Shown here one piece after another: positions 1-64,000 of a stretch of DNA of 64,000 nucleotides. The notes under the pieces are model-generated. The model did no database searches and was not told where the DNA came from. It was given only the letters and a program-made list of their open reading frames with translations. Both the position numbers and the translations under genes were made by a program. Source of the stretch: Collimonas sp. PA-H2 (GTDB lineage Bacteria; Pseudomonadota; Gammaproteobacteria; Burkholderiales; Burkholderiaceae_D); NCBI RefSeq assembly GCF_002564105.1, contig NZ_PDBX01000001.1, positions 992,001 through 1,056,000 of the forward strand, written 5' to 3'. The stretch's first letter is position 1, and the number at the start of each line of letters is the position of its first letter.

Positions 1-1712
1 CGCTCGAGCTTCACCCAGTACGAGGCCGTGGCGCTGGCGATGCCCAGGGCTTTGGTGCCATAGTTCGCGCCACCATACACGGCGAGTTTCTGCATGTTCT
101 GTTCGGCGTTGCCTCTGCTGGCGATGGCCATCCAGGCGCGCGGAGCCCCTGGTTCCAGACTTGTGCGGATCATCACGCCCGCCACTGCGGCCGGACTGGT
201 GTTCTGGACGGACTCGACTTTCGCGATGATGGCGCCGTTGCCGGTGATGGCCTTGTAGGTGAAGTGGCAAGCGTCTTGCGCGCCCCAGAAGATATCGTTA
301 CCCGCTCCCTGCACTATCCATTTGCCGTTGGCGTATGTGGCCCCGCCCGCCGGGGCGGCGCCCCCGATGTCAGCATTGCTGAATCCCGAGGTGATCGAGG
401 TGGTCGACGGAATCGGCAGCGCCGGCGGCGGCGTCGCCTTTGAGGTGTCGGAATCCTTGAGGAACATGAAGCTGTCGCCGTCCACCGGCATCCAGAGGCG
501 TCTCTGCGCGATGAAGGGTGCCTGGAGGCCCTTGCGGAGGGCGTAGGCGCCATAGATCTGGGTCAGCGCCACGCTCCCGCCATTGGCGCCGTTCCAGCCG
601 TGCCCGGTGATGTCGGTGAGGTAGTAGCGATCGGTGGTGCCGAAAGGAAGCGCTGCCGTGGGCACGAGCTCGTTCACTCTCGCGAAATACTCACCCGCCG
701 CCAGCAGGCGGTTGTCAAGATCGGAATAGATGTCGATGCCTTGGCTCCAGAGCGCCTCGGCGAGCATAGTCAGCGACTTGATCTGCCCATAGGCGTGCCC
801 TTGGTCGCGAAGGTAGTCGCCGAGCATGCCAATGTCGTTGGAATTGCGCAATCCGACATGGGCGAGCGTACGAGTCTGATAGACGACCTTGTCCAATGTC
901 TCGAGGTCGTCGTTGTAGATCGCCATCAGTCCAAGAGCGGCGAGGGCCAGTGCGCCCTTGTTGGCGGCCCCGTAGGAGCTATCGCCATAGGGATTCGCTC
1001 CCGGCATCAGGACGTCCTTGAAGTACTTCTTGACGATCGCCGTGTCGGCCTCCGTCCAGCCCGGCCATGTGCCGCGCAGGATGTCCGCGCCGCCCACGAA
1101 CAGGTAAGCGTAGTCGCCCAGATCGAGCATCGACTCGCGACCCGAGAATTCAGTCTGGGTGCTGGCCCACGCGATAAGGATCTCGCGCGCCTTCTTCGCG
1201 TATCGGTCGTCCTGGGTGAAATACCACATCCGCGAAAGATTCCAGATCGCGACCATGTCGTTGCGCCAAGCCTGGAGATTCTCGTTGGGGGCGCGGCTCA
1301 CTTTCGCGAACGGGCCTGCCATGCCATAGGTGAGGTGGGCCTTGCCGTCATTCGCCAACAGGTCGTAGGCGGACTTCCACGGCTCCTTGCCCTGATCGAC
1401 GTACGCCTTGAGAGTTTGGAGATCCGAGAGGGTGAGCGGAGCGCCTGGATGCTTGATAACGCGGACCACTGGAGCACTTCCCACTGGAGTATTTCCCACC
1501 GGAATACTTCCCACCGGAGTACTTCCCACTGGAGTACTTCCCACTGGAGTACTTCCCACTGGAGCACCTCCCACTGGAGCACCTTCCGCTGGCGCACCTC
1601 CCGCGGGGCCGCCTTCCACAGAGGTAATTCCCATCTGTTCGCCACCGCAAGCGCTAAGTATCAGGCAGATAGTGAGCGTTGTAAAAATTTGTTTTTTCAA
1701 AAAAAAATTCAT
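1..1712 (-). CDS. Alginate-lyase-family lipoprotein (3' end outside window)
   Basis: The frame is open from an ATG at 1712 to the window edge, about 570 codons. It starts with a lipoprotein signal (KKQIFTTLTICLILSAC, lipobox LSAC). A low-complexity linker of VGSTP-type pentapeptides follows, then an all-helical domain (LQTLKAYVDQGKEPWKSAYD, NLQAWRNDMVAIWNLSRMWY, ANKGALALAALGLMAIYNDD) typical of the alginate_lyase Pfam family, which cleaves uronate polysaccharides by beta-elimination. Past about residue 430 comes a second domain ending ANYGTKALGIASATASYWVK, like the concanavalin-type DUF1349 module. The protein is probably surface-anchored. The substrate is not readable from sequence, and family members are not all alginate-specific. 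The signal peptide is a diverged relative of those at 2519 and 7342, although this gene points the other way. Confidence 0.8.
   Translation of the reverse strand, partial: MNFFLKKQIFTTLTICLILSACGGEQMGITSVEGGPAGGAPAEGAPVGGAPVGSTPVGSTPVGSTPVGSIPVGNTPVGSAPVVRVIKHPGAPLTLSDLQTLKAYVDQGKEPWKSAYDLLANDGKAHLTYGMAGPFAKVSRAPNENLQAWRNDMVAIWNLSRMWYFTQDDRYAKKAREILIAWASTQTEFSGRESMLDLGDYAYLFVGGADILRGTWPGWTEADTAIVKKYFKDVLMPGANPYGDSSYGAANKGALALAALGLMAIYNDDLETLDKVVYQTRTLAHVGLRNSNDIGMLGDYLRDQGHAYGQIKSLTMLAEALWSQGIDIYSDLDNRLLAAGEYFARVNELVPTAALPFGTTDRYYLTDITGHGWNGANGGSVALTQIYGAYALRKGLQAPFIAQRRLWMPVDGDSFMFLKDSDTSKATPPPALPIPSTTSITSGFSNADIGGAAPAGGATYANGKWIVQGAGNDIFWGAQDACHFTYKAITGNGAIIAKVESVQNTSPAAVAGVMIRTSLEPGAPRAWMAIASRGNAEQNMQKLAVYGGANYGTKALGIASATASYWVKLE
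1465..1607 (-). repeat. 15-bp in-frame tandem repeat encoding a linker
   Basis: About nine degenerate copies of a 15-bp unit (on the minus strand CCAGTGGGAAGTACT and variants) encode a VGSTP-like pentapeptide linker between the lipobox and the catalytic domain of the alginate-lyase-family gene. Units at the centre are nearly identical and those at the edges have drifted, the usual pattern for replication slippage. The reading frame is kept throughout. Confidence 0.85.
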
Positions 1713-1968
1713 TTTATTCAAAAGAAAAAGGTGTCCGTAAGAATAATTTTTCCATCTTGTCAAAAGGGGAAAAGTTATTTTTCCAGAAGGAATTTCGAAT
1801 GGTAATAGGTGCGGAGTCGATACGTGCACAGTCATCTTCGGGCGACACCTTCAGCACAATCCGTGCCATATCGAATTCCCAATACGAAGCCGGATGAATC
1901 AGAAGAACATGCGGAAACCGTGAAGTAACTTTGACTGAAGGACGAAAAAGCCGACAAATTTTGGTTTG

Positions 1969-2085
1969 GGCAAAATCCGTGACCTCGGCTTTGAGCCGCA
2001 GTGCTGCCGGGCCAGCGGCCTCAACCTGGTGACGGCGGCCGTCATGCTGTGGAACACGATCTATCTGGAGCGGACCGCGAGTGCC
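1969..2085 (+). pseudogene. Tn3-family transposase C-terminal relic
   Basis: The translation [20 protein letters not shown] followed by [16 protein letters not shown] matches the conserved C-terminal end of Tn3-family TnpA ([17 protein letters not shown]). Only about 40 codons remain, with nothing of the DDE catalytic core. The frame runs straight into an IS21 istA fragment, so the two relics are fused at about 2085. The product would be non-functional. Confidence 0.8.
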
Positions 2086-2262
2086 TTGGGGATGTCCAGA
2101 AACACCGTTCGGCGCTATCTCCGCTCGGAAATCACCAGTCCATCAGAATCTGCGGGATGTGAGTTTCGACGGATATTACGATAGAGAGGCAGCCTTTGCC
2201 GGGGTATGGCGGGCGGTTCAAACTGACCGAGTCAATTCAGCGAGCAAAAGAACAAACTGGAT
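2086..2262 (+). pseudogene. IS21-family istA relic, copy A
   Basis: [14 protein letters not shown] is the helix-turn-helix of IS21-type IstA. After an internal deletion and frame change, [20 protein letters not shown] and WRAVQTDRVNSASKRT match the IstA segment just before its DDE domain. Compared with copy B (6820-7085) about 118 bp are missing, with the short word TCCATC at the junction. No istB and no terminal repeats are visible. It lies directly upstream of the promoter of the 2519 gene. Confidence 0.75.
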
Positions 2263-2330
2263 TTTCGTTGTTTCGAATTTTGAGTGCAGTTATTGGGGCC
2301 TGTTCAAGTTAAACGAGACTGCCCAGTCGG

Positions 2331-2344
2331 TGTTAGCGCTAACA
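2331..2344 (+). promoter_or_regulatory. LacI-type palindromic operator, copy A
   Basis: TGTTAGCGCTAACA is a perfect 14-bp palindrome with a central CG, the form typical of LacI-family operators. It closely resembles the xyl box reported from Xanthomonas. It lies 175 bp upstream of the start at 2519, and the identical site occurs at 7154-7167. No confident -35/-10 pair could be placed beside it. Sugar-responsive repression or activation is inferred, and no LacI-family regulator gene lies in this window. Confidence 0.55.
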
Positions 2345-2518
2345 AAATTTGTCAGTTTTTTTATTTTGAGGTCAATTTTCTGTCCATATTCTGGTGGCAC
2401 AACTTCGAATCACCTTCGGCCTTTTCGCCTGAATTCGTTCTACTGCGCGTTCGGTATTCGATGTGGCACGGATAGTGCTCATAACGTTTCCGCACGATAA
2501 CTATCGCATGCTAAAAAT

Positions 2519-3757
2519 ATGACATCTCTTTTTAAAAAACAATTCTTTATCACGATCTCTGCCTGCCTGATACTCAGCGCGTGTGGTGGCGGCACGAGTG
2601 ATGCCGGAACAGGCTCTTCCTCAACCGGCACGGGGGCCACTCCAGCTGGCACGGGGTCTACGCCAACCGGCACGGGGTCCACGCCAACCGGCACGGGCTC
2701 TACGCCAAATGTCACTTTCATGGGCAAGAGCACGGTGTTGATCGGAAGAACGTCGATTGATGCTCTTTCGGTTGCCGCACCATTCGACGCTCAGTACCAA
2801 TACGTCGTCAGTCCGCCGGCACCGTCGAGCGACCTGTACACGGCGACGTCCTGCCCTAATGGGACGAACTGGTGGGGATGCGCGGGCGGTAGCATCGGGA
2901 GGCTCATCCCCAACGTCGAAGCCCGCGCTGCGCAGGCCACCTACTTGGGTAAATCGTATCCGCAGACAGTGATGTGGACATGGTTTGAACTCGGCCTCCT
3001 GGCGCCCGTGAACAAGTGGCAGGACGAGGTGACGGCGGTCAACCAGGTCGACCTCCTCACCAAATACCTGAACGACTACCGTTTCTTCCTCCAGAAGATC
3101 GGCACCTCGCACGACATGATTGATCTCGAACCCGATTTTTTTGGTTTCGCGCGAGGGTACGGCCCTCTGGACCAGGACCCGGCGCAGGTGACGGCTGCGA
3201 ATCCGACCGACTGCGGAGACCAGGCGAACACTGTGGCGGGTCTGGCTCACTGCCTGATCGCAATGACCCGCAAGTACGCTCCCAACACGGCCGTCGGCCT
3301 GCACCTCACCTGCTGGGACTGGCCCGGCAACGTGGATAAATGTGCCAAAGATTACGTGACCCTCGGGGGAAAGGGTGCAGACTTCCTCGTCGGGGAGGTT
3401 GAATCCACGGACGCCGGACTCAACGCCAAGCTGGGGAATGGCAACTCATTCTGGAGCGACCAGAAGTGGGCCACGCAACTCGCCTATTGGAAACAGATGG
3501 CCGAGGCGGTCGGCCACCCGATCGTCGTCTGGCAGATCCCGATCGGTAACATGGCACAGAACAACACCGACTACCACTACCAGGACGACAAGGTGGACTG
3601 GCTGTTCTCGCACATGGGCCAGGTCGCGAGCGCCCATGTCGGGGCTCTGATGTTCGGCCAAGGATCGGACCTATCGACCACGGCTGAAACCGACGGCGGC
3701 AACCTGTTCGCGAAGACGATCGCCTATCGCAATGCAGGGGGCACGCCGCTCAAATAG
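2519..3757 (+). CDS. Secreted lipoprotein, putative TIM-barrel hydrolase of unrecognised family
   Basis: 412 aa. Lipoprotein signal peptide with lipobox LSAC, four TGTGSTP heptapeptide linker units (nt 2624-2707), then about 345 residues of a domain I cannot assign. Its homologue in the window is the protein at 4990-6201. The pair share L-E-P-D-F-[FW]-G-F (Glu204 and Asp206 here), a W-Q-x-P-x-G strand (VVWQIPIGN) and HYQDDKVDW near the C-terminus. This spacing looks like a TIM-barrel glycosidase, with a Glu at the end of one strand and W-Q near strand 8, but the fold is inference. The start is fixed by the signal peptide. The 5' part is shared with the GH74 gene, so promoter, export signal and linker were probably acquired by duplication. 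Confidence 0.8.
   Translation: MTSLFKKQFFITISACLILSACGGGTSDAGTGSSSTGTGATPAGTGSTPTGTGSTPTGTGSTPNVTFMGKSTVLIGRTSIDALSVAAPFDAQYQYVVSPPAPSSDLYTATSCPNGTNWWGCAGGSIGRLIPNVEARAAQATYLGKSYPQTVMWTWFELGLLAPVNKWQDEVTAVNQVDLLTKYLNDYRFFLQKIGTSHDMIDLEPDFFGFARGYGPLDQDPAQVTAANPTDCGDQANTVAGLAHCLIAMTRKYAPNTAVGLHLTCWDWPGNVDKCAKDYVTLGGKGADFLVGEVESTDAGLNAKLGNGNSFWSDQKWATQLAYWKQMAEAVGHPIVVWQIPIGNMAQNNTDYHYQDDKVDWLFSHMGQVASAHVGALMFGQGSDLSTTAETDGGNLFAKTIAYRNAGGTPLK
2624..2707 (+). repeat. 21-bp tandem repeat, 4 units
   Basis: Four in-frame 21-bp units encode TGTGATP, AGTGSTP, TGTGSTP and TGTGSTP, a flexible Thr/Gly/Ser/Pro linker. The paralogous 5' block at 7447-7656 has ten units, so unit number changed after the duplication. 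Confidence 0.9.
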
Positions 3758-3927
3758 CGTGTCCCTGCGTGCTGTCGCATAGCCACCCTGGTGCAGCAAT
3801 TATTGCCAGAACGTGAAAAGCGTCGACAGCAAAGGGTTCACTGTGGCTAATGTCGGCAATCAAGCTCTGATGAAAAATTTGCCTGCGGAATGCGTTTGCG
3901 GTGATGCCGCGCTAATTGTTGGGAGTT

Positions 3928-4647
3928 ATGGTTCAGATATCAATATTAAAAAAGATCGCGACGTATTTATTGACGCTTCTATTGTTTTCGTACGCAACAG
4001 CAGCCTTTTGTGAAGACCGGTTTTATGTCATTTGGCGAGATATCGGATTGCCGGATGCAACACGTCTTGTCAGTCAGTATTCAGGCCGTTCGATTCGTTT
4101 GGCGCCAGACGTGGGTGGAACAATTAATCTTGCCTCAAGCGAGCCGCTCTCGCCGGACGAGATTTTTGTCCTGTTCCAAAAATCACTTCGGGAACAAAGG
4201 CTGAGATTGCTGCTTGTTGATGGCAATGAGTATCAGATAGAGAAGGCAAATTCAAATACGTTCAGCGATCAGGCCGCGGCTCCGCATGCCCCAGAAATTG
4301 TCACGTCAGAACCGGCGACGACACTTTCTTCATCTGCAAAATTCATCCATAGCCAACAAGAAGCAGTCGCCAAGCGTCGACATGTGGGCGTTATATTTGC
4401 CTTTGAACAGCGCGCGCAGGCAATTGCTTCGCAACTCTGTGCGGCTGGAGCCGAAGCTATCGTCCTGGCGTCGAACGATCCGGCGGATAAGGAATTTTCT
4501 GTTGTATTGCTGTACCGGGATGATAAAGAAAGTTATCAAGCAATGATTACTGCGGTAGAACGGGCAGGATTGAATAATCTGATTTCCTTGCCGACGTTAC
4601 CTGTTGAATTTTCTATGCAGGGAACCTCAGGTCGACGCAGTCAGTGA
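3928..4647 (+). CDS. Stand-alone secretin N0/STN-like domain protein
   Basis: 239 aa from the ATG at 3928; TTG codons 9 and 12 bp upstream are alternatives. A signal peptide (KKIATYLLTLLLFSYATAAF) leads into about 80 residues that read like the N0 domain of GspD-type secretins: LPDATRLVSQYSGRSIRLAP, DVGGTINLASSEPLSPDEIF, then LFQKSLREQRLRLLLVDGNE. No secretin barrel follows. Residues 110-239 (HVGVIFAFEQRAQAIASQLC and onward) are unrecognised. N0/STN domains bind partner proteins in secretins and TonB-dependent receptors, so a periplasmic adaptor role is possible. It lies between the two related unknown-family lipoproteins on the same strand, and its lower GC suggests acquired DNA. Confidence 0.65.
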   Translation: MVQISILKKIATYLLTLLLFSYATAAFCEDRFYVIWRDIGLPDATRLVSQYSGRSIRLAPDVGGTINLASSEPLSPDEIFVLFQKSLREQRLRLLLVDGNEYQIEKANSNTFSDQAAAPHAPEIVTSEPATTLSSSAKFIHSQQEAVAKRRHVGVIFAFEQRAQAIASQLCAAGAEAIVLASNDPADKEFSVVLLYRDDKESYQAMITAVERAGLNNLISLPTLPVEFSMQGTSGRRSQ

Positions 4648-4989
4648 GTCCGTAGGCTAGCCAGGGAGCATGCATCTTATCTGTGACTGTTCAAGACAAG
4701 AAGGACGCTTTGCGTCACTTTTTCTGACGAAGCGAGAGATCTGACTTTATTGCAAAAACAGGCATGGTTCGTGCCTATGCGTGAGGGCGATGAGGAACAT
4801 GCCAGGCAATGCAACGACGCGTCTTTAGACACAAATGCCCGCAGCGAACCTCCTGGCAAAACTTTACATAGGCTGCGGTTCGGGATGTGCTTCAAGTTGA
4901 AGCTTGATCCGGATCGCCGGTCAATATCCGGAACCAGTGCCGGCGACGCGTGCGGCGACTGGTATTCCTTCAATTTCACGGAGTTTTAG
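4648..4989 (+). other. Intergenic, no gene found
   Basis: 342 bp between the N0-domain gene and the next lipoprotein. I see no convincing ORF, tRNA, terminator with a T-run or palindromic operator. In particular the 14-bp palindrome found upstream of the 2519 and 7342 genes is absent. A good ribosome-binding site (CGGAG) lies just before 4990, so this stretch probably holds that gene's promoter. Confidence 0.6.
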
Positions 4990-6201
4990 ATGACTATGTT
5001 TACCCTGCGACGTACTGCTGCGCTACTGCTTGCATTCCTCCTTTTCGGTTGCGGTGGCGGTGGCGGAAGCGACGGCACTTCAGGCGGTGGTACTTCAGGT
5101 GTTGGTACTTCAGGCAGTGGTACTTCAGGTGGCGGTACCTCAGGTACCGCGGCTTCTGTCGCTTTGGTGGCCAAGCTCGGCAAACCTTCTCGGGTGCTGG
5201 TCGGACTTGGTGCTGGCAATTCCTTGCCGCAAATGCAAAGCCAAAGCATTCACCCGGATATCGTCGACACCTATCTGGTGGGCGTCGGCGCGGGCGCGTG
5301 GCCTACCTGGAACAGTCCCGACGGCGCCTACATCACCTACACCGCGCAGGCCATCCAGGCCTATGGTGCGACCCCGATGTTCACGTTTTATCAGATGGCG
5401 CAGAACGGCGGCGGCAACTTGAGCGGAATCAACGATGCGACGTTCATGAATAACTACTGGGGGCAGGCCCGGCTGATGTATCAACGCATTGCCGCGCTCA
5501 ATGCACCCGTTCTGATCAATCTGGAGCCGGATTTCTGGGGTTTCGTATGGGCGCAGGCGCCCGGGCATGATCCAGCGCAGATACCAGCCGTCGTCAGCAG
5601 CCAGGCCGAATGTAGCGGATTGCCGAATACCGCTGCCGGCATCGGCCAGTGCCTGGTGCAGATGGGCAGGAAGATCGCACCTAATGCGTTGCTCGGATTC
5701 CCGCCCTCGTTCTGGTCTGGCTCCCCGGCTGAGATTGGCGCCGAAATGAAAGCGGTTGGAGCACATCAGGCGGATTTCATCGTTTCCCAGACGAGCGATC
5801 GGGACGCCGGCTGCCTGGAAGTCGCATCGCCTCCAGCGGAATGCGCAGGACGAACCGGGTCGTTCTATTGGGACGAAAACAATATCGCTACACCGAATTT
5901 CCACCAATCGCAGAGCGCGATCTCGGACTATCGTACTGCGCTGAGCAATGGACTCCCGATCCTGTGGTGGCAGACGCCGATGGGCGTACCGTCCTCTACG
6001 CCAGGCGGTACCAATCAGCACTATCGCGACAACCATGTTGACTACATGTTGCGCAACACACAGGAATACGGCGATATCCATACCTTCGCAATCGTCTTCA
6101 GCGCAGGGGGATCCTTCCAAACCACGATCAACACTGACGGTGGACAATTTTTCCGTCTCCTGAGTCAGTATCTCGCGCAAGGCGGCGCCACCCTACGATA
6201 G
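4990..6201 (+). CDS. Secreted lipoprotein, putative TIM-barrel hydrolase, paralogue of 2519 gene
   Basis: 403 aa. CGGAG seven bases before the ATG supports the start. Signal peptide with lipobox LFGC, then a Gly/Ser/Thr linker of GTSGG-type pentapeptides, then a domain homologous to that at 2519: LINLEPDFWGF (Glu179, Asp181), PILWWQTPMGV, and NQHYRDNHVDYML. Four Cys (in SQAECSGLPN, GIGQCLVQM, AGCLEVAS, PAECAGR) may form disulphides, as expected outside the cytoplasm. Identity with the paralogue is moderate, so this is an older divergence than the duplicated 5' block. Its own signal peptide and linker are unrelated to the shared cassette. The family is not recognised; a glycoside hydrolase is inferred from the company it keeps. 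Confidence 0.8.
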   Translation: MTMFTLRRTAALLLAFLLFGCGGGGGSDGTSGGGTSGVGTSGSGTSGGGTSGTAASVALVAKLGKPSRVLVGLGAGNSLPQMQSQSIHPDIVDTYLVGVGAGAWPTWNSPDGAYITYTAQAIQAYGATPMFTFYQMAQNGGGNLSGINDATFMNNYWGQARLMYQRIAALNAPVLINLEPDFWGFVWAQAPGHDPAQIPAVVSSQAECSGLPNTAAGIGQCLVQMGRKIAPNALLGFPPSFWSGSPAEIGAEMKAVGAHQADFIVSQTSDRDAGCLEVASPPAECAGRTGSFYWDENNIATPNFHQSQSAISDYRTALSNGLPILWWQTPMGVPSSTPGGTNQHYRDNHVDYMLRNTQEYGDIHTFAIVFSAGGSFQTTINTDGGQFFRLLSQYLAQGGATLR

Positions 6202-6554
6202 CGATGACAGTGCGCTATCGGCGGCGACCTGGTTGCCCAAGCGTCACAACTTGGGGCACCGGCTTGAACTAAGGATGCGACGTTCCGAAGTATGGTTGTC
6301 GCGCGCCGTCAGCCCGGCAATCAAGTTATGACAAAAAGATCGGCCATGCCGGATGGTAGGCCGTTCTGTCGCCATCCAATTGACGCGGCGTAATGAATTC
6401 CTGACGGCGGTTTCTCGCGCGCTCACTTGAAAATCATGATTTCCTAACGCCCTCCGCTCCTCGGAACGATTAGCATTTCTGCTAAGGGAATATAAAAATA
6501 AAATAGCATTTTTTCAAATGTATCTAATTTCATCTTAACAACCGAAGGCAAGTA
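6202..6554 (+). other. Intergenic, no gene found
   Basis: 353 bp after the second unknown-family lipoprotein. The last 80 bp are AT-rich (AAGGGAATATAAAAATAAAA) and probably carry the promoter of the helix-turn-helix gene at 6555. No terminator, palindromic operator or credible ORF was seen. Confidence 0.55.
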
Positions 6555-6872
6555 ATGAAAAATGCAGACGGCGTGGATGAGTACATTAAAAATGCCAACA
6601 AGATGCTGGACGCCATCATCGCCAAGCTGGGACTAAAAAACGACGTCGCACTTTCACGTTGCCTCGAAGTGGCTCCGCCTGTCATCAGCAAAATCCGCCA
6701 TGGCCGGCTGTGGGTCGGCGCATCCATGCTGATCAGCCTCCATGAAACCAGCGATCTTTCCATTGCCGAACTGAAGAGTTTTTTTGAGGCGCAATCGTAT
6801 GTTCCATGGGGAAACTGGATATCTCCGCTCGGAAATCACCGGTCCATCCTGTGCGGATGGCTATACACCTAG
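6555..6872 (+). pseudogene. Helix-turn-helix protein, 3' end replaced by IS21 relic
   Basis: The first 75 or so residues form a small Cro/CI-like helix-turn-helix protein: KMLDAIIAKLGLKNDVALSR, then CLEVAPPVISKIRHGRLWVG and LHETSDLSIAELKSFFEAQ. Similar proteins in Oxalobacteraceae continue after the ELK/ELR helix with a short charged tail. Here, from about 6795, the frame enters the istA relic and reads unrelated residues to a chance stop. The DNA-binding part is intact, so a shortened product might still fold, but I call it a truncated gene. Confidence 0.7.
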
Positions 6873-7085
6873 TGCAAGCGCCAAATGCGTGTTTCAACTT
6901 TTGGCGTTGCTCAAAACCGAGGCGATAAAGTCATGCAAACAACGACGCGCCTTGAAACAGATCCATCAGGATCTGCGGGATGTGAGTTTCGACGGATATT
7001 CCGACAGGGCGGCAGCCTTCGCCGGGGTATGGCGGGCGGTTCAAACTGACCGAGTCAATTCAGCAAGCAAAAGAACAAACTGGAT
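6820..7085 (+). pseudogene. IS21-family istA relic, copy B
   Basis: YLRSEITGPS (helix-turn-helix end), then [40 protein letters not shown] and VWRAVQTDRVNSASKRT follow the order of IS21 IstA up to the start of its catalytic domain, which is missing. It keeps the segment deleted in copy A, so it is the less damaged copy. The frame stays open into the downstream GH74 gene by chance. No istB or terminal inverted repeat was found. Confidence 0.75.
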
Positions 7086-7153
7086 TTTCGTTGTTTCGAA
7101 TTTTGAGTGCAGTTATTTGGGCTTGTTCAAGTTAAACGAGACTGCCCAGTCGG

Positions 7154-7167
7154 TGTTAGCGCTAACA
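7154..7167 (+). promoter_or_regulatory. LacI-type palindromic operator, copy B
   Basis: TGTTAGCGCTAACA, identical in sequence and distance (188 bp to the ATG, counted from the first base) to the site upstream of the 2519 gene. This suggests that the GH74 gene and the 2519 gene answer to the same LacI-type regulator. Function is inferred. Confidence 0.55.
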
Positions 7168-7341
7168 AAATTTGTCAGTTTTTTTATTTTGAGGTCAATT
7201 TTCTGTCCATATTCTGGTGGCACAACTTCGAATCACCTTCGGCCTTTTCGCCTGAATTCGTTCTACTGCGCGTTCGGTATTCGATGTGGCACGGATAGTG
7301 CTCATAACGTTTCCGCACGACAACTATCGCATGCGAAAAAT

Positions 7342-9870
7342 ATGACATCTCTTTTTAAAAAACAATTCTTTATCACGATCTCTGCCTGCCTGATACTCAG
7401 CGCGTGTGGTGGCGGCACGAGTGATGCCGGAACAGGCTCTTCCTCAACCGGCACGGAGGCCACTCCAGCTAGTACGGGCTCTACACCAACCGGCACAGAT
7501 TCCACGCCAACCGGCACGGGCTCTATGCCAACCGGCACGGGTTCCACGCCAACCGGTACGGGGTCTACGCCAACCGGTACGGGGTCTACGCCAACCGGCA
7601 CGGGCTCTACGCCAGCCAGCACGGGTTCCACGCCAACCGGCACGGGGTCTACGCCAAATAATGGATCCGGTGGTACCTCGACTGGCAGCGCGGCGGCCAC
7701 CTGGACCAGCGTCAAGTGGGGCGGCGGCGGCTATGTCGACGGCCTGATCTATCATCCGACGTCGCCTAACGTCTTGTACGCCCGGACGGACGTTGGCGGC
7801 GCCTACCGCTGGAACCAGACCACGTCGCAATGGGTGCCCATTACCGATGGCCTGGGTTTCAGCCAGGCCGACTCCGCCTTCCACGACGTCGAAAGCATCG
7901 CCCTCGACCCCACCAACGACCAGCTCGTCTACTTGGTCGGGGGCAATGGCGGCAACGGTCGGCTGTATGCTTCCAGCGACCGGGGCAACAGCTGGACGTG
8001 GGTCAGCCTGCCATTCATGGTGAACGGCAACGCTGAGGGCCGGGCGATCGGCGAGCGCCTGATGCTCGATCCGACCAATCCGTCGACGATGTTCTACGGT
8101 TCACGCAATGCCGGCCTGTGGAAGAGCGCGGACTCGGGCCATACCTGGGCGCAGGTCACGGGCTTGTCTTCCCTCAATATGAACACCGCCGCGGTCGGCG
8201 TCGAGCAGATCATCTTCGACAATGGGAACGTGGGCGGCGGCCAGACGACCTGGAACATGTGGGCTGCGGTCGCCCCCGACTACGCCAACGCGGCGAGCCT
8301 GACCTCGACCTTCTACAGGTCCAGCAACGGCGGTTTTTCATGGACGCCGGTCGCGGTGCCGGCCGCGGTCGTCGGGTATTACATCCCGCACTTCGCGCGC
8401 GCCGCCGATGGCATGTACTACGTAGTATTCAACAAGAACGCGGGCCCGGGCGGCGATGGTCCCGGCTACCTCTATAAGTTTAGCGGTAACAATGGCGGTA
8501 TCTGGACCTTGATTAGCAGCACCACCGCGGGCGGCTACGGCGGCGTGTCCGTCTATGGCAGCGGCCCGACCACCCGCGTCGCGCTGGCTGTGACCAATAC
8601 CTGGACCGATTTCCCCGGGCAGAAGATCACCCAGTTGTCCGACAACGCCGGCAGCACCTGGCGCGAAATCGAGTCCCAGATGCCCCACACGCAGACCACC
8701 TCCGGGTACTGGGGCTGGAATGATGACGTCGAGATCGATCCGAACAACCGCGACCACATCATGCACCTTGACGGCCCCGGCATCTGGGAGACGATGAACG
8801 CCTCGTCGGCGACACCGAGCTGGACCTTGAAGGTGAACGGCATCGAGGAGACTGTCACCCTGGCCGTCATCACCCCGCCAGCCGGTGCGACGTACAAGCT
8901 CATCAACAGCGGGGGCGACATCGGCACCTGGGTCCAGACGGACCTCGCGACGATGCCGACCAAAGGCCCCACCACGGGCTGGACCAATGGCAATTCGGCC
9001 GACATGAGCTGGTCCGATCCGCAATACATTGCCGCTGTCGCCACCACGAACGGGTCCGGTGGCGCAGGATACGGATACTGGTCGGGCGACGGCGGCGCCA
9101 CGTGGACGAACTTCGCCACCCTGCCTGCCGGCGCCGCGGCCGATGGGCGCGAAGCGTCCAACATCGTTGTCACCGCACGCAACAAGGCGATCTGGGCGCC
9201 GTCCAATGCGGTGCCGTCCTACACCACCGACAACGGCGCCAGCTGGACGGCGACGAATCTCCCCGCGCTGACGATGTTCGGCGGCTGGACGCGCGCCTAC
9301 CGGCTCGCGGCGGACCGCAAGAACCCGAACAAGGTCTATGCCTACGATTCGGGCGGTGTATGGTGGTCGGGAACGCCAGGCAGGGTCTATGTCTCGACGG
9401 ATGGCGGCCATACCTTCACGCTGAGCCAGGGCTCGGTGTCGGCGGGGCTGCGCGCCAATCCGTGGCACGCCACCTCGATGGCCGTCAATCCGAACGTCGA
9501 GGGCGATGTCTGGCTGACTGACGGCGATACCGTGTATCACTCGGTTGACTCGGGCGCCACCTGGACCAAGCTCAACAACTTCGCGTCTATCTTCAGCAAC
9601 GGCAACGGGTCGCCCGACGCGCAGGGTGCCAGCGTGGTGGCCCTGGGCAAGGCAGCCGTTGGCGCGCCGTACTCGGCCGCAATCTACGTGGTGGGCGTGA
9701 TCAACGGCCAGTGGGGCGTGTGGGCTTCCGACAATGCAGGCAGCACCTGGACCCGCTTTAACGACGATGCCCACCAGTTCGGCGGCATCGGCGCGATGGC
9801 GGCTGACTGGAACATCTACGGCCGGATCTACGTCAATGGCACGGGCCGCGGCTTGCTGTATTCCAATTAA
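7342..9870 (+). CDS. GH74-type beta-propeller glycosidase lipoprotein
   Basis: 842 aa. Lipoprotein signal peptide (LSAC), ten heptapeptide linker units, a Gly/Ser spacer, then a two-propeller architecture with many BNR/Asp-box turns (SSDRGNSWTW, SADSGHTWAQ, STDGGHTFTL, SVDSGATWTK, SDNAGSTWTR). YARTDVGGAYRW with Asp150 matches the family's catalytic-base motif. The second acid is plausibly Asp526 in SGGDIGTW, though that assignment is tentative. GH74 enzymes are endo-xyloglucanases or related beta-glucanases. The frame is open upstream to 6784, but that stretch is the istA relic; the signal peptide fixes 7342. A strong terminator follows at 9891. It is probably anchored to the surface to degrade plant or fungal wall glucan. 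Confidence 0.88.
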   Translation: MTSLFKKQFFITISACLILSACGGGTSDAGTGSSSTGTEATPASTGSTPTGTDSTPTGTGSMPTGTGSTPTGTGSTPTGTGSTPTGTGSTPASTGSTPTGTGSTPNNGSGGTSTGSAAATWTSVKWGGGGYVDGLIYHPTSPNVLYARTDVGGAYRWNQTTSQWVPITDGLGFSQADSAFHDVESIALDPTNDQLVYLVGGNGGNGRLYASSDRGNSWTWVSLPFMVNGNAEGRAIGERLMLDPTNPSTMFYGSRNAGLWKSADSGHTWAQVTGLSSLNMNTAAVGVEQIIFDNGNVGGGQTTWNMWAAVAPDYANAASLTSTFYRSSNGGFSWTPVAVPAAVVGYYIPHFARAADGMYYVVFNKNAGPGGDGPGYLYKFSGNNGGIWTLISSTTAGGYGGVSVYGSGPTTRVALAVTNTWTDFPGQKITQLSDNAGSTWREIESQMPHTQTTSGYWGWNDDVEIDPNNRDHIMHLDGPGIWETMNASSATPSWTLKVNGIEETVTLAVITPPAGATYKLINSGGDIGTWVQTDLATMPTKGPTTGWTNGNSADMSWSDPQYIAAVATTNGSGGAGYGYWSGDGGATWTNFATLPAGAAADGREASNIVVTARNKAIWAPSNAVPSYTTDNGASWTATNLPALTMFGGWTRAYRLAADRKNPNKVYAYDSGGVWWSGTPGRVYVSTDGGHTFTLSQGSVSAGLRANPWHATSMAVNPNVEGDVWLTDGDTVYHSVDSGATWTKLNNFASIFSNGNGSPDAQGASVVALGKAAVGAPYSAAIYVVGVINGQWGVWASDNAGSTWTRFNDDAHQFGGIGAMAADWNIYGRIYVNGTGRGLLYSN
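7447..7656 (+). repeat. 21-bp tandem repeat, 10 units
   Basis: Ten in-frame 21-bp units encode variants of TGTGSTP (also ASTGSTP, TGTDSTP, TGTGSMP, TGTEATP). The middle units are nearly identical at the DNA level. They form the flexible linker between the lipid anchor and the propeller domain. Length variation between strains is likely. Confidence 0.92.
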
Positions 9871-9890
9871 GATCGCTTGATCGCGGGTGG

Positions 9891-9920
9891 ACAAGGGCGG
9901 CTGCGGTCGCCCTTGTTATT
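9891..9920 (+). terminator. Rho-independent terminator of the GH74 gene
   Basis: ACAAGGGCG and CGCCCTTGT form a 9-bp stem around an 8-base loop, followed by TATTTTG, 20 bp after the stop codon at 9870. Confidence 0.75.
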
Positions 9921-10930
9921 TTGGGTCGCTGGATAGCGACGCTGGCGCGGTTGACGCCCTGGCGCAATCTGCCCGGCATCTTGGCCCAGATGGCGTGCTA
10001 CGGCAAGACGGTCAAAGCTGTTGGAACGGTGAGAAAAACGGGATTCTGAAATTTCCGCCGGTTTGAGCGTAGAACCTCAGTTAATGAGCCAAACTAGAGG
10101 ATTGAACCGACACCATGAGCCTGCGCGCGCAGTCATCCCCCCGCCACGCCTGCCCGCTAAATTGGTCGCTTTCGACTCAAATTTTTTGAAGTGACGCACA
10201 TAGGAGAAACCTAGCGTCGAAGGGCGCAAATACGTCGCAAAAAAGTGACGCAAAACGACGCACGCAGAGGGGGAAAAATGGGGTTGTGGTGTGAGCGATG
10301 AAAAGCCGATTTCAGGTTTGACCTCGGGGAAAGCATAACCTTTATAACCAAGCGATTTTATACGCTGTAAGTCGTTGATTTATATAGCTTTATGTAGTTA
10401 TAGTTGAACTATAACTTTTGATAACTTAAAACATAACCAGATTCCAAGTCATTGATTTATATAGTTATTTATTTTTAAAGAAGTTATCTTTAATTTTATA
10501 ACCTAGTTATGCCAAGGTTATGCCGAGGTTATAGTTGGCCGAGTCTTGCAAAGCCTTATGCAACAAGGGTTTTCAGCCGATTTCTGCAAAAGGTTATAAA
10601 GGTTATGGTTTTCCCGAGGGGTACTTTATTTTAGCGATAGTCAGTAAAAACCACCAATTTATTGCCTTATGGTAATTTTAAATTGCTCGTTAGTGTTGCT
10701 GCTGGCATTAGTTGCAAACTGATCGCTGCGCCGGTTCCGGCTGACCTGATCTATCCTGATAGGTGCGTTGAACTTACAGTCCGTGCATGACTGATTGCTA
10801 CGACTTGCAACGGGCAGTAAGCGACCTACAGCCTCCCGTCGACGTACTTCAAAACGGACATTTAACGCTTCAATCAGGCGGTGCTTTAGCGGCCTGCGGC
10901 ATTGATTTGTTAAGTGGTTTTTCCACCTGG
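9921..10930 (+). other. Long gene-free stretch, partly very AT-rich
   Basis: About 1 kb without a convincing gene. At 10190-10275 there are several TGACGCA/ACGTCGCA-like words. From 10320 to 10640 base composition becomes strongly AT-rich, with a long inverted repeat and repeated ATAACC/GGTTAT words. From 10641 to 10930 I see only a weak minus-strand ORF that crosses into the IS66 left end, and I do not call it. The stretch may be the non-coding remnant, such as an origin or attachment region, of a lost mobile element. Confidence 0.5.
10322..10619. repeat. 28-bp inverted repeat enclosing AT-rich GGTTAT-iterated DNA
   Basis: The arms 10322-10349 and 10592-10619 match as reverse complements at 26 of 28 positions; the core is CATAACCTTTATAACC. 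The 242 bp between them hold further ATAACC words in the left half and GGTTAT words in the right half, plus self-complementary AT stretches such as TATAGTTGAACTATA. Iterated hexamers in AT-rich DNA framed by an inverted repeat recall a replication origin or an element end. No replication or integrase gene adjoins it. Confidence 0.7.
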
Positions 10931-11014
10931 TGGGTAAGCGTCCTCTCTGAGCCGTCTTGACGGGGTTATTTGTGGCGGACGTTAAAATGGCGGTTTTGTA
11001 CAAGTTATTCAGCC

Positions 11015-11383
11015 ATGGACGACTATCCTCGCTTCACAATCAATCGCGGCATGATCATTCTCGTGCCGAAGCAGCCCGTTCTCGACTGGATCATACGGGT
11101 CGATCCTATCCCATCGAATTTGACGCTTGAGGAAATTCGTCGGGAACAGGACGGTTTTCTGGTGTCGCAAGAGAGCATTGAGACTACCGAGGATGCCAAG
11201 AGTTGGGTCTACCGCCGCTGGAAGATGTTTTTCGAGCTGCAGTTAAACGATTGGTACACCGAAGAATCGTGGTGGCCACAGAAACGCAGCCTGAAGATGT
11301 TCAAGGAGTGGTTTGATATCCATTACCATCCGATGCTGTGGGATATGATGCAGGAAGCGATCGAGCACGAAGACTGGGATTGA
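11015..11383 (+). CDS. Hypothetical protein, IS66 passenger
   Basis: 122 aa from the ATG at 11015 (MDDYPRFTINRGMIILVPKQ). The protein is acidic and Trp-rich (WVYRRWKMFFELQLNDWYTE, EESWWPQKRSLKMFKEWFDI, HEDWD at the end), with no signal peptide or membrane segment. It lies inside the inverted repeats of the IS66 element, convergent with tnpC, and the two stop codons are directly adjacent (11381-11383 and 11384-11386). I do not recognise the family. Such tight packing argues that it travels with the element. The function is unknown. Confidence 0.7.
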   Translation: MDDYPRFTINRGMIILVPKQPVLDWIIRVDPIPSNLTLEEIRREQDGFLVSQESIETTEDAKSWVYRRWKMFFELQLNDWYTEESWWPQKRSLKMFKEWFDIHYHPMLWDMMQEAIEHEDWD

Positions 11384-12898
11384 TCAGGCAAGCTGCCCGA
11401 CGATATTCCAGGGCAGGAAGTCATCAACCTTGTTGACGGGATGATCGGCAATATGAGTAAGGACGTAGCGTAGCCATACTTCGGGATCAATGCCGTTGAG
11501 TTTGGCCGTTCCGATAAGGGTGTAGATTGCTGCAGCACGTTCGCCACCGCTGTCGGCGCCTGCGAAGAGATAGTTGCGACGACCAATGGCAACGCCGCGC
11601 AGCGCTCGCTCTGCCGCTGAATTGTCGATTTCAATCGCGCCATCCTCGCAAAAACGGATCAGCGCCGGCCAGCGATTGAGCGCGTACAGAATCGCCGCCG
11701 TTGTATCGGATTTGCGCGACAGCGTTGCCATGGTGGTGTGTAACCATGTTTCAAGTTCATCGAGTAAGGGGCGTGATCGGGTACGCCGTGCCAGCAATCG
11801 TTCATCCGGCGGCTTGCCCCGGATCTCTGCCTCGATAACGTAGAGTTCGCCGATACGGCGCAGTGCTTCGGTCGTCACCGCCGAGGGGCGCGCATCATGC
11901 AAGTCGTAGAACTTGCGTCGAGCGTGCGCCCAGCATGCGGCCTCTTGTACCTTGCCGCTGTCATAGATGGCATTGAAACCGGCGTAGGCATCGGCTTGCA
12001 GCGTGCCGGAGAAGTCGGCCAGATGCGTTTGCGGGTGGATGCCTTTGCTATCCGGTGTGTAAGCAAACCATACCGCAGCAGGAGTTAGCGACCCGGACGG
12101 TCTGTCATCGCGCACATACGTCCACAGCCGCCCGGTCTTGGTCTTACCGTTGCCAGGAGCGAGCACAGGAACCGGCGTGTCATCAGCGTGGATCTTGTCG
12201 GCCTCCATCACATGGCGCCGAATTGCTTCAACCAAGGGGCGTAGCAAAGCACTGGTAGCACCAACCCAATCAGCCAGCAGCCCGCGACGCAGTTCCACGC
12301 CTTCACGGGCATAGATGACCGATTGTCGATACAGTGGCAAGTGATCGGCATATTTCGATACCAGCACATGAGCCAGCAAGCCAGGACCGGCCAGACCGCG
12401 CTCGATCGGACGGCTCGGCGCCGGTACCTGCACGATACCATCGCAGCAAGCGCAAGCCATCTTCGGGCGGATGTGGCGGATTACTTTGAAGCTGCCCGGA
12501 ATGAATTCGAGCTGTTCTGAGACATCTTCGCCTAGGTAACGCAAGCCACCGCCACAGGACGGGCATGCTTGAGCTGCTGGCGGATACACCCGCTCTTCGC
12601 GGGGCAGATGCTCTGGCAACGGTTTGCGCTGCGCTGACGTGCGAGGTGTGAGATCCCGCTGCGTCTGAGCCGCGGATTCACCGGCATCCGCTTGCAAGTC
12701 TTCCAGCCGCAACTCAAGCTGCTCGATTTGAAGATCAAGTTTCTCTGATTTGCGCCCGAACTGCATGCGTTTGAGTTTAGTAATGAGCAGTTTGAGCTGC
12801 TCGATCTCCGTGGTATGCGTGGCGATGATCGCGTCACGCTCCCTGATCATGGCCTTCAGGGCATCGATGTCATCAGGGAGGTCGGCGTGCGTTGGCAT
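11384..12898 (-). CDS. tnpC: IS66-family transposase TnpC
   Basis: 504 aa from the ATG at 12898; a TTG 18 bp upstream is possible. Order: N-terminal leucine-zipper-like coiled coil (IATHTTEIEQLKLLITKLKR), zinc-finger motif (ACPSCGG with a later MACACCDG), then the DDE domain with IHADDTPVPVL (first Asp), LQADAYAGFNAIYD (second Asp) and the C-terminal SAAERALRGVAIGRRNYLFA (Glu). It ends with the IS66 C-terminal segment LNGIDPEVWLRYVLTHIADH. The length is normal for IS66 and the catalytic triad is present, so the enzyme should be functional. Confidence 0.95.
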   Translation of the reverse strand: MPTHADLPDDIDALKAMIRERDAIIATHTTEIEQLKLLITKLKRMQFGRKSEKLDLQIEQLELRLEDLQADAGESAAQTQRDLTPRTSAQRKPLPEHLPREERVYPPAAQACPSCGGGLRYLGEDVSEQLEFIPGSFKVIRHIRPKMACACCDGIVQVPAPSRPIERGLAGPGLLAHVLVSKYADHLPLYRQSVIYAREGVELRRGLLADWVGATSALLRPLVEAIRRHVMEADKIHADDTPVPVLAPGNGKTKTGRLWTYVRDDRPSGSLTPAAVWFAYTPDSKGIHPQTHLADFSGTLQADAYAGFNAIYDSGKVQEAACWAHARRKFYDLHDARPSAVTTEALRRIGELYVIEAEIRGKPPDERLLARRTRSRPLLDELETWLHTTMATLSRKSDTTAAILYALNRWPALIRFCEDGAIEIDNSAAERALRGVAIGRRNYLFAGADSGGERAAAIYTLIGTAKLNGIDPEVWLRYVLTHIADHPVNKVDDFLPWNIVGQLA

Positions 12899-12928
12899 GC
12901 TATGGAGTTTACGCAAATGCAGGGATGT

Positions 12929-13276
12929 TTACAACCCCGACTGTGGACGTTGCGTGCGTTCCGGACGTCGCCAATCGATGCCTTCGAGCAGCATGGAGAG
13001 CTGCGCTTGGGACAGCGAGACAGTGCCGCTGCTGGCCTGTGGCCAAATGAACCGTCCGCGTTCGAGGCGTTTGGAGAGCAGGCATAACCCGTCGCCGCTC
13101 CACCACAGAATCTTGAGGATGTCGCCGCGTCGACCTCTGAAGACGAACACATGACCGCTGAAGGGATCTTCGGCCAGCGCCGTTTGCACTTTGGCAGCTA
13201 AACCATTGAAACCGCTTCGCATATCGGTCACGCCCGCCGCAATCCAAATACGAGTACCCGCCGGCAGGCCGATCAT
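12929..13276 (-). CDS. tnpB: IS66 accessory protein TnpB
   Basis: 115 aa, the usual size. [20 protein letters not shown] and [14 protein letters not shown] at the N-terminus, then [20 protein letters not shown] and [13 protein letters not shown], are IS66 Orf2 signature stretches. The start overlaps the stop of tnpA by four bases, indicating coupled translation. TnpB is needed for transposition of IS66 elements, but its biochemical role is not settled. Confidence 0.95.
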
Positions 13277-13668
13277 GGCCGCAAGTGTTCCAGCACGAGA
13301 GACAAGACAGCCGTATCAACATGACCTTCAAGACGGAGCTTCGCTGCGCCGACCACCAATTCAATCACCCCAGTACCTGGTGCTGCCGGACCATCGCTAC
13401 CGGTTGGTGGTACGGCACTCACCGGAGAGGGAGCTAGTAGCACCGGCAGCAGCTGGCAGCCAGTGTCGGCGGCCTCCCCGAGCCGTCCCTCTTTGAACAG
13501 CTTGCGCCATGCAAAAACTTGATTGGCATTGACATCATGCTGGCGAGCGATGCGCGCTACGGAAACGCCAGAGGTCAATGATTGTTCAACAACGGCGCGT
13601 TTGAATGCGACCGGGTGTTGTCGATAAGTGCCGCGCTTTGGAGTGACCGACTGAATAATTGTGCCCAT
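13273..13668 (-). CDS. tnpA: IS66 accessory protein TnpA
   Basis: 131 aa from the ATG at 13668; an in-frame GTG at 13686 is the alternative. The N-terminal helix-turn-helix ([20 protein letters not shown], then [20 protein letters not shown]) is that of IS3/IS66 OrfA proteins. A variable Pro/Ser/Gly-rich middle and a C-terminal conserved [18 protein letters not shown] follow. It probably binds the element ends. Confidence 0.92.
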
Positions 13669-13717
13669 GATTGAATTTGTGGGCACAATCGATTCGTGCC
13701 TTCAGTCTCAATCATCC

Positions 13718-14029
13718 TCAACTCAGCATGCCTTGTCCAGACGGTACTGGGATGACGCTTACCCAAAATCCGAACGGTCTATCTTCTTTTTTTTCTATAT
13801 TTTTCCAAAGACCCGGCTGTCCATATTTATATTCGCCGGTAAAAATGGCTCGAATACAGCCCGCCAGTATCAATAAGCCGGTGCCCGCGGAAAATACTCC
13901 CAGACACGATTTCGTGATACTTGGCGGTCCAATAAAAGCGCCTGCGACAGCCCCAAGAATAAGAATTAAAAATGCAAGAAAAGTATAGTCCAGTAACTTC
14001 CTATTTTTTGTCGACAGTGGTGATGGCAT
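13718..14029 (-). pseudogene. Small membrane protein truncated by IS66
   Basis: The frame starts at 14029 with AGGAT just upstream. It encodes two hydrophobic helices (LLDYTFLAFLILILGAVAGA and FSAGTGLLILAGCIRAIF), then GEYKYGQPGLWKNIEKKEDR. From about residue 89 the codons lie inside the IS66 right terminal repeat (WVSVIPVPSGQGML), so the original C-terminus is lost. I do not recognise the family. The upstream half is intact. Confidence 0.65.
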
Positions 14030-14201
14030 TTCTTATCCTAATAATTATAAATTTCAGTCACGTTGCCGATGAGACTTGAAGTTTTTCATCACCTATTGGT
14101 CACATGCAGATATCCGCTCATGGCCGTTTTGAGCCGGCCGCAATAGGTCGATTTCGACCCGTTGCCGTCATTCGCGCTTCCCCAAAGCGGACTTTTTACT
14201 C

Positions 14202-15314
14202 CTATTTTAATTCTACGATAAATGACTGCAAGCGCTGTTCCAAGATAGCTTGAATTTCTTTCCAGTCTTTGAGGTAAATTCGCCGGTAGGTGATAGAAAC
14301 CCTTGCGTTTAGCGGCTTGAAGATAAATTCATGCGTGCAATGCGGGATGAAATATTGCGAATCCTTTGCTTCTTCGGCTGGACATGTGATTAGTGTACGC
14401 ATTTCGTTGCCGAGTCCCGGAGCATAAAAGATGTCTTCGTTCGAGATGCTTCCATAATCCGTGACAGGAGCATCTGGATGCTTTTTGAAATCCACGCCGA
14501 GTCGCCTCAGCCCGAACTTTGGTGGTTTTTCATCTGGCCAATCGCGGTCATGGCATATAGCTTGGCCTGTGGTGGCATGCGCGTTAGAAAGGTCATATGG
14601 CGCAATGCAAACATGCTTTGCACCATTAAGCGAGATACTGAACTTGTGTTGTAGGGGGTCATAATACTTTCCATCGACAGTTCTGATAGCGCCAGAATCG
14701 ACTGTGGCATGAATCACCCTACCGTTGGCGATTTTCCGGAACTCTGCATCATTCGCTCTTGTGTGCAATGCCATTTCCGGCCAGAGTGCATCAAGCGATA
14801 GATATTCGTAAACAAAGGTGCGGCTCTTGCCTTCGCCACTAGGATTGAGAAGCACTTGTGGAGGCGAATAGACGTAACCAGGAGGAATACGCAGCTTGAC
14901 CCATTGCGCCCCGTGCTCATCCATCGGCCAGTTCAGCATATGCGCCTTCGTGCCATCCTCAATTTTCAATACAAAAGTCGTCCCATGGTATGCCAGCAAA
15001 GCAGCGAAGCCGACACTTGCAATATGCAGAAACATACGTCGTCTCTTGATTGGCTCTGGCGAAGCACGTCTCCGTGAGGCGTACAAAAAGGCACAATAAA
15101 TAAGCCACGCCGCCTCGATGACGATGGTGTCGGGCGGCCCTTTGTACGAAATTGAGAGGGCAATGATAGAGGGGGCAGCGGCAATTCCTGCCCAAATCCA
15201 CCTCAAAAGACCAACCTTCTTGGAGGTAAGCAGGATTAGAATCGGTGGGAGAAACATCAGCAAAAATATTGCTGCATACCCTATTTCAAACGCAATGATT
15301 GCCCCTGTTGGCAT
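14202..15314 (-). CDS. Hypothetical membrane-anchored protein
   Basis: 370 aa. Two or three N-terminal transmembrane helices (IIAFEIGYAAIFLLMFLPPI, GLLRWIWAGIAAAPSIIALS, IVIEAAWLIYCAFLYASRRR), a further hydrophobic segment near residue 95 (IASVGFAALLAYHGTTFV), then about 250 soluble residues with six Cys (KHVCIAPYD, AICHDRDWP, TLITCPAEE, FIPHCTHEF). The soluble part probably faces the periplasm. I know no family for it. The start ATG follows GGGAAAGACC. Codon use is plainer and GC lower than in the core genes, consistent with island DNA. Confidence 0.65.
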   Translation of the reverse strand: MPTGAIIAFEIGYAAIFLLMFLPPILILLTSKKVGLLRWIWAGIAAAPSIIALSISYKGPPDTIVIEAAWLIYCAFLYASRRRASPEPIKRRRMFLHIASVGFAALLAYHGTTFVLKIEDGTKAHMLNWPMDEHGAQWVKLRIPPGYVYSPPQVLLNPSGEGKSRTFVYEYLSLDALWPEMALHTRANDAEFRKIANGRVIHATVDSGAIRTVDGKYYDPLQHKFSISLNGAKHVCIAPYDLSNAHATTGQAICHDRDWPDEKPPKFGLRRLGVDFKKHPDAPVTDYGSISNEDIFYAPGLGNEMRTLITCPAEEAKDSQYFIPHCTHEFIFKPLNARVSITYRRIYLKDWKEIQAILEQRLQSFIVELK

Positions 15315-15556
15315 GGTCTTTCCCTTGATTTTGCTTTAGCGAAGTCTTTGAAGACTTCTATGTCCCCTTGTCTGAACCGCAGATAAAAATCTCTGCTGCT
15401 AGCGCAAGGATTGCAAATTAGTGTGATTATGCTGCCACCAAAGATTTGCCAAAAAAAATCAAATTGAGAAGGTCGTTGACCGGCAGCTTCTGACCGTTTT
15501 GAGCCAATCGCGACAGACTCAATTCGGCCCAAAGGCAACTTTCGCTATCTTCGAAA

Positions 15557-15904
15557 TTATAAAGATTCGGTGTTGGCTGTTTTTTGAACTTCCCAAACTC
15601 GCTCAACTTTGCCACCTGAAACAGCAAGGAAGTGCATAATTGTCGAACGATATGGATTTACATATATCCATGTCTCGTCTGCAATCGGTTCGTGAACTTC
15701 AAATAGCGATTGAATTGCGTTGACATTTTTCTGCGCATTGGCGGGCAAGTAACCTAGCAGTCCGGGCGTTCTGTTATCCGGTTCCCCAAGGACATCCAAT
15801 ACGACATCGACGGCAGCGCCTATCGGAATTCCTTTCACGACAGCCCGAACCCGATTAATCATCTGCCCGACAGGTTCGCTCTGTTGGCTATTGAAATTTT
15901 TCAT
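15557..15904 (-). CDS. Hypothetical protein, 115 aa
   Basis: AAAGGA upstream of the ATG at 15904 supports this start. The frame is open further upstream but only through the integrase relic. Soluble with no signal peptide: MINRVRAVVKGIPIGAAVDV, VLDVLGEPDNRTPGLLGYLP, then DETWIYVNPYRSTIMHFLAV. The pattern (a helix, a short Gly-Pro turn, GEPD, a WxY strand and a strand ending in KVERVWEV) looks like the small beta-alpha fold of SmpA/BamE-like domains, but this is only a resemblance. Function unknown. Confidence 0.6.
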   Translation of the reverse strand: MKNFNSQQSEPVGQMINRVRAVVKGIPIGAAVDVVLDVLGEPDNRTPGLLGYLPANAQKNVNAIQSLFEVHEPIADETWIYVNPYRSTIMHFLAVSGGKVERVWEVQKTANTESL

Positions 15905-15985
15905 ATTCCTTTTTCCGAAAACACATATTCTGTCTGAATCGCCATCAGTTTGACAGACACTTTCGACCGTCTGCAATTGGCCGAT

Positions 15986-16054
15986 ATCGGCCAACTTATA
16001 GGGTTTCTCTTTTGGTTTTGCGTTTTTACAGGCTGCGTCTGTCAGTGCCATCAT
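15986..16054 (-). pseudogene. 5' fragment of a tyrosine-type integrase
   Basis: MALTDAACKNAKPKEKPYKL is the opening of P4-like integrases (DUF4102 arm-binding domain); after AD the similarity stops abruptly. Only 23 codons survive. It is located 180 bp from the 3' end of tRNA-Ser and points away from it, the usual place for an integrase that uses that tRNA gene as its attachment site. Confidence 0.8.
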
Positions 16055-16165
16055 TTCATTGGATCAGGGTTGATATGAGTACCCCCATGGGGTGCTTTTG
16101 ATACCCCCGAAAGTACCCCCGATTTTTTGGGATGTCAATGAACCAACTGAGACGCCATGAAACGA

Positions 16166-16199
16166 AAAACCCGCATTCTCATAGTGAGATATGCGGGTT
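16166..16199 (-). terminator. Terminator downstream of tRNA-Ser
   Basis: On the minus strand AACCCGCAT and ATGCGGGTT form a 9-bp stem around a 14-base loop, followed by a run of T. It is placed to end transcripts from tRNA-Ser. Confidence 0.75.
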
Positions 16200-16233
16200 C
16201 TGGGACTTCTTAGACCTACTTGAAACCAATACT

Positions 16234-16324
16234 TGGCGGAGAGACGGGGATTCGAACCCCGGATAGGCTATGAACCTATACACGCTTTCCAGGCGTGCGA
16301 CTTCAACCACTCATCCATCTCTCC
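16234..16324 (-). tRNA. tRNA-Ser (GGA)
   Basis: On the minus strand GGAGAGA opens the acceptor stem and TCTCTCC closes it, followed by G and an encoded CCA. The anticodon stem-loop GCCTGGAAAGC gives GGA. The long variable arm and the TTCGAATC T-loop are present, as expected for a type II tRNA. The 3' half is a standard integration site, and an integrase relic lies next to it. Confidence 0.96.
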
Positions 16325-16368
16325 TGCATTACAACATTTCGTCAAATTTGAATTTCACGAAGCCGCGT

Positions 16369-16374
16369 ATTATA
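16369..16374 (-). promoter_or_regulatory. -10 box of the tRNA-Ser promoter
   Basis: On the minus strand TATAAT lies 45 bp upstream of the tRNA 5' end. The -35 box is weak, which is common for a stable RNA promoter with an upstream element. Confidence 0.5.
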
Positions 16375-16488
16375 GCAACAAATCGGGCAGAAGTAGAGGT
16401 TTCTGTTTCAAGCCGCCCACTTTCATGGATTTGCCGGCAAAGCCGCAGCATCCTCCTGCAACTTCGCCCAACTTGACAAACCCGCGAA

Positions 16489-18471
16489 CTATTGGGTTTC
16501 CTTGAGCTGCTCCAGGATCGCTGGATTTTCCAAAGTGGAAATATCCTGGGTGATTTCCTCCCCTTTCGCCAATACCCGCAGCAAACGCCGCATGATCTTG
16601 CCGGAACGGGTTTTCGGCAGGTTGTCGCCGAAGCGGATTTCCCTGGGCTTGGCGATCGGGCCGATTTCCTTGGCGACCCAGTCGCGCAACTCCTTGGCGA
16701 TCTGCTTGGCTTCGTCGCCGGTGGGGCGGCTGCGCTTGAGGACGACGAAGGCGCAGATGGCTTCGCCGGTGGTTTCGTCCGGCTTGCCGACTACCGCGGC
16801 TTCGGCCACCATCGGGTTGGCGACCAGCGCCGATTCGATTTCCATGGTGCCCATGCGGTGGCCGGAGACGTTCAGCACGTCGTCGATGCGGCCGGTGATG
16901 GTGAAGTAGCCGGTGTCCTTGTTGCGGATGGCGCCGTCGCCGGCAAGATACAGCTTGCCGCCGAATTCAGGCGGGAAGTAGGCGCTCTTGTAGCGTTCCG
17001 GATTGTTCCAGATGGCGCGGATCATGGAAGGCCATGGACGTTTGACCACCAGGATGCCGCCGACGCCGTCCGGCAGTTCATGCCCTGCTTCATCGACGAT
17101 CACCGCCTGGATGCCTGGCAGCGGCAAAGTGCAGGAGCCCGGCACCAGCGGCGTCGCGCCCGGCAGCGGCGAGATCATGTGGCCGCCGGTTTCGGTTTGC
17201 CAGAAGGTGTCGACGATGGGGCAACGCTCGCGGCCTATGTTCTTGTGGTACCACATCCAGGCTTCCGGATTGATCGGCTCGCCGACCGTGCCCAGCAAGC
17301 GCAGCGACGACAGGTCGTATTTGGAAGGATGGATGTTCTGGTCGGCGTCGGCGGCCTTGATCAGGGAACGGATCGCGGTCGGCGCGGTGTAGAAAATGGT
17401 GGCCTTGTGCTTTTGCACCATGTCCCAGAAACGGCCGGCGTTGGGGAAAGTCGGCACGCCTTCAAAGATGATCTGGGTGGCGCCGACCGCGGTCGGGCCG
17501 TAGGCGATATAAGTATGGCCAGTGATCCAGCCGATATCGGCGGTGCACCAGTAGACATCGTCGGGCTTGATGTCGAACACCCATTTCATGGTCAGCGCCG
17601 CCCACAGCAGATAGCCGCCGGAGGAATGCTGCACGCCCTTCGGCGTGCCGGTCGAGCCGGAGGTGTACAGGATGAACAGCGGATGTTCGGCGTCGACCCA
17701 TTCCGGTTCGCACACATCGGCTTGCGCTGCCACCAGCTCGTGCAGCCAGAGGTCGCGCCCGGCGACGAAATTGATGTCGCCGCCGGTGCGCTTATAGACC
17801 ACTACGTTCCTGATGGTGTCGCAGCCACCCAGCGCCAGCGCATCGTCGACAATGGATTTGAGCGGCAGGCGCTTGCCGCCGCGCGCCTGTTCGTCGGCGG
17901 TCAGCACTGCGACCGCGCCGGCGTCGATGATGCGTTCCTGCAGAGACTTGGCGGAGAAGCCGCCGAACACCACCGAATGGGTGGCGCCAATGCGGGCGCA
18001 GGCTTGCATCGCCACTACCCCTTCAACCGACATCGGCATGTAGATGACGACGCGGTCGCCCTTCTTGATGCCCAGCGATTTCAAGCCGTTGGCGAACTGG
18101 CAGACTTTCTGGTGCAGTTCGCGATAGGTGACCTTGCTGACATCGCCGCCGTCGGTTTCAAAGATGACCGCGACCTTGTCGGCGTTGCCGTTAGTCAGAT
18201 GGACGTCGAGGCAGTTGTAGGAGACGTTCAGCTGGCCGTCGTCGAACCATTTGTAGAACGGCGCATTGGATTCATCCAGCACCTTGGTGAAGGGCTTGTG
18301 CCATTGCAGGTTTTCACGGGCCAGGCGGCCCCAGAAGCCCTGCTCATCCTGCTCGGCTTCGGCGGCCAGGGCGCGATAGGCGTCCATGCCGGAAATCGCC
18401 GCAGTCTTGGAAAATTCTGCCGGGGCCGGAAAAATGCGGGTTTCCTGGCCAAAGGTTTCGATGTTCGCCAT
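16489..18471 (-). CDS. acs: Acetyl-CoA synthetase
   Basis: 660 aa, the usual length. Activates acetate with ATP to acetyl-AMP and then acetyl-CoA. Landmarks: N-terminal ACAS domain ([20 protein letters not shown]), the AMP-binding loop [56 protein letters not shown], and the C-terminal [15 protein letters not shown], whose last Lys is the residue that acetylation silences. The ATG at 18471 follows AGGAGACAGC; the frame upstream of it lacks family similarity. It is divergent from the EamA exporter and lies just beyond the island boundary, so this is the first core gene. Confidence 0.98.
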
Positions 18472-18614
18472 GCTGTCTCCTGCTTTAATAGTTGAAGCTA
18501 AACATAAACTTTTACACTTACTCAAGCCTTACGTGCTCTCACGCACAGCAATGCTAGCGCTACCAGAGCGCCACAATCGGATATCATCGCACATTCAGCT
18601 TATTCCTACAGCCC

Positions 18615-19511
18615 ATGCATCACACAAAATCCTACGTTTACCTGGCATTGGCCATGATGCTGGTGGGCGCCAATATCGGTTTCGGCAAGGCTGTCATCGC
18701 CGTCGTGCCGGTGCTGGTGTTCGCCCTGCTGCGCTTCGTGATTGCCGTGATCGTGATGGCGCCGCAGTTCTTCAAAGCGGCGCCGCGCCTGGCGCGCCAT
18801 GAATGGCTGACCTTGTTCGGCCAGGCTTTCTTCGGTACCTTCCTGTTTACGCTATGCATGCTGTACGGCGTGCAGCACACCACCGCTACCGCAGCGGGCG
18901 TGATCACCAGCACCTTGCCGGCGGCGGTGGCGATCTTGTCGCGCCTGATCCTCAAGGAGAAGCTGCAAGCGCGCACGCTGGCCTCGATCGTGCTGGCGAT
19001 CGCCGGCATCGCCGTGCTCAACCTGAGCAAGAGCGATAGCGGCGACAGCGGCGGCACTCCGCTGGTGGGCAACCTGTTCATCATCGCCGCGGTGCTGTGC
19101 GAAGCCACCTATGTGGTGCTGTCCAAGCGCCTGGCGCAAACCCTGTCGCCGCTGCGCATCACTGCCTACAGCCATCTGTTCGGCTTGCTGCTGATGCTGC
19201 CCATCGGCCTGACGGCCGCCCTGTCTTTCGATTTCAGCGTGGTCACTGCCAGCATGTGGCTGCTGATTATCTGGTATGCGGTAGCGGCCAGCGTGATCGT
19301 GTTCTGGTTTTGGCTGACCGGCACCAAGCATGTGCAAGCCAACGTCGCCGGCATCTTCACCGCCCTGATGCCGCTGGCGGCGGCCTTCATCGGCGTGGTG
19401 TTCCTGCATGAGAGCCTGGGCTGGGCGCATTTCGTGGCGCTGGCGCTGGTATTGACCGGAATCGCGGTGGCCAGCTGGCCGCGGTCCGTGAAAGCGGTGC
19501 AAGAAGTGTAA
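18615..19511 (+). CDS. EamA-family (DMT) transporter
   Basis: 298 aa with ten hydrophobic helices in two homologous halves, the EamA/RhaT pattern: YLALAMMLVGANIGFGKAVI at the start, AITLLKEKLQ-like LSRLILKEKLQARTLASIVL at the end of half one, and AAFIGVVFLHESLGWAHFVA in half two. DMT transporters export amino acids, metabolites or drugs, and the substrate cannot be told from sequence. It is divergent from acs with about 140 bp between. Confidence 0.9.
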   Translation: MHHTKSYVYLALAMMLVGANIGFGKAVIAVVPVLVFALLRFVIAVIVMAPQFFKAAPRLARHEWLTLFGQAFFGTFLFTLCMLYGVQHTTATAAGVITSTLPAAVAILSRLILKEKLQARTLASIVLAIAGIAVLNLSKSDSGDSGGTPLVGNLFIIAAVLCEATYVVLSKRLAQTLSPLRITAYSHLFGLLLMLPIGLTAALSFDFSVVTASMWLLIIWYAVAASVIVFWFWLTGTKHVQANVAGIFTALMPLAAAFIGVVFLHESLGWAHFVALALVLTGIAVASWPRSVKAVQEV

Positions 19512-19630
19512 AATAGCGCGCTTCGGCTATTGCGCCGCTATCGCATCGTAATGGCAGCGCGTTATTGCAGCTCGTTGTTGCAACAACGGTTACAAAATTA
19601 ATATCACCATCGCCACACCAAACAATACCA

Positions 19631-20245
19631 ATGAGCAATACTCCAACTTCCCCGGTCAAAAAAGCCATAGGCGTCCTGCCGAACCTGATTTTCATGAGCC
19701 GCTGGCTGCAATTGCCGCTGTATCTCGGCCTGATCCTGGCGCAGTGCGTGTATGTGTTTCATTTCTGGGTCGAACTGACCGACCTGATCGGCGCGGTGTT
19801 CGGCAATGCGGCCTCGCTGGACCATATCCTCGATGTGGTCACTATCGAGGGCGCAGTGCGTCCGACCAAGCTGACCGAAGCCACCATCATGCTGGTGGTG
19901 CTGGGGCTGATCGACGTCGTCATGATCTCCAACCTGCTGATCATGGTGATCGTCGGCGGCTATGAAACCTTCGTCTCGCGCATGAACCTGGAGAGCCATC
20001 CCGACCAGCCGGAATGGCTGTCGCACGTGAATGCTTCCGTGCTGAAGGTCAAGCTGGCGATGGCGATCATCGGTATTTCCTCTATCCATCTGCTGAAGAC
20101 CTTCATCAACGCCAACGCCTATGACGTCAAGACGCTGATCGCCCAGACCGGCATCCACATCACTTTCCTGCTGTCGGCGCTGGCGATCGCCTGGTGCGAC
20201 CGCATCATGACGGCGACCCAGGCCCAGGCCAGCCAGGACCACTGA
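19631..20245 (+). CDS. yqhA: UPF0114 family membrane protein (YqhA-like)
   Basis: 204 aa. Inner-membrane protein with an N-terminal amphipathic start and four likely helices (WLQLPLYLGLILAQCVYVFH, LTEATIMLVVLGLIDVVMIS, NLLIMVIVGGYETFVSRMNL, VKLAMAIIGISSIHLLKTFI). The stretch ISNLLIMVIVGGYETFVS is diagnostic for the UPF0114/TIGR00645 family. Function is unknown; a transport or stress role has been suggested for relatives. The ATG at 19631 is preferred because the upstream extension is low in family likeness. Confidence 0.9.
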   Translation: MSNTPTSPVKKAIGVLPNLIFMSRWLQLPLYLGLILAQCVYVFHFWVELTDLIGAVFGNAASLDHILDVVTIEGAVRPTKLTEATIMLVVLGLIDVVMISNLLIMVIVGGYETFVSRMNLESHPDQPEWLSHVNASVLKVKLAMAIIGISSIHLLKTFINANAYDVKTLIAQTGIHITFLLSALAIAWCDRIMTATQAQASQDH

Positions 20246-20302
20246 CATTAACCGCATTACCCTTTTGTATTTTTCTGACAGAGCATCTTAAAGAGATACG
20301 CC

Positions 20303-21859
20303 ATGACCACTCTAGCCACCCTGACCACGATCAAGCAAGAAGATCTCATCGAGTCGGTAGCCGCTGCGCTCCAGTACATCAGCTACTACCATCCCGTCGA
20401 CTACATCCAGCACCTGGCGCGCGCCTACGAGCAGGAACAGAATCCTGCCGCCAAGGACGCGATCGCGCAGATCCTGACCAACTCGCGCATGTGCGCCGAA
20501 GGCAAGCGGCCGATCTGCCAGGACACCGGCATCGTCAACGTCTTCCTGAAGATCGGCATGGACGTGCGCTTTGAAGGCTTCAAGGGCTCGATCACCGATG
20601 CGGTCAACGAAGGCGTGCGGCGCGGTTACCTGAACCCGGACAACATGCTGCGCGCCTCGATCGTGGCCGATCCGCAGTTCGAGCGCAAGAACACCAAGGA
20701 CAACACGCCAGCCGTGGTGCACATGGAACTGGTGCCGGGCAATACGGTAGATGTGCAGATCGCCGCCAAAGGCGGCGGTTCGGAAAACAAGACCAAGTTC
20801 GTGATGTTGAACCCTTCCGATTCGCTGGTCGACTGGGTCATGAAGACGGTGCCGACCATGGGCGCCGGCTGGTGCCCGCCGGGCATGCTCGGCATCGGCA
20901 TCGGCGGCACCGCCGAACGGGCGATGCTGATGGCCAAGCAAGTGTTGATGGAAGATATCGACATGTACGACCTGCTCAAGCGCGGCCCGCAAAACAAGAC
21001 CGAAGAACTGCGCATCGAGCTGTTCCAGAAGGTCAATGCGCTCGGCATCGGCGCTCAGGGACTAGGCGGCCTGACCACCGTGCTCGACGTCAAGATCATG
21101 ATGCACCCGACCCACGCGGCGTCCAAGCCGGTGGCGATGATCCCGAACTGCGCGGCGACCCGCCACGGCCACTTCGTGCTGGACGGCTCCGGCCCGGCCT
21201 ATATGGAACCGCCATCGCTGTCGGAATGGCCGGAAGTGCACTGGGTGCCGGACACCGAGAAATCGAAACGCGTCGATTTGAATACGCTGACGAAGGAAGA
21301 AGTGGCCTCGTGGAAGCCAGGCCAGACTCTGCTGTTGAACGGCAAGATGCTGACCGGCCGCGACGCCGCCCACAAGCGTATCCAGGAGATGCTGGCCAAG
21401 GGCGAAAAGCTGCCGGTCGATTTCACCAACCGCGTGATCTATTACGTCGGCCCGGTCGATCCGGTGCGCGACGAAGTGGTTGGCCCGGCCGGCCCGACTA
21501 CTGCAACCCGCATGGACAAGTTCACCGACATGATGCTGGAACAGACCGGCCTGATCTCGATGATCGGCAAGTCGGAACGCGGCCCTGTTGCAATCGAATC
21601 GATCAAGCAGCACAAATCGGCTTATCTGATGGCAGTCGGCGGCGCCGCTTACCTGGTATCGAAGGCGATCAAGTCGGCGCAAGTGCTGGGCTTTGCCGAC
21701 CTCGGCATGGAAGCGATCTACGAGTTCGACGTCAAGGACATGCCGGTGACGGTAGCGGTCGATTCCAACGGTATCTCGGTGCACAACACCGGACCGAAGG
21801 AATGGCAGGAAAAGATCGCGCATGCAGCGCTGTCGAAAATCCCCGTGACCACCATCTGA
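20303..21859 (+). CDS. fumA: Fumarate hydratase class I
   Basis: 518 aa, single-chain iron-sulphur fumarase interconverting fumarate and L-malate in the TCA cycle. The N-terminal alpha part has SRMCAEGKRPICQDTGIVNV (a cluster Cys) and GAGWCPPGMLGIGIGGTAER (second Cys). IPNCAATRHGHFVLDGSGPA carries the third. The C-terminal beta part has GKMLTGRDAAHKRIQEMLAK and VGPAGPTTATRMDKFTDMML. Preceded by AAAGAGATACGCC. It could be paired with an oxygen-stable FumC elsewhere, but that is outside the window. Confidence 0.96.
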   Translation: MTTLATLTTIKQEDLIESVAAALQYISYYHPVDYIQHLARAYEQEQNPAAKDAIAQILTNSRMCAEGKRPICQDTGIVNVFLKIGMDVRFEGFKGSITDAVNEGVRRGYLNPDNMLRASIVADPQFERKNTKDNTPAVVHMELVPGNTVDVQIAAKGGGSENKTKFVMLNPSDSLVDWVMKTVPTMGAGWCPPGMLGIGIGGTAERAMLMAKQVLMEDIDMYDLLKRGPQNKTEELRIELFQKVNALGIGAQGLGGLTTVLDVKIMMHPTHAASKPVAMIPNCAATRHGHFVLDGSGPAYMEPPSLSEWPEVHWVPDTEKSKRVDLNTLTKEEVASWKPGQTLLLNGKMLTGRDAAHKRIQEMLAKGEKLPVDFTNRVIYYVGPVDPVRDEVVGPAGPTTATRMDKFTDMMLEQTGLISMIGKSERGPVAIESIKQHKSAYLMAVGGAAYLVSKAIKSAQVLGFADLGMEAIYEFDVKDMPVTVAVDSNGISVHNTGPKEWQEKIAHAALSKIPVTTI

Positions 21860-21871
21860 TCCGTCAAATCC

Positions 21872-22738
21872 ATGACAGCCAGCAGTAACTCCATGCCGAT
21901 GGCGCCCAGCGCGCCCATCGGCATTTTCGATTCCGGCATCGGCGGCTTGTCAGTGCTGCGCCACATCCACCAGAACCTGCCGCACGAAAACCTTTTATAT
22001 TTCGCCGATTCCGCCTACGCGCCTTATGGCGACAAATCGGAAGCGGCGATTTCTGCGCGCACACTGGCAGTGACAGAATTCCTGTTGCAAAGCGGCGCCA
22101 AGGCGCTGGTGGTGGCCTGCAACACCGCGACCACCGCCGCCATCAAGGCAGTGCGCGCGGCCTACCCGGCGCTGCCGGTGATCGGCATCGAGCCCGGCCT
22201 CAAGCCGGCCGCGGCGCAAACCCGAAGCAAGATCGTCGGCGTGCTGGCGACCAAGGCCACCGTGTCTAGCGCCCGCCTGCTGGCGCTGCAGGAACAGATA
22301 GTCGCCGCCAGCGGCGTCCGCTTTATCCTGCAGCCCTGCGTCGGCCTGGTCGACCAGATCGAAAAAGGCGAACTGCGCTCGCCCCAGACCGCCCTGCTGG
22401 TGCGGCGCTATGTGGCACCGCTGCTGGAACAGGGTGCGGATACGCTGGTGCTGGGCTGCACCCACTATCCTTTCATCCGTCCGCTGATCGAAAACGTGGT
22501 GCAGGAATTGGGCAGCGGTCCGGTAGCCATCATCGATACCGGCGACGCCGTCTGCCGCCAGCTGGCCAGGGTCTTGGATGAAAACGGTCTGCTGCAAACG
22601 CAGGCAGGTCCCGGCAGCGTTGCCGCCTTTGCCACCGGCAGCCCGTCGATGATAAAAACGACATTTGCCAGCCTGTTGCAGCTGCATCCACCGGTGTCGC
22701 AAGTGGCAACGATCGCCCTGCCGGAAGGAATATCGTAA
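21872..22738 (+). CDS. murI: Glutamate racemase
   Basis: 288 aa. Makes D-glutamate for peptidoglycan. IGIFDSGIGGLSVLRHIHQN is the family's N-terminal signature. The two catalytic Cys are in LVVACNTATTAAIKA and TLVLGCTHYPFIRPL, each followed by Thr as expected. It starts 12 bp after the fumarase stop, so it is probably co-transcribed. The ribosome-binding site is weak, and ATGs at 21893 and 21899 are alternatives. It lies upstream of the promoter for tRNA-His. Confidence 0.96.
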   Translation: MTASSNSMPMAPSAPIGIFDSGIGGLSVLRHIHQNLPHENLLYFADSAYAPYGDKSEAAISARTLAVTEFLLQSGAKALVVACNTATTAAIKAVRAAYPALPVIGIEPGLKPAAAQTRSKIVGVLATKATVSSARLLALQEQIVAASGVRFILQPCVGLVDQIEKGELRSPQTALLVRRYVAPLLEQGADTLVLGCTHYPFIRPLIENVVQELGSGPVAIIDTGDAVCRQLARVLDENGLLQTQAGPGSVAAFATGSPSMIKTTFASLLQLHPPVSQVATIALPEGIS

Positions 22739-22754
22739 TTCTGCATTATTTGAT

Positions 22755-22783
22755 TTGCCAGGCAGCAGGTTAGTTTGTATAAT
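22755..22783 (+). promoter_or_regulatory. Sigma-70 promoter of tRNA-His
   Basis: TTGCCA, a 17-base spacer and a consensus TATAAT, 55 bp before the mature tRNA-His 5' end. Confidence 0.8.
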
Positions 22784-22837
22784 AGCCAGCTGCCTTACTG
22801 CTGAACAAGTAGTGAGGTGTTGCAGAAGTAATGCAAT

Positions 22838-22914
22838 GGTGGCTGTAGCTCAGTTGGTAGAGTCCAGGATTGTGATTCCTGTTGTCGCGGGTTCGAGTCC
22901 CGTCAGCCACCCCA
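22838..22914 (+). tRNA. tRNA-His (GTG)
   Basis: Acceptor arm GTGGCTG pairs with CAGCCAC, with the extra G(-1) opposite C73 that marks tRNA-His, and CCA is encoded. The anticodon loop TTGTGAT gives GTG. D-arm GCTCAGTTGGTAGAG and T-arm GGTTCGAGTCC are canonical. Confidence 0.97.
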
Positions 22915-22997
22915 AAGAATTGAATGAAATCAAATAGTTAGCTAGATGTTTGATTTTCACATCGTGAAATTGGCAACAAAATCACGATTTCACAACG

Positions 22998-23025
22998 AAG
23001 CCCGTCGCCATGACGGGCTTTTTTG
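22998..23025 (+). terminator. Terminator after tRNA-His
   Basis: AAGCCCGTC and GACGGGCTT form a strong stem with a short loop, then TTTTTTGTTTT. It ends the tRNA-His transcript; its other strand lacks a matching T-run. Confidence 0.85.
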
Positions 23026-23096
23026 TTTTGCCCTCGCTTCATATATCTATTTCCCAGCCCGGAGAGCCTGATTTAGGCCAAACCTTGCTGACGGCT

Positions 23097-23789
23097 TTAC
23101 TTCAACGCCGCGTCAATCGCCGCATCGCAATGCAACTGCGTAGTATCAAAAATCGGCAGTGAGACGTCGCTGGATTTGATGAGAAGCATGATTTCGGTGC
23201 ATCCGAGAACCACCCCTTCCGCGCCGTCGGCCTGAAACGAGGCGATGATGCGTTGATACTCTCTCCGGTCGCTCTCATTTATCCGGCCATGACAAAGTTC
23301 GTCGTAGATGATCGTGTGGACGCGCAGCCGGTCCGCCTCGTCCGGAGTGATGACATCGAGGCCGAATTTTTCTCGCAGGCGTCCCTTGTAAAAATCCTGC
23401 TCCATGGTGAAACGTGTCCCCAGCAAGCCCACACGCTTGATCCCGGCGCGTTGGATAGCAGTTCCGGTAGCATCGGCAATATGCAGCAATGGAATCGTGA
23501 CCGCGCTGTCAATCGCGGCGGCCAGTTTATGCATTGTATTGGTACACAGCACAATGAAGTCAGCGCCGCCTGATGCAAGTTGGCGCGCGGCTGATGCCAG
23601 CAGATTTCCCGCGGCGTGCCAATGGCCTGCACGTTGCATCTCTTCTATTTCCTGGAAATTCACTGTCACCATCAAACTCTTGGCATTGTTGTGCGCGCCG
23701 AGCCGGGCTTTCACTCCTTGGTTGATCAGGCGGTAATATTCCGCCGACGATTCCCAACTCATTCCGCCGATAAGACCGATCGTTTTCAT
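23097..23789 (-). CDS. Aspartate/glutamate racemase family protein
   Basis: 230 aa. MKTIGLIGGMSWESSAEYYR is the family's N-terminal signature, and the two catalytic Cys lie in DFIVLCTNTMHKLA and GVVLGCTEIMLLI. Such enzymes interconvert L- and D-aspartate or related acids, independent of PLP. It is divergent from a MocR-type regulator, 61 bp away, which suggests that the regulator controls it. Which amino acid is used cannot be read from sequence; YgeA-like broad-specificity racemase is the nearest description. Confidence 0.92.
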   Translation of the reverse strand: MKTIGLIGGMSWESSAEYYRLINQGVKARLGAHNNAKSLMVTVNFQEIEEMQRAGHWHAAGNLLASAARQLASGGADFIVLCTNTMHKLAAAIDSAVTIPLLHIADATGTAIQRAGIKRVGLLGTRFTMEQDFYKGRLREKFGLDVITPDEADRLRVHTIIYDELCHGRINESDRREYQRIIASFQADGAEGVVLGCTEIMLLIKSSDVSLPIFDTTQLHCDAAIDAALK

Positions 23790-23850
23790 CTGCGTTTTCC
23801 CTTCACTAAAGAACTGCTAGTATGTATGCATTCTTTTAGCGATTGTCTGC

Positions 23851-25221
23851 ATGACAAACTGGCTGCCTGATCTCTCGAAATCCACCGCTCCGGCATACCT
23901 GGCGATTGCCGAGGCGATTGCAGTTGCCATTCGTTCCGGGCGCCTACGTACCGGCGATGCCCTGCCCACACAACGATTGCTGGCGGATTTTCTGGGCGTC
24001 AATCTGAGTACGGTGACCCGCGCCTATCGCGAGGCAGAAAAGCGCGGTCTGATTGGCGGCAACACGCGCCGCGGGACGGTGGTGCTGGCGCGTGCTGAAG
24101 TGGTGACCTTGTTTGGATTGCCGTATCGCGACGACGACAGCTTGATCGATCTGTCGACCAATACGCCGGCACATGACCCGCACGATCGCTCGGTGCAAGA
24201 CATCATCGGCGAATTGCAGCGCGATGGCGGTCTCGGTCATTTGATGCGTTATCAAAAAGCCAGCGACTGGGAACTGTTGCGCGAATCCGCGGCGAAATGG
24301 CTACAGATCAGCGGCCTGCCGACAGCGTCTGAAAACATTGTCTTGTGTGCGGGTGCGCAGCATGCCTTGGCGGTGGCGCTGTCTGCATCGGTAGACCGGA
24401 TGGACATCGGCGTCGAATGTTTTACCTATCCGGGAATGAAGGCGCTAGCGCGAGAACGCGGCTATCAGCTGCATCCTTTAGACATGGATAACGAGGGCGT
24501 AACACCGGCGGCAATATTAAAAGCCAGCAAGAAAGGCTTACGTGTCCTGGTCATTTCACCTACCCTGCAAAATCCGACCGGCGCCACCATGTCGCTAGCG
24601 CGCCGCCAGACAATTGCCGATATCGCTATGTCCCGGGATCTGACCATCATTGAAGAAGATGTCTACGGACTGCTGTTGCCGGATGCCCCGCCGCCGCTGG
24701 CAACGCTGGCTCCGCTTCATACTTATTACATTACGTCGCTATCCAAAACCGTGATCCCGGGATTGCGGTTTGGAATACTGGCGCCGCCGCCCGGGCATGC
24801 GGCACGCTTTACGGATTCGCTGCATACCACGAGCTGGTATTTAAGCCCCTTGACGGCCGAGATCGCCAATCGTTTGATCCGCTCTGGCGCGGCGGCAAAA
24901 CGCTTGGCCTGGCAGCGGCGCGAACTGCGGCTGCGCAATCAGCTGTTTGATGCCGTGCTGGATGGCACAGCAGATGACGCCGGGAATACGCAGGCATGGG
25001 CGCCCCATCGCTGGCTGGCGTTGCCGCCGCCGCTGAACGCCATGGAAATCGTTGCATCGCTTAACGCCAGCGGTATCCGTGTCGTTGCCGGCGAGGGCTT
25101 TGCGATTGGCATGGCAGCGCAACGCCATCAGCATATCCGCATTGCAGTCGGCGCCGCCGCCAATCGCAAGACGCTCAAACAGGTCGCGGCAGTAATGCGC
25201 CATGTCTTGGCGGGAGCCTGA
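23851..25221 (+). CDS. MocR/PdxR-type GntR regulator with aminotransferase domain
   Basis: 456 aa. N-terminal GntR winged helix (AIAVAIRSGRLRTGDALPTQ, RLLADFLGVNLSTVTRAYRE), then a fold-type I aminotransferase domain: VLCAGAQHALAVALSASVDR, PTLQNPTGATMSLARRQTIA, IEEDVYGLLLPD, and YYITSLSKTVIPGLRFGILA, where the Lys would hold PLP. MocR proteins use PLP as a co-effector rather than as catalysts. It is divergently transcribed from the racemase gene, the usual layout for a regulator and its target. Confidence 0.93.
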   Translation: MTNWLPDLSKSTAPAYLAIAEAIAVAIRSGRLRTGDALPTQRLLADFLGVNLSTVTRAYREAEKRGLIGGNTRRGTVVLARAEVVTLFGLPYRDDDSLIDLSTNTPAHDPHDRSVQDIIGELQRDGGLGHLMRYQKASDWELLRESAAKWLQISGLPTASENIVLCAGAQHALAVALSASVDRMDIGVECFTYPGMKALARERGYQLHPLDMDNEGVTPAAILKASKKGLRVLVISPTLQNPTGATMSLARRQTIADIAMSRDLTIIEEDVYGLLLPDAPPPLATLAPLHTYYITSLSKTVIPGLRFGILAPPPGHAARFTDSLHTTSWYLSPLTAEIANRLIRSGAAAKRLAWQRRELRLRNQLFDAVLDGTADDAGNTQAWAPHRWLALPPPLNAMEIVASLNASGIRVVAGEGFAIGMAAQRHQHIRIAVGAAANRKTLKQVAAVMRHVLAGA

Positions 25222-25326
25222 CTTGCCAAAGGTTGTAAGGGCCCGGCTGCTGCTGGAGGAGCGAAAATCGCCATCGTCCATCAAGACGATTGGGTGGCCC
25301 GTTTTCATTCATTGGAACAGCCGCGC

Positions 25327-26175
25327 CTACCGCATGTCCAGCGGAGCGCCGCGCAGCGGCGGCGGAAAGGCCTGGTCAAGCGCAACAAGGTCCTGCGCCG
25401 TGAGCAGGATATCCAGGGCGGCGCGGTTCTCGCGCACATGCGCCGGATTGACCGCCTTGGGAATGACGATCACCTGTTCCTGCTGCAGCAGCCAGGCCAG
25501 GGCGATCTGCGCCGGACTGGCGTCGTGGCGCCTGGCGACCGCCTGTAGCTGCGGGTTACCGAGCATGCGCCGCTGCTCGTCGGCGGAGGATTCGAGCGGC
25601 GAATACGCCATCACAGGCACGGCGTGTTCGCGGCACCAGGGCAGCAGATCCCATTCGACGCCGCGCCGCTTCAGGTTGTAGAGTACCTGGTTGACCGCTA
25701 CCTGCCCGCCGCCAGGCATTTCGCTCATTTCCTGCATGCCGGTGCTGTCGAAATTGCTGACGCCGAAGTCGCGTATCTTCCCTGCCTGCTTGAGCGATTC
25801 GAATGCTGCCAGCGTTTCCGCCAACGGCACCGAGCCGGGCCAGTGCAGCAGGTAGAGGTCGATATGGTCGCTGCCGAGCCGCCGCAGGCTGCGCTCGCAA
25901 GCGGCTTGCATGCCGCGCCTGTCGGCGTTGTGCGGATAGACCTTGCTGACCAGGAAAACCTCGTCGCGCCGTCCCGCAATGGCCTCGCCCACGACCTTCT
26001 CGGCGCCACCGTCGGCATACATCTCGGCGGTGTCAATCAGGGTCATGCCAAGATCGAGGCCCAGCCGCAGCGCCTCGATTTCGCGCTTTTTCTGCGCCCG
26101 GTCTTCTCCCATGTACCAGGTTCCCTGTCCCAGTACGGGGATGGCGGCGCCTGACGGCAAAAGCAAAGTTTTCAT
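25327..26175 (-). CDS. Aldo/keto reductase
   Basis: 282 aa, the normal size of this NADPH-dependent family. Catalytic tetrad visible: Asp and Tyr in [14 protein letters not shown], Lys in [13 protein letters not shown], His in [13 protein letters not shown]. The cofactor-binding end is [20 protein letters not shown]. It resembles the YeaE/2,5-diketo-gluconate reductase-like branch. The substrate is unknown. The minus-strand start at 26175 gives [20 protein letters not shown], a typical N-terminus. Confidence 0.93.
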
Positions 26176-26229
26176 TAGCTGGCCCCTCTATCTTCCATCC
26201 GCTGCGATGGTCTGTTCATTGCACACGTG

Positions 26230-26625
26230 CTAAAAATCGGTTTTGCCGAAACGGGCGACCCCCTTGTTCATGCCTGGAGGATCGAGCGGCGCCAGATCGA
26301 GTTCGATCGGCTCTCCTATCCAGCGCGCCAGGCTGGTATGGTCGGCGACGTCGTCATCGGTGAGCGGATGCACCAGCGCCGTCAGCCCCGAGGATTCGAT
26401 GATGGGAACAATTGCTTCCAGATTGGCTTTTATAAAATGAATTTCAAACTGGGGAATCGGATGCGGGCCGACCTTGCGGTCCCGCAGCTGCCCGACATAA
26501 AGAATCGGCGCAGCGCCTGCAGCTTCTTTCAATCCGCTCAGGCGCAGATGCAAAGCTTCGGCGGCTACGCGATCAGCGAGCTGATAGTAGATATGTGCGT
26601 GGTAAGGAGCGTTTTTATCATCCAT
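26230..26625 (-). CDS. DOPA 4,5-dioxygenase family protein
   Basis: 131 aa from the ATG at 26625. Conserved His clusters YHAHIYYQ, GPHPIPQFEIHF and ALVHPLTDDDVADHT are those of the DOPA_dioxygen family, small extradiol dioxygenases. The His residues likely bind the metal. Family members are known in plant and fungal pigment formation; bacterial ones mostly lack an assigned substrate. It lies 54 bp upstream of the aldo/keto reductase start on the same strand, so the two may be co-transcribed. Confidence 0.88.
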   Translation of the reverse strand: MDDKNAPYHAHIYYQLADRVAAEALHLRLSGLKEAAGAAPILYVGQLRDRKVGPHPIPQFEIHFIKANLEAIVPIIESSGLTALVHPLTDDDVADHTSLARWIGEPIELDLAPLDPPGMNKGVARFGKTDF

Positions 26626-26755
26626 GTTGTTTTCAGTTTGAAGGTTATATGATGAAGCTGCCGTGACTAGCCTGAGACGCAAATCATTTTACAGCGCATT
26701 TTGAATCACCTATCCTGTACTTCCCTTCCCCTCAACCAGCCGACGAGGAAATACC

Positions 26756-27184
26756 ATGACTGACAAATCGATTCCCCCATTCCACCTCGCCTTCCCGGTC
26801 AACGATCTCGCTGCAGCGCGTGAATTCTACGCCGGCCTGCTGGGTTGTCCGGAAGGCCGCAGCTCTGATGCCTGGATCGACTTCGACTTGTACGGACATC
26901 AGATTGTCGCCCATCTTGCTCCCGGCGAAACCGCAATCGCCGCCACCGGCGCGGTGGATGGCAAGAATGTCCCGGTGCGCCATTTCGGCGTGGTGCTGAG
27001 CATGACGCAGTGGGAAGCGCTGGCGGAGACGTTGAAGGCTGCGCAAATAAAATTCGTCATCGAACCCTACATCCGCTTCAAGGGCGAGCCTGGCGAACAA
27101 GCCACCATGTTCTTTTACGACCCTTCCGGGAATGCACTGGAATTCAAGGCGTTCAAGGATCTGCAGCAGTTGTTCGCCAAATAA
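26756..27184 (+). CDS. VOC family protein (glyoxalase-like)
   Basis: 142 aa with two beta-alpha-beta-beta-beta modules: [20 protein letters not shown] and [20 protein letters not shown], then [20 protein letters not shown] and [20 protein letters not shown]. His and Glu at the usual metal positions (FHLAF, ALEFKAF) are present. The family includes glyoxalases, dioxygenases and resistance proteins, and this one cannot be placed further. AGGAAATACC precedes the ATG. Confidence 0.9.
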
Positions 27185-27267
27185 CCCCCTCCCCGGGCAG
27201 CCTCCGTCTGCCGGCATTTAAATCTCCGGCAGATACAATATTTCCGCCTGTGATACGTCTTCACAGT

Positions 27268-27840
27268 ATGGCAACGACGCTGACCCCTGACCTGATGGCT
27301 GCATCCGACAAGCAAATCACCGATACCGTCTTGCGCGAAACGGCGCGGCTGCGCAGCTTCATCCGCCAGCGCATGCCGGACGCTAACGAGGCGGAAGACG
27401 TGCTGCAGGACGTATTCCACGAACTGGTCGAAGCCAGCCGGCTGCCGCAGCCAATAGAACAGGTCGGCGCCTGGCTGTTCCGGGTGGCGCGCAACCGTAT
27501 CGTCGACCGCTTCCGCAAGAAAAGGGAACAGCAGCTGCCGGACACGGAACAGCTCGACGACGAGGATAGCGGCATAGCCGAGTTGCTGCCTATGGACAAT
27601 GCAGGTCCGGAAACTACCTATGCGCGCAGCGTGCTGCTAGCGGCGCTATCCGACGCACTCGATGAACTGCCGCCCAAGCAGCGCGATGTATTCATTGCCC
27701 ACGAACTGGAACGGCGCAGCTTCAAGGAGCTGGCGGCGGACAGCGGCGAGAGCGTCAACACGCTGCTGGCGCGCAAGCGCTACGCGGTATTGCATCTGCG
27801 CCAGCGCCTGCAGGAAATCTATGACGAATTCGATTTGTAA
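27268..27840 (+). CDS. ECF-type RNA polymerase sigma factor
   Basis: 190 aa. Region 2: RLRSFIRQRMPDANEAEDVL, QDVFHELVEASR, AWLFRVARNRIVDRFRKKRE. Region 4: ALDELPPKQRDVFIAHELER, then RSFKELAADSGESVNTLLAR. The frame is open upstream, but the ATG at 27268 begins where family similarity begins. Followed at 12 bp by a small membrane protein (27853) and then a ferredoxin. The small membrane protein takes the place of an anti-sigma factor in the layout, but it has no recognisable anti-sigma domain. Confidence 0.92.
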   Translation: MATTLTPDLMAASDKQITDTVLRETARLRSFIRQRMPDANEAEDVLQDVFHELVEASRLPQPIEQVGAWLFRVARNRIVDRFRKKREQQLPDTEQLDDEDSGIAELLPMDNAGPETTYARSVLLAALSDALDELPPKQRDVFIAHELERRSFKELAADSGESVNTLLARKRYAVLHLRQRLQEIYDEFDL

Positions 27841-27852
27841 TATGAAGGAGAA

Positions 27853-28170
27853 ATGAAAATGGGCGGAAAAAGGAAGTTTCTGAAAATCGCGTTGCTGGTC
27901 TTGCTCGGCGTCGCCGTCCTCGGCTGGATCGTGATGTCGCTGTGGAACTGGCTGCTGCCGTCGCTGTTCGCCGGCGTGCAGCAGATCGACTACCTGCGCG
28001 CCATCGGCCTGCTGGTGCTGTGCCGCATCCTGTTCGGCGGCTTCCGCGGCCGCGGCGGCTGGCATGGCGGACATCACCGCCAGCGCTGGGAACAGATGAC
28101 GGAAGAAGAAAGAGAAAAATTCAAGGATGGCATGCGCATGTTCCGCGGCCGCGGTAAGTGGCATGAGTAA
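27853..28170 (+). CDS. Small membrane protein downstream of ECF sigma factor
   Basis: 105 aa. Two hydrophobic helices (FLKIALLVLLGVAVLGWIVM and YLRAIGLLVLCRILFGGF) followed by a cytosolic Gly/His/Arg-rich tail (GRGGWHGGHHRQRWEQMTEE, EREKFKDGMRMFRGRGKWHE). The His-rich tail could bind metal. AAGGAG six bases before the ATG is a good ribosome-binding site. Being cotranscribed with the sigma factor, it may modulate it; this is inference. Confidence 0.75.
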   Translation: MKMGGKRKFLKIALLVLLGVAVLGWIVMSLWNWLLPSLFAGVQQIDYLRAIGLLVLCRILFGGFRGRGGWHGGHHRQRWEQMTEEEREKFKDGMRMFRGRGKWHE

Positions 28171-28459
28171 GCCGACTGCGGCAAACTGCAAGCAGCTGCC
28201 CGGCGTCATCGTGCCGTTGGTGGATTTCAAGCGCTGCGAAGGCAAGGCCGATTGCGTGGCGGTGTGCCCGGAAAACGTGTTTGAAATCCGCCGCATCGAC
28301 GCCGCCGATTACGAGCCGCTGGGAGCGCTGAATAAATTCAAGCTGCGGGTGCACGGCATGCAGGTGGCTTATACGCCGAACGCCGATGCCTGCCGGGCCT
28401 GCGGCCTGTGCGTGGCAGCCTGCCCGGAGAAGGCGATCAGCCTGACGCGCGTGGCTTGA
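28163..28459 (+). CDS. Ferredoxin, [3Fe-4S]/[4Fe-4S] or 2[4Fe-4S] type
   Basis: 98 aa from the ATG at 28163, overlapping the stop of the preceding gene by 8 bp. C-terminal cluster is canonical: CRACGLCVAACPEKA (Cys77, 80, 83, 87). The N-terminal one is CEGKADCVAVCPENV with Cys25, 31 and 35; the second Cys of the usual CxxCxxC is missing, as in ferredoxins with a three-iron cluster. It is probably a soluble electron carrier. The coupling to a sigma factor and membrane protein suggests a stress- or metal-linked redox role. Confidence 0.88.
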   Translation: MSKPTAANCKQLPGVIVPLVDFKRCEGKADCVAVCPENVFEIRRIDAADYEPLGALNKFKLRVHGMQVAYTPNADACRACGLCVAACPEKAISLTRVA

Positions 28460-28547
28460 TAAGTGCCTCTCAGCAATATTTTGGCAGGCGCGCTAAAATC
28501 GCGGCTACATTCCGTTACATGTCATCCGAAACTTTGGAGCCCGATTC

Positions 28548-30320
28548 ATGCTGCGTTCTGCCGTGCTGTCTGCCTTGCTTACTCTCACCGTCACTCCCCT
28601 CGTCAACGCCGCCAGCGATCCCTTGAGCACGATCGCCGAGCGCTCCGGTTTCCAGAAGACCGGACGCTACGAAGAAGTCATAGCGCTGTGCGCCGCCTTC
28701 CAGAAAACTTATCCGAAACAAGTACGCTGCACTGAATTCGGCCGCACGCCGGAGGGCCGGCCGATGCTGGCGCTGATCGTCTCGCGCAGCGGTGCGCTCA
28801 GTGCTGCAGAGGCCCACAAACGCGGCCTGCCGGTACTGCTGGTGCAGGGCGGCATCCATGCCGGCGAAATCGACGGCAAGGATGCCGGCTTCCTGGCTTT
28901 GCGCGAAGCCTTGCAGGATACATCCGCCGACAGCCCGCTCAGCAAGCAGGTGCTGGTCTTCGTGCCGGTCTTCAATATTGACGGCCATGAGCGCTTCGGC
29001 CGCTGGAACCGTCCCAACCAGCGCGGTCCGGAAGAAATGGGCTGGCGCACCACCGGCCAGAACTTCAACCTCAATCGCGATTATGCGAAAGCCGATGCGC
29101 CAGAAATGCAGGCCATGCTGAAGCTGGTCAACCAGTGGGATCCGCTGGCCTATATCGACCTGCATGTCACGGACGGCGCCAAGTTCGAACACGATGTCTC
29201 GATCCAGGTCGAGCCGGTGCATGCCAGCGACCTCGCTCAGCGCAAGGATGGCGAGGCGCTGCGCGACGCCGTGATCAGCGACCTGACCAAACAGGGCTCG
29301 CTGCCGCTGCCGTTCTACATGTCGTTCAAGGTCGACGACGACCCTAGTTCCGGCTTTGTCGACGGCGTCACGCCGCCGCGCTTTTCCACTGGCTATTTCC
29401 ATCTGCGCAACCGCTTCGGGATGCTGGTCGAGACCCATTCCTGGAAAGATTATCCGACTCGCGTGCGCATCACCCACAACACCATCGTCTCGATCATGGC
29501 GCAGATCGCCGCGCACGGCGACGCTTGGCTAAAGACGGCGCAGCAGGCTGACCTGCGGGCTGCCAAGCTGGCTGGCCAGCCGGTTGCACTGAGCTATGAG
29601 GCAAGCGAAAAGACTCGCCCGGTGGCGTTCCGCGGTTATGAATATACGCGCACCCAGTCGGACATCTCGGGTGCGCTGATGACGCGCTACGATGAGAGCA
29701 AGCCGCAGATCTGGAATGTCACGGTGCGCGACGACCTGCAGCCGGAGCTGAGCGTCAACGCGCCGCTGGCCGGTTATCTGGTGCCGGCGGCGCACGCCGC
29801 CTGGGTCGGGGAAAAACTGCAGCAGCACGGGATCGCTTTCCGCGTGTTACCCGCGGCGCTGAACCGGGTCGAGCTGGAAACCTTCCGCGCCACCAAAACC
29901 ACGTTTGATGCGCAGTCGATGGAAAGCCATCAGGTGCTCAAGCTGCAGGGCGCGTGGCATAACGAAACGCGCGACCTCGGCGCCGGCGCCCTGTTCGTGC
30001 CGATCGCCCAGGCCAAGGCGCGGCTGGTGATGGCTTTGCTGGAACCGCAGGCGCCGGATTCGCTGGCAGCCTGGGGCCGATTCAACAATGCCTTCGAAAA
30101 GAAGGAATATATGGAAGCGTATGTAGCGGAAGACGTCGCGCGCGCGCAACTGGCGGCGGATCCTGCGCTGGCGGCGGAGTTCAAGAAGAAGCTGGCCGAC
30201 GATCCTGAGTTCGCCAAGGATCCGGCAGCGCGGCTGGAGTTCTTCGCGCGCAGGCACTCTTCCTGGGACGAACGGTTCAATCTGTACCCGGTGCTGCGCA
30301 CCGATGTAGTACCGGGGTGA
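28548..30320 (+). CDS. M14-family metallopeptidase (secreted)
   Basis: 590 aa. Signal peptide (LRSAVLSALLTLTVTPLVNA), then a zinc carboxypeptidase domain: GGIHAGEIDGKDAGF carries the HxxE zinc ligands, DLHVTDGAKFEHDV the third His, and GMLVETHSWKDY the Glu of the active site. The domain is followed by about 280 residues of C-terminal region ending in a helical Lys/Glu segment. Probably periplasmic. The substrate is unknown; relatives cleave peptides or peptidoglycan stems. Confidence 0.9.
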   Translation: MLRSAVLSALLTLTVTPLVNAASDPLSTIAERSGFQKTGRYEEVIALCAAFQKTYPKQVRCTEFGRTPEGRPMLALIVSRSGALSAAEAHKRGLPVLLVQGGIHAGEIDGKDAGFLALREALQDTSADSPLSKQVLVFVPVFNIDGHERFGRWNRPNQRGPEEMGWRTTGQNFNLNRDYAKADAPEMQAMLKLVNQWDPLAYIDLHVTDGAKFEHDVSIQVEPVHASDLAQRKDGEALRDAVISDLTKQGSLPLPFYMSFKVDDDPSSGFVDGVTPPRFSTGYFHLRNRFGMLVETHSWKDYPTRVRITHNTIVSIMAQIAAHGDAWLKTAQQADLRAAKLAGQPVALSYEASEKTRPVAFRGYEYTRTQSDISGALMTRYDESKPQIWNVTVRDDLQPELSVNAPLAGYLVPAAHAAWVGEKLQQHGIAFRVLPAALNRVELETFRATKTTFDAQSMESHQVLKLQGAWHNETRDLGAGALFVPIAQAKARLVMALLEPQAPDSLAAWGRFNNAFEKKEYMEAYVAEDVARAQLAADPALAAEFKKKLADDPEFAKDPAARLEFFARRHSSWDERFNLYPVLRTDVVPG

Positions 30321-30381
30321 AAACGGCGCTGAACGCTGGTTTTGTTGTTGCGCCCGGGATTACTGCCGGCGCAGCAACGAT

Positions 30382-30477
30382 TTACTCTTGCGTACCGCCG
30401 GCTTTGCGGGACAGGTAGAAACGCAGGGCGAAAGCAGCGACAACGGCCAGCAGCGGCAAAGTTTGAAGAAAGGTCAT
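30382..30477 (-). CDS. Predicted 31-aa membrane micro-protein
   Basis: ATG at 30477, seven bases after GGAG, and stop TAA at 30382. The product MTFLQTLPLLAVVAAFALRF, then YLSRKAGGTQE, is a single hydrophobic helix with a positively charged end and a soluble tail, the shape of bacterial small membrane proteins. No homology evidence is available. It is convergent with the M14 gene and lies before a shared terminator. Confidence 0.5.
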   Translation of the reverse strand: MTFLQTLPLLAVVAAFALRFYLSRKAGGTQE

Positions 30478-30617
30478 GGCAGGGCTCCGAAAGAATAGAA
30501 TCAGTGTTGATGCATTGCAGCATATAAAAACGCTGCACATATGGCCAATTCTTATTTCTGATGCCTACTATCAGTTTCGTGAATAACACCGCTCCAACAA
30601 ACCTGTTTTCCCATATA

Positions 30618-30648
30618 AAAAGCCCGCTATCTTTAACGATGCGGGCTT
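30618..30648. terminator. Bidirectional terminator
   Basis: AAAGCCCGC and GCGGGCTTT form a 9-bp stem with a 13-base loop, T-rich on the plus strand side (TTTCC) and A-rich before it (TATAAAAAG), so it can work on both strands. The rest of 30649-30783 contains nothing that I can call. Confidence 0.7.
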
Positions 30649-30783
30649 TCCCTGTCTCCTCACCTCTAGAGAGATGGACTCTTTTTTGCGTGAAAGTGAT
30701 ACTGAGCTAAAAAACTTTAACAGTCATCATGCGCCGCAACATAGCGTTGTTTTGCACCCACACAGACAGATACAACTTGTTGC

Positions 30784-31341
30784 TCAGGTAGATTTCGCGT
30801 AGCGATAGCGGTACTCGTCGCTATTGGCATTTTTGAAATAATCGGCGTTTGGCAGCACGGCTTCGCGCTGGAAGCCCATGCGCTCTACCAGCGCAATGGA
30901 AGCCCGGTTGCGCGTATCGATCAGTGCGCAGACCGAACTGGCGGCAAAGGCGCTGAACAGATAGTCCCGCACTTTGGTGCACATTTCCACCGCATAACCC
31001 TGACGTTGATATGGCGCAAACACAAAATACGCCAGCATTGCCTGGCCGTCAGCTTCGACGCTAGCCTGGACATAGCCTACATATTCCTCGCCGCCGGCAA
31101 GCCGCACCGCCCAGTTCAACCATATCGCCGAGCCGTCGGCAGAGCGGCGGCTTTCAAGGCGCTGATAGCGCTCGGCCAGGCTGGCCGCCGATGCCGGCGG
31201 CTGATGCGGCATATAGGTATACAGCGCGGCGTCGCTAAGATGCGCAAACAATATCTCCGCATGCCGGGCCAGCAGCGGCTCCAGGATCAGGCGCGAAGTC
31301 GACAAGATCGTTTCGGCCGGCTTCAAATCAGGTTCTGTCAC
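30784..31341 (-). CDS. GNAT-family acetyltransferase (RimJ/RimL-like)
   Basis: 185 aa with a GTG start at 31341; an upstream ATG at 31410 would overlap the GMC gene and lacks family sequence. TSRLILEPLLARHAEILFAH at the start, then MLAYFVFAPYQRQGYAVEMC with the Q-x-x-G-x-A acetyl-CoA loop, and CALIDTRNRASIALVERMGF, all typical of RimJ/RimL N-acetyltransferases. The substrate may be a ribosomal protein terminus or a small amine. It follows the GMC oxidoreductase with a 28-bp gap on the same strand. Confidence 0.9.
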   Translation of the reverse strand: MTEPDLKPAETILSTSRLILEPLLARHAEILFAHLSDAALYTYMPHQPPASAASLAERYQRLESRRSADGSAIWLNWAVRLAGGEEYVGYVQASVEADGQAMLAYFVFAPYQRQGYAVEMCTKVRDYLFSAFAASSVCALIDTRNRASIALVERMGFQREAVLPNADYFKNANSDEYRYRYAKST

Positions 31342-31369
31342 GGGTAATCCTGCTGGTGAGCGTCCGCCA

Positions 31370-32965
31370 TCATCGCCCCTGCCGGATAAAATCCACGGCC
31401 TTTTCGGCAATCATGATGGTCGGCGCATTGGTATTGCCGCCGATCAGGGTCGGCATGATCGATGCGTCGACCACCCGCAAACCTTGTATGCCATGCACTT
31501 TCAAGGTGGGATCGACCACCGCGGCCTGGTCGGTGCCCATCTTGCAGCTGCCGACCGGATGGTAGACCGTATCCGTATAAGTCCTCAGCACGTCCCTGAT
31601 CTGCTGGTCCGACTCCACTCCCGCGGTACGTATATCGCGTTTGCTATAGGCCGCCAGCGCCGGCGCATCCAGCAGTTTGCGCGTCATCTTGAAGCCGGCC
31701 ACCATATCTTCCAGGTCTTGCGGATCGCCGAAAAAATTCGGGTCGATCAGCGGCGCATCCTGCGGATTGGTATTGCGCAGCCTGACCTCGCCTCTGCTGC
31801 GAGGGCGCAGCAGGCAGACGTGGCAGGAAAAGCCGTGTCCCAGATGCAGTTTGCGGGCGTGGTTTTCGACGCAGGCGATAACAAAGTGCAGCTGCAGATC
31901 CGGCGCCGCCAGCTCCGGACGCGTCTTCAAAAAGCCGCCGCATTCGGAGAAATTACTGGTCAGCATGCCGCGCCGCTCATGGCGAAAGCGCTGCAGTTCC
32001 TTGAACATGCGCAGCGAGCCGCTGGCGGAAATGCCAAAGGTGTCCAGACTGTCCGATTTATGGCAAAACACGAAGTCGGGATGGTCCTGCAGATTCTTGC
32101 CGACGCCGGGTAAATGATGCTGCACCTGGATGCCCAGCTTGCGCAGCTCGGTGCCGTCGCCTATGCCCGACAGCATCAGGATCTGCGGCGACTGGAAAGC
32201 GCCGGCCGACAAGATCACTTCGCGCCGCGCGCGCACGGTGCGCAGCTTGCCGCCCTGACGCACTTCGACGCCGACGACCCGCCCTTGCTGCATGATCAGG
32301 CGCTCGGTATAGGCGCCGGTTTGCACGCTCAGGTTGCTGCGCTGCCCCAGGTGCGGCAGCAGATAGGCGCGCGCCGCGCTCCAGCGCTCGCCATTCTTTT
32401 GCGTCACCTGATATATGCCCAGCCCTTCTTGCTGCTCGGCGTTGAAATCCGTGCTGAGCGGATAACCGGCCTGGCGCGCGGCTTCCAGATAGTGCTGGTG
32501 GATGGGATTGTCGGTGCGCAGGTCGCTGACCCACAAAGGACCGTCCTGCCCGTGCCAGGCATTGGAAAACTGTTCGTTATGTTCTGATTTCTTGAAGTAC
32601 GGCAGCACATCGTCGAAAGACCAGCCGCTGTTGCCCAGCTGCGCCCAGTGATCGTAGTCCGAACGATGGCCGCGGATATAGACCATGGCGTTGATCGCGG
32701 AAGAACCGCCCAGCGTCCTGCCGCGCGGCTGATAACCGCGGCGGCCGTTGAAGCCGGCTTGCGGCACGGTCTCGAAGGCCCAGTTGTTGAGTCTGGTGGG
32801 CACCATGCTGACCGCGCCGACCGGCATTTTCACTGCCCAGCTGTCGCCGCTGCCGCCAGCCTCCAGCAGGCATACCGACACTGCTGGATCTTCCGTCAGA
32901 CGGCCCGCCATAACGCAGCCGCCAGAACCGCCGCCTACCACCACAAAGTCGAACTCTTCATCCAC
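31370..32965 (-). CDS. GMC-family FAD oxidoreductase
   Basis: 531 aa. A GTG at 32965 follows GGGGAG by eight bases and is preferred over the ATG at 33028. FDFVVVGGGSGGCVMAGRLT is the FAD dinucleotide fold; GGSSAINAMVYIRGHRSDYD is the GMC signature 1; LSAGAFQSPQILMLSGIGDG signature 2. VYHPVGSCKMGTDQAAVVDP carries the active-site His, and the second His/Asn is in GNTNAPTIMIAEK. Like choline dehydrogenases and alcohol dehydrogenases of the BetA branch, it oxidises a hydroxyl group. It lacks neighbours for choline uptake or betaine synthesis, so I do not name it betA. Confidence 0.93.
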   Translation of the reverse strand: MDEEFDFVVVGGGSGGCVMAGRLTEDPAVSVCLLEAGGSGDSWAVKMPVGAVSMVPTRLNNWAFETVPQAGFNGRRGYQPRGRTLGGSSAINAMVYIRGHRSDYDHWAQLGNSGWSFDDVLPYFKKSEHNEQFSNAWHGQDGPLWVSDLRTDNPIHQHYLEAARQAGYPLSTDFNAEQQEGLGIYQVTQKNGERWSAARAYLLPHLGQRSNLSVQTGAYTERLIMQQGRVVGVEVRQGGKLRTVRARREVILSAGAFQSPQILMLSGIGDGTELRKLGIQVQHHLPGVGKNLQDHPDFVFCHKSDSLDTFGISASGSLRMFKELQRFRHERRGMLTSNFSECGGFLKTRPELAAPDLQLHFVIACVENHARKLHLGHGFSCHVCLLRPRSRGEVRLRNTNPQDAPLIDPNFFGDPQDLEDMVAGFKMTRKLLDAPALAAYSKRDIRTAGVESDQQIRDVLRTYTDTVYHPVGSCKMGTDQAAVVDPTLKVHGIQGLRVVDASIMPTLIGGNTNAPTIMIAEKAVDFIRQGR

Positions 32966-33129
32966 GTCGCGTCTCCCCGTCTTGTTATAGGTATTGCGTG
33001 CAGCTGGCTTAGCCGGCCGATGCAACAAATTTAACAGCTACGGGAAAATCACGCTACGTGGTGAGCTAGAGCAATTGTTTCAATTACGTAAAACGATTAC
33101 ATGAACGATCGGGACTATATTTACTGGAT

Positions 33130-33354
33130 TCAGTGCGCTTTTGACATGACTACCAGCCATTTGCGGAACAGCAGGATTTCCAGATGTCCGGCCTGGATGC
33201 CGGCATTGCACTCGACTACAGGATTGCTTCGGTACAGGCGTTTGTAGAAATCGCGGCAGATGAACAGCTCGCGCTTGCCGAAGCGCATCATGATTGAGGA
33301 AGGGGTAGACTCCATACCAAAGCGGGAGCCGGAGGTAATATCCAAGTTCGTCAT
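33130..33354 (-). CDS. Hypothetical 74-aa protein
   Basis: Starts at an ATG at 33354. Basic and compact: GMESTPSSIMMRFGKRELFI, then CRDFYKRLYRSNPVVECNAG and HLEILLFRKWLVVMSKAH. No signal peptide or transmembrane helix. The ordered mix of hydrophobic and charged residues looks coding rather than random. I know no family. Confidence 0.5.
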   Translation of the reverse strand: MTNLDITSGSRFGMESTPSSIMMRFGKRELFICRDFYKRLYRSNPVVECNAGIQAGHLEILLFRKWLVVMSKAH

Positions 33355-33492
33355 GGCAGCAATTCCAATCTCGTTGAAGGAGATTGAACTGTACCATAAC
33401 TACTGTACATGCATACAGTAAAATGCGGCGTGTCTGTTTTTAGTCACGCCGCGCTAAATTACCACATTCTCGTGCCAGCCAGCGCGGCAAGA

Positions 33493-33828
33493 TCAACGGC
33501 GCCAGCCGCCTCGGTCATGCCAGTGATCGTGCCAGCCGCGTCCGCGCCAGTAGGCCGGACGGCCATAGCCATAGTAGCCGGGAGGATAGTAGCCCGGAGC
33601 GCCGTAGACCACGACTGGCGCCGGCCGCACATAGACTGGCGGCGGCGGTGCATAGTAGACCGGCGGCGGTGCTAAATAGACCGGTGGCGGTGGGTAATAA
33701 GCCGGCACGCCGACATTCACCGACCAGTTGACGCCGGCAAAGGCAGGCGCGGCCGAGAACATCAGGCCGGCAGCGGCAAACAATCCAAGCAAGGTAACGC
33801 GCATGGTCTCGCGTGTAGTCTTTTTCAT
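33493..33828 (-). CDS. Secreted Pro/Tyr-rich protein
   Basis: 111 aa from the ATG at 33828, after GAGAG. Signal peptide (MRVTLLGLFAAAGLMFSAAP, cleavage after AFA), then a low-complexity mature part of PPPPVYLAPPPVYYAPPPPV and GYYPPGYYGYGRPAYWRGRG ending in WHDHWHDRGGW. Resembles the YXWGXW/PXXPXY-type periplasmic repeat proteins common in Burkholderiales. Function unknown. Its His/Trp/Arg tail might bind metals or anionic polymers. Confidence 0.7.
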   Translation of the reverse strand: MKKTTRETMRVTLLGLFAAAGLMFSAAPAFAGVNWSVNVGVPAYYPPPPVYLAPPPVYYAPPPPVYVRPAPVVVYGAPGYYPPGYYGYGRPAYWRGRGWHDHWHDRGGWRR

Positions 33829-33966
33829 GGCAGCTCTCGATGTATCTGGGTTAAACATGACTATATTTAACCTAAATTCCAGACATATCGCCATGCAGAA
33901 GTCGTAAGGCCTGTAACAACATGTATCGCCATTGCCAAACCGTGGCATTTTAGGCACAGCCGGAAG

Positions 33967-34626
33967 CTAATCGACCGCCAGCTCGCTACGTTTGAACCGG
34001 GCAACAAAGACCATCCCCAGCGCGATCAGGAAAAGCCCCGCCAGCAGCATGACGGCATTGCCCATCACCCGGGGGTAGCCCAGATTGGCGACATTCAGGA
34101 AAGGATAAGGATAGAAGCCGGACGAACCGCCGCGCAGCATCGCCATCACGAAATACGCCAGCGGATAGATCAGCCATAGCAAGCTGTCCTTCGCCTGCAA
34201 ACCCTGCTTTGGCACATACAGCGACCAGTACAGCACGCACAGCAGCGGCACGACCGTGTGCAAGCCCTCGTCGGACAAGCGGTGCAGGCCGGTGAATGGC
34301 GCATGGTTGCGCAGCAGCAGGTTGTAGCCGAGGCCGACGAAGATGATGTACAGGGTCACCGCCGTCTGCACCCCGGGCCGGGAAAAATACTGGCCGGGCA
34401 GCGAGTCCGGTTTCAGCAGCAGCACGCTGCAGGCCACCGCTACCAGTATATTGGTGAGGATGGTCAGGTAGCCGAACATGCGCCACACCGCTTCGCCATA
34501 AGTCATGCCTTGAGACAGCAGCAAGGGAATCGAAATCGAGAATTGCGCGATGATGGCAAACCACGCAATCAGCGCGATCAGGAGCAGCAGCAAACGCGGC
34601 GCAAGAGCAGTATTTTTATTCATCAT
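33967..34626 (-). CDS. Pr6Pr family membrane protein
   Basis: 219 aa, six transmembrane helices: LLLLLIALIAWFAIIAQFSI, RMFGYLTILTNILVAVACSV, VTLYIIFVGLGYNLLLRN, HTVVPLLCVLYWSLYVPKQ, LLWLIYPLAYFVMAMLRGG and MLLAGLFLIALGMVFVARF. FRYFTNITNI-like YLTILTNI, and SGFYPYPFLNV, are Pr6Pr landmarks. No molecular function is established. It lies 14 bp after ribE on the same strand. Confidence 0.85.
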   Translation of the reverse strand: MMNKNTALAPRLLLLLIALIAWFAIIAQFSISIPLLLSQGMTYGEAVWRMFGYLTILTNILVAVACSVLLLKPDSLPGQYFSRPGVQTAVTLYIIFVGLGYNLLLRNHAPFTGLHRLSDEGLHTVVPLLCVLYWSLYVPKQGLQAKDSLLWLIYPLAYFVMAMLRGGSSGFYPYPFLNVANLGYPRVMGNAVMLLAGLFLIALGMVFVARFKRSELAVD

Positions 34627-34640
34627 AGTCAGGCCTGGAT

Positions 34641-35264
34641 TCAGGCGACGCCCTGATCGAGGCTCAGCATGCGTTCCACATAGCGGGCAATCAGGTCCAC
34701 CTCCAGGTTGACTTGCTTGCCGACCTGCAGATGCTTGAGCGCGGTCACTTCGATCGTATGCGGAATCAGGTTGATCGAAAACAGGCAGCCGTCGGCGACG
34801 TCGTCGACCCGGTTGACCGTCAGCGAGACGCCGTTGACCACCACCGAACCCTTGTAGGCGAAATACTTGGCCAGCTCGCGCGCGGACTTGATCACCAGTT
34901 CCCAGGACTCGCCCACCGGCTCGAATTTTTCGACACGGCCGAGGCCGTCGACGTGGCCCGACACCAGATGGCCGCCGAGGTGGTCGGCCAGGGTCAGCGC
35001 CTTTTCCAGGTTGATCTCGCCGCTGGCGTCGAGGCCGACAGTGCGGTTCAGGCTTTCGCGCGAGACATCGACTTCAAAGGTGTCGGCAGTCTTGGCGACC
35101 ACGGTCATGCAGGCGCCGTTGAGCGAAATCGAATCGCCCAGGGCGACGTCGGCCAGCGCCAGGCCGCCGGCGTCAACCGCCAGCCGGACGCCGTCTTCGG
35201 CGCTGCTGCCCAGTGGTTTAACGGAAGTGATTTTGCCGACGGCGGCGACGATACCAGTGAACAT
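34641..35264 (-). CDS. ribE: Riboflavin synthase, alpha subunit
   Basis: 207 aa from the ATG at 35264 (MFTGIVAAVGKI, the family N-terminus). Two tandem lumazine-binding barrels: SISLNGACMTVVAKTADTFE with a second SVVVNGVSLTVNRVDDVADG; GGHLVSGHVDGLGRVEKFEP joins them. Converts two 6,7-dimethyl-8-ribityllumazine to riboflavin. It follows ribD by 16 bp, so the pair form an operon. No FMN riboswitch is visible upstream of ribD. Confidence 0.96.
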   Translation of the reverse strand: MFTGIVAAVGKITSVKPLGSSAEDGVRLAVDAGGLALADVALGDSISLNGACMTVVAKTADTFEVDVSRESLNRTVGLDASGEINLEKALTLADHLGGHLVSGHVDGLGRVEKFEPVGESWELVIKSARELAKYFAYKGSVVVNGVSLTVNRVDDVADGCLFSINLIPHTIEVTALKHLQVGKQVNLEVDLIARYVERMLSLDQGVA

Positions 35265-35280
35265 GATAGCAATCAAAAAA

Positions 35281-36366
35281 TTAATGGAATCGTGCAAGGA
35301 TACGCAAATCCTCGCCGATTTGCTCGATTTGGTGGAATTTCAGGGCAATTTTATCCTGCAGGTTTTCCAGCGCGGGCAGGCCGAACATGCCGCGGCCGTC
35401 GCCCAGGATGGCCGGCGCCAGGTAGACCAGCAGCTCGTCCACGCAATGCTCGCGGATCAGGGAAGCATTCAGCTTGGAGCCGGCTTCCACGTGCAGTTCA
35501 TTGACCTCGCGCTTGCCCAGCTCCAGGATAACTTGCGGCAAATCCACTTTGCCGCTTGGATTCGGCAGCACCACCACCTCGGCGCCCTGCTGCTCCAGCA
35601 TGGCTTGCTTGGCGGCATCGACAGTCGCGGTAAAGATCAGGTTGCCGCCGCCGATCAGGATCTTGGCGTCCGGGCTGATGCTTAGCTTGCTGTCAACAAT
35701 CACCCGCAGCGGCTGTCGCGCCAGCTTGACGGTGCGCACCGTGAGCTGGGGATTGTCTTCCTTGACGGTGCCGATGCCGGTCAGGATGGCGCCGGCGCGG
35801 GCGCGCCACATATGGCCGTCGTCGCGCGCCGCCTGGGAAGTAATCCACTGGCTCTGGCCGTTATGCAGCGCGGTCTTGCCATCCAGGCTGGCGGCCACCT
35901 TGAGGCGGACCCAGGGCTTGCCGGTCTGCATGCGGGTGAAGAAACCGATATTCAGTTCGCGCGCCGGCGCCGCCAGCACGCCAGACTCGACGGCGATGCC
36001 GGCCGCCTGCAGGCGCGCCATGCCCTGCCCGGCCACCAGCGGATTAGGATCTTCCAGCGCCGCCACCACCTTGCCGACGCCGGCGCGCACCAGCGCATCG
36101 GCACAAGGCGGGGTGCGGCCGAAATGGCTGCACGGCTCCAGCGTCACGTACACCGTGGCGCCGTGCACATCGTGGCCCCTGGCGGCGGCATCCTGCAAGG
36201 CCTGGATTTCGGCATGGTTGCCACCCGGCGGCTGGGTAAAGCCGCTGCCGATCACCTGGCCATCCTTGACGATCACGCAGCCGATCGCGGGATTGGGCGA
36301 ACTGGAGAGCCGGCCGTTCTCAGCAAGCAGCAAGGCTTGCGACATGAAGATTTCAGCCTGGGTCAT
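35281..36366 (-). CDS. ribD: Bifunctional pyrimidine deaminase/reductase RibD
   Basis: 361 aa from the ATG at 36366. N-terminal zinc deaminase (GGNHAEIQALQDAAARGHDV with HAE; VTLEPCSHFGRTPPCADALV with PCxxxxxxPPC) and C-terminal reductase (RLKVAASLDGKTALHNGQSQ, ILTGIGTVKEDNPQLTVR, LHVEAGSKLNASLIREHCVD). Carries out the second and third steps of riboflavin synthesis. A repeat element at 36472 lies just upstream of its start. The fused domain pair is the normal form in proteobacteria. Confidence 0.96.
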   Translation of the reverse strand: MTQAEIFMSQALLLAENGRLSSSPNPAIGCVIVKDGQVIGSGFTQPPGGNHAEIQALQDAAARGHDVHGATVYVTLEPCSHFGRTPPCADALVRAGVGKVVAALEDPNPLVAGQGMARLQAAGIAVESGVLAAPARELNIGFFTRMQTGKPWVRLKVAASLDGKTALHNGQSQWITSQAARDDGHMWRARAGAILTGIGTVKEDNPQLTVRTVKLARQPLRVIVDSKLSISPDAKILIGGGNLIFTATVDAAKQAMLEQQGAEVVVLPNPSGKVDLPQVILELGKREVNELHVEAGSKLNASLIREHCVDELLVYLAPAILGDGRGMFGLPALENLQDKIALKFHQIEQIGEDLRILARFH

Positions 36367-36471
36367 GGGGTGAGCACGAAAATCATAGGTAAGCGATCGG
36401 AAAGAAAATATGTATTGATTGTACAAAATATGCCGTATCCACCGTTAATTAAAATCTGATATAGAGGATAA

Positions 36472-36620
36472 GGGCCCGTTAGGGAATAAGTTGGGCATTT
36501 GGGCGGACATAGCTGGATGCGATGCAAGGCGCCCAACGCGCCGCAGTGCGAGCACTGCAAGCGGTGGGGCGCGCCAGCTACGGCCAGCACAAATGTTCAA
36601 CTTATTTCCTAACGGGGCCT
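36472..36620. repeat. MITE-like element copy 1
   Basis: About 149 bp with ends that are reverse complements over about 30 bp, core GTTAGG-AATAAGTTG at each end. The interior, GATGCAAGGCGCCCA then CCGCAGTGCGAGCACTGCAA, is shared with the copy at 43120-43278. It can fold into one long hairpin and has no coding capacity. Located six bases after the pilW stop and 106 bp before ribD, between two genes on the same strand. It could act as a terminator or processing site. Confidence 0.88.
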
Positions 36621-36626
36621 TGGCTC

Positions 36627-37538
36627 TTATGGCGCCGGCAGCAGCACCAGGCTGGCGGCGGCCTGGTTGCGCAGCGTGACGGTGCGGATGAATACCTGGC
36701 GCAGGCTGCGATCGCCCGCTACCCGGGCAGTTCCGTCGCAATCGACATAGCGCTGCGGCGCGGCGCCGACCAACTGCTCGCCGCGGATCTGCAAACACAG
36801 CCGGACGCTGACCACTCTTTTCCAGTTGGCCTGCTGGTCCTCCGACAGCGCCGCGACCTGGCTGGCGTCCAGCAGCTGGCCCGGCGTCGCCTCTCCCGCC
36901 GCCGCCACGCCGTACGTCAGCTGCAATTGTTCGACGTTATTGAGCAGCGGCTGCGCGCTGTTGTTGCCGTTGCCCTGGCAATACAAGGCGCTGGCCGAAC
37001 TGCCGGGACGGCTGGCGACAAAGAAAAGATTGCGCGCGATGCTGACCTGCGGCCCCAGGCGGTAGGCCGGATGATCGCCAGGCACCGCCATCGGCTTCAC
37101 CTTGCTGCCATTGCAATCCACCCCGGCGCCGCTGGCCGAATCCGCGTAATCGTCAGTCCGGTAAGCGACTTCAAAAGCCGCCATTCCTGGCCCCTTGCTG
37201 CAGGAAAAATCCTTGCCAGGACCAAGCGGCCTGGTAAAGCCATGCGCGCAGCCCCGCAAGCCTTGCGCCGGCTGGCCGTCCGCTTCGATGAAATCGGTCA
37301 CGGCCACACTGCCCGCCGACACCAGGTTGCCGAAGCCGGCCTGTCGCAAATTCTGTTCCATCAAACCCATGGCATGGCTGCCATCCTGCTGCAGCCGCAG
37401 TTTTTCATCGTTCAGGCGGAAGCCGGCTTTGCTGCTGAGATAAAGGGTGGTGCTCAACAATATCAGCGCCGCACCCAGCACCATCGCCACCAGCAGTTCC
37501 ACCAGTGAAAAACCGCGGCAGAAAGCAAGTTTCAGCAT
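36627..37538 (-). CDS. pilW: PilW-like type IV pilus minor pilin
   Basis: 303 aa. Prepilin leader MLKLAFCRG with processing after Gly, then FSLVELLVAMVLGAALILLS, the class III N-methylation helix with Glu at +5. The globular region has GSHAMGLMEQNLRQAGFGNL, the PilW signature, followed by Cys-rich stretches (LRGCAHGF, GVDCNGSK, YVDCDGTA). The start overlaps the stop of the fimT-like gene by seven bases. PilW and FimT/GspH-type pilins form the pilus tip complex. The remaining minor pilins (PilV, PilX, PilE) are not next to it. Confidence 0.85.
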   Translation of the reverse strand: MLKLAFCRGFSLVELLVAMVLGAALILLSTTLYLSSKAGFRLNDEKLRLQQDGSHAMGLMEQNLRQAGFGNLVSAGSVAVTDFIEADGQPAQGLRGCAHGFTRPLGPGKDFSCSKGPGMAAFEVAYRTDDYADSASGAGVDCNGSKVKPMAVPGDHPAYRLGPQVSIARNLFFVASRPGSSASALYCQGNGNNSAQPLLNNVEQLQLTYGVAAAGEATPGQLLDASQVAALSEDQQANWKRVVSVRLCLQIRGEQLVGAAPQRYVDCDGTARVAGDRSLRQVFIRTVTLRNQAAASLVLLPAP

Positions 37539-38074
37539 TGGTCGCTATCGCTCTTCAGGCTGATGCGGCCGGAACTGGCGACGCATACCGTGCGCGCAAA
37601 CTCGCCCTTGTGGCTGAATTTCACATTGGTGTAGCTGGAGCTGGCATTGCCGCTGGCGTGATAGGTAATCGTGGCGCGGCCGGCAGGGGCCTGGGTATCG
37701 GCGCCGAGCGCGCCTTGCCGCAGCAGTATCCGGCGGCTGTCGGCCTCAAGCACCAGCCAGCCGGCGGCCCAGTCGGCGCCGTCGCGATCGTCGCTGGCGG
37801 CGCCACTGCAGCGCGCGCCAGCCGCATCGGCAGTGCTGCTGCGGCAGACCTGCACCGCGCGGCCGCGCTTGACGGCTTCGCTGCGCGCCAGGGTAAGCGC
37901 GGCGATCAGCAGGCGGCTTTCCGCCGCCAGCCGGTTCTGGATCACGAATGCGCGCATGGACGGCAGCGCCATGGCCAGCAGGATGCCCATGATCGCCAGC
38001 GTGACCAAGGCCTCAGTCAACGTTATGCCGCCCTGTCGCGGCAAGACCTGCTCAGGCGATAGTGGAAAGGACAT
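37532..38074 (-). CDS. fimT: GspH/FimT-family pseudopilin
   Basis: 180 aa. LPRQGGITLTEALVTLAIMG is a prepilin peptidase site with Glu at +5, and LAMALPSMRAFVIQNRLAAE continues the helix. GspH domain in the globular part: LLIAALTLARSEAVKRGRAV, AAGWLVLEADSRRILLRQGA, and the C-terminal RISLKSDSDQC. Likely start at 38074, though a Met further on is not available. It is coupled to pilW, so the two are expressed together. The gene name by function rather than by close identity. Confidence 0.82.
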   Translation of the reverse strand: MSFPLSPEQVLPRQGGITLTEALVTLAIMGILLAMALPSMRAFVIQNRLAAESRLLIAALTLARSEAVKRGRAVQVCRSSTADAAGARCSGAASDDRDGADWAAGWLVLEADSRRILLRQGALGADTQAPAGRATITYHASGNASSSYTNVKFSHKGEFARTVCVASSGRISLKSDSDQC

Positions 38075-38168
38075 CGGCCGCCTCCTGCTTATCCGGAAAT
38101 TTCATTTCAGACAAGCATTCTGGCAAAAAAATAGCGCCGCTAGTCGCGGCGCTGGCTTATTTAAGCAA

Positions 38169-38636
38169 TTACTTCCTTCGGCTCGGCGGTCCGGAGAATT
38201 CTTCGATCATGTTCTGGAATTCGGCGACGTCTTCAAAACTCTTGTAGACCGAGGCGAAACGGATGTAGGCGATCTTGTCCAGCCGCTTCAACTCGCGCAT
38301 GACCAGCTCGCCGACATGGCCGGACAGCACTTCGCGCTCGCCGCTGGAGAGCAGCTTGTCCTTGATGCGCTGCAAAGCCTCATCCAGCGCCTCCACCGAG
38401 ACCGGGCGCTTGCGCAGCGCCAGCATCAGGCTGGCGCGCAATTTGACCGGATCAAAATCGGTACGGCTGCCGTTCTTCTTGACGATCACCGGCATCGCCA
38501 GCTCGATCCGTTCAAAGGTGGTGAAGCGCTTGTCGCAATGCATGCAGCGGCGCCGGCGGCGAATCGAATCGCCCTCTTCCGACACGCGGGTGTCGAGCAC
38601 CTGGGTTTCTTCATGCTGGCAGAATGGACATTTCAT
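38169..38636 (-). CDS. nrdR: Transcriptional repressor NrdR
   Basis: 155 aa. Zinc ribbon [15 protein letters not shown] with [15 protein letters not shown], then an ATP-cone ([39 protein letters not shown]). Represses ribonucleotide reductase genes by sensing dATP/ATP. glyA lies directly upstream on the same strand, the usual gene order in many proteobacteria. The length and both metal-binding Cys pairs are normal. Confidence 0.97.
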
Positions 38637-38755
38637 GATGGCAGTAATCCGAAGGTGATTGCGGCTGACTGGGTCGACATCTCTACATTATTCCTATTCG
38701 GGGCCACGCGCCGGTCGCTGAGAACCGGTATTTCATAGAGGCTTACTTGGTACTA

Positions 38756-38788
38756 GGGCCCGTGCAGAGTTGAAGCTGCAACGGGCCC
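38756..38788. other. Long GC-rich hairpin after glyA
   Basis: GGGCCCGTGCAG and CTGCAACGGGCCC form a 12-bp stem with one bulge around an 8-base loop in the 216-bp gap between glyA and nrdR. There is no T-run on either side, so it is more likely an RNA-processing or stabilising structure than a standard terminator. Confidence 0.55.
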
Positions 38789-38852
38789 AGGATTTCCCTG
38801 ACTGCCAGCCAGCCCAAAGGCTTGCCGGCAATCAGTACATCAGACTACGGTA

Positions 38853-40100
38853 TTAAGCTGCGTACACCGGAAACGCGTCAGTCAGTTTCTTGACTTCGGC
38901 TTTGACTCTTTCGATGGTCGCGGCATCGTGCGGATTGTCCAGCACGTCGGCGATCAGGTTGCCGACCTTGACGGCTTCCGCTTCCTTGAAGCCACGGGTG
39001 GTGAACGCCGGGCTGCCGACACGGATGCCGGAAGTGACGAACGGCTTTTCCGGATCGTTAGGAATGGCGTTCTTATTGCAAGTCATGTGGGCAGAACCCA
39101 GGATCGCTTCGGCTTCCTTGCCGGTGATCTTCTTGGCGCGCAGGTCGACCAGCATGACGTGCGATTCGGTGCGGCCGGAAACGATGCGCAAGCCGCGCGC
39201 GATCAATGTCTTCGCCAGGGCGTCGGCATTCTTCACCACTTGCTGCTGGTAAGCCTTGAATTCCGGCGTCAGCGCTTCCTTGAACGCCACTGCCTTGCCG
39301 GCGATGACATGCATCAGCGGGCCGCCCTGGATGCCTGGGAAGATCGCCGAATTGATGGCTTTCTCGAACTCGGCCTTCATCAGGATGATGCCGCCGCGCG
39401 GACCGCGCAGGGATTTGTGGGTAGTCGAAGTGACGAAGTCGGCGTGCGGCACCGGATTCGGATATTCACCGGCGGCGATCAGGCCGGCGTAGTGCGCCAT
39501 GTCGACCATGAAGTAGGCGCCGACGGCCTTGGCTACCTTAGACATGCGCTCGAAGTCGATGCGCAGGGCATAGGCGGAAGCGCCGGCGATGATCAGCTTC
39601 GGCTTCTTTTCGTGCGCCAGGCGCTCGAATGCTTCGTAGTCGATTTCCTCTTTTTCGTTCAAGCCGTAGGACACCACGTTGAACCATTTGCCGGACATGT
39701 TCAATGCCATGCCGTGGGTCAGGTGGCCGCCTTCCGCCAGCGACATGCCCATGATGGTGTCGCCTGGTTTCAGCATGGCGAAGAACACGCCCTGGTTGGC
39801 TTGTGAACCGGAATTCGGCTGCACGTTGGCGGCTTCAGCGCCGAACAACTGCTTGACGCGGTCGATCGCCAGCTGCTCGGCGATGTCGACGAATTCGCAG
39901 CCGCCGTAGTAGCGCTTGCCTGGATAGCCTTCAGCGTACTTGTTGGTCAGCTGCGTGCCTTGCGCTTCCATGACGGCTGGCGAGGTGTAGTTTTCCGACG
40001 CGATCAGCTCGATGTGCTCTTGCTGGCGATGGTTTTCTTTCTGGATGGCGCTCCACAATTCTGGATCGACATTGGCGATGGTATGGTTTTTCTCGAACAT
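38853..40100 (-). CDS. glyA: Serine hydroxymethyltransferase
   Basis: 415 aa from the ATG at 40100, seven bases after GGAG. Interconverts serine and glycine with tetrahydrofolate. [20 protein letters not shown] is the N-terminal signature; [20 protein letters not shown] carries the PLP Lys. Catalytic Glu in IASENYT and His in [10 protein letters not shown] are present. NrdR follows, and the 400-bp region upstream has no gene. Confidence 0.97.
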
Positions 40101-40433
40101 GTAATACTCCAATCGATAAGGGTGAGCCTAAATCGAATGAGGGCCAGAAAATTAGGGGAATGCGGCAGCCTCAGTCGTACTTTCCATTCGGGCTGCCCAG
40201 GCGCACGGCGGATGAAATCTCACGCTTCCCGGTGGATGCCCACCTTTTACCAATGCCTGCCGCGATTTTTTGAACCTGCGGCGGTATGGTTTTTTCGCCA
40301 GTCACGTGAGACGAAATGGTGCGCTTATTGTAAGCGAAGCACTCAATTTGAGCAAGAATGTCGGCGCCGTGGACGCGGGCCTGGCGGGTGCTGGCGCAGA
40401 GCCTGGATGTATTGACAAATAAATACCGTTGCC
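40101..40433 (-). other. Upstream region of glyA, no gene found
   Basis: About 330 bp between the glyA start and the terminator of the TonB-dependent receptor. No credible ORF, and no glycine-riboswitch-like conserved core was recognised. It must carry the glyA promoter, but no clear -35/-10 pair stands out. Confidence 0.5.
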
Positions 40434-40486
40434 AATAAAAAAGGCGGATATGGCGGAGCAGATTGCTCTGCTCCACCCTATCCGCC
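40434..40486 (-). terminator. Terminator of the TonB-dependent receptor gene
   Basis: On the minus strand GGCGGATAGGGTGGAGCAGAG pairs with the complementary CTGCTCCGCC-ATATCCGCC, giving a stem of more than 15 bp with minor mismatches, followed by TTTTTTATTGG, 25 bp after the stop codon at 40512. Confidence 0.85.
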
Positions 40487-40511
40487 CGCTCCGTAAAACA
40501 ATTCTTAATTG

Positions 40512-42860
40512 TTATATCTTGCCAGCCAGGCTGATCCCTATGGTGCGCGGCTCAAGCCGATAGCCTTCCGATACCGACTGCACGTTAGGACGCTGGATCA
40601 CCTTGTCGTTATTGAAAGCATTCTTGACGAACAGCGTCAGCTCCCAGCGGTCGAAGGTGGCGCCGACGCTGGCGTCGAAGGTGCTGTAGGCCGGCCGCTG
40701 ATAATCCGGGTCGGTCGCCACCAAGGTACCGTGGCTGCTGCCGGTCCAGTGCGCGGCGGCGCGCGCGAAACCGTAGTAGTCACCGGGTAGGTTGAAATTG
40801 TACTGGCCGGTCAGGGTGGCGTTGTATTTAGGCACGCCCTGGATCTGGTCGCCTGCATGGGCATGCAGGGATGGCACATCCGATGACAAAGTGGCATTGG
40901 TATAGCCACCCGACAGGCCGAGCACGATATTCGAAGTCGGCTTGGCCTTGATCTCGAACTCGGCGCCATAGCTGCTGGCGTTGCCGACATTGGTTTCATA
41001 GTCGAAACCGCAGCCCGGCAGCTGGATATCCTGCTGCAAGCCATTCCATTTGATATAGAACAAGGCGGCATTGACCTGCAGACGATTGCCCAGCAGGCGC
41101 GACTTGTTGCCCAGCTCGTAGCTCCACAGCTTGTCCGACTTGAACGAGGTCGGTGCCGCGGTGATGCCGAGATTGTTGAAATCCGCCGCGCACAGCGAAG
41201 CCGGGATCGGACGGTCGTTGCCGCCCAGGCGGAAACCCTCGGTGGCCGAGGTGTACACGGTGTTGTTGGGATCGACTTCCCAGCTCAGCGAGAATTTCGG
41301 CGTAAACGCCGACGACTTGTTGGTAACAGAGGAACTGGTCGGGCCGCCGTTCCAGTAAAAATCGCCGTTGCGGCTCAGGCTGTCGGTGGCTTGCAGGTAG
41401 CGCATGCCGACCGTGGCGTGCAAGCTAGGCATGAAATAGTAGTTCAGCTCGCCGAATACCGCCTCTTGCTCGGTACGGTAGTGGCGTTCGCTGAAATACG
41501 AATTATCGTTGGGAAAGGCGATGCCGAGCTGGCCCGGATCGGCCGGATTGGCGCCGAACGCCGCATAGGTCGCATTGAGGCCGAAAATCGGCTCGTTGTC
41601 GGTGACGTTGGTATGCAGGTTGGCGTAGTAAACCCCGCCCAGCCAGGTGAACGGCGACACCTTCTGGTCATACGGCTTGGAAGTGACGCGCAACTCTTGC
41701 GAGAATTGCCGCACCTGGTTTTGCAGGTAGACCGCGGACGGCAAGGCGCCGATCGCCGCCGCCAGGCCTGGCGGCGTAGCCGGCACTGCAAATCCCAGGT
41801 TGTTGACGGTGGTGCCGTCCTGGGTGCGATTGAAGGTGCGCTGGTAAAAACTGGAGACCGAAATCAGGTCGGCCATGCCCATGTCGTAATTGACAGTCAG
41901 GCTGGGCACCAGCAGGCGGTCGTTGCCCGGCTCGCGCACCAGCTTGCTGGTCTGGTTCTTCGGCAGTGCCAGGTAGGAGGCGTCGATATCCTTGGAATTG
42001 ACTTCCTGGTAGAACACCGAAGGCGTCAGGCTGAGCTGCGGCGTCGGCGCCCACTTCATGGCCAGCTTGACCACGCTCGAATCCTGCGAGTTGATGCCGC
42101 TTGCAATCACATTGCCAGTAGTCGGCGAGACCTGGTCGATATAACCGCTCTGGTGCCCAGTCTGGACGCCGACGCGCAGCGCCAGTTCGCCCGGGATCAG
42201 CGGCTGGTTGACGACGCCGTTGACGGTGTAGTTGGTGCCGCCGCCGGCGGTCCCCGACACTTCCGAATAGACGCTGGCTTCGCGCTCCTTCAGGTTGGGC
42301 TGGTTGCTGATGAACTTGATGGTGCCGCCCATCGAGCTGGCGCCGTACAAGGTGCCCTGCGGACCGCGCAGCACTTCGATGCGGTCGATGTCGAAGAACT
42401 TCGGTTCGGAACTGCCGAGGCTGTACAGATTGCGCGTCGTCATGGAGACATCGTCCAGGTAGACGCCGACCGTGGCCGAGCCGGCCGCCGAGCTGATGCC
42501 GCGGATTTCGATATTGCTGAGGCCGGCGCCGGAGCCGCTGGCGCCGGAGAAGGAAATATTCGGCATGGCCCGCGTCAGGTCGGAAAAATCGTTGATGTGC
42601 GAAGCCTGCAGGTCTTCGCCGCTGATCACCGAAATGCTCAGCGGTACCTTGCTCGCATCTTCCTTGCGCTTTTGCGCGGTGACCAGCACCGATTCGATCT
42701 GCTCGCTGGAGCGCGCCGATTTTTTTGCGCCAGGCGCGTCAGCCGTATCGGCGGCGCCGTCTGCCGCCTGCTGCGCGGCGGCGCCGGCCACCCACAAGGT
42801 CGACGAGGCGACGGCCATGGCAAGCGAGGTTAAACTTCTGGAATAGCGTTTCTTTATCAT
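40512..42860 (-). CDS. TonB-dependent outer-membrane receptor
   Basis: 782 aa. The ATG at 42860 follows GGGGAG by nine bases. Signal peptide (LAMAVASSTLWVAGAAAQQA), a TonB-box-like IESVLVTAQKRKEDASKVPL, then the plug (LSISVISGEDLQASHINDFS; IEVLRGPQGTLYGASSMGGT) and 22-strand barrel. Ends in the aromatic C-terminus of outer-membrane proteins (GISLAGKI is close but ends in Ile, so that this last feature is imperfect). It resembles the large family of iron-complex or organic-substrate receptors. No FecIR-type regulator or siderophore genes lie near. The substrate is unknown. Confidence 0.93.
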   Translation of the reverse strand: MIKKRYSRSLTSLAMAVASSTLWVAGAAAQQAADGAADTADAPGAKKSARSSEQIESVLVTAQKRKEDASKVPLSISVISGEDLQASHINDFSDLTRAMPNISFSGASGSGAGLSNIEIRGISSAAGSATVGVYLDDVSMTTRNLYSLGSSEPKFFDIDRIEVLRGPQGTLYGASSMGGTIKFISNQPNLKEREASVYSEVSGTAGGGTNYTVNGVVNQPLIPGELALRVGVQTGHQSGYIDQVSPTTGNVIASGINSQDSSVVKLAMKWAPTPQLSLTPSVFYQEVNSKDIDASYLALPKNQTSKLVREPGNDRLLVPSLTVNYDMGMADLISVSSFYQRTFNRTQDGTTVNNLGFAVPATPPGLAAAIGALPSAVYLQNQVRQFSQELRVTSKPYDQKVSPFTWLGGVYYANLHTNVTDNEPIFGLNATYAAFGANPADPGQLGIAFPNDNSYFSERHYRTEQEAVFGELNYYFMPSLHATVGMRYLQATDSLSRNGDFYWNGGPTSSSVTNKSSAFTPKFSLSWEVDPNNTVYTSATEGFRLGGNDRPIPASLCAADFNNLGITAAPTSFKSDKLWSYELGNKSRLLGNRLQVNAALFYIKWNGLQQDIQLPGCGFDYETNVGNASSYGAEFEIKAKPTSNIVLGLSGGYTNATLSSDVPSLHAHAGDQIQGVPKYNATLTGQYNFNLPGDYYGFARAAAHWTGSSHGTLVATDPDYQRPAYSTFDASVGATFDRWELTLFVKNAFNNDKVIQRPNVQSVSEGYRLEPRTIGISLAGKI

Positions 42861-42991
42861 CGTTCTGGTCTCCCCTATAACATTCAGCAATGCCCAGCGC
42901 TGGAAACCTCATTTCAGCAATATTTATGCCACGCAAGTTTTCACCAGATCCGTCCGAATCGATAGCGCCGCCGCCATCTGCTGTCATGTTC

Positions 42992-43008
42992 TGGTGCAAC
43001 TTGCACCA
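42992..43008. promoter_or_regulatory. 17-bp palindrome between divergent genes
   Basis: TGGTGCAA and TTGCACCA are exact reverse complements around a single C, 132 bp upstream of the TonB-dependent receptor and about 300 bp upstream of ydfG. The symmetry suggests a dimeric regulator, but I cannot name it. It does not fit the usual NtrC orientation of half-sites. Confidence 0.35.
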
Positions 43009-43119
43009 AAGCAAACATCGTTGGACCTCTAATGAAAGCGCAGGATCGGCCGTTCCAGCCTGGGCCTGCCCAGTTTGTCAACGGCGCGCTCGCCGAATTG
43101 GGCTACAATTTCCCGCTTC

Positions 43120-43278
43120 AGGCCCGTTAGGCAATAAGTTGGGCATTTGGGCGGCCGTAGCCGGATGCGATGCAAGGCGCCCGCCGCGCCGCAGTGCGAG
43201 CACTGCAAGCGGTGGGCAACGCAGCAGCGCGCCAGCTACGGCCAGCACAAATGCCCAACTTATTGCCTAACGGGGCCT
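43120..43278. repeat. MITE-like element copy 2
   Basis: 159 bp with near-perfect 30-bp terminal inverted repeats: AGGCCCGTTAGGCAATAAG at the left, and its complement at the right with one extra base. The interior carries a second palindrome CAGTGCGAGCACTG and is the same as in copy 1, with a 10-bp difference near GGTGGGCAACGCAGCAG. No ORF of its own. Located 28 bp upstream of the ydfG start, so transcripts through it would have a strong hairpin in the 5' untranslated region. Confidence 0.9.
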
Positions 43279-43306
43279 CAGTATTGCAACAATAGGAGCA
43301 TGGATC

Positions 43307-44053
43307 ATGATTGTCTTGATAACTGGCGCAACGGCTGGCTTCGGTGCCGAAATGGCACGTAAATTCACTAAAAACGGTCATCAGGTGATCGCTACCGGCC
43401 GCCGCAAGGACCGGCTGGATCAGCTGGCCGCCGAGCTCGGCGCGGCAGTCCTGCCTATCGTCATGGATGTCACCGACAAGGCTTCGATCAGCAGCGCGCT
43501 GGCCGCCCTGCCGGCGGCTTGGCAAGATATCGATGTCCTGATCAACAATGCCGGCCTGGCGCTGGGCGTTGAATCGGCGCAGCAGGCTTCGCTGGAAGAA
43601 TGGGAAACCATGATCGAGACCAACTGCAAGGGGCTGGTGACCATGACTCGCCTGGTGCTGCCAGGCATGGTGGCGCGCGGCCGCGGCACGGTCATCAATC
43701 TCGGTTCGATCGCCGGTGAATATCCGTATCCGGGCGGCAATGTGTACGGCGCCACCAAGGCTTTCGTCAAACAGTTCACGCTGAACCTGCGCGCCGACCT
43801 GGTCGGCACCGGCGTGCGCGCCACCGATATCGCTCCCGGCCTGTGCGGCGGCACCGAATTCTCCAACGTGCGCTACCGCGGCAACGATGAAGCCGCAGCC
43901 AAGGTCTATGAAGGCACGCAGCCGCTGACGCCAGGCGACATCGCCGATACCGCGTTCTGGGTCGCCACCTTGCCGCCGCATATCAACATCAACCGGATTG
44001 AAATGATGCCGACCTGCCAGGGCTTTGCCGGCATGAGCATCAAACGCAATTAA
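43307..44053 (+). CDS. ydfG: NADP-dependent 3-hydroxy acid dehydrogenase YdfG
   Basis: 248 aa. Short-chain dehydrogenase with MIVLITGATAGFGAEMARKF (cofactor loop), VLINNAGLALGVESAQQASL, the catalytic Ser in LGSIAGEYPYPGGN and Tyr-x-x-x-Lys in VYGATKAFVKQF. The NINRIEMMPTCQGFAGM C-terminus is that of YdfG, which oxidises L-allo-threonine, serine and 3-hydroxypropionate. Length equals E. coli YdfG. The repeat element before it may affect its expression. Confidence 0.93.
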   Translation: MIVLITGATAGFGAEMARKFTKNGHQVIATGRRKDRLDQLAAELGAAVLPIVMDVTDKASISSALAALPAAWQDIDVLINNAGLALGVESAQQASLEEWETMIETNCKGLVTMTRLVLPGMVARGRGTVINLGSIAGEYPYPGGNVYGATKAFVKQFTLNLRADLVGTGVRATDIAPGLCGGTEFSNVRYRGNDEAAAKVYEGTQPLTPGDIADTAFWVATLPPHININRIEMMPTCQGFAGMSIKRN

Positions 44054-44167
44054 GTAACGCAATTAAGTAAAGCAACTAAGCAAAACCAACCCGAAGCGGC
44101 TGCAGCGCAATTCCAGGCTGCAGCCAGCCCTTCCTGATTCCTCCCTACGACAGAAGCACGACAGACG

Positions 44168-44623
44168 ATGAGCCAGACAACTTCTCACCCGGACTTTCAC
44201 TGGCGCATCCGTGTCTATTACGAAGACACCGATACCGGCGGCGTGGTGTTTTACGCCAATTACTTGAAATTTTTCGAGCGCGCGCGCACTGAATGGCTGC
44301 GCGCGGCTGGCGTTGGCCAGCGCACCCTGGAACAGACTGACGGCGTCATGTTCATCGTCAAAAGCACCAGCATTGACTATCACGCGCCGGCCAAACTGGA
44401 TGATGAGCTGGAATTGACGGTCGTGGTCGAGCGCCTTGGCCGCGCCAGCGTCGACTTCATCCAGCAGGCTTGGCGCCTGGGGGAGGACAAGCCGACCTTG
44501 CTGGCGACCGGCCGCATCAGCGTGGCCTGCGTCAATGCCGCCACCTTCCGGCCGCAAGGCATTCCGAAGCAGGTACTGCACCAGATCAAGCCCACCAGCC
44601 ATAAGACACCGGCAGCGGCATGA
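44168..44623 (+). CDS. ybgC: Acyl-CoA thioesterase YbgC
   Basis: 151 aa. Hotdog fold: FHWRIRVYYEDTDTGGVVFY, then ANYLKFFERARTEWLRAAGV. The catalytic Asp is in YEDTDTGGVVFYANY. First gene of the conserved tol-pal cluster. It hydrolyses short acyl-CoA and interacts with phospholipid enzymes in E. coli. The gap to tolQ is 223 bp, so tolQ probably has its own promoter. Confidence 0.95.
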   Translation: MSQTTSHPDFHWRIRVYYEDTDTGGVVFYANYLKFFERARTEWLRAAGVGQRTLEQTDGVMFIVKSTSIDYHAPAKLDDELELTVVVERLGRASVDFIQQAWRLGEDKPTLLATGRISVACVNAATFRPQGIPKQVLHQIKPTSHKTPAAA

Positions 44624-44846
44624 AGCTTGCTTTAATGTACTCGACAAGATAGTTCACCGCAGCAATTCTTGAACCTTCCTACCCCATGTATGGTCTGAGC
44701 AACATTGCAAGAAATCCAGGGTAAGCGATAACGTCCGGTAACAATTCCTTCAGCAATTGCTAATTTTGCGGTAAGCACTTTACGTTTACAATTCACTGTT
44801 TAAGTCTTTTACTTAAACCTAAGACCATTCCTCAAGACCGCTATCC

Positions 44847-45548
44847 ATGACTGTCACCCAAGATCTTTCGTTTATCACCCTCATTACCAATGCCTCCGTA
44901 CTAGTACAACTGGTCATGGCGCTGCTGCTGGCAGTCTCCGTGATGAGCTGGACTTACATTTTCCGCAAGATGTTCGCCATCCGCAGCGCGCGCCGCCAGA
45001 CGGAAGAGTTCGAACGCGCATTCTGGTCGGGCGGCAACCTGGCCACCCTGTACCAGGACGCTACCTCGAACCGCCGCAAAGGCGCCAGCCAGACCGGCGC
45101 GCTGGAACGCATCTTCGAAGCAGGCATGGACGAGTTCAACAAGGTCAAGGCTTCGCTCGGCCACAAAGGCGGCAACGACTCGGCCGCACTGCTGGACGGC
45201 GCCCGGCGCGCGATGCGCGCGGCTTACCAGCGCGAAATGGATGCACTGGAATCGCACCTGGCGTTCCTGGCTTCGGTCGGTTCGGTGTCGCCGTACGTCG
45301 GCCTGTTCGGCACCGTGTGGGGCATCATGAATGCATTCCGCGGCCTCGCCAACGTGCAACAGGCTACCCTGGCAGCGGTCGCGCCGGGTATCGCCGAAGC
45401 CCTGATCGCCACGGCAATCGGCCTGTTTGCCGCGATTCCTGCGGTGGTTGCCTACAACCGCTTCTCGCATGACGTCGACCGTCTGGCGATCCGCTTCGAA
45501 AGCTTCATCGAAGAATTCTCCAACATCTTGCAGCGTCAGGCCCGCTGA
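44847..45548 (+). CDS. tolQ: Tol-Pal system protein TolQ
   Basis: 233 aa, three transmembrane helices: LVQLVMALLLAVSVMSWTYI, VGLFGTVWGIMNAFRGLA, and GIAEALIATAIGLFAAIPAV. MotA/TolQ/ExbB family. With TolR it forms the proton channel that powers TolA. ATG start at 44847. The stop overlaps the tolR start (TGATG), so translation is coupled. Confidence 0.97.
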   Translation: MTVTQDLSFITLITNASVLVQLVMALLLAVSVMSWTYIFRKMFAIRSARRQTEEFERAFWSGGNLATLYQDATSNRRKGASQTGALERIFEAGMDEFNKVKASLGHKGGNDSAALLDGARRAMRAAYQREMDALESHLAFLASVGSVSPYVGLFGTVWGIMNAFRGLANVQQATLAAVAPGIAEALIATAIGLFAAIPAVVAYNRFSHDVDRLAIRFESFIEEFSNILQRQAR

Positions 45549-45979
45549 TGTCCGGCTCCTCCATGCGCGGTGGCCGCCCCCGCAAATTCAAGGCGGAAAT
45601 CAACGTCGTGCCGTATATCGACGTGATGATGGTGCTGCTGGTGATTTTCATGGTCTCGGCGCCGCTCACCAATCCGAGCGTCATCAATCTGCCGAATGCG
45701 GCGAAATCGGCGACGCCGCCGACCGAATATATCGAGATCACCCTGAAGCCTGAGCAGCAGACCAGCCTGCGCATCAACGGCCAGAAGAGCGGCACCAGCG
45801 TCGCTGAAACGGTGCCGCGCAACGGTCTGAAACGCAAGCTGCAAGCCCTGCACGCCGACAAACCCGACATGCCGGTGATGATTTCGGCCGACAAGGACAT
45901 CAAGTACGATGAAGTGATCCAGGTCATTTCCGAGGCCAAGATGCTGGGCATTAACCGCGTCGGACTGGCGACAAAGTGA
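45548..45979 (+). CDS. tolR: Tol-Pal system protein TolR
   Basis: 143 aa. One helix (INVVPYIDVMMVLLVIFMVS) with the conserved Asp that takes part in proton conduction, then a periplasmic ExbD-like domain (MPVMISADKDIKYDEVIQVI). Stator partner of TolQ. Starts on the last base of the tolQ stop codon. Confidence 0.97.
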   Translation: MSGSSMRGGRPRKFKAEINVVPYIDVMMVLLVIFMVSAPLTNPSVINLPNAAKSATPPTEYIEITLKPEQQTSLRINGQKSGTSVAETVPRNGLKRKLQALHADKPDMPVMISADKDIKYDEVIQVISEAKMLGINRVGLATK

Positions 45980-45989
45980 CGATCTGGTT

Positions 45990-46922
45990 ATGACAGGCAA
46001 CTCCCCGTATTCCGTACCAAAAGAACCCGGCAGCATCCGCGCCATCATCCTTGCAGCGGCAGTGCATGCCGCCCTGTTTGCATTCCTGTGGTTCGGCATT
46101 CACTGGCAGAGCCAGCAGCCGATCGCCGTGGAAGCTGAAGTCTGGAGCCCGGACATCAAGGAAGCCGCGCCGCCAGCCCCGGAGCCGACCCCTGTGCCGC
46201 AGCCTACGCCCGAGCCGAAACCGGAGCCGGTGGTGCAGGAAACCGCGCCGCCGAAGGTGGTGACGCCGCCGCAGCCGGATCCTGAAATCGCCCTGGAAAG
46301 GGAAAAGAAGCGCAAAGAACAGGAGCGCAAGGACCAGCAACGTCAGGAAGACCTGGAAAAACAACAGAAATTGCAAAAAGAGCAAGCTGAAGAAGAGCGC
46401 AAGGACAAGCTGAAAGCGGAGACCGAGCAAAAAGCCGCCAAGGACAAGGCCGCTGCCCAGGAAAAACAGAAGCAGGACGCTGCCAGGAAACTGGAAGCCG
46501 ACGCCGCCAAGAAGAAACAGGCTGCCGATGCCGCTGCTGAAACCAAGCGCCGCAGCGATGAAATGAAGCGCATGCTGGGCCAGGCGGTCGGCAACGGCGG
46601 CGCCAACAGCAGCGGCACCGCTGCCCAGTCGCAAGGGCCGCGCGGCGATCCTGGCTATGGACAAAAGGTAGGCGCCAAGATCAAGTCGAACATTATCTTT
46701 AATGTGCCTGAAAGCCTGGCCGGAAACCCTGACGTGCAATTCGATGTCCAATTGCTTCCCGACGGTTCGGTGGCAAGCATTCGACTGAAGAAATCCTCCG
46801 GGGTATCCGGCTTTGACGAAGCGGTGAAACGCGCGATTGAGAAAGCGGCGCCTTATCCGAAAGACAAGACCGGTACTGTACCATCCAGCTTTATCGGAAC
46901 TCATAGACCGAAAGATCAGTAA
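45990..46922 (+). CDS. tolA: Tol-Pal system protein TolA
   Basis: 310 aa. Membrane anchor (AIILAAAVHAALFAFLWFGI), a Pro/Glu-rich stretch (PAPEPTPVPQPTPEPKPEPV), a long Lys/Glu/Ala coiled coil (KKRKEQERKDQQRQEDLEKQ onward) spanning the periplasm, and a TonB_C-like C-terminal domain (VQFDVQLLPDGSVASIRLKK, VKRAIEKAAPYPKDKTG). Transmits energy to TolB and Pal. Confidence 0.95.
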   Translation: MTGNSPYSVPKEPGSIRAIILAAAVHAALFAFLWFGIHWQSQQPIAVEAEVWSPDIKEAAPPAPEPTPVPQPTPEPKPEPVVQETAPPKVVTPPQPDPEIALEREKKRKEQERKDQQRQEDLEKQQKLQKEQAEEERKDKLKAETEQKAAKDKAAAQEKQKQDAARKLEADAAKKKQAADAAAETKRRSDEMKRMLGQAVGNGGANSSGTAAQSQGPRGDPGYGQKVGAKIKSNIIFNVPESLAGNPDVQFDVQLLPDGSVASIRLKKSSGVSGFDEAVKRAIEKAAPYPKDKTGTVPSSFIGTHRPKDQ

Positions 46923-46925
46923 GCC

Positions 46926-48209
46926 ATGAAAAACAAATTGCATCAAATATTCGCAGTCCTCGGACTTGCGGTGAGCGCGCTGGTTGCCAGCGTCCCGGCC
47001 AGCGCCCAGCTGCGCATCGAAACTTCCGGCGTCGGCGCCAGCCAGATCCCGATCGCCATCGCCGGCTTCAGCGATGAAAACCTGGCGCCGCAACAGGTCA
47101 CCGCCATCATCAAGGCCGACCTGGCGCGCAGCGGCTTCTTCAAGATCATCGATACCGGTGACGTCATCTCCGAAGCCAGCCAGGTCAACCTGCCCGACTG
47201 GAAAGCGCGCGGCGCCGACGCCCTGGTGGTGGGCAGCGTGCAGCGCCTGGCCGACGGCCGTTTCGATGTGCGCTACCGTTTGCTCGATACCGTCAAATCG
47301 TCCCAGCTATCGGCCCTGGCGATGGCTGCCGCGCCACAGTACACGCGGGTTACCGCTCACAAGATCGCCGATGACATCTACGAAAAACTGATCGGCGCGC
47401 GCGGCGCCTTCGCTACCCGCATCGCCTACATCATCAAGGCCGGCAAGGAATACCGGCTGGAAGTAGCCGACTCCGACGGCGAAGGCACACAAGTGGCCTT
47501 GCGCTCGAATGAACCGATCATCTCGCCGGCCTGGTCGCCGGACGGCACCAAGGTGGCCTACGTCTCGTTTGAAGCGAAGAAGCCGGTGGTGTATGTGCAG
47601 AACCTGATTACCAAGCAGCGCATCGTGGTGGCCAACTACAAGGGCAGCAACTCGGCGCCGTCCTGGTCGCCGGACGGCAGCAAGCTGGCGATTGCGCTAG
47701 CGCGCGACGGCCTGACCCAGGTCTACGTGGTAAACAGCGACGGCGGCAACCTGCGCCGCCTGACCCAGACCAACGGCATCGACACCGAACCGCAGTTTTC
47801 GGCTGACGGCCAGAGCATCTACTTCACCAGCGACCGCAGCGGCGGCCCGCAAATCTACAAGATGAGCGCCAACGGCGGCGACGCCCAGCGCGTGACCTTC
47901 GGCGGCAGCTACAACATCAGCCCGCGGATTTCACCGGACGGCAAGACATTAGCGTATATTTCGCAGCGCGGCGGCCGCTTCCAGCTGTACGCGCTGGACC
48001 TGACCAACAACCAGGAGCAGCGTTTGTCAGATACGGTCAAGGATGAATCCCCAAGTTTTTCACCCAACGGCAAATACATCATGTACGCCACTGAATCAGG
48101 GCGCCGCGGTTCGTTGGCAGTGGTCTCAGTTGACGGCCGCGTGAAACAGCGTTTAACTATGCAGGCAGGCGATATACGGGAGCCTACTTGGGGTCCTTTC
48201 ATGAAATAA
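46926..48209 (+). CDS. tolB: Tol-Pal system protein TolB
   Basis: 427 aa. Signal peptide (LGLAVSALVASVPASAQ), N-terminal alpha/beta domain, then a six-bladed propeller of WD40-like PD40 repeats: ISPAWSPDGTKVAYVSFEAK, SAPSWSPDGSKLAIALA, TEPQFSADGQSIYFTSDRSG, ISPRISPDGKTLAYISQRGG, ESPSFSPNGKYIMYATESGR. The periplasmic hub that binds Pal and TolA. Four bp after tolA. Confidence 0.97.
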   Translation: MKNKLHQIFAVLGLAVSALVASVPASAQLRIETSGVGASQIPIAIAGFSDENLAPQQVTAIIKADLARSGFFKIIDTGDVISEASQVNLPDWKARGADALVVGSVQRLADGRFDVRYRLLDTVKSSQLSALAMAAAPQYTRVTAHKIADDIYEKLIGARGAFATRIAYIIKAGKEYRLEVADSDGEGTQVALRSNEPIISPAWSPDGTKVAYVSFEAKKPVVYVQNLITKQRIVVANYKGSNSAPSWSPDGSKLAIALARDGLTQVYVVNSDGGNLRRLTQTNGIDTEPQFSADGQSIYFTSDRSGGPQIYKMSANGGDAQRVTFGGSYNISPRISPDGKTLAYISQRGGRFQLYALDLTNNQEQRLSDTVKDESPSFSPNGKYIMYATESGRRGSLAVVSVDGRVKQRLTMQAGDIREPTWGPFMK

Positions 48210-48260
48210 TCAGGTTTTACTTTGAATCGACGTTCGTTTCCCACTCTGGAGAATTAAAAA

Positions 48261-48779
48261 ATGCTAAATATCAGAAACTTTGCCCTTATCGTTGCTAGCG
48301 CCATTTTGCTGGCTGCCTGCTCATCCCCTGTCAAGCTGGACGACAAGGCAGTTCCGGTAGTCGATAGCGGCGCCACCGGCGCAGACGCACGTTCGGTCAA
48401 TACGGTTGACGCCGGCTCCAGCGATCCGCTGAACCAGCCAGGCGGCATCCTCTCCAAGCGCAGCATCTACTTCGACTTCGACAGCTATATCGTCAAGGAT
48501 GAATTCAAGGCCGTGGTCGAAGCGCACGCCCAGTACCTGAACAGCCACAAGAGCCGCAAGATCATCATCCAAGGCAATACCGATGACCGCGGCGGCCGCG
48601 AGTACAACCTGGCGCTGGGACAAAAACGTGCTGAAGCGGTTCGCAAGGCATTGGTATTGTTAGGCGTATCCGACACCCAGGTCGAAGCAGTTTCGCTGGG
48701 CAAGGAAAAGCCTAAGGCAACCGGCAGCGACGAAGCTTCCTACGCTGAAAACCGCCGTTCAGATATCGTTTATCAATAA
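48261..48779 (+). CDS. pal: Peptidoglycan-associated lipoprotein Pal
   Basis: 172 aa. Lipobox LLAACSSP, then the OmpA-like domain: RSIYFDFDSYIVKDEFKAVV, IIIQGNTDDRGGREYNLALG, QKRAEAVRKALVLLGVSD. The Asp and Arg that bind meso-diaminopimelate are in NTDDRGGREYN. Preceded by GGAGAATTAAAAA. The ATG of cpoB shares bases with its stop (TAATGATG). Confidence 0.97.
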   Translation: MLNIRNFALIVASAILLAACSSPVKLDDKAVPVVDSGATGADARSVNTVDAGSSDPLNQPGGILSKRSIYFDFDSYIVKDEFKAVVEAHAQYLNSHKSRKIIIQGNTDDRGGREYNLALGQKRAEAVRKALVLLGVSDTQVEAVSLGKEKPKATGSDEASYAENRRSDIVYQ

Positions 48780-49528
48780 TGATGCGGACGTTCTTCAAAG
48801 CTACGATGACCGCGGCCATGCTGGCCGCGGTTTTTTCCGCGCCGACCGCCCACGCCGGGCTGTTTGACGACGATGAAGCACGTCGGGCGATATTGGACAT
48901 ACGCGCCAAGATTGACGCGGTCAATGCACGGGTCGACGCCAAGGCGGACAAAACCAGTTCGCTCAGCCTGTCGGACCAGAACGAGCGCCTGAATCAGGAA
49001 CTGGCCAAGCTGCGCGGACAAATCGAAGTGCTGACCAATGAGCTGGCCAATACGCAGCAGCGCCAGAAAGATTTCTACGTCGACCTGGATACCCGCCTGC
49101 GCAAGCTGGAACCGCAAAAGGTCAGCGTCGACGGCCAGGAAGTCAACATCGGCGCCAACGATCAGAAAGCTTATGACGCAGCGCTGGCGCCCCTCAAGTC
49201 CGGCGACTACAAGACGGCAATCACAGGTCTCTCCAACTTTGTGCGCAGCAGCCCGGACTCAGGTCTGGCGCCGTCAGCACAATACTTTCTGGGTAGCGCC
49301 TACTATGCCTTGCGCGACTACAAGAATGCAATCGCAGCCCTGCAGGTGGTCGTGACGAAGTATCCCGACAACCCAAAGGCCGCGGATGCACTGCTGAGCA
49401 TCTCCAGCAACTACACCGAGCTGAAGAACAAGCCGCAGGCGAAGCGCGCATTGGAACAACTGCTGTCGCAGTATCCGAACACGCAGGCAGCACAGACGGG
49501 CAAAGAGCGTCTGGCCGCGCTGAAGTAG
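48779..49528 (+). CDS. cpoB: Cell division coordinator CpoB
   Basis: 249 aa. Signal peptide (TMTAAMLAAVFSAPTAHA), coiled coil for trimerisation (NERLNQELAKLRGQIEVLTN), a Pro-poor linker, and tetratricopeptide repeats: YDAALAPLKSGDYKTAITGL, AQYFLGSAYYALRDYKNAIA, ALQVVVTKYPDNPKAADALL. Formerly YbgF. Links the Tol system with PBP1B at the division site. Last gene of the tol-pal operon. Confidence 0.95.
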   Translation: MMRTFFKATMTAAMLAAVFSAPTAHAGLFDDDEARRAILDIRAKIDAVNARVDAKADKTSSLSLSDQNERLNQELAKLRGQIEVLTNELANTQQRQKDFYVDLDTRLRKLEPQKVSVDGQEVNIGANDQKAYDAALAPLKSGDYKTAITGLSNFVRSSPDSGLAPSAQYFLGSAYYALRDYKNAIAALQVVVTKYPDNPKAADALLSISSNYTELKNKPQAKRALEQLLSQYPNTQAAQTGKERLAALK

Positions 49529-49576
49529 GCGCCGAATATTATTTTGCGGATTTCGCAAATAAAAGCGCATATGGGT

Positions 49577-49606
49577 TTGACACCTGATATGCACTTTGTC
49601 TATAAT
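49577..49606 (+). promoter_or_regulatory. Sigma-70 promoter of tRNA-Lys
   Basis: Consensus TTGACA at 49577-49582, an 18-base spacer and consensus TATAAT at 49601-49606, 12 bp before the tRNA 5' end. Confidence 0.85.
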
Positions 49607-49617
49607 AGCGGTCTTTC

Positions 49618-49693
49618 GGGTCGTTAGCTCAGCTGGTAGAGCAGCGGACTTTTAATCCGTTGGTCGCAGGTTCGAATCCCGCACGGCCTACCA
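49618..49693 (+). tRNA. tRNA-Lys (TTT)
   Basis: The acceptor GGGTCGT pairs with ACGGCCT (two G-U pairs), the discriminator is A, and CCA is encoded. Anticodon loop CTTTTAA gives TTT. The D and T arms (GCTCAGCTGGTAGAGC, GGTTCGAATCC) are canonical. Its 3' end is followed by the relic of an integrase. Confidence 0.96.
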
Positions 49694-49711
49694 CGAATAA
49701 GCAGTACAGAT

Positions 49712-49738
49712 AAGGCCCCCAGCAATGGGGGCCTTTTT
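49712..49738 (+). terminator. Terminator after tRNA-Lys
   Basis: AAGGCCCCC and GGGGGCCTT form a 9-bp stem with a 6-base loop AGCAAT, followed by TTTCTTTG. Confidence 0.9.
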
Positions 49739-49972
49739 CTTTGTCCTCTACTCAGTTCCGCAATTTTTAAACAGTTCCGCAAAATTTGAATTGGCTAGTC
49801 ATTTCTGCTCTATTCGATTTGCTCAACCTGACTGTTTCGAGCAATGTTTGTCGTTAGCATGCAACAACGCATGCGCAGAAATTAAAAACAAAAAAGGCCC
49901 GCATTTCTGTGAGCCTCATCAAATCAATATAGCGATCTTCGCCGAATGAATTCTGGCGTCATTTTGTTGGTT
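49739..49972 (+). other. Remnant DNA between tRNA-Lys and integrase relic
   Basis: Two copies of CAGTTCCGCAA lie at about 49751 and 49768, and there is no convincing gene. It is AT-richer than the core and probably is what remains of an integrated element. Confidence 0.5.
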
Positions 49973-50215
49973 TCACCAATTTTCCTCGGTGATGCCCACC
50001 CTCATTGTTTGCGTAGCGTGGCCAAGTTGATTTGGCGCCGCTTCAATGCAATTGCTCTCTTCCTTGTCGGTGCCAGCTTTCGCACGCAAATCATGGAATT
50101 GAAACACCCGGATTTGATCAAATAATTCTGGATGCGCTAAGCAAGCAGCATCGCGTACTCGGTCGAACGCACCACGAAACGACATGTTGGTGAGCCGATT
50201 CTGTAACGTTCGCAC
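49973..50215 (-). pseudogene. C-terminal relic of a tyrosine integrase
   Basis: FRGAFDRVRDAACLAHPELF, then DQIRVFQFHDLRAKAGTDKE and APNQLGHATQTM follow the C-terminal catalytic core of phage-type integrases: HDLR is the HxLR box and LGHAT the LGH box. The catalytic Tyr region and about 300 N-terminal residues are absent. It lies directly after tRNA-Lys and is what is left of an element that used this site. Confidence 0.82.
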
Positions 50216-50400
50216 GACTCGGTAGCATGTGAAGAATCAGCTCCTTGCCCAGGGCAATTTACGGACTACGGAGCTGATTTTATTTATAGGCAAAAAACAG
50301 GTCAGCGACGAACAGCATCGGTGTCATTGCAAGACCCGGCTTCGCCTATTGTCGATGAGCGCGTGGAATTTGATTTGTTTCGCGCTTCATTGGCACAAAA

Positions 50401-50673
50401 CTAGCCGGTGTAAGCACCCTTGTACCAACCTTCACCATCCCAGCACCACTCGGTCGTTTGGCTACCCGTGGTTGCATAGACGCGGATATGGATAGCGCTT
50501 CCGTTCAACCAGCTGGTTGCAGAGGCATTTTCACCTGGTTGCTTAAAGGCGCCCGTGTACCAACCCTTCGATCCGTCGTAGCAACGTTCAGTGATTGTAG
50601 AGCCATTGGAAGTATAAACACGGATCGACGGCGAGCTGGTTCCCCACGAAACGGCGGCAGTTTGAGTTGACAT
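50401..50673 (-). CDS. Fucose-binding lectin of the RSL/AAL type
   Basis: 90 aa, the exact size of the Ralstonia solanacearum lectin RSL. Two tandem halves repeat the motif [20 protein letters not shown] / [20 protein letters not shown], each ending KGWYTGAF and EGWYKGAY. Arg, Glu and Trp of the sugar sites in RSL are kept. In RSL three chains make a six-bladed propeller with six fucose sites. TAGGAG nine bases before the ATG supports the start. No signal peptide, as in RSL. It could bind fungal or plant fucosylated glycans. Confidence 0.92.
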
Positions 50674-51460
50674 TTTTAAACTCCTAGGATGAGTTGAGTA
50701 AAGTGACGAACTAAAACACTTCAGTGATCACGACATACGCGTCACTGTGATGATGCTCATTCAGAGTAGCAAGCGACTGGCGAAATAAATACCTGTCAAA
50801 AATACCTATCAATTTTCGCAGCTAGCGGATGCAGGCATAAGCTTGCGAACGCTGGATCCGGGGTCAATACAGTTTGGCTGGGTGAGAAATGATGAGCCAT
50901 CAAATTTCCATGGTGAACGCTTCGGCGGAAAAACATGCCATATGAAGCGCTCAACCAGATCTACTCAAACAATATGAATTTTGAAAAAGCCACTTGGCCG
51001 GTGGTTTTTTTCGCGCGTCATCTAGCGGCCCGGAAAAATAGAAATAGAGTCGAATGAAATGTAATGCCAGTTTATAGAACAGAAAATTTCTGGCTCGAGG
51101 TTAGGCAATGACAAACCAGGTCCCCTCTGTAAATTCCGGTCGTCCCAGCCCCCCCCACCCTGCAGACAATTGCATACTGCACGTCGCCACGGCCAGGGAA
51201 AATTTACAAATACACTTTATTTCCTCATTGCAACAATGTAATCTGGCCTACAAGGATCATGCAGCACCGATCCCTCCTGGCTGCTGAAAACGCATTTTGA
51301 GTCAAACGAGGCGCAGATCTTGCGCATCGTTATGGGGGAGCATGACGAAGCAATCGTAGTACATCCCCCCAATGACATGTCGCTTCAGACGGCCTAATTT
51401 CTACTCATACGATTGTGTATTGCGCTGTGCCGGCAATCCAATGATCAGGGGAGATTCACA
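50674..51460 (+). other. Long intergenic region, no gene found
   Basis: 787 bp between the divergent lectin and cytochrome genes. No convincing ORF or tRNA. At 50994-51017 GCCACTTGGCCGGTGGT precedes a T-run, a weak terminator-like stem. The composition shifts from AT-rich near the lectin to mixed near the cytochrome gene. A direct pair ACCTGTCAAAAAT / ACCTATCAATTTT at about 50793-50816 could be an operator half-site pair. The rest is unexplained. Confidence 0.5.
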
Positions 51461-52813
51461 ATGAACAATATGTACACGTTCCTGAAACGCGTTGCAATTA
51501 CGTTGTGGCTGCTTATTCCTTTGGGATTAATCTCTAACGCTGACGCCATTCCTCTATATGCGCGGCAAACTGCCTTAAAGTGCGCTTCCTGCCACACCAT
51601 CTTTCCCGAGCTAACGCCGTTTGGACGAAAATTCAAGCTGGGCGGATATACCTTGGGCGAACGCGAGAAAATTCCGCTGGCCCTGATGACGGTCATTTCC
51701 GCCAATTCGATCCGGAACAATACGGACAAATCAACCGGCGAACAACTTTACGGCAAGAACCGCGAAGCTGTCGTAGAGGTTGTCAGCCTTTTCTCAGGTG
51801 GTAAATTCACCGAGAATGCGGGCGGCTTTGTCCAATGGACCTACGAAAATCTCGCAACGAATGACGATCATACATTTCATCACCACGGTGCGGTCGACAA
51901 CGTTGATCTGCGCCTGGTGAAAATGTTCGGCCCCGAAGAAAAGCCATCGTTTATTGGCCTGACATTGCACAATAACCCTACCGTTCAAGACGTCTTCAAT
52001 TCGGTGCCGGCCTGGAGTTATCCATACTATGCCCCGAGCGTCGCATCTCCAGGCTTAGGCCCATCGACATTCCTCGAATCGGGTTCCCGGGTAGCCGGCC
52101 TTGGCGCATACGCGTACGTGCTCGACTCGCTGTATCTAGAAGCGACTTCCTACCAGACCGCCAAGGGCGCGCTCTCGGTCTTGCGCTCCGGTACAGCCAT
52201 TGCTGACAGGGTCACGCTTTCAGGCAGCAATCCTTACTGGCGCATCGCCTACACTTTCGGCAACGACCAGCAGAATTTCTCGGTCGGCCATTTCGGCGCC
52301 ATCGCCTCGGTCAACACCCCGGACCAACTGACTCCGGGAGATCGTTTCCGCGACCTGGGATTCGATATGCAGTACCAGTACTTCAGCAAAGACGATCACC
52401 ATATCATTACGGCCCAGGCTTCCACCATCAGCGAGAGAGCCGAGTGGCGGACTGGCTTCCCTAACGCCAGCAACGATAATCCCTCCTCGCATCTGCGCTC
52501 GACCAGGGCCAAGGTGACTTATCTGCGTGACCGCACTTACGGCATTACAGGCGCCGTATTCAATGTCAGCGGCGACGCCGACTTCACGAGATTCGGGACC
52601 AACAACGGCAAACCGGATACCTCGGGTTATATCGTCGAACTGAATTATTGGCCGAGCTTCAGGCTCGACTGGGATCCCCAGATGACTGTCCGATTCGGAC
52701 TGCAATACACCGGCTATACCAAGTTCAACGGCAGCAAAACAAACTACGACGGGACGCTCAGAGACGCCAAGGATAACAACACTCTTTATGCGTACGCGTG
52801 GTTTATGTTCTGA
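51461..52813 (+). CDS. Fused monoheme cytochrome c/outer-membrane barrel protein (Cyc2-like architecture)
   Basis: 450 aa from the ATG at 51461 (AGGGGAGATTCACA upstream). Signal peptide (ITLWLLIPLGLISNADA), then one heme c site CASCH at residues 41-45, then LTPFGRKFKLGGYTLG. The remaining 390 residues alternate polar and hydrophobic strands, with many Tyr/Phe/Trp and a C-terminal Phe (YAYAWFMF), as expected for an outer-membrane barrel. The same plan, a short N-terminal heme and a porin, is that of Cyc2, the iron-oxidising outer-membrane cytochrome. Annotation tools usually call relatives 'cytochrome C'. A role in extracellular electron transfer is inferred; a plain porin with a heme-bound plug remains possible. 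Confidence 0.72.
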   Translation: MNNMYTFLKRVAITLWLLIPLGLISNADAIPLYARQTALKCASCHTIFPELTPFGRKFKLGGYTLGEREKIPLALMTVISANSIRNNTDKSTGEQLYGKNREAVVEVVSLFSGGKFTENAGGFVQWTYENLATNDDHTFHHHGAVDNVDLRLVKMFGPEEKPSFIGLTLHNNPTVQDVFNSVPAWSYPYYAPSVASPGLGPSTFLESGSRVAGLGAYAYVLDSLYLEATSYQTAKGALSVLRSGTAIADRVTLSGSNPYWRIAYTFGNDQQNFSVGHFGAIASVNTPDQLTPGDRFRDLGFDMQYQYFSKDDHHIITAQASTISERAEWRTGFPNASNDNPSSHLRSTRAKVTYLRDRTYGITGAVFNVSGDADFTRFGTNNGKPDTSGYIVELNYWPSFRLDWDPQMTVRFGLQYTGYTKFNGSKTNYDGTLRDAKDNNTLYAYAWFMF

Positions 52814-52905
52814 CGGCAGTCAGGCGTTTACCGATTCTCAACGCGAGCGCAATGGATTGATGTGGGCTGTCCAAGTCGCATTATTTCACTTGGGGAGGAA
52901 ACGTC

Positions 52906-53193
52906 ATGAATCAGAACAAAAAATACTCGCGCCGGAATATGCTGTGCCGTAGCGGCGTCGTGCTGGGCGCGATCATATTGACTCCTCTCGCGACTCACTC
53001 GCCGCCGGCCAAGGCCGGCTCCATGAACAAGGGGATGCTCCATTACCAAGACGTCCCCAAGGATGGAAAAATGTGCTCCGACTGTGCGGCATACACTCCC
53101 CCAGCATCGCCAGGGGCGGATACTGGCACTTGTAAAGTCGTGACAGGACCGGTCAATCCTAATGGCTGGTGCATGGCATATTCGCACCGCTAA
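52906..53193 (+). CDS. High-potential iron-sulphur protein (HiPIP)
   Basis: 95 aa. Twin-arginine signal (SRRNMLCRSGVVLGAIILTP), then the HiPIP fold with Cys57, 60, 76 and 89 in KMCSDCAAY, TGTCKVVTG and PNGWCMAY. HiPIPs are periplasmic one-electron carriers, and one of them (Iro) has been linked to iron oxidation. Placed 92 bp after the cytochrome-barrel gene on the same strand, with AGGAAACGTC before the ATG. The pair could move electrons from the outer membrane to the respiratory chain. Confidence 0.92.
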   Translation: MNQNKKYSRRNMLCRSGVVLGAIILTPLATHSPPAKAGSMNKGMLHYQDVPKDGKMCSDCAAYTPPASPGADTGTCKVVTGPVNPNGWCMAYSHR

Positions 53194-53200
53194 AGGATAG

Positions 53201-53327
53201 CGCCGCAAGCTGCGGCGAGAGCATCAAGATTTTCTGCGAACGGTAATGACGGCCGGATTGCCCGCGGCAAGTTGCCGCGGAGCTGAAGCAGTACTTAGTA
53301 ACCGCCGCCGGACGGTCATTCCGGCGG
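53201..53327. other. Three hairpins between convergent genes
   Basis: 53201-53217 (CGCCGC...GCGGCG), 53262-53280 (CCGCGGCAA-G-TTGCCGCGG) and 53305-53327 (CCGCCGGA...TCCGGCGG) are GC-rich stems between the HiPIP and response-regulator genes; the last overlaps the regulator's stop. None has a T-run, so these may be REP-like processing sites. They can keep the two convergent transcripts apart. Confidence 0.5.
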
Positions 53328-54071
53328 AGTCGCTGTGCTGTCAGGCTTTTTCTTAGAAGAGATATCTGACGACAAAGCCGGGCCGCCGGCCGCTCCGTTG
53401 ATGCCGTGCGAGGAATGGCTGACATGCTCGATCAACCCCATGTCCAGCGCCATCAGGATCAGTTCAGCCGAATTGTGCAGACCGAGCTTGTGCATCAGAT
53501 TGGCGCGATGCTTTTCGACGGTCTTGGCGCTGATATTGAGAAATTCGCCGGTCATGCGATTGGTGCGTCCCTCTGCGACCAGCTTGAGAATGCTGCGCTC
53601 ACGCGCGGTCAGTTTGTTCCAGGGCGTCACCGCCTTCGGCGTATCGCATCGATGCAGGAAATCGTTGATCAAGTGCATGGAGACGTCGGGGCAAATATAT
53701 TTCTTGCCGCTGATGACCGTCTGGATCGCAATCACGAACTCATCGTACGAGGCATCTTTCAAGACATAGCCGTCCGCCCCCACCCGCAGCGCTTCCGTCA
53801 CATATTCGTCGGTCTTGTAGACCGTCAGCACAAGCACGCGGATATCCGGCATGCGCCTTTTTATCTGCGCCGTGGCCTCGATGCCGTTCATGCCAGGCAG
53901 CGACAGATCCATGAGGATCATATCCGGATGCAATGACAGCGCCTCGCGGATGGCCTCTTTTCCTTCGCGCGCTTCGCCCACCACCTCATAACTGGGCAAC
54001 GCCGTGATCATTGAGCGCAGCCCGTGCCGTAGCAGATTGTGGTCCTCGACTATCAGAATTCGGTAGGTCAT
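53316..54071 (-). CDS. NarL/FixJ-family response regulator at the end of the secretion operon
   Basis: 251 aa. Receiver domain with Asp10, phospho-acceptor Asp55 (MILMDLSLPG) and Lys in GYVLKDASYDE, then a LuxR-type helix-turn-helix (LTARERSILKLVAEGRTNRM, ISAKTVEKHRANLMHKLGLH) and a 35-residue Ser/Pro tail. Its ATG overlaps the stop of the preceding pseudopilin (ATGA), so it is the last gene of the operon rather than an independent regulator. No partner histidine kinase is next to it in this window. Confidence 0.9.
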   Translation of the reverse strand: MTYRILIVEDHNLLRHGLRSMITALPSYEVVGEAREGKEAIREALSLHPDMILMDLSLPGMNGIEATAQIKRRMPDIRVLVLTVYKTDEYVTEALRVGADGYVLKDASYDEFVIAIQTVISGKKYICPDVSMHLINDFLHRCDTPKAVTPWNKLTARERSILKLVAEGRTNRMTGEFLNISAKTVEKHRANLMHKLGLHNSAELILMALDMGLIEHVSHSSHGINGAAGGPALSSDISSKKKPDSTATPPE

Positions 54072-54610
54072 GGCTTTCCTCCGCTGGCTACGGGTGGATG
54101 CGACAATGGCGACGGCAATTTACGGCTGCTTTTCCCCGCTACAGGTGGACTAAACAGGAATCTCCATTGATTGTAGGTCTCAAATCCCTCAAATGCACTA
54201 TCGGCGCGAGAAAAGCCACTGCGCTTGATGGTCGTCTTGGTCGAACCGCTGACCACGCCGCTGATCTGCTCCCCGTTGCGCAGCAATTCAAATGCCTGGC
54301 CGCTGACCGGATCCGCATAGGCGCGCCGCAAATGCCGCACTGGCACCGGAAAACGCTGATCTTCAACCAGGTCGTCAAGACTCGCCGGCAGCGTCTTGCC
54401 GGCCCCGGGCGTGGCGTAATAGTAGTGTTCGATCGCCAACCGGTACTGGTCGCCGACATACAGCAACTCCGCCTCGGTTTCGCGTTGCCGCTCGAACGAC
54501 CAGACTTCGACCGCTCCCATCAGCGCCACCGCCATCAGCGCCAGGGTCAACAGCAGCGCCAGCAAGACGATGCCGCGCGCGGTGCGCTTAATTTGTGGTT
54601 GCGCTAACAT
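54068..54610 (-). CDS. Pseudopilin-like protein, last of three
   Basis: 180 aa from the ATG at 54610, overlapping the preceding gene by 23 bp, with GGAGAGTGAG upstream. Membrane segment GIVLLALLLTLALMAVALMG follows an Arg/Gly-rich leader, but the usual Phe-Thr-Leu-Ile-Glu box is replaced by GIVLLAL, with no Glu at +5. The rest resembles GspG/GspH-like globular domains (LAIEHYYYATPGAGKTLPAS, YADPVSGQAFELLRNGEQIS). It may be a tip or non-methylated pseudopilin, like GspK which also lacks Glu5, although GspK is larger. Confidence 0.7.
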   Translation of the reverse strand: MLAQPQIKRTARGIVLLALLLTLALMAVALMGAVEVWSFERQRETEAELLYVGDQYRLAIEHYYYATPGAGKTLPASLDDLVEDQRFPVPVRHLRRAYADPVSGQAFELLRNGEQISGVVSGSTKTTIKRSGFSRADSAFEGFETYNQWRFLFSPPVAGKSSRKLPSPLSHPPVASGGKP

Positions 54611-55010
54611 TCTCACTCTCCGCTGCCTTTGCCGCGCTCCGCACGTCATAAACGCCGCTCAAGGCGGGATCGACGGGAGCAATGGCGATCCAGTTCGGGC
54701 TCTCCGTAACCGGGTCTACCGGGACGCTACGCAAATAGTGCTTCTGCACCAGTTCCTCGAGTGTTTCCGGATAGCGGCCCTGATCGCCGAAGAATTTATC
54801 GAGCGCGTCGCGCATGGTTGCCAGGTTTTGCTGCTGCACCTTGACCTTGCCGTTATCAAGTGCGACGAAATAGCGCGGCACGGCGAGCGTCAACAGCAGA
54901 CCGATCACCGCCATGACGATCACCATTTCGATCAGCGTAAAGCCATGCCGGTTGCCGCCGGATTGCCAGCCGGGAGGCTTGCTGCGAGAGAGTGGCGATG
55001 GTCGTAACAT
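54588..55010 (-). CDS. GspG-like pseudopilin, second of three
   Basis: 140 aa from the ATG at 55010, eight bases after AAGGAG; a GTG at 55019 is the alternative. Long charged leader (23 residues, to GGNRHG), then FTLIEMVIVMAVIGLLLTLA with Glu5, and a GspG-type body (LATMRDALDKFFGDQGRYPE, TLEELVQKHYLRSVPVDPVT). Part of the pseudopilus of the operon. Confidence 0.85.
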   Translation of the reverse strand: MLRPSPLSRSKPPGWQSGGNRHGFTLIEMVIVMAVIGLLLTLAVPRYFVALDNGKVKVQQQNLATMRDALDKFFGDQGRYPETLEELVQKHYLRSVPVDPVTESPNWIAIAPVDPALSGVYDVRSAAKAAESENVSATTN

Positions 55011-55012
55011 GG

Positions 55013-55483
55013 CTACCACTCCTTGTAGGCGATGCCGTTCAAGCCCTTGCCGGCAGAGAGCGATGCGACGTCGTACACATCGTTCCCCGGCACCGGGTCG
55101 GTAGGCGGACTGCCATAACTGCGCAAGGCCCAGGTTTGTTCCGCCGGCTGGGCCGGATCGGGGTAGAACGGGTCGCGCGGAACATGGCGCAGGAATACCA
55201 GGCGCGAATGATTCACATCCTTGGCATTTTCGACGCCGTTCACCAATACCTCCAGCGAAGGCGGATAGCCGGAGTCGCCGGATTCTTTCGTAATCTGGCC
55301 GGTATCGGCTGCGGTTTTATAGTTATCCAGGGCGATACGGATCTGGCGCAAGGCCAGTTTCAGCTCGGTTTCCTTCAGGCGCGTTGCCGAAATTTCATAG
55401 AGCGGCAAGGCGACCAGCGCCACCAGGCCAACCAGGGCCAGCGTGATGACCAGCTCTATGAGCGTAAATCCGCGCGTTTTCAT
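55013..55483 (-). CDS. GspG-like pseudopilin, first of three
   Basis: 156 aa. Short leader MKTRG, then FTLIELVITLALVGLVALVA with Glu5. Body: LKLALRQIRIALDNYKTAAD, YPPSLEVLVNGVENAKDVNH, FLRHVPRDPFYPDPAQPAEQ, GNDVYDVASLSAGKGLNGIA, the GspG/PulG calcium-binding-like end. Start overlaps the secretin stop (ATGA). Confidence 0.88.
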   Translation of the reverse strand: MKTRGFTLIELVITLALVGLVALVALPLYEISATRLKETELKLALRQIRIALDNYKTAADTGQITKESGDSGYPPSLEVLVNGVENAKDVNHSRLVFLRHVPRDPFYPDPAQPAEQTWALRSYGSPPTDPVPGNDVYDVASLSAGKGLNGIAYKEW

Positions 55484-58284
55484 GGCTCGATCTTCAGCAT
55501 CAGCGGTTGTGGCCGGGATATATTCCGCAAAGCGCTGCCGCCGGCGATGCCGAGCTGCGCCAGCTGCATATCCACTTGCGTCTGCTTGCTCGATGTCTTG
55601 GCGGCAAATGTCAGGCTCATCAGCGCGCCCGAGCCGGCAAAGAATTTGCCGGCGGAGGCGTCCAGCGTCATGTTGATGCGGCCGGCGGCATCGTTGATGA
55701 CGGGATCGATGTTACTGACGCCGACCCGGCTGCTGACCTCTCCCGGGCTGGCGCTGACGAAGGACAGCACCCGCGGATCGTAGCGGATGTAGACCGGCAG
55801 CGAATGAACGCCATCGAAGCTTGCGGCGTTAAGCGTGACCTTGAATTGATCCCCCGCCCTGACGTTTTCAAGCTTGCCCCAAGTGATCTGCGGCCTGCCA
55901 TTGGAAATGTTAGCGCTACCGTTGCTCGTATTCGCACTGGCGCCCGCCATCGGCGCCAGGCTTACTGCCGGACTGGCCGATTGAGCGTTCTTGTTTGCGG
56001 TATCTGCCGCTACTGCCGGGATGGCAGCTGCAACCACGACCGGTGCGGCGCTTGCAGGCGCGGCGGCGATGGCTGCCGCAGGCATCTCGGCGACCGGCGC
56101 AGCCGCAGGCATCGCCGCCGTGGCGGCGACGGGCGCTGCGGCCGGTGCATTATCGGGCGACAGGAGCGCCGACTCATCCATCGGCGGCTTGGCGGATTCC
56201 GGCACTGGCGCAGGCGGTGCAGACATGGGCGCAGACGGATAGGCGCCATCGGACGGGGCTGGATTGACGACTGTCCCGACTCCTTGCGGCTGCGTCGCCG
56301 ATGGCGCCGGCGCACTCGGCGCCACACCGTTCAGGATGGCTGGAGTAACCGGCGGCACCGTAGGTGCGGATACCGCGACCGGCGCCGCCGGCGGCATTAT
56401 CGCAGCTGCCGGCACAGGCGCCGGCGCAGCGTCGGCGCGCGGCATGTTACTGCTTACGCCGCTACTGGTGCCTGACACGCTGGAAATCGGATCAAGGCGG
56501 AACTGGCCAGAGTGAATCGTGGTTTCGGTACCGGACCAGACATCGCGCATGGTGTCTTCGGCAATACCTTGGGCGCGCACGATACGGGGCGTGATCGACA
56601 GCACGATCTCGGTCTTGGTATGGTCGCCGTTATGCTCGGAGAACAAGCGTCCGATGATAGGCAATTGGCCGAGGCCGGGAACCTTGGCGGCGGCATTGCG
56701 ATCGGAATCGCTGATCAAGCCGCCCAGCACCTGGGTTTCGCCGTCGCGCAGGCGCAGGCTGGTCGATGCGCTGCGGGTGCCGATCTGATAGGCGAGCGAG
56801 CCGGAAGGCCCAGAGATTTCCTTGACGATATTGCTGACCTCCAGGTTCAGCTTGATACCGACCTCCCCTTCCGGATAGACATGCGGTTCGGCTTCAAGCT
56901 TGATGCCGACGTCGATATACTGGATCGAACCGGTGACCACCGAGGCGCCGGTCTGCACCGGCGTCACGGTATTGGTGATGATAGGCACCTTGTCGCCGAT
57001 CAGGATCTTCGCCTTTTCGTGGTCGCGCACGCGGATGCGCGGGCTGGCCAGCAGATTGGCATCGGTATCCTGCAGCTTGAAACCTATGCCCAGCGAGAAT
57101 GGCGTGACCTGCAGCTGGCCGCGCGTCAGATCGCCGAGGGCGCCAAGCGTCAGCGCGCCGGCGGCCCCGGTCGGGGTCGATATGGTGGCGCTGTTGGGCC
57201 AGCTTATGCCGAGGTCGGTCAGGCGATCTCGGGAAATTTCCAGCACTTCGACTTCCAGCATCACTTCTGCATCCGCCAGATCGTGAGCCGCGATGACCTT
57301 GGCGGCGACATCCAGCGCCTCCGGCGTATCGCGCAAGACCAGCGTGTTGGTGCGTTCGTCGACCAGGGCATCCTTGATCTTCAGCACCGACTTGAGCACT
57401 GTCAGGATGTATTTCGCATCGCCGTTCGAAATATGGAAGGTGCGTACTTTCAGCTCTTGATATTCTTTTTGCTTGGCCGCGGTAGCCGGATAAATGAACA
57501 TCGTATTGACGTTGAGTACCTTCTTTTCGAGCTGGTTCTGCAGCAGGATCAGATTGACGGTGTCTTCGACCGAGCCTTCATGTACAAAGATGGTGGTTTT
57601 CAGATCGGGGCGCACGTCGCGGTCGAAGATCACGTTGAGGCCGGTAGTGCGAGACAAAGCCTCGAACACCATGCGCAGATTAGCGTCGCGGAACTGCAGC
57701 GTGACCGGCTTTTTCATCACCGATTGCGAGGCAGTCAATGCCTCTTTGGCGCGATGCTGGGAATCGATCTCGGTATTCACCTTGCGCAGCAACAGCTGCG
57801 CATTGGGGTTGGATGGATTTTCCAGTATCACCACCATGGTGCGTTCGCGCGCCATATCCAGTTTGCCGGCGGCGTACATTTTCTCGGCTTCGGCCAGGAT
57901 GTCCCTATGGCGCACGTCCATGTCTATGTCAGACACTCCACGGCGGGCGCGCTCGTTGGAACCATCAAGCTGCAGCGCCTCCAGATAAGAATTACGCGCT
58001 TCCTTGGTGTCGCCGGCCGAACGCTGCTCATCACCTTGCCGTATCAATTTTTTTGTTTCTTCGTCGAGACGGTTGATGTAGTCAAGCTTGTACGGCAGGT
58101 TGCCGGGATCCTGCCGCATCGCTTCGCGCATATTGGCGAGTCCCTCGGCGACATGGCCTTCCTTGATTTGACGCTGGCCGTCCGAGTGCAGCTGCTGGGT
58201 CGCGCAACCGGCCAGCGCGCCCATGATCAGCAGCAGCGCAGCCGGACGATGCCAGCTTTTTGACATGGTTTGGATAAGGCGCAT
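55480..58284 (-). CDS. Secretin with C-terminal cohesin domain (GspD/PilQ/MshL-like)
   Basis: 934 aa. The ATG at 58284 overlaps the preceding stop (TAATG). Lipoprotein signal with lipobox LAGC; tetratricopeptide-like N-terminus (about 30-130: GLANMREAMRQDPGNLPYKL); secretin N domain (about 190-340: VTLQFRDANLRMVFEALSRT); secretin barrel (about 345-570: VEVLEISRDRLTDLGISWPN, LRDGETQVLGGLISDSDRNA, VPGLGQLPIIGRLFSEHN); about 180 residues of Pro/Ala-rich linker; and a cohesin domain from about residue 800 (VRAGDQFKVTLNAASFDGVH, VYIRYDPRVLSFVSASPGEV). Forms the outer-membrane gate. A cohesin at the C-terminus is seen in some GspD relatives; its partner is unknown. Confidence 0.9.
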   Translation of the reverse strand: MRLIQTMSKSWHRPAALLLIMGALAGCATQQLHSDGQRQIKEGHVAEGLANMREAMRQDPGNLPYKLDYINRLDEETKKLIRQGDEQRSAGDTKEARNSYLEALQLDGSNERARRGVSDIDMDVRHRDILAEAEKMYAAGKLDMARERTMVVILENPSNPNAQLLLRKVNTEIDSQHRAKEALTASQSVMKKPVTLQFRDANLRMVFEALSRTTGLNVIFDRDVRPDLKTTIFVHEGSVEDTVNLILLQNQLEKKVLNVNTMFIYPATAAKQKEYQELKVRTFHISNGDAKYILTVLKSVLKIKDALVDERTNTLVLRDTPEALDVAAKVIAAHDLADAEVMLEVEVLEISRDRLTDLGISWPNSATISTPTGAAGALTLGALGDLTRGQLQVTPFSLGIGFKLQDTDANLLASPRIRVRDHEKAKILIGDKVPIITNTVTPVQTGASVVTGSIQYIDVGIKLEAEPHVYPEGEVGIKLNLEVSNIVKEISGPSGSLAYQIGTRSASTSLRLRDGETQVLGGLISDSDRNAAAKVPGLGQLPIIGRLFSEHNGDHTKTEIVLSITPRIVRAQGIAEDTMRDVWSGTETTIHSGQFRLDPISSVSGTSSGVSSNMPRADAAPAPVPAAAIMPPAAPVAVSAPTVPPVTPAILNGVAPSAPAPSATQPQGVGTVVNPAPSDGAYPSAPMSAPPAPVPESAKPPMDESALLSPDNAPAAAPVAATAAMPAAAPVAEMPAAAIAAAPASAAPVVVAAAIPAVAADTANKNAQSASPAVSLAPMAGASANTSNGSANISNGRPQITWGKLENVRAGDQFKVTLNAASFDGVHSLPVYIRYDPRVLSFVSASPGEVSSRVGVSNIDPVINDAAGRINMTLDASAGKFFAGSGALMSLTFAAKTSSKQTQVDMQLAQLGIAGGSALRNISRPQPLMLKIEP

Positions 58285-58817
58285 TACAGCCCCCCGGAAA
58301 TCAAAATGGATTGCCGCTGGTTGAGCGGAAGATAGGTCAGGACAATTTCCTTGGCGCTGACGGAATCGATGCGATAGGTGCCCTCCACGGTGTCTCCCGT
58401 GGTCACCAGCAATAACTGGTCGTCCTTCGCCAAAAACGCGGTAGGCTTGGCTTGATCCTGCAGCAGTCCGACAAAATTGAAAGGCATGGGCGGCGCGGTC
58501 GGCGGCGGCGGCGGTGGCGGCGGCAACTCCTTGGGCGGCGGCGGTGGCGGCGGCAGCCAGCTGTTGGCGGCGAATAAATTGTTTGCTGCGGTCTGATCCA
58601 GGCTGCTCCGTACCGGCGGCGCTATCGTTTTTGGCAGAGTGGCCTCTGCCGCGCCCGGCTTGCCGGTCCCCGCTTGATGATTGCCTGCGCTTCGCGTCAC
58701 CGGCTCAATCACTCCGGATTCGGCAGAGCCGCCCGAAAACACCATGGCGCCATAGGAAACCAGCGCGCCCGCAACCAGCACCAGTCCTATTTGCCGCCGT
58801 GAGAATCGGTTGCGCAT
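58284..58817 (-). CDS. PilP/GspC-like pilotin or inner-membrane linker protein
   Basis: 177 aa from the ATG at 58817. One transmembrane helix (QIGLVLVAGALVSYGAMVFS), an unordered stretch with two polyproline runs of seven and eight residues, then a beta-rich C-terminal domain (FNFVGLLQDQAKPTAFLAKD, DQLLLVTTGDTVEGTYRIDS, VLTYLPLNQRQSILISGGL), the homology region of GspC/PilP. It bridges the inner-membrane platform and the secretin. Polyproline would need EF-P for efficient translation. Confidence 0.8.
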   Translation of the reverse strand: MRNRFSRRQIGLVLVAGALVSYGAMVFSGGSAESGVIEPVTRSAGNHQAGTGKPGAAEATLPKTIAPPVRSSLDQTAANNLFAANSWLPPPPPPPKELPPPPPPPPTAPPMPFNFVGLLQDQAKPTAFLAKDDQLLLVTTGDTVEGTYRIDSVSAKEIVLTYLPLNQRQSILISGGL

Positions 58818-58818
58818 G

Positions 58819-59376
58819 TCAGGCTCCGCGGTAGACAAAAGTGAAATGGATACGCGCATCCTGGATCGTGCTGTTCACCGCCGCGCGTTCGATATGCAGT
58901 TCGGCCAGCGAAGCATTGGGTATGGCGTTGAGCACGCCGGCAATAAAGCCGCGCAAGGTGTCGTAGCTGGCTTTCACCGGCAGCACCACTTCATAGCTGA
59001 CGAAGGCCGCGCCCTGCGCATCCGAAATGTGATATTCGCCCTTGACCAGATCTAGCTTGGCCAGCTCAGCTTGCTCCATCAAGCGCCGCAGATCGCCTGC
59101 GTTGCGGTCAATCGTCGGAAACCAGGCGGTAAAGCGCAGCAACTGCTCGCTGGTTTTTGGCTGGATCCGATGTTCGAGCCGGGCCCGGTTCAGATCGACC
59201 AGCGCGGCGCCGGTCTGCAGCTTGATCTCGCCGGCATTTTTTTCCCAGCGCGGCGCCACTGCCAGAGCAACGATCAAGGTCAGGGCTAGCATCAGGATGC
59301 CCACTGCGCCTGGCCAGCCGATGCGGCGCGCAAGCGCATAACGCAGCACCAGCGCGATTGAGCTTATGCGGTTCAT
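58819..59376 (-). CDS. PilO/GspM-like platform protein
   Basis: 185 aa from the ATG at 59376, overlapping the pilN-like stop (ATGA). One transmembrane helix (WPGAVGILMLALTLIVALAV), a coiled-coil stretch, and a ferredoxin-like fold (FVSYEVVLPVKASYDTLRGF, LNAIPNASLAELHIERAAVN). Corresponds to PilO/GspM in the inner-membrane alignment complex. Confidence 0.8.
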   Translation of the reverse strand: MNRISSIALVLRYALARRIGWPGAVGILMLALTLIVALAVAPRWEKNAGEIKLQTGAALVDLNRARLEHRIQPKTSEQLLRFTAWFPTIDRNAGDLRRLMEQAELAKLDLVKGEYHISDAQGAAFVSYEVVLPVKASYDTLRGFIAGVLNAIPNASLAELHIERAAVNSTIQDARIHFTFVYRGA

Positions 59377-59912
59377 TGCTCCTCCCAATGCGCCTGGATT
59401 TGAAAGCGGACCGGCGAGCCGGGCTGCGTCTGTATCTGGTGCGAAGTCAGGACGACGCGCTGCAAGCCTGGCTGGCCCTGGAGATAGGACAAGTAATCCA
59501 GCATGGTGGCGAGATCTTTCGCCTCGCCGACCAGGTGCAATTGCCGGCGTGAAGCGACCGGCTCCACCGACAACAAGGCCACATGCTCCATCGGCGCCGA
59601 TTCGAGTACTTTGAGCAGGCGATCCCACGGTGTGTTCAACTGGCCCGCGATCTGTGCCGCGTTCTTAAAATTCTGCAGCTCGGCCGGCGTGACCTTGGCG
59701 CCAACCTGGTCGGCATTCTTGACCGAATGGAGGCGCAGCACCATGGCGTCATACACCGTCTGCTGGGCCTTGCGCGCGCTATAAGCCGATGACAGCTGCA
59801 CACCCGCATAGATGCTTGCCACGGCGCCCGCCATCAGGAGCGCCACGCCGATCGACGGCAATTTGCGACGCTCGGTGGAAAAATCCAGATCCAGTTTTTG
59901 GAGAGAGGCCAT
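59373..59912 (-). CDS. PilN-like platform protein
   Basis: 179 aa. Cytosolic N-terminal stretch LQKLDLDFSTERRKLPSIGV with the binding site for the PilM-like protein, one transmembrane helix (SIGVALLMAGAVASIYAGVQ), then a ferredoxin-like periplasmic part (LLKVLESAPMEHVALLSVEP, DLATMLDYLSYLQGQPGLQR). Heterodimer partner of the PilO-like protein. Confidence 0.82.
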   Translation of the reverse strand: MASLQKLDLDFSTERRKLPSIGVALLMAGAVASIYAGVQLSSAYSARKAQQTVYDAMVLRLHSVKNADQVGAKVTPAELQNFKNAAQIAGQLNTPWDRLLKVLESAPMEHVALLSVEPVASRRQLHLVGEAKDLATMLDYLSYLQGQPGLQRVVLTSHQIQTQPGSPVRFQIQAHWEEQ

Positions 59913-59924
59913 GATATTTGGCTC

Positions 59925-60755
59925 CTAGGCGAAATTCGAGGCCAAATCGGATGTTGTGTCGGCTGCGGCAGCCACCTCCGGCCGCGGCGACAGGCGTTGC
60001 CAGCGGCTGCGCGCCGCGGCCGGGATATCGCCTATGTCGGCGTCGAAATATATCGGCAATCCAGCGTAGTCCGGCACGCACAGGCGGCGGCAAAATGCCT
60101 CGCAGCTGTCGCTCAAGGCGGGCCAGTCATTTTCCGATAAGCGTTCAGCGGCAAGCGCCTGCCATTTGCCGTCCTGCAGCCAGCCGAGCATTAAAGCGCT
60201 GCCGCGCAAACGCGCCAATAGTGCGCTGTGGTTCTTGTTGCGTGCAAAGTAACCGTTCCAGAATGCCGCGAAGCCCGGCTCCAGCCGGTTCAGGCGGCAT
60301 CCGGCATCGTCGCAGGCCAGCCTGATCGCATCCGTCAGGGCCGCCGGCATGCCGCACACGACCGCGCTCAAACCATCCAGCTGGACCGAACAACGCATCA
60401 CCAGCGAACTGGAATCGATGCCCAAGGTATCCGCCATGCCAAGCGCAGCCAGGCGATCCAGCTCGTCCGCCGGCAGGCGGCGTGCATCAATATTCAGGAC
60501 ATCGTAGTGAACCAGGGTATCGGCCACTTCGACATTCAGCCTGGCTCCATACACGGCGCGCTCTGATCTGCTGCCCAGCTGCGGCAAGATGTCGCGAATC
60601 GCCTTGCCGATGCCATCGTATGTAGCTGGCGCAGCTTCGGGCTTGGCGACCGGCACGACGATGTCGTCCTGCCGCAGGCCGGTTTTTGACATCGACGCCG
60701 TCACTTGATGCGGCTCGATCACGATTTGCAGCGGCTTATTCCACAGGCGTAACAC
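59925..60755 (-). CDS. PilM/GspL-like cytoplasmic protein
   Basis: 276 aa. A GTG at 60755 follows AGGAG by about nine bases; a TTG at 60770 is the alternative and would lie on that Shine-Dalgarno. It overlaps gspE by 20 bp. Actin-like fold is suggested by ERAVYGARLNVEVADTLVHY, DAIRLACDDAGCRLNRLEPG and ALLARLRGSALMLGWLQDGK, but the classical ATP-binding motifs of PilM are weak or missing. It probably connects the ATPase to the PilN/PilO pair. Confidence 0.75.
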   Translation of the reverse strand: MLRLWNKPLQIVIEPHQVTASMSKTGLRQDDIVVPVAKPEAAPATYDGIGKAIRDILPQLGSRSERAVYGARLNVEVADTLVHYDVLNIDARRLPADELDRLAALGMADTLGIDSSSLVMRCSVQLDGLSAVVCGMPAALTDAIRLACDDAGCRLNRLEPGFAAFWNGYFARNKNHSALLARLRGSALMLGWLQDGKWQALAAERLSENDWPALSDSCEAFCRRLCVPDYAGLPIYFDADIGDIPAAARSRWQRLSPRPEVAAAADTTSDLASNFA

Positions 60756-62451
60756 GATTGATCTCCTCAAGAGTGGTCATACCTGCCGCCACCAGGGCAA
60801 CCGCCGCTTCGCGCAGCGTTTTCAGGCCGTTTTGCCGGGCCGCATGCTTGATCTTGGAAATGGCGGCGCGCTCCACCATCAAATCGCGCAAAGTGTCGTT
60901 CAGCGAAAGCGTCTCCGCGATCGCGCGCCGGCCCTTGAACCCGCTGCCGCGGCAATGCGCGCACCCTACTCCGTGCTTGAAATCAAAACTGGACAGGGCC
61001 ATGGGGGAAGTACCCAGGCCCGAGCGCACTATCAGTTCCTTGTCAGGGTGATCGCCGGTGACGCACATCGGACAATTGATGCGCACCAGCCGTTGCGCCA
61101 GGATGCCGTTGAGGGCAGAGACGAAACTATAGGAATCGACTCCCATGTTGGTGAAACGTCCGATGACGTCGAACACGTTATTGGCGTGCACTGTGGTAAA
61201 TACCTGGTGACCGGTAAGCGCCGCCTGCACCGCGATTTGCGCGGTTTCCGGATCGCGTATTTCACCCACCATGATTTTGTCCGGATCGTGGCGCAGTATC
61301 GAACGCAGTCCGCGCGCAAAGGTCAGCCCCTTTTTTTCGTTGACCGGGATTTGCAGCACGCCGGACAACTGGTATTCGACCGGATCCTCGATTGTCACGA
61401 TCTTGTCGAGGCCAGTATTGATTTCCGTAATTGCCGCATAGATGGTGGTGGTCTTGCCGCTGCCGGTAGGTCCGGTCACCAGCAGCAAGCCGTAGGGAAG
61501 TTGCGACAGCCGGCGTACGAATTCCTTGGCCGGCTCGGCGAAGCCCAGGGTTTCCAGGCTCAAGGTTTGCAGTTCGCCCGACAAATGATAGCGGTCGAGC
61601 ACACGCAGCACTGCATCCTCGCCGAACAGATTGGGCATGATCGAGACACGCAGATCGATTTCGCGCCCTTCGGCCAGCACTTTGAAGCGGCCGTCCTGAG
61701 GAATCCTGCGCTCCGCAATGTCGAGTTCGGAAATCACCTTGATGCGCGACAGCACCTGGTTCGCCAGATCGCTGCCGTCCAGGCGCTTGATCATGCTCAG
61801 GACGCCATCCAGCCGGTATTTGATGTTCAGGCCTTGCGGCTGGGTTTCGAGGTGGATATCGCTGGCGCCGGCGCGCAATGCGTCATAGATGGTCGAATTG
61901 ACCAGGCGCACGATAGTACTCTCGGTGCTGCTGATGTCTTCGATCGAGATCGACAAGGCGCTGTGGTCAATCGTGTTGACGGTGTCGGCAATACCAACCG
62001 AATCCATTGCCCGCACCGTTTTCTCGATGACTGCCAGGTAAGAGCGCACATCGCCGGTAGTGGCGATACCCCAGTTGACCGGCTGTTCGGGGCGATTGCG
62101 TAAGCGCGCATTGATCCAGGCGCGGGTGCGCACATCCAAAGGATCCGTCGTCACCAGCAGCAATTCCCCCGCGGGTTCGATGAACGCAACGCACAGGCGC
62201 TTGCCGGCCTCGATGAACGACAGCAGTTCAAAATCCGGCTTAAGCTGCCGCATCATCACCATCGTCACCGGCCGCATCCTGAAGTAAGCCGCGGCCGCCA
62301 CAAGATAAGCGGCGGCATCGTCGCCGAAGCCCTCCGCAATCTGTTCGATTGTCTGCTGCGTGGAGCCGGTCTGTTCCTGTATCTCGCGGATGGATTCTGC
62401 ATCCAAGGCGCTTCTGGCGGGACGGAAAGCGGGAGTGTAGACGTTGTCCAT
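60736..62451 (-). CDS. gspE: Secretion ATPase GspE/PilB family
   Basis: 571 aa from the ATG at 62451. N-terminal GSPII_E domain, then Walker A GPTGSGKTTT (about residue 325), Asp box RSILRHDPDKIMVGEIRDPE, His box GHQVFTTVHANN, and the four-Cys zinc motif CPMC and CAHC (about 462 and 495). Hexameric motor that drives pseudopilus assembly. The frame extends upstream without family features, so the ATG at 62451, 5 bp after gspF, is preferred. Confidence 0.95.
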   Translation of the reverse strand: MDNVYTPAFRPARSALDAESIREIQEQTGSTQQTIEQIAEGFGDDAAAYLVAAAAYFRMRPVTMVMMRQLKPDFELLSFIEAGKRLCVAFIEPAGELLLVTTDPLDVRTRAWINARLRNRPEQPVNWGIATTGDVRSYLAVIEKTVRAMDSVGIADTVNTIDHSALSISIEDISSTESTIVRLVNSTIYDALRAGASDIHLETQPQGLNIKYRLDGVLSMIKRLDGSDLANQVLSRIKVISELDIAERRIPQDGRFKVLAEGREIDLRVSIMPNLFGEDAVLRVLDRYHLSGELQTLSLETLGFAEPAKEFVRRLSQLPYGLLLVTGPTGSGKTTTIYAAITEINTGLDKIVTIEDPVEYQLSGVLQIPVNEKKGLTFARGLRSILRHDPDKIMVGEIRDPETAQIAVQAALTGHQVFTTVHANNVFDVIGRFTNMGVDSYSFVSALNGILAQRLVRINCPMCVTGDHPDKELIVRSGLGTSPMALSSFDFKHGVGCAHCRGSGFKGRRAIAETLSLNDTLRDLMVERAAISKIKHAARQNGLKTLREAAVALVAAGMTTLEEINRVTPVE

Positions 62452-62456
62452 GGCGG

Positions 62457-63689
62457 TCACTGAATACTGGATGCAAGGTCGAAAATCGGCAAATACATGA
62501 GCACCACGATGGCGCCGATAACGAGGCCGATGCACAGCATCAACACCGGCTCGAACAAGCGTGTCGCCACATCGATGGCGCGGCTCAGGGTTGCCTCCTG
62601 AAAAGCGGCAATGCGCGCCAGGATCTCGGCCAGCTTGCCGGTGCGTTGCGCCACCATCAGCATGCGCAAGGCCACCGGATCGGCCAGGCCGACCTGCTGC
62701 AAGGCCGGGCCGATGGCGCCCCCTTCCCGAATCGACGCCACCGCGCGGACCAGCTTGCGGTTGTCTTCCGGCGTCAGCAGCGAGCCGCACATGTCGAACG
62801 CACGAACCACGGGAATGCCGCCTTCGATCAGCATGCCGCTGGTGCGATAAAACTGGGCGTGGCGGAACATCCTGATCAGCGGCCCGACGATGGGCAGGCG
62901 CTGCAGCACAGGCAGGTTCCAGCCCGCACGCGAAGCATGGCGGATCGCCCAGATCAGCGCCAGGAAGACGCCGATAAACAAAGCGGCGACCAATTGCGGG
63001 TGGGCATGGATGGTTTTACCGAGCTGTATCAGGACCTGCGAAGCAAACGGGATCTCGCCCCGGGTAGACTCAATCAAGGTGGAGAATTTCGGCACCACCA
63101 CCGCCAGCAGGAACAACACCACCAGCGACCCTACCCCCAGCAGCATCAATGGGTATACTGCCGCCCCCAGCGCCTTGGAGCGGATCGTGCGCAGGGTTTC
63201 GAAATTGGCGGAGTAGCGGCGCAGCGCTGCCGCCATGTCGCCGGTCTGCTCGCTGGCGGAGATGCTGGCGACCAGCAGTTGCGGGAAGACATCTGGCCGT
63301 TCGCCCATCACTGCGGAGAAATTGCGTCCTTCCTTCAGCGCCTGCACCATTTTTTCGAATACGCGCCTGGTTTCCAGCAGGCGCTCTTTTTCGGCCAGGG
63401 TTTCGAGGGCGTCGATGATTCCCAGTCCCGCGTCCAGCAACGACGCCAGTTCGTGTGCGAACAGAGCGATATCCAGGCGTGTGCGGGTGACGCCGGCAAC
63501 GCCCCGGCCGCCCCAGGAAAAACTGTTGCGGTGCGGCGTGCAGGACAGGACACGCAAGCCCTCTCTTTCGGCGAGCCGGGTCGCCGCCGCCGCATCGATG
63601 GCGGCTAATCGCAGCGAGCGCATCGCACCAGCCTTGGCTTTAGCTACAATGTCGAATTCGGCGACGCGGGTGACGGGCGGATTGTTCAT
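62457..63689 (-). CDS. gspF: Inner-membrane platform protein GspF/PilC family
   Basis: 410 aa. Two homologous T2SSF domains: FAHELASLLDAGLGIIDALE, VASISASEQTGDMAAALRRY; then FRHAQFYRTSGMLIEGGIPV, LRMLMVAQRTGKLAEILARI. Three transmembrane helices (LMLLGVGSLVVLFLLAVVVP, LVAALFIGVFLALIWAIRHA, VLMLCIGLVIGAIVVLMYLP). Works with GspE in extending the pseudopilus. Confidence 0.94.
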   Translation of the reverse strand: MNNPPVTRVAEFDIVAKAKAGAMRSLRLAAIDAAAATRLAEREGLRVLSCTPHRNSFSWGGRGVAGVTRTRLDIALFAHELASLLDAGLGIIDALETLAEKERLLETRRVFEKMVQALKEGRNFSAVMGERPDVFPQLLVASISASEQTGDMAAALRRYSANFETLRTIRSKALGAAVYPLMLLGVGSLVVLFLLAVVVPKFSTLIESTRGEIPFASQVLIQLGKTIHAHPQLVAALFIGVFLALIWAIRHASRAGWNLPVLQRLPIVGPLIRMFRHAQFYRTSGMLIEGGIPVVRAFDMCGSLLTPEDNRKLVRAVASIREGGAIGPALQQVGLADPVALRMLMVAQRTGKLAEILARIAAFQEATLSRAIDVATRLFEPVLMLCIGLVIGAIVVLMYLPIFDLASSIQ

Positions 63690-63698
63690 GGCGGCCGC

Positions 63699-64000
63699 CT
63701 AGTTAGACATCCAATTGCCGACATCGGCATTCTCGCCGCTGCCGCCAGGCTGTCCATCCGCGCCCAGCGTGCTCAGGTCCAGTTCGCCATGGTCGCCAGG
63801 CGATTTGTAGATATAAGGACGGCCCCATGGATCCATGGGCACAGCCTTCTTCAGATACGGCCCCTGCCATTTTTCTTCGTTGTTGGGTTTCACGAAAAGG
63901 CTGTCGAGGCCTTCGTCGGTACTGGGGTAATGCCCCATGTCAAGCCGGTATTGATCGAGCGCTTTCTCCAGAGACACAATCTGGGCACGCGCGATTTTGG
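63699..64000 (-). CDS. gspG: Major pseudopilin GspG (5' end outside window)
   Basis: The frame is open from the right edge to the stop at 63699; about 100 codons are inside. The visible part is the GspG C-terminal two thirds: ARAQIVSLEKALDQYRLDMG, HYPSTDEGLDSLF, KWQGPYLKKAVPMDPWGRPY, IYKSPGDHGELDLSTLGADG, and ENADVGNWMSN. ADGQPGGSGENADVGNW is the calcium site of GspG. The leader and methylated Phe lie beyond the edge. It lies first in the visible operon. Confidence 0.92.
   Translation of the reverse strand, partial: KIARAQIVSLEKALDQYRLDMGHYPSTDEGLDSLFVKPNNEEKWQGPYLKKAVPMDPWGRPYIYKSPGDHGELDLSTLGADGQPGGSGENADVGNWMSN

Follow-up and report, generated by a model that had tools for sequence, protein, structure and literature searches.

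A promoter, lipoprotein signal and repeat-linker block shared by unrelated predicted secreted enzymes of Collimonas, with probable homogenisation within genomes

The principle of one front end serving unrelated exported proteins is already known from the erp lipoproteins of Borrelia and the effectors of Pseudomonas, and it is new for secreted carbohydrate enzymes. For the type III effectors of Pseudomonas syringae, Stavrinides reportedly described terminal reassortment in 2006. According to the accessible text of PMC6460904, N-terminal export signals are common to different families of these effectors and chimeras are widespread; that text does not mention homogenisation within the same genome. 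In Borrelia burgdorferi, the erp genes (OspE/OspF/Elp; "upstream homology box") carry one promoter, leader and localisation sequence in front of many mature parts of independent origin, and they recombine (accessible parts of PMC10016077 and PMC12018966).

The Collimonas block described here resembles the erp genes, as portrayed in those excerpts, in that lipoprotein genes have a common promoter, leader and localisation sequence and mature parts of independent origin. However, the erp genes lie on cp32 prophage plasmids and encode outer-surface proteins described as adhesins, whereas the Collimonas block is chromosomal, precedes polysaccharide-type enzymes and has a sigma54-type promoter as well as a repeat linker at the junction. 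With the P. syringae effectors, as that excerpt presents them, it shares the placing of one N-terminal export signal on otherwise different families, but there it serves type III secretion of effectors and here lipoprotein export of carbohydrate-type enzymes. No description of such a front end in Collimonas was found in the literature covered, which falls short of most subscription papers.

Two copies of the block in the window

The window, the whole analysed stretch of 64,000 nucleotides, contains two copies of a block in which a palindrome lies 130–134 bp upstream of a sigma54-type promoter, followed by a lipoprotein signal peptide and a linker of 21-bp repeats (Table 1). Comparison within the window gave 96% identity over 568 bp between 2141–2710 and 6964–7531 (E = 1.2e-272), in agreement with the near-identity noticed in a sequence-only reading of this DNA. 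An ungapped comparison from 2139/6962 had 11 mismatches within the first 470 bp, and over −330 to +72 the pair is 99% identical, more than any other pair in the comparison of 19 block copies. The same reading had the copies diverge exactly at the end of the linker, and they do so at the same linker codon: the identical run TCTACGCCAAAT is kept in both up to 2710 and 7659, and the sequences part directly after it. Past the junction, copy 1 enters an unrecognised domain at once, and copy 2 passes through a further GH74-specific linker (NNGSGGTSTGSAA) into its propeller. The linkers contain 4.1 units of 21 bp in copy 1 versus 10.1 in copy 2.

Table 1 Features of the two block copies and adjacent genes, in window positions
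Feature	Position	Strand	Remark
Divergent lipoprotein gene PL	1..1712	-	Signal peptide diverged; linker of 15-bp repeats; Alginate_lyase and F5/8C domains; cut by the window edge
Sigma54-type site of PL	1853..1868	-	
Tn3 transposase C-terminal remnant, then istA N-terminal remnant	1981..2138	+	Upstream of copy 1
istA relic (IS21 transposase gene), copy 1	2139..2254	+	5' edge of block; same stretch in copy 2
Palindrome TGTTAGCGCTAACA, copy 1	2331..2344		Putative LacI-type operator or activator site
Sigma54-type -24/-12 site TGGCACGGATAGTGCT, copy 1	2464..2479	+	Starts 133 bp after palindrome start
Lipoprotein signal peptide MTSLFKKQFFITISACLILSAC, copy 1	2519..2584	+	Lipobox by eye
Linker with 21-bp repeats (TGTGSTP), copy 1	2585..2710	+	Junction ACGCCAAAT at end
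Unclassified domain TIM1, copy 1	2711..3757	+	"TIM" is a label only
GspD-N0-like gene	3916..4647	+	Found together with the next gene in several genomes; has no block here
Second lipoprotein TIM2	4990..6201	+	Other signal peptide and linker
istA relic, copy 2	6962..7077	+	
Palindrome TGTTAGCGCTAACA, copy 2	7154..7167		Same sequence as copy 1
Sigma54-type -24/-12 site, copy 2	7287..7302	+	
Signal peptide, copy 2	7342..7407	+	Same as copy 1
Longer repeat linker, copy 2	7408..7659	+	Terminal junction ACGCCAAAT as in copy 1
GH74A, copy 2: GH74-type domain after a short GH74-specific linker	7660..9870	+	

Promoters of sigma54 have GG at −24 and GC at −12 with 10-bp spacing, and the conserved site in the block fits this pattern, suggesting a sigma54-type promoter. 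It is kept in 25 of 29 copies (19 block copies and 10 genes with a diverged form); the exceptions are GH74A of genome G012, two orphan blocks, in which the −12 GC is lost, and PLb of genome G005. The divergent PL gene, proposed earlier as a third lipoprotein with a related signal peptide, does have a stretch that is related to the one coding for the block's signal peptide but has diverged from it (77% over 79 bp, E = 4.8e-10). The TIM2 domain is 28% identical to TIM1 and its gene lacks the block, providing an internal control.

Enzyme domains and distribution in Collimonas

The TIM1 domain comprises 345 aa. It had been read as unrecognised and TIM-barrel-like: searches of Pfam, NCBIfam and PDB returned no family, in keeping with the first term, and gave no confirmation of the second, so "TIM" is retained as a label only. 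Its relatives include one in a Leifsonia MAG (84% identical) and one in Kitasatospora (76%). A further relative, P0020, is named GH26 by one source; for TIM1 this assignment found no support, as the searches gave no curated-model or solved-structure match, and P0020 has no such Pfam match either. For GH74A, the best solved relative is 6p2m (E = 4e-106, residues 115–841), and a match to solved GH74 enzymes that spans the entire domain indicates a GH74-type enzyme, as originally suggested.

With the low-complexity filter on, alignments began in the junction zone in 115/120 TIM1 homologues and 120/120 GH74A homologues among the matches listed. Filtered start positions were used; without the filter, alignments extended over the linkers and began as early as residue 1. 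In the unfiltered alignment, 12 of the 120 listed TIM1 homologues start at query residues 65–69; most of the starts printed are the domain's own methionine, and the Collimonas record P0004 is among these. Among the matches listed, the cassette signal peptide occurred in one of 120 TIM1 homologues, in none of 120 GH74A homologues and in one of 120 GH28 homologues, the last being the Collimonas query's own record. Listed relatives of the cassette enzyme domains from elsewhere lack the block signal peptide. GH74 xyloglucanases and GH28 polygalacturonases are among the families to which cassette domains belong, and the listed relatives in both families have other N-termini. The GH28 of the window's own genome is 82% identical to a cassette GH28, yet has no block. 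Separately, the metagenome protein P0001 unites the TIM1 domain with the cassette signal peptide and a linker of the GH74A type and looks like a further natural chimera; it was left out of the counts because its longest contig (3,549 bp) may be mis-assembled.

The genus search proposed by the sequence-only reading located the block, whole or partial, at many loci in 8/15 Collimonas genomes searched, with different domains behind it; matches to the istA part alone were not counted. The idea of an export-and-regulation block preceding different catalytic domains was thereby borne out at several loci. The 19 copies lead into TIM1 (5), GH74 enzymes (9, two of them broken), GH28 polygalacturonases (3) or nothing (2 remnants), and a diverged version precedes ten alginate-lyase-like lipoprotein genes. 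As in the erp genes, a conserved predicted promoter and leader stand before unrelated mature proteins, here four unrelated predicted secreted-enzyme families at several loci, one of them with the diverged form. Opposite the PL gene lies TIM1 in G000, G005, G008 and G012, GH74A in G003, and GH74B in G006 and G009.

The combined promoter and palindrome pattern occurred 17 times in 8 of the 15 Collimonas genomes, with no occurrence of the reversed control, and in the species-genome collection the palindrome pattern matched Collimonas only. In the same genome as the window, an exact copy of the palindrome is flanked by a LacI-like gene and a sugar-kinase-like gene (both named by eye); other copies sit beside sigma54-type sites. 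At loci L088–L091, four weak signal-peptide matches, a regular-expression scan found no promoter of this type.

Clustering by genome and the origin of the blocks

Blocks of the two unrelated enzymes TIM1 and GH74A cluster by genome in these sequences. Of four GH74A copies, the one most similar to a given TIM1 copy across the 150-bp segment from palindrome to promoter comes from the same genome in 4/4 genomes (100.0, 97.3, 97.3 and 95.9% identity), and the reverse also applies in 4/4; the case for conversion is built on these four genomes and two genes. Within G003, 2.6 Mb separate the TIM1 gene from the GH74A gene. Likewise, the GH74B and PL signal peptides of G009 are 97% identical to each other and at most 83% to any other. 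Two comparisons run counter: the G003 TIM1 block is 96.6% identical to the G005 TIM1 block versus 95.9% to its own GH74A block, and over −188 to +72 the G005 GH74A block is 94.9% identical to G000 GH74A versus 94.6% to its own TIM1.

Trees were built from 14 and 9 of the 19 block copies. The two orphans, G006 GH74B, G009 GH74B and the G005 GH74B remnant were only in the larger tree, and neither tree included G012 GH74B, any of the three GH28 blocks or G012 GH74A, which has no promoter. In the 9-block tree, the pairs of G000 (99/98), G003 (91/89) and G008 (88/96) were supported and the G005 pair had no resolution; in the 14-block tree, only the G000 pair was well supported, with G003 weak (73/89) and G008 and G005 open. 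For groups named after the neighbour table had been seen, a single clade of all TIM1 blocks was rejected in the 9-block tree (p-AU 0.00074), and by-enzyme clades had p values of 0.0011 (TIM1) and 0.0017 (GH74A) in the 14-block tree. The by-genome clustering and the rejected ortholog clades indirectly point to recombination among members, as in the erp genes. In the comparison of GH74A domains, the G005 row and column were unused (domain start not found).

We consider it rather probable (about 0.75) that the block is a front end specific to the genus, that gene conversion homogenises it within genomes and that catalytic domains have been spliced onto it. The module would consist of a regulatory palindrome, a sigma54-type promoter, a leader and a lipoprotein signal peptide, followed by a Thr/Gly/Ser/Pro linker encoded by repeats. 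Homologous recombination (gene conversion) among copies inside the cell would keep the modules alike, so that one switch and one export route would continue to serve the different enzymes. The simplest reading is that the front ends of the two enzymes are alike by strain because the genes copy them from one another; in the window, the TIM1 block probably owes its present sequence, istA relic included, to the GH74A block, which either overwrote it or served as its template. Catalytic domains acquired by horizontal transfer would have been spliced onto this front end. In the window this would have happened where the linker stops, since GC-rich repeats and a shared terminal unit may favour joining there, and the product would be a predicted outer-membrane lipoprotein enzyme on a flexible stalk. 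Splicing within repeat linkers, as first suggested, agrees in part: the junction at the linker end and the signal peptide missing from listed outside homologues speak for it, but the close match of G006 GH74B ends about at the promoter and that of G003 TIM1 starts just before the palindrome, both outside the linker. Only tentatively do we entertain a standing acceptor for foreign enzymes, its 5' half kept uniform by gene conversion and its repeat linker serving as the splice site, so that a single recombination event would equip a horizontally arriving domain with a promoter, an export signal and a stalk.

The likeness within genomes could also stem from exchange of whole genes with their blocks between Collimonas species, from donors carrying a matching pair. 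In 10/10 pairs, the TIM1 domain differs less between species than an rpoB stretch does, and it is found in 5/15 genus genomes; both speak for such exchange, but the donor pair must itself have been homogenised, which moves the same process to another genome and leaves this account unlikely. Quite unlikely is a block duplicated before the species split and conserved since, with domains joined in single ancient events. The blocks of GH28, G012 GH74B and PL stand clearly apart from all others and might represent such old joinings; for TIM1 and GH74A, the missing ortholog clades (p-AU 0.0007–0.0017) reject it unless selection alone matches blocks within each genome. A single local duplication in the window strain would suit the top identity of the window pair, but it is refuted by the many loci in the genus and the different enzymes there, as is restriction of the block to the same two genes.

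Movement of the block as a unit via IS21-derived sequences, landing before new genes, had been part of the sequence-only reading and now appears very improbable. The window istA copy matched no Pfam or NCBIfam model, but its naming as an istA relic holds through the Collimonas fragment L013 (69% identical over 86 aa), which matches the IS21 transposase model NF033546 (E = 9.7e-19, below the model's curated cut-off). Such fragments flank many copies and lie at the 5' edge of several, Tn3 debris lies at copy 1 (PF01526, E = 5.7e-6), and G003 TIM1, with its different breakpoint, sits with its block at another locus, all of which could reflect mobility. However, istA is a truncated relic, a similar fragment occurs without the block in G002, and in 17/19 copies an enzyme, or what remains of one, follows the block. 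The 50,697 phage records gave no block match and the 72,556 plasmid records a single match, to the istA part; together with the matches of the palindrome pattern in the species-genome collection, all in Collimonas, this leaves a self-mobile cassette without support in phages, plasmids or other genera. No inverted repeats of at least 40 bp were present in 1–14000, and in place of an own mobility gene or defined ends the sequence appears to hold only the truncated istA and Tn3 relics.

Meaning for secreted enzymes in Collimonas

How horizontally acquired enzymes are locally regulated and exported is usually guessed. In Collimonas, genome sequences reveal the module, its junctions and its probable homogenisation, and internal controls are provided by TIM2 and the own-genome GH28, both without the block, and by orphan blocks with a decayed promoter. 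The block also puts on offer a naturally used signal-plus-linker that may serve for attaching enzymes to a Gram-negative cell. For the organism, these results predict a sigma54 regulon that would include unclassified enzymes.

Enzymes behind a common front end

The block (istA relic, palindrome, sigma54-type promoter, leader, lipoprotein signal peptide and linker of 21-bp repeats) was found at full length at only two sites in a search of the window's own genome. Direct comparison confirmed what the sequence-only reading had given for these two copies, namely their positions, their near-identity and their divergence at the end of the linker. They part at the same linker codon, and copy 2 has more 21-bp units than copy 1. 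A small ORF lies immediately 5' of copy 2, for which a Pfam search returned zero matches.

Positions of the block copies and neighboring features (window coordinates unless a fetched locus, L, is named)
Feature	Position	Strand	Basis
Copy 1 of block	2139-2710		sequence comparison
Copy 2 of block	6962-7659		sequence comparison
Small ORF, helix-turn-helix regulator look	6555-6872		by eye
GspD-N0-like gene with TIM2 gene	3916-6201
Three ORFs resembling what we take to be an IS66-type element	11384-13686	-	by eye
Orphan block, G005	L055:5379-5773
Orphan block, G012	L056:9495-9882
Exact palindrome between sugar-kinase-like and LacI-family-like genes	L106:5558-5571		genes named by eye
Large regulator-like gene with palindrome	L065:7582-10100
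Large regulator-like gene with palindrome	L093:6459	-
Own-genome GH28 gene	L108:~6455	+

From 20 fetched regions, we examined 19 copies of the block together with 10 of PL, a divergent alginate-lyase-like lipoprotein gene (Alginate_lyase and F5/8C domains) with a diverged signal peptide. TIM1, an unclassified 345-aa domain, and GH74A, a GH74-type domain, stand behind blocks in the same five Collimonas genomes (G000, the window's own, and G003, G005, G008, and G012). GH74B, 47-48% identical to GH74A and counted with it as a single family, is intact behind the block in G006 and G012, split or shortened in G009, and reduced in G005 to a remnant missing a large internal stretch. GH28 follows the block in G003, G006, and G011; the G006 protein matches PF00295 at E 1.7e-42. 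The proposed check of the host genome and its relatives thus gave copies before different domains: a single front end is shared by TIM1, GH74, and GH28 and, as a diverged version, by the alginate-lyase-like family of PL. Two orphan blocks (G005 and G012) have no enzyme, and both have lost the -12 GC. These orphans have a common breakpoint after the signal peptide.

PL is divergent to a block copy in 8 of its 10 copies, and at least three PL copies are broken or shortened. Opposite PL lies TIM1 in G000, G005, G008, and G012, GH74A in G003, and GH74B in G006 and G009. The close block match ends at the linker end in G000 and near the promoter in G006; linker joining is therefore one among several routes of domain exchange.

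Some block match was detected in 13 of 60 genomes searched, all Collimonas, and in none of the 45 from outside the genus. Among the 15 genus genomes, G001 and G004 had no match, G002, G007, G010, and G014 matched the istA part only, G013 matched the palindrome segment only, and the promoter or signal peptide was present in eight (G000, G003, G005, G006, G008, G009, G011, and G012). A 24-position palindrome pattern matched six stretches, all Collimonas, across ~85,000 species genomes, from which near relatives of the window's genome are possibly absent.

Regulatory elements

The sigma54-type site TGGCNYGGATNGTGC is present in 25 of the 29 block and PL copies. Of the 19 block copies, 17 carry the palindrome TGTTAGCGCTAACA or a close variant; none of the 10 PL copies does. 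Both elements are present in 15 block copies, and in these the sigma54-type site begins 130-134 bp beyond the palindrome start. The stretch from promoter to start codon has a short (~50 bp) and a long (~130-170 bp) form. A search for the combined pattern of palindrome and promoter gave 17 occurrences, spread over 8 of 15 genomes, and none when the pattern was read backwards; two of the 17 (G003 and G012) precede GspD-like/TIM2 genes, not a block.

The palindrome also occurs exactly at L106 and, in four of five further places examined, 37-48 bp from a sigma54-type site; one such place precedes a BTAD/AAA regulator gene in the window's genome. At L065 and L093, an exact palindrome lies 37 bp from a sigma54-type site before a large regulator-like gene. 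The L065 gene matches BTAD and AAA models, and the gene at these loci is a candidate co-regulated regulator. The palindrome itself is a candidate activator site or LacI-type operator.

The GspD-N0-like gene accompanies the gene for TIM2, a lipoprotein without the block, in the window and at L052, L053, L060, L066, and L067. This pair directly follows TIM1 in the window, and has a block-type palindrome and sigma54-type site upstream in G003 and G012.

Separate histories of cassette and enzyme

The histories of cassette and enzyme differ. Among the matches listed, with the low-complexity filter on, alignment begins in the junction zone for 115 of 120 TIM1 homologues and 120 of 120 GH74A homologues. 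The cassette signal peptide is carried by one of 120 listed TIM1 homologues (P0001), by one of 120 listed GH28 homologues (the Collimonas query's own record; a looser motif marks 7 of 120), and by 0 of 120 listed GH74A homologues, a figure that covers listed relatives only, since the list holds no other Collimonas GH74A bearing this peptide. TIM1 relatives among the matches listed include proteins from a Leifsonia MAG (84% identity) and Kitasatospora (76%), and the metagenome protein P0005, listed as 90% identical, has an unrelated, lipoprotein-like N-terminus. Strong TIM1 matches were confined to G000, G003, and G005 among 145 genomes of the family, a sample that probably did not include the TIM1-bearing G008 and G012. 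Between species, TIM1 domain DNA is 96.9-99.0% identical versus 94.7-96.9% for an rpoB stretch, and is the higher in 10 of 10 pairs. GC content is 44% in the block 5' DNA, 61% in the TIM1 domain, and 65% in the GH74A domain. The own-genome GH28 shares 82% identity with the cassette GH28 of G006; it has another signal peptide, and no block is visible within 330 bp upstream of it.

Blocks resemble each other by genome rather than by enzyme. Over a 150-bp palindrome-promoter segment in four genomes, each TIM1 block is nearest, among four GH74A blocks, to that of its own genome (100.0, 97.3, 97.3, and 95.9%; different genomes, ≤96.0%), and GH74A blocks are likewise nearest their own-genome TIM1 blocks. 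However, the G003 TIM1 block is slightly closer to the G005 TIM1 block (96.6%) than to its own GH74A block (95.9%), and over -188 to +72 the G005 GH74A block is 94.9% identical to G000 GH74A versus 94.6% to its own TIM1 block. In a nine-copy tree, the same-genome pairs of G000 (99/98), G003 (91/89), and G008 (88/96) group together, without a clear place for the G005 pair, and a clade of TIM1 blocks is rejected (p-AU 0.00074). With 14 copies, only the G000 pair is well supported, the pairs of G008 (0.17) and G005 (0.11) are not rejected, and TIM1 and GH74A clades are (p 0.0011 and 0.0017). The signal peptides of GH74B and PL in G009 match at 97% identity, and other comparisons reach no more than 83%. 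Gene conversion between copies is the simplest explanation for the likeness by genome, and repeated block replacement would look the same. The tract shared in the window includes the istA stretch. GH74A blocks in G005 and G008 have that stretch too, whereas in G003, G005, G008, and G012 the match of the TIM1 block begins no earlier than position 62; transfer in the window therefore likely ran from GH74A to TIM1.

Known parallels and proposed working

Literature searches returned no report of such a shared front end for Collimonas. Among systems already described, the nearest parallel is the Borrelia erp family, in which a single promoter, leader, and localisation sequence serves many independent mature parts (PMC10016077, PMC12018966); type III effectors with common N-terminal signals are a second parallel (PMC6460904). 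In a model built on sequence and general background, sigma54 polymerase and its activator would fire the copies together, possibly with the help of a LacI-type protein, the LSAC lipobox would route each product into lipoprotein export, and the linker would keep the enzyme at a distance from the membrane.
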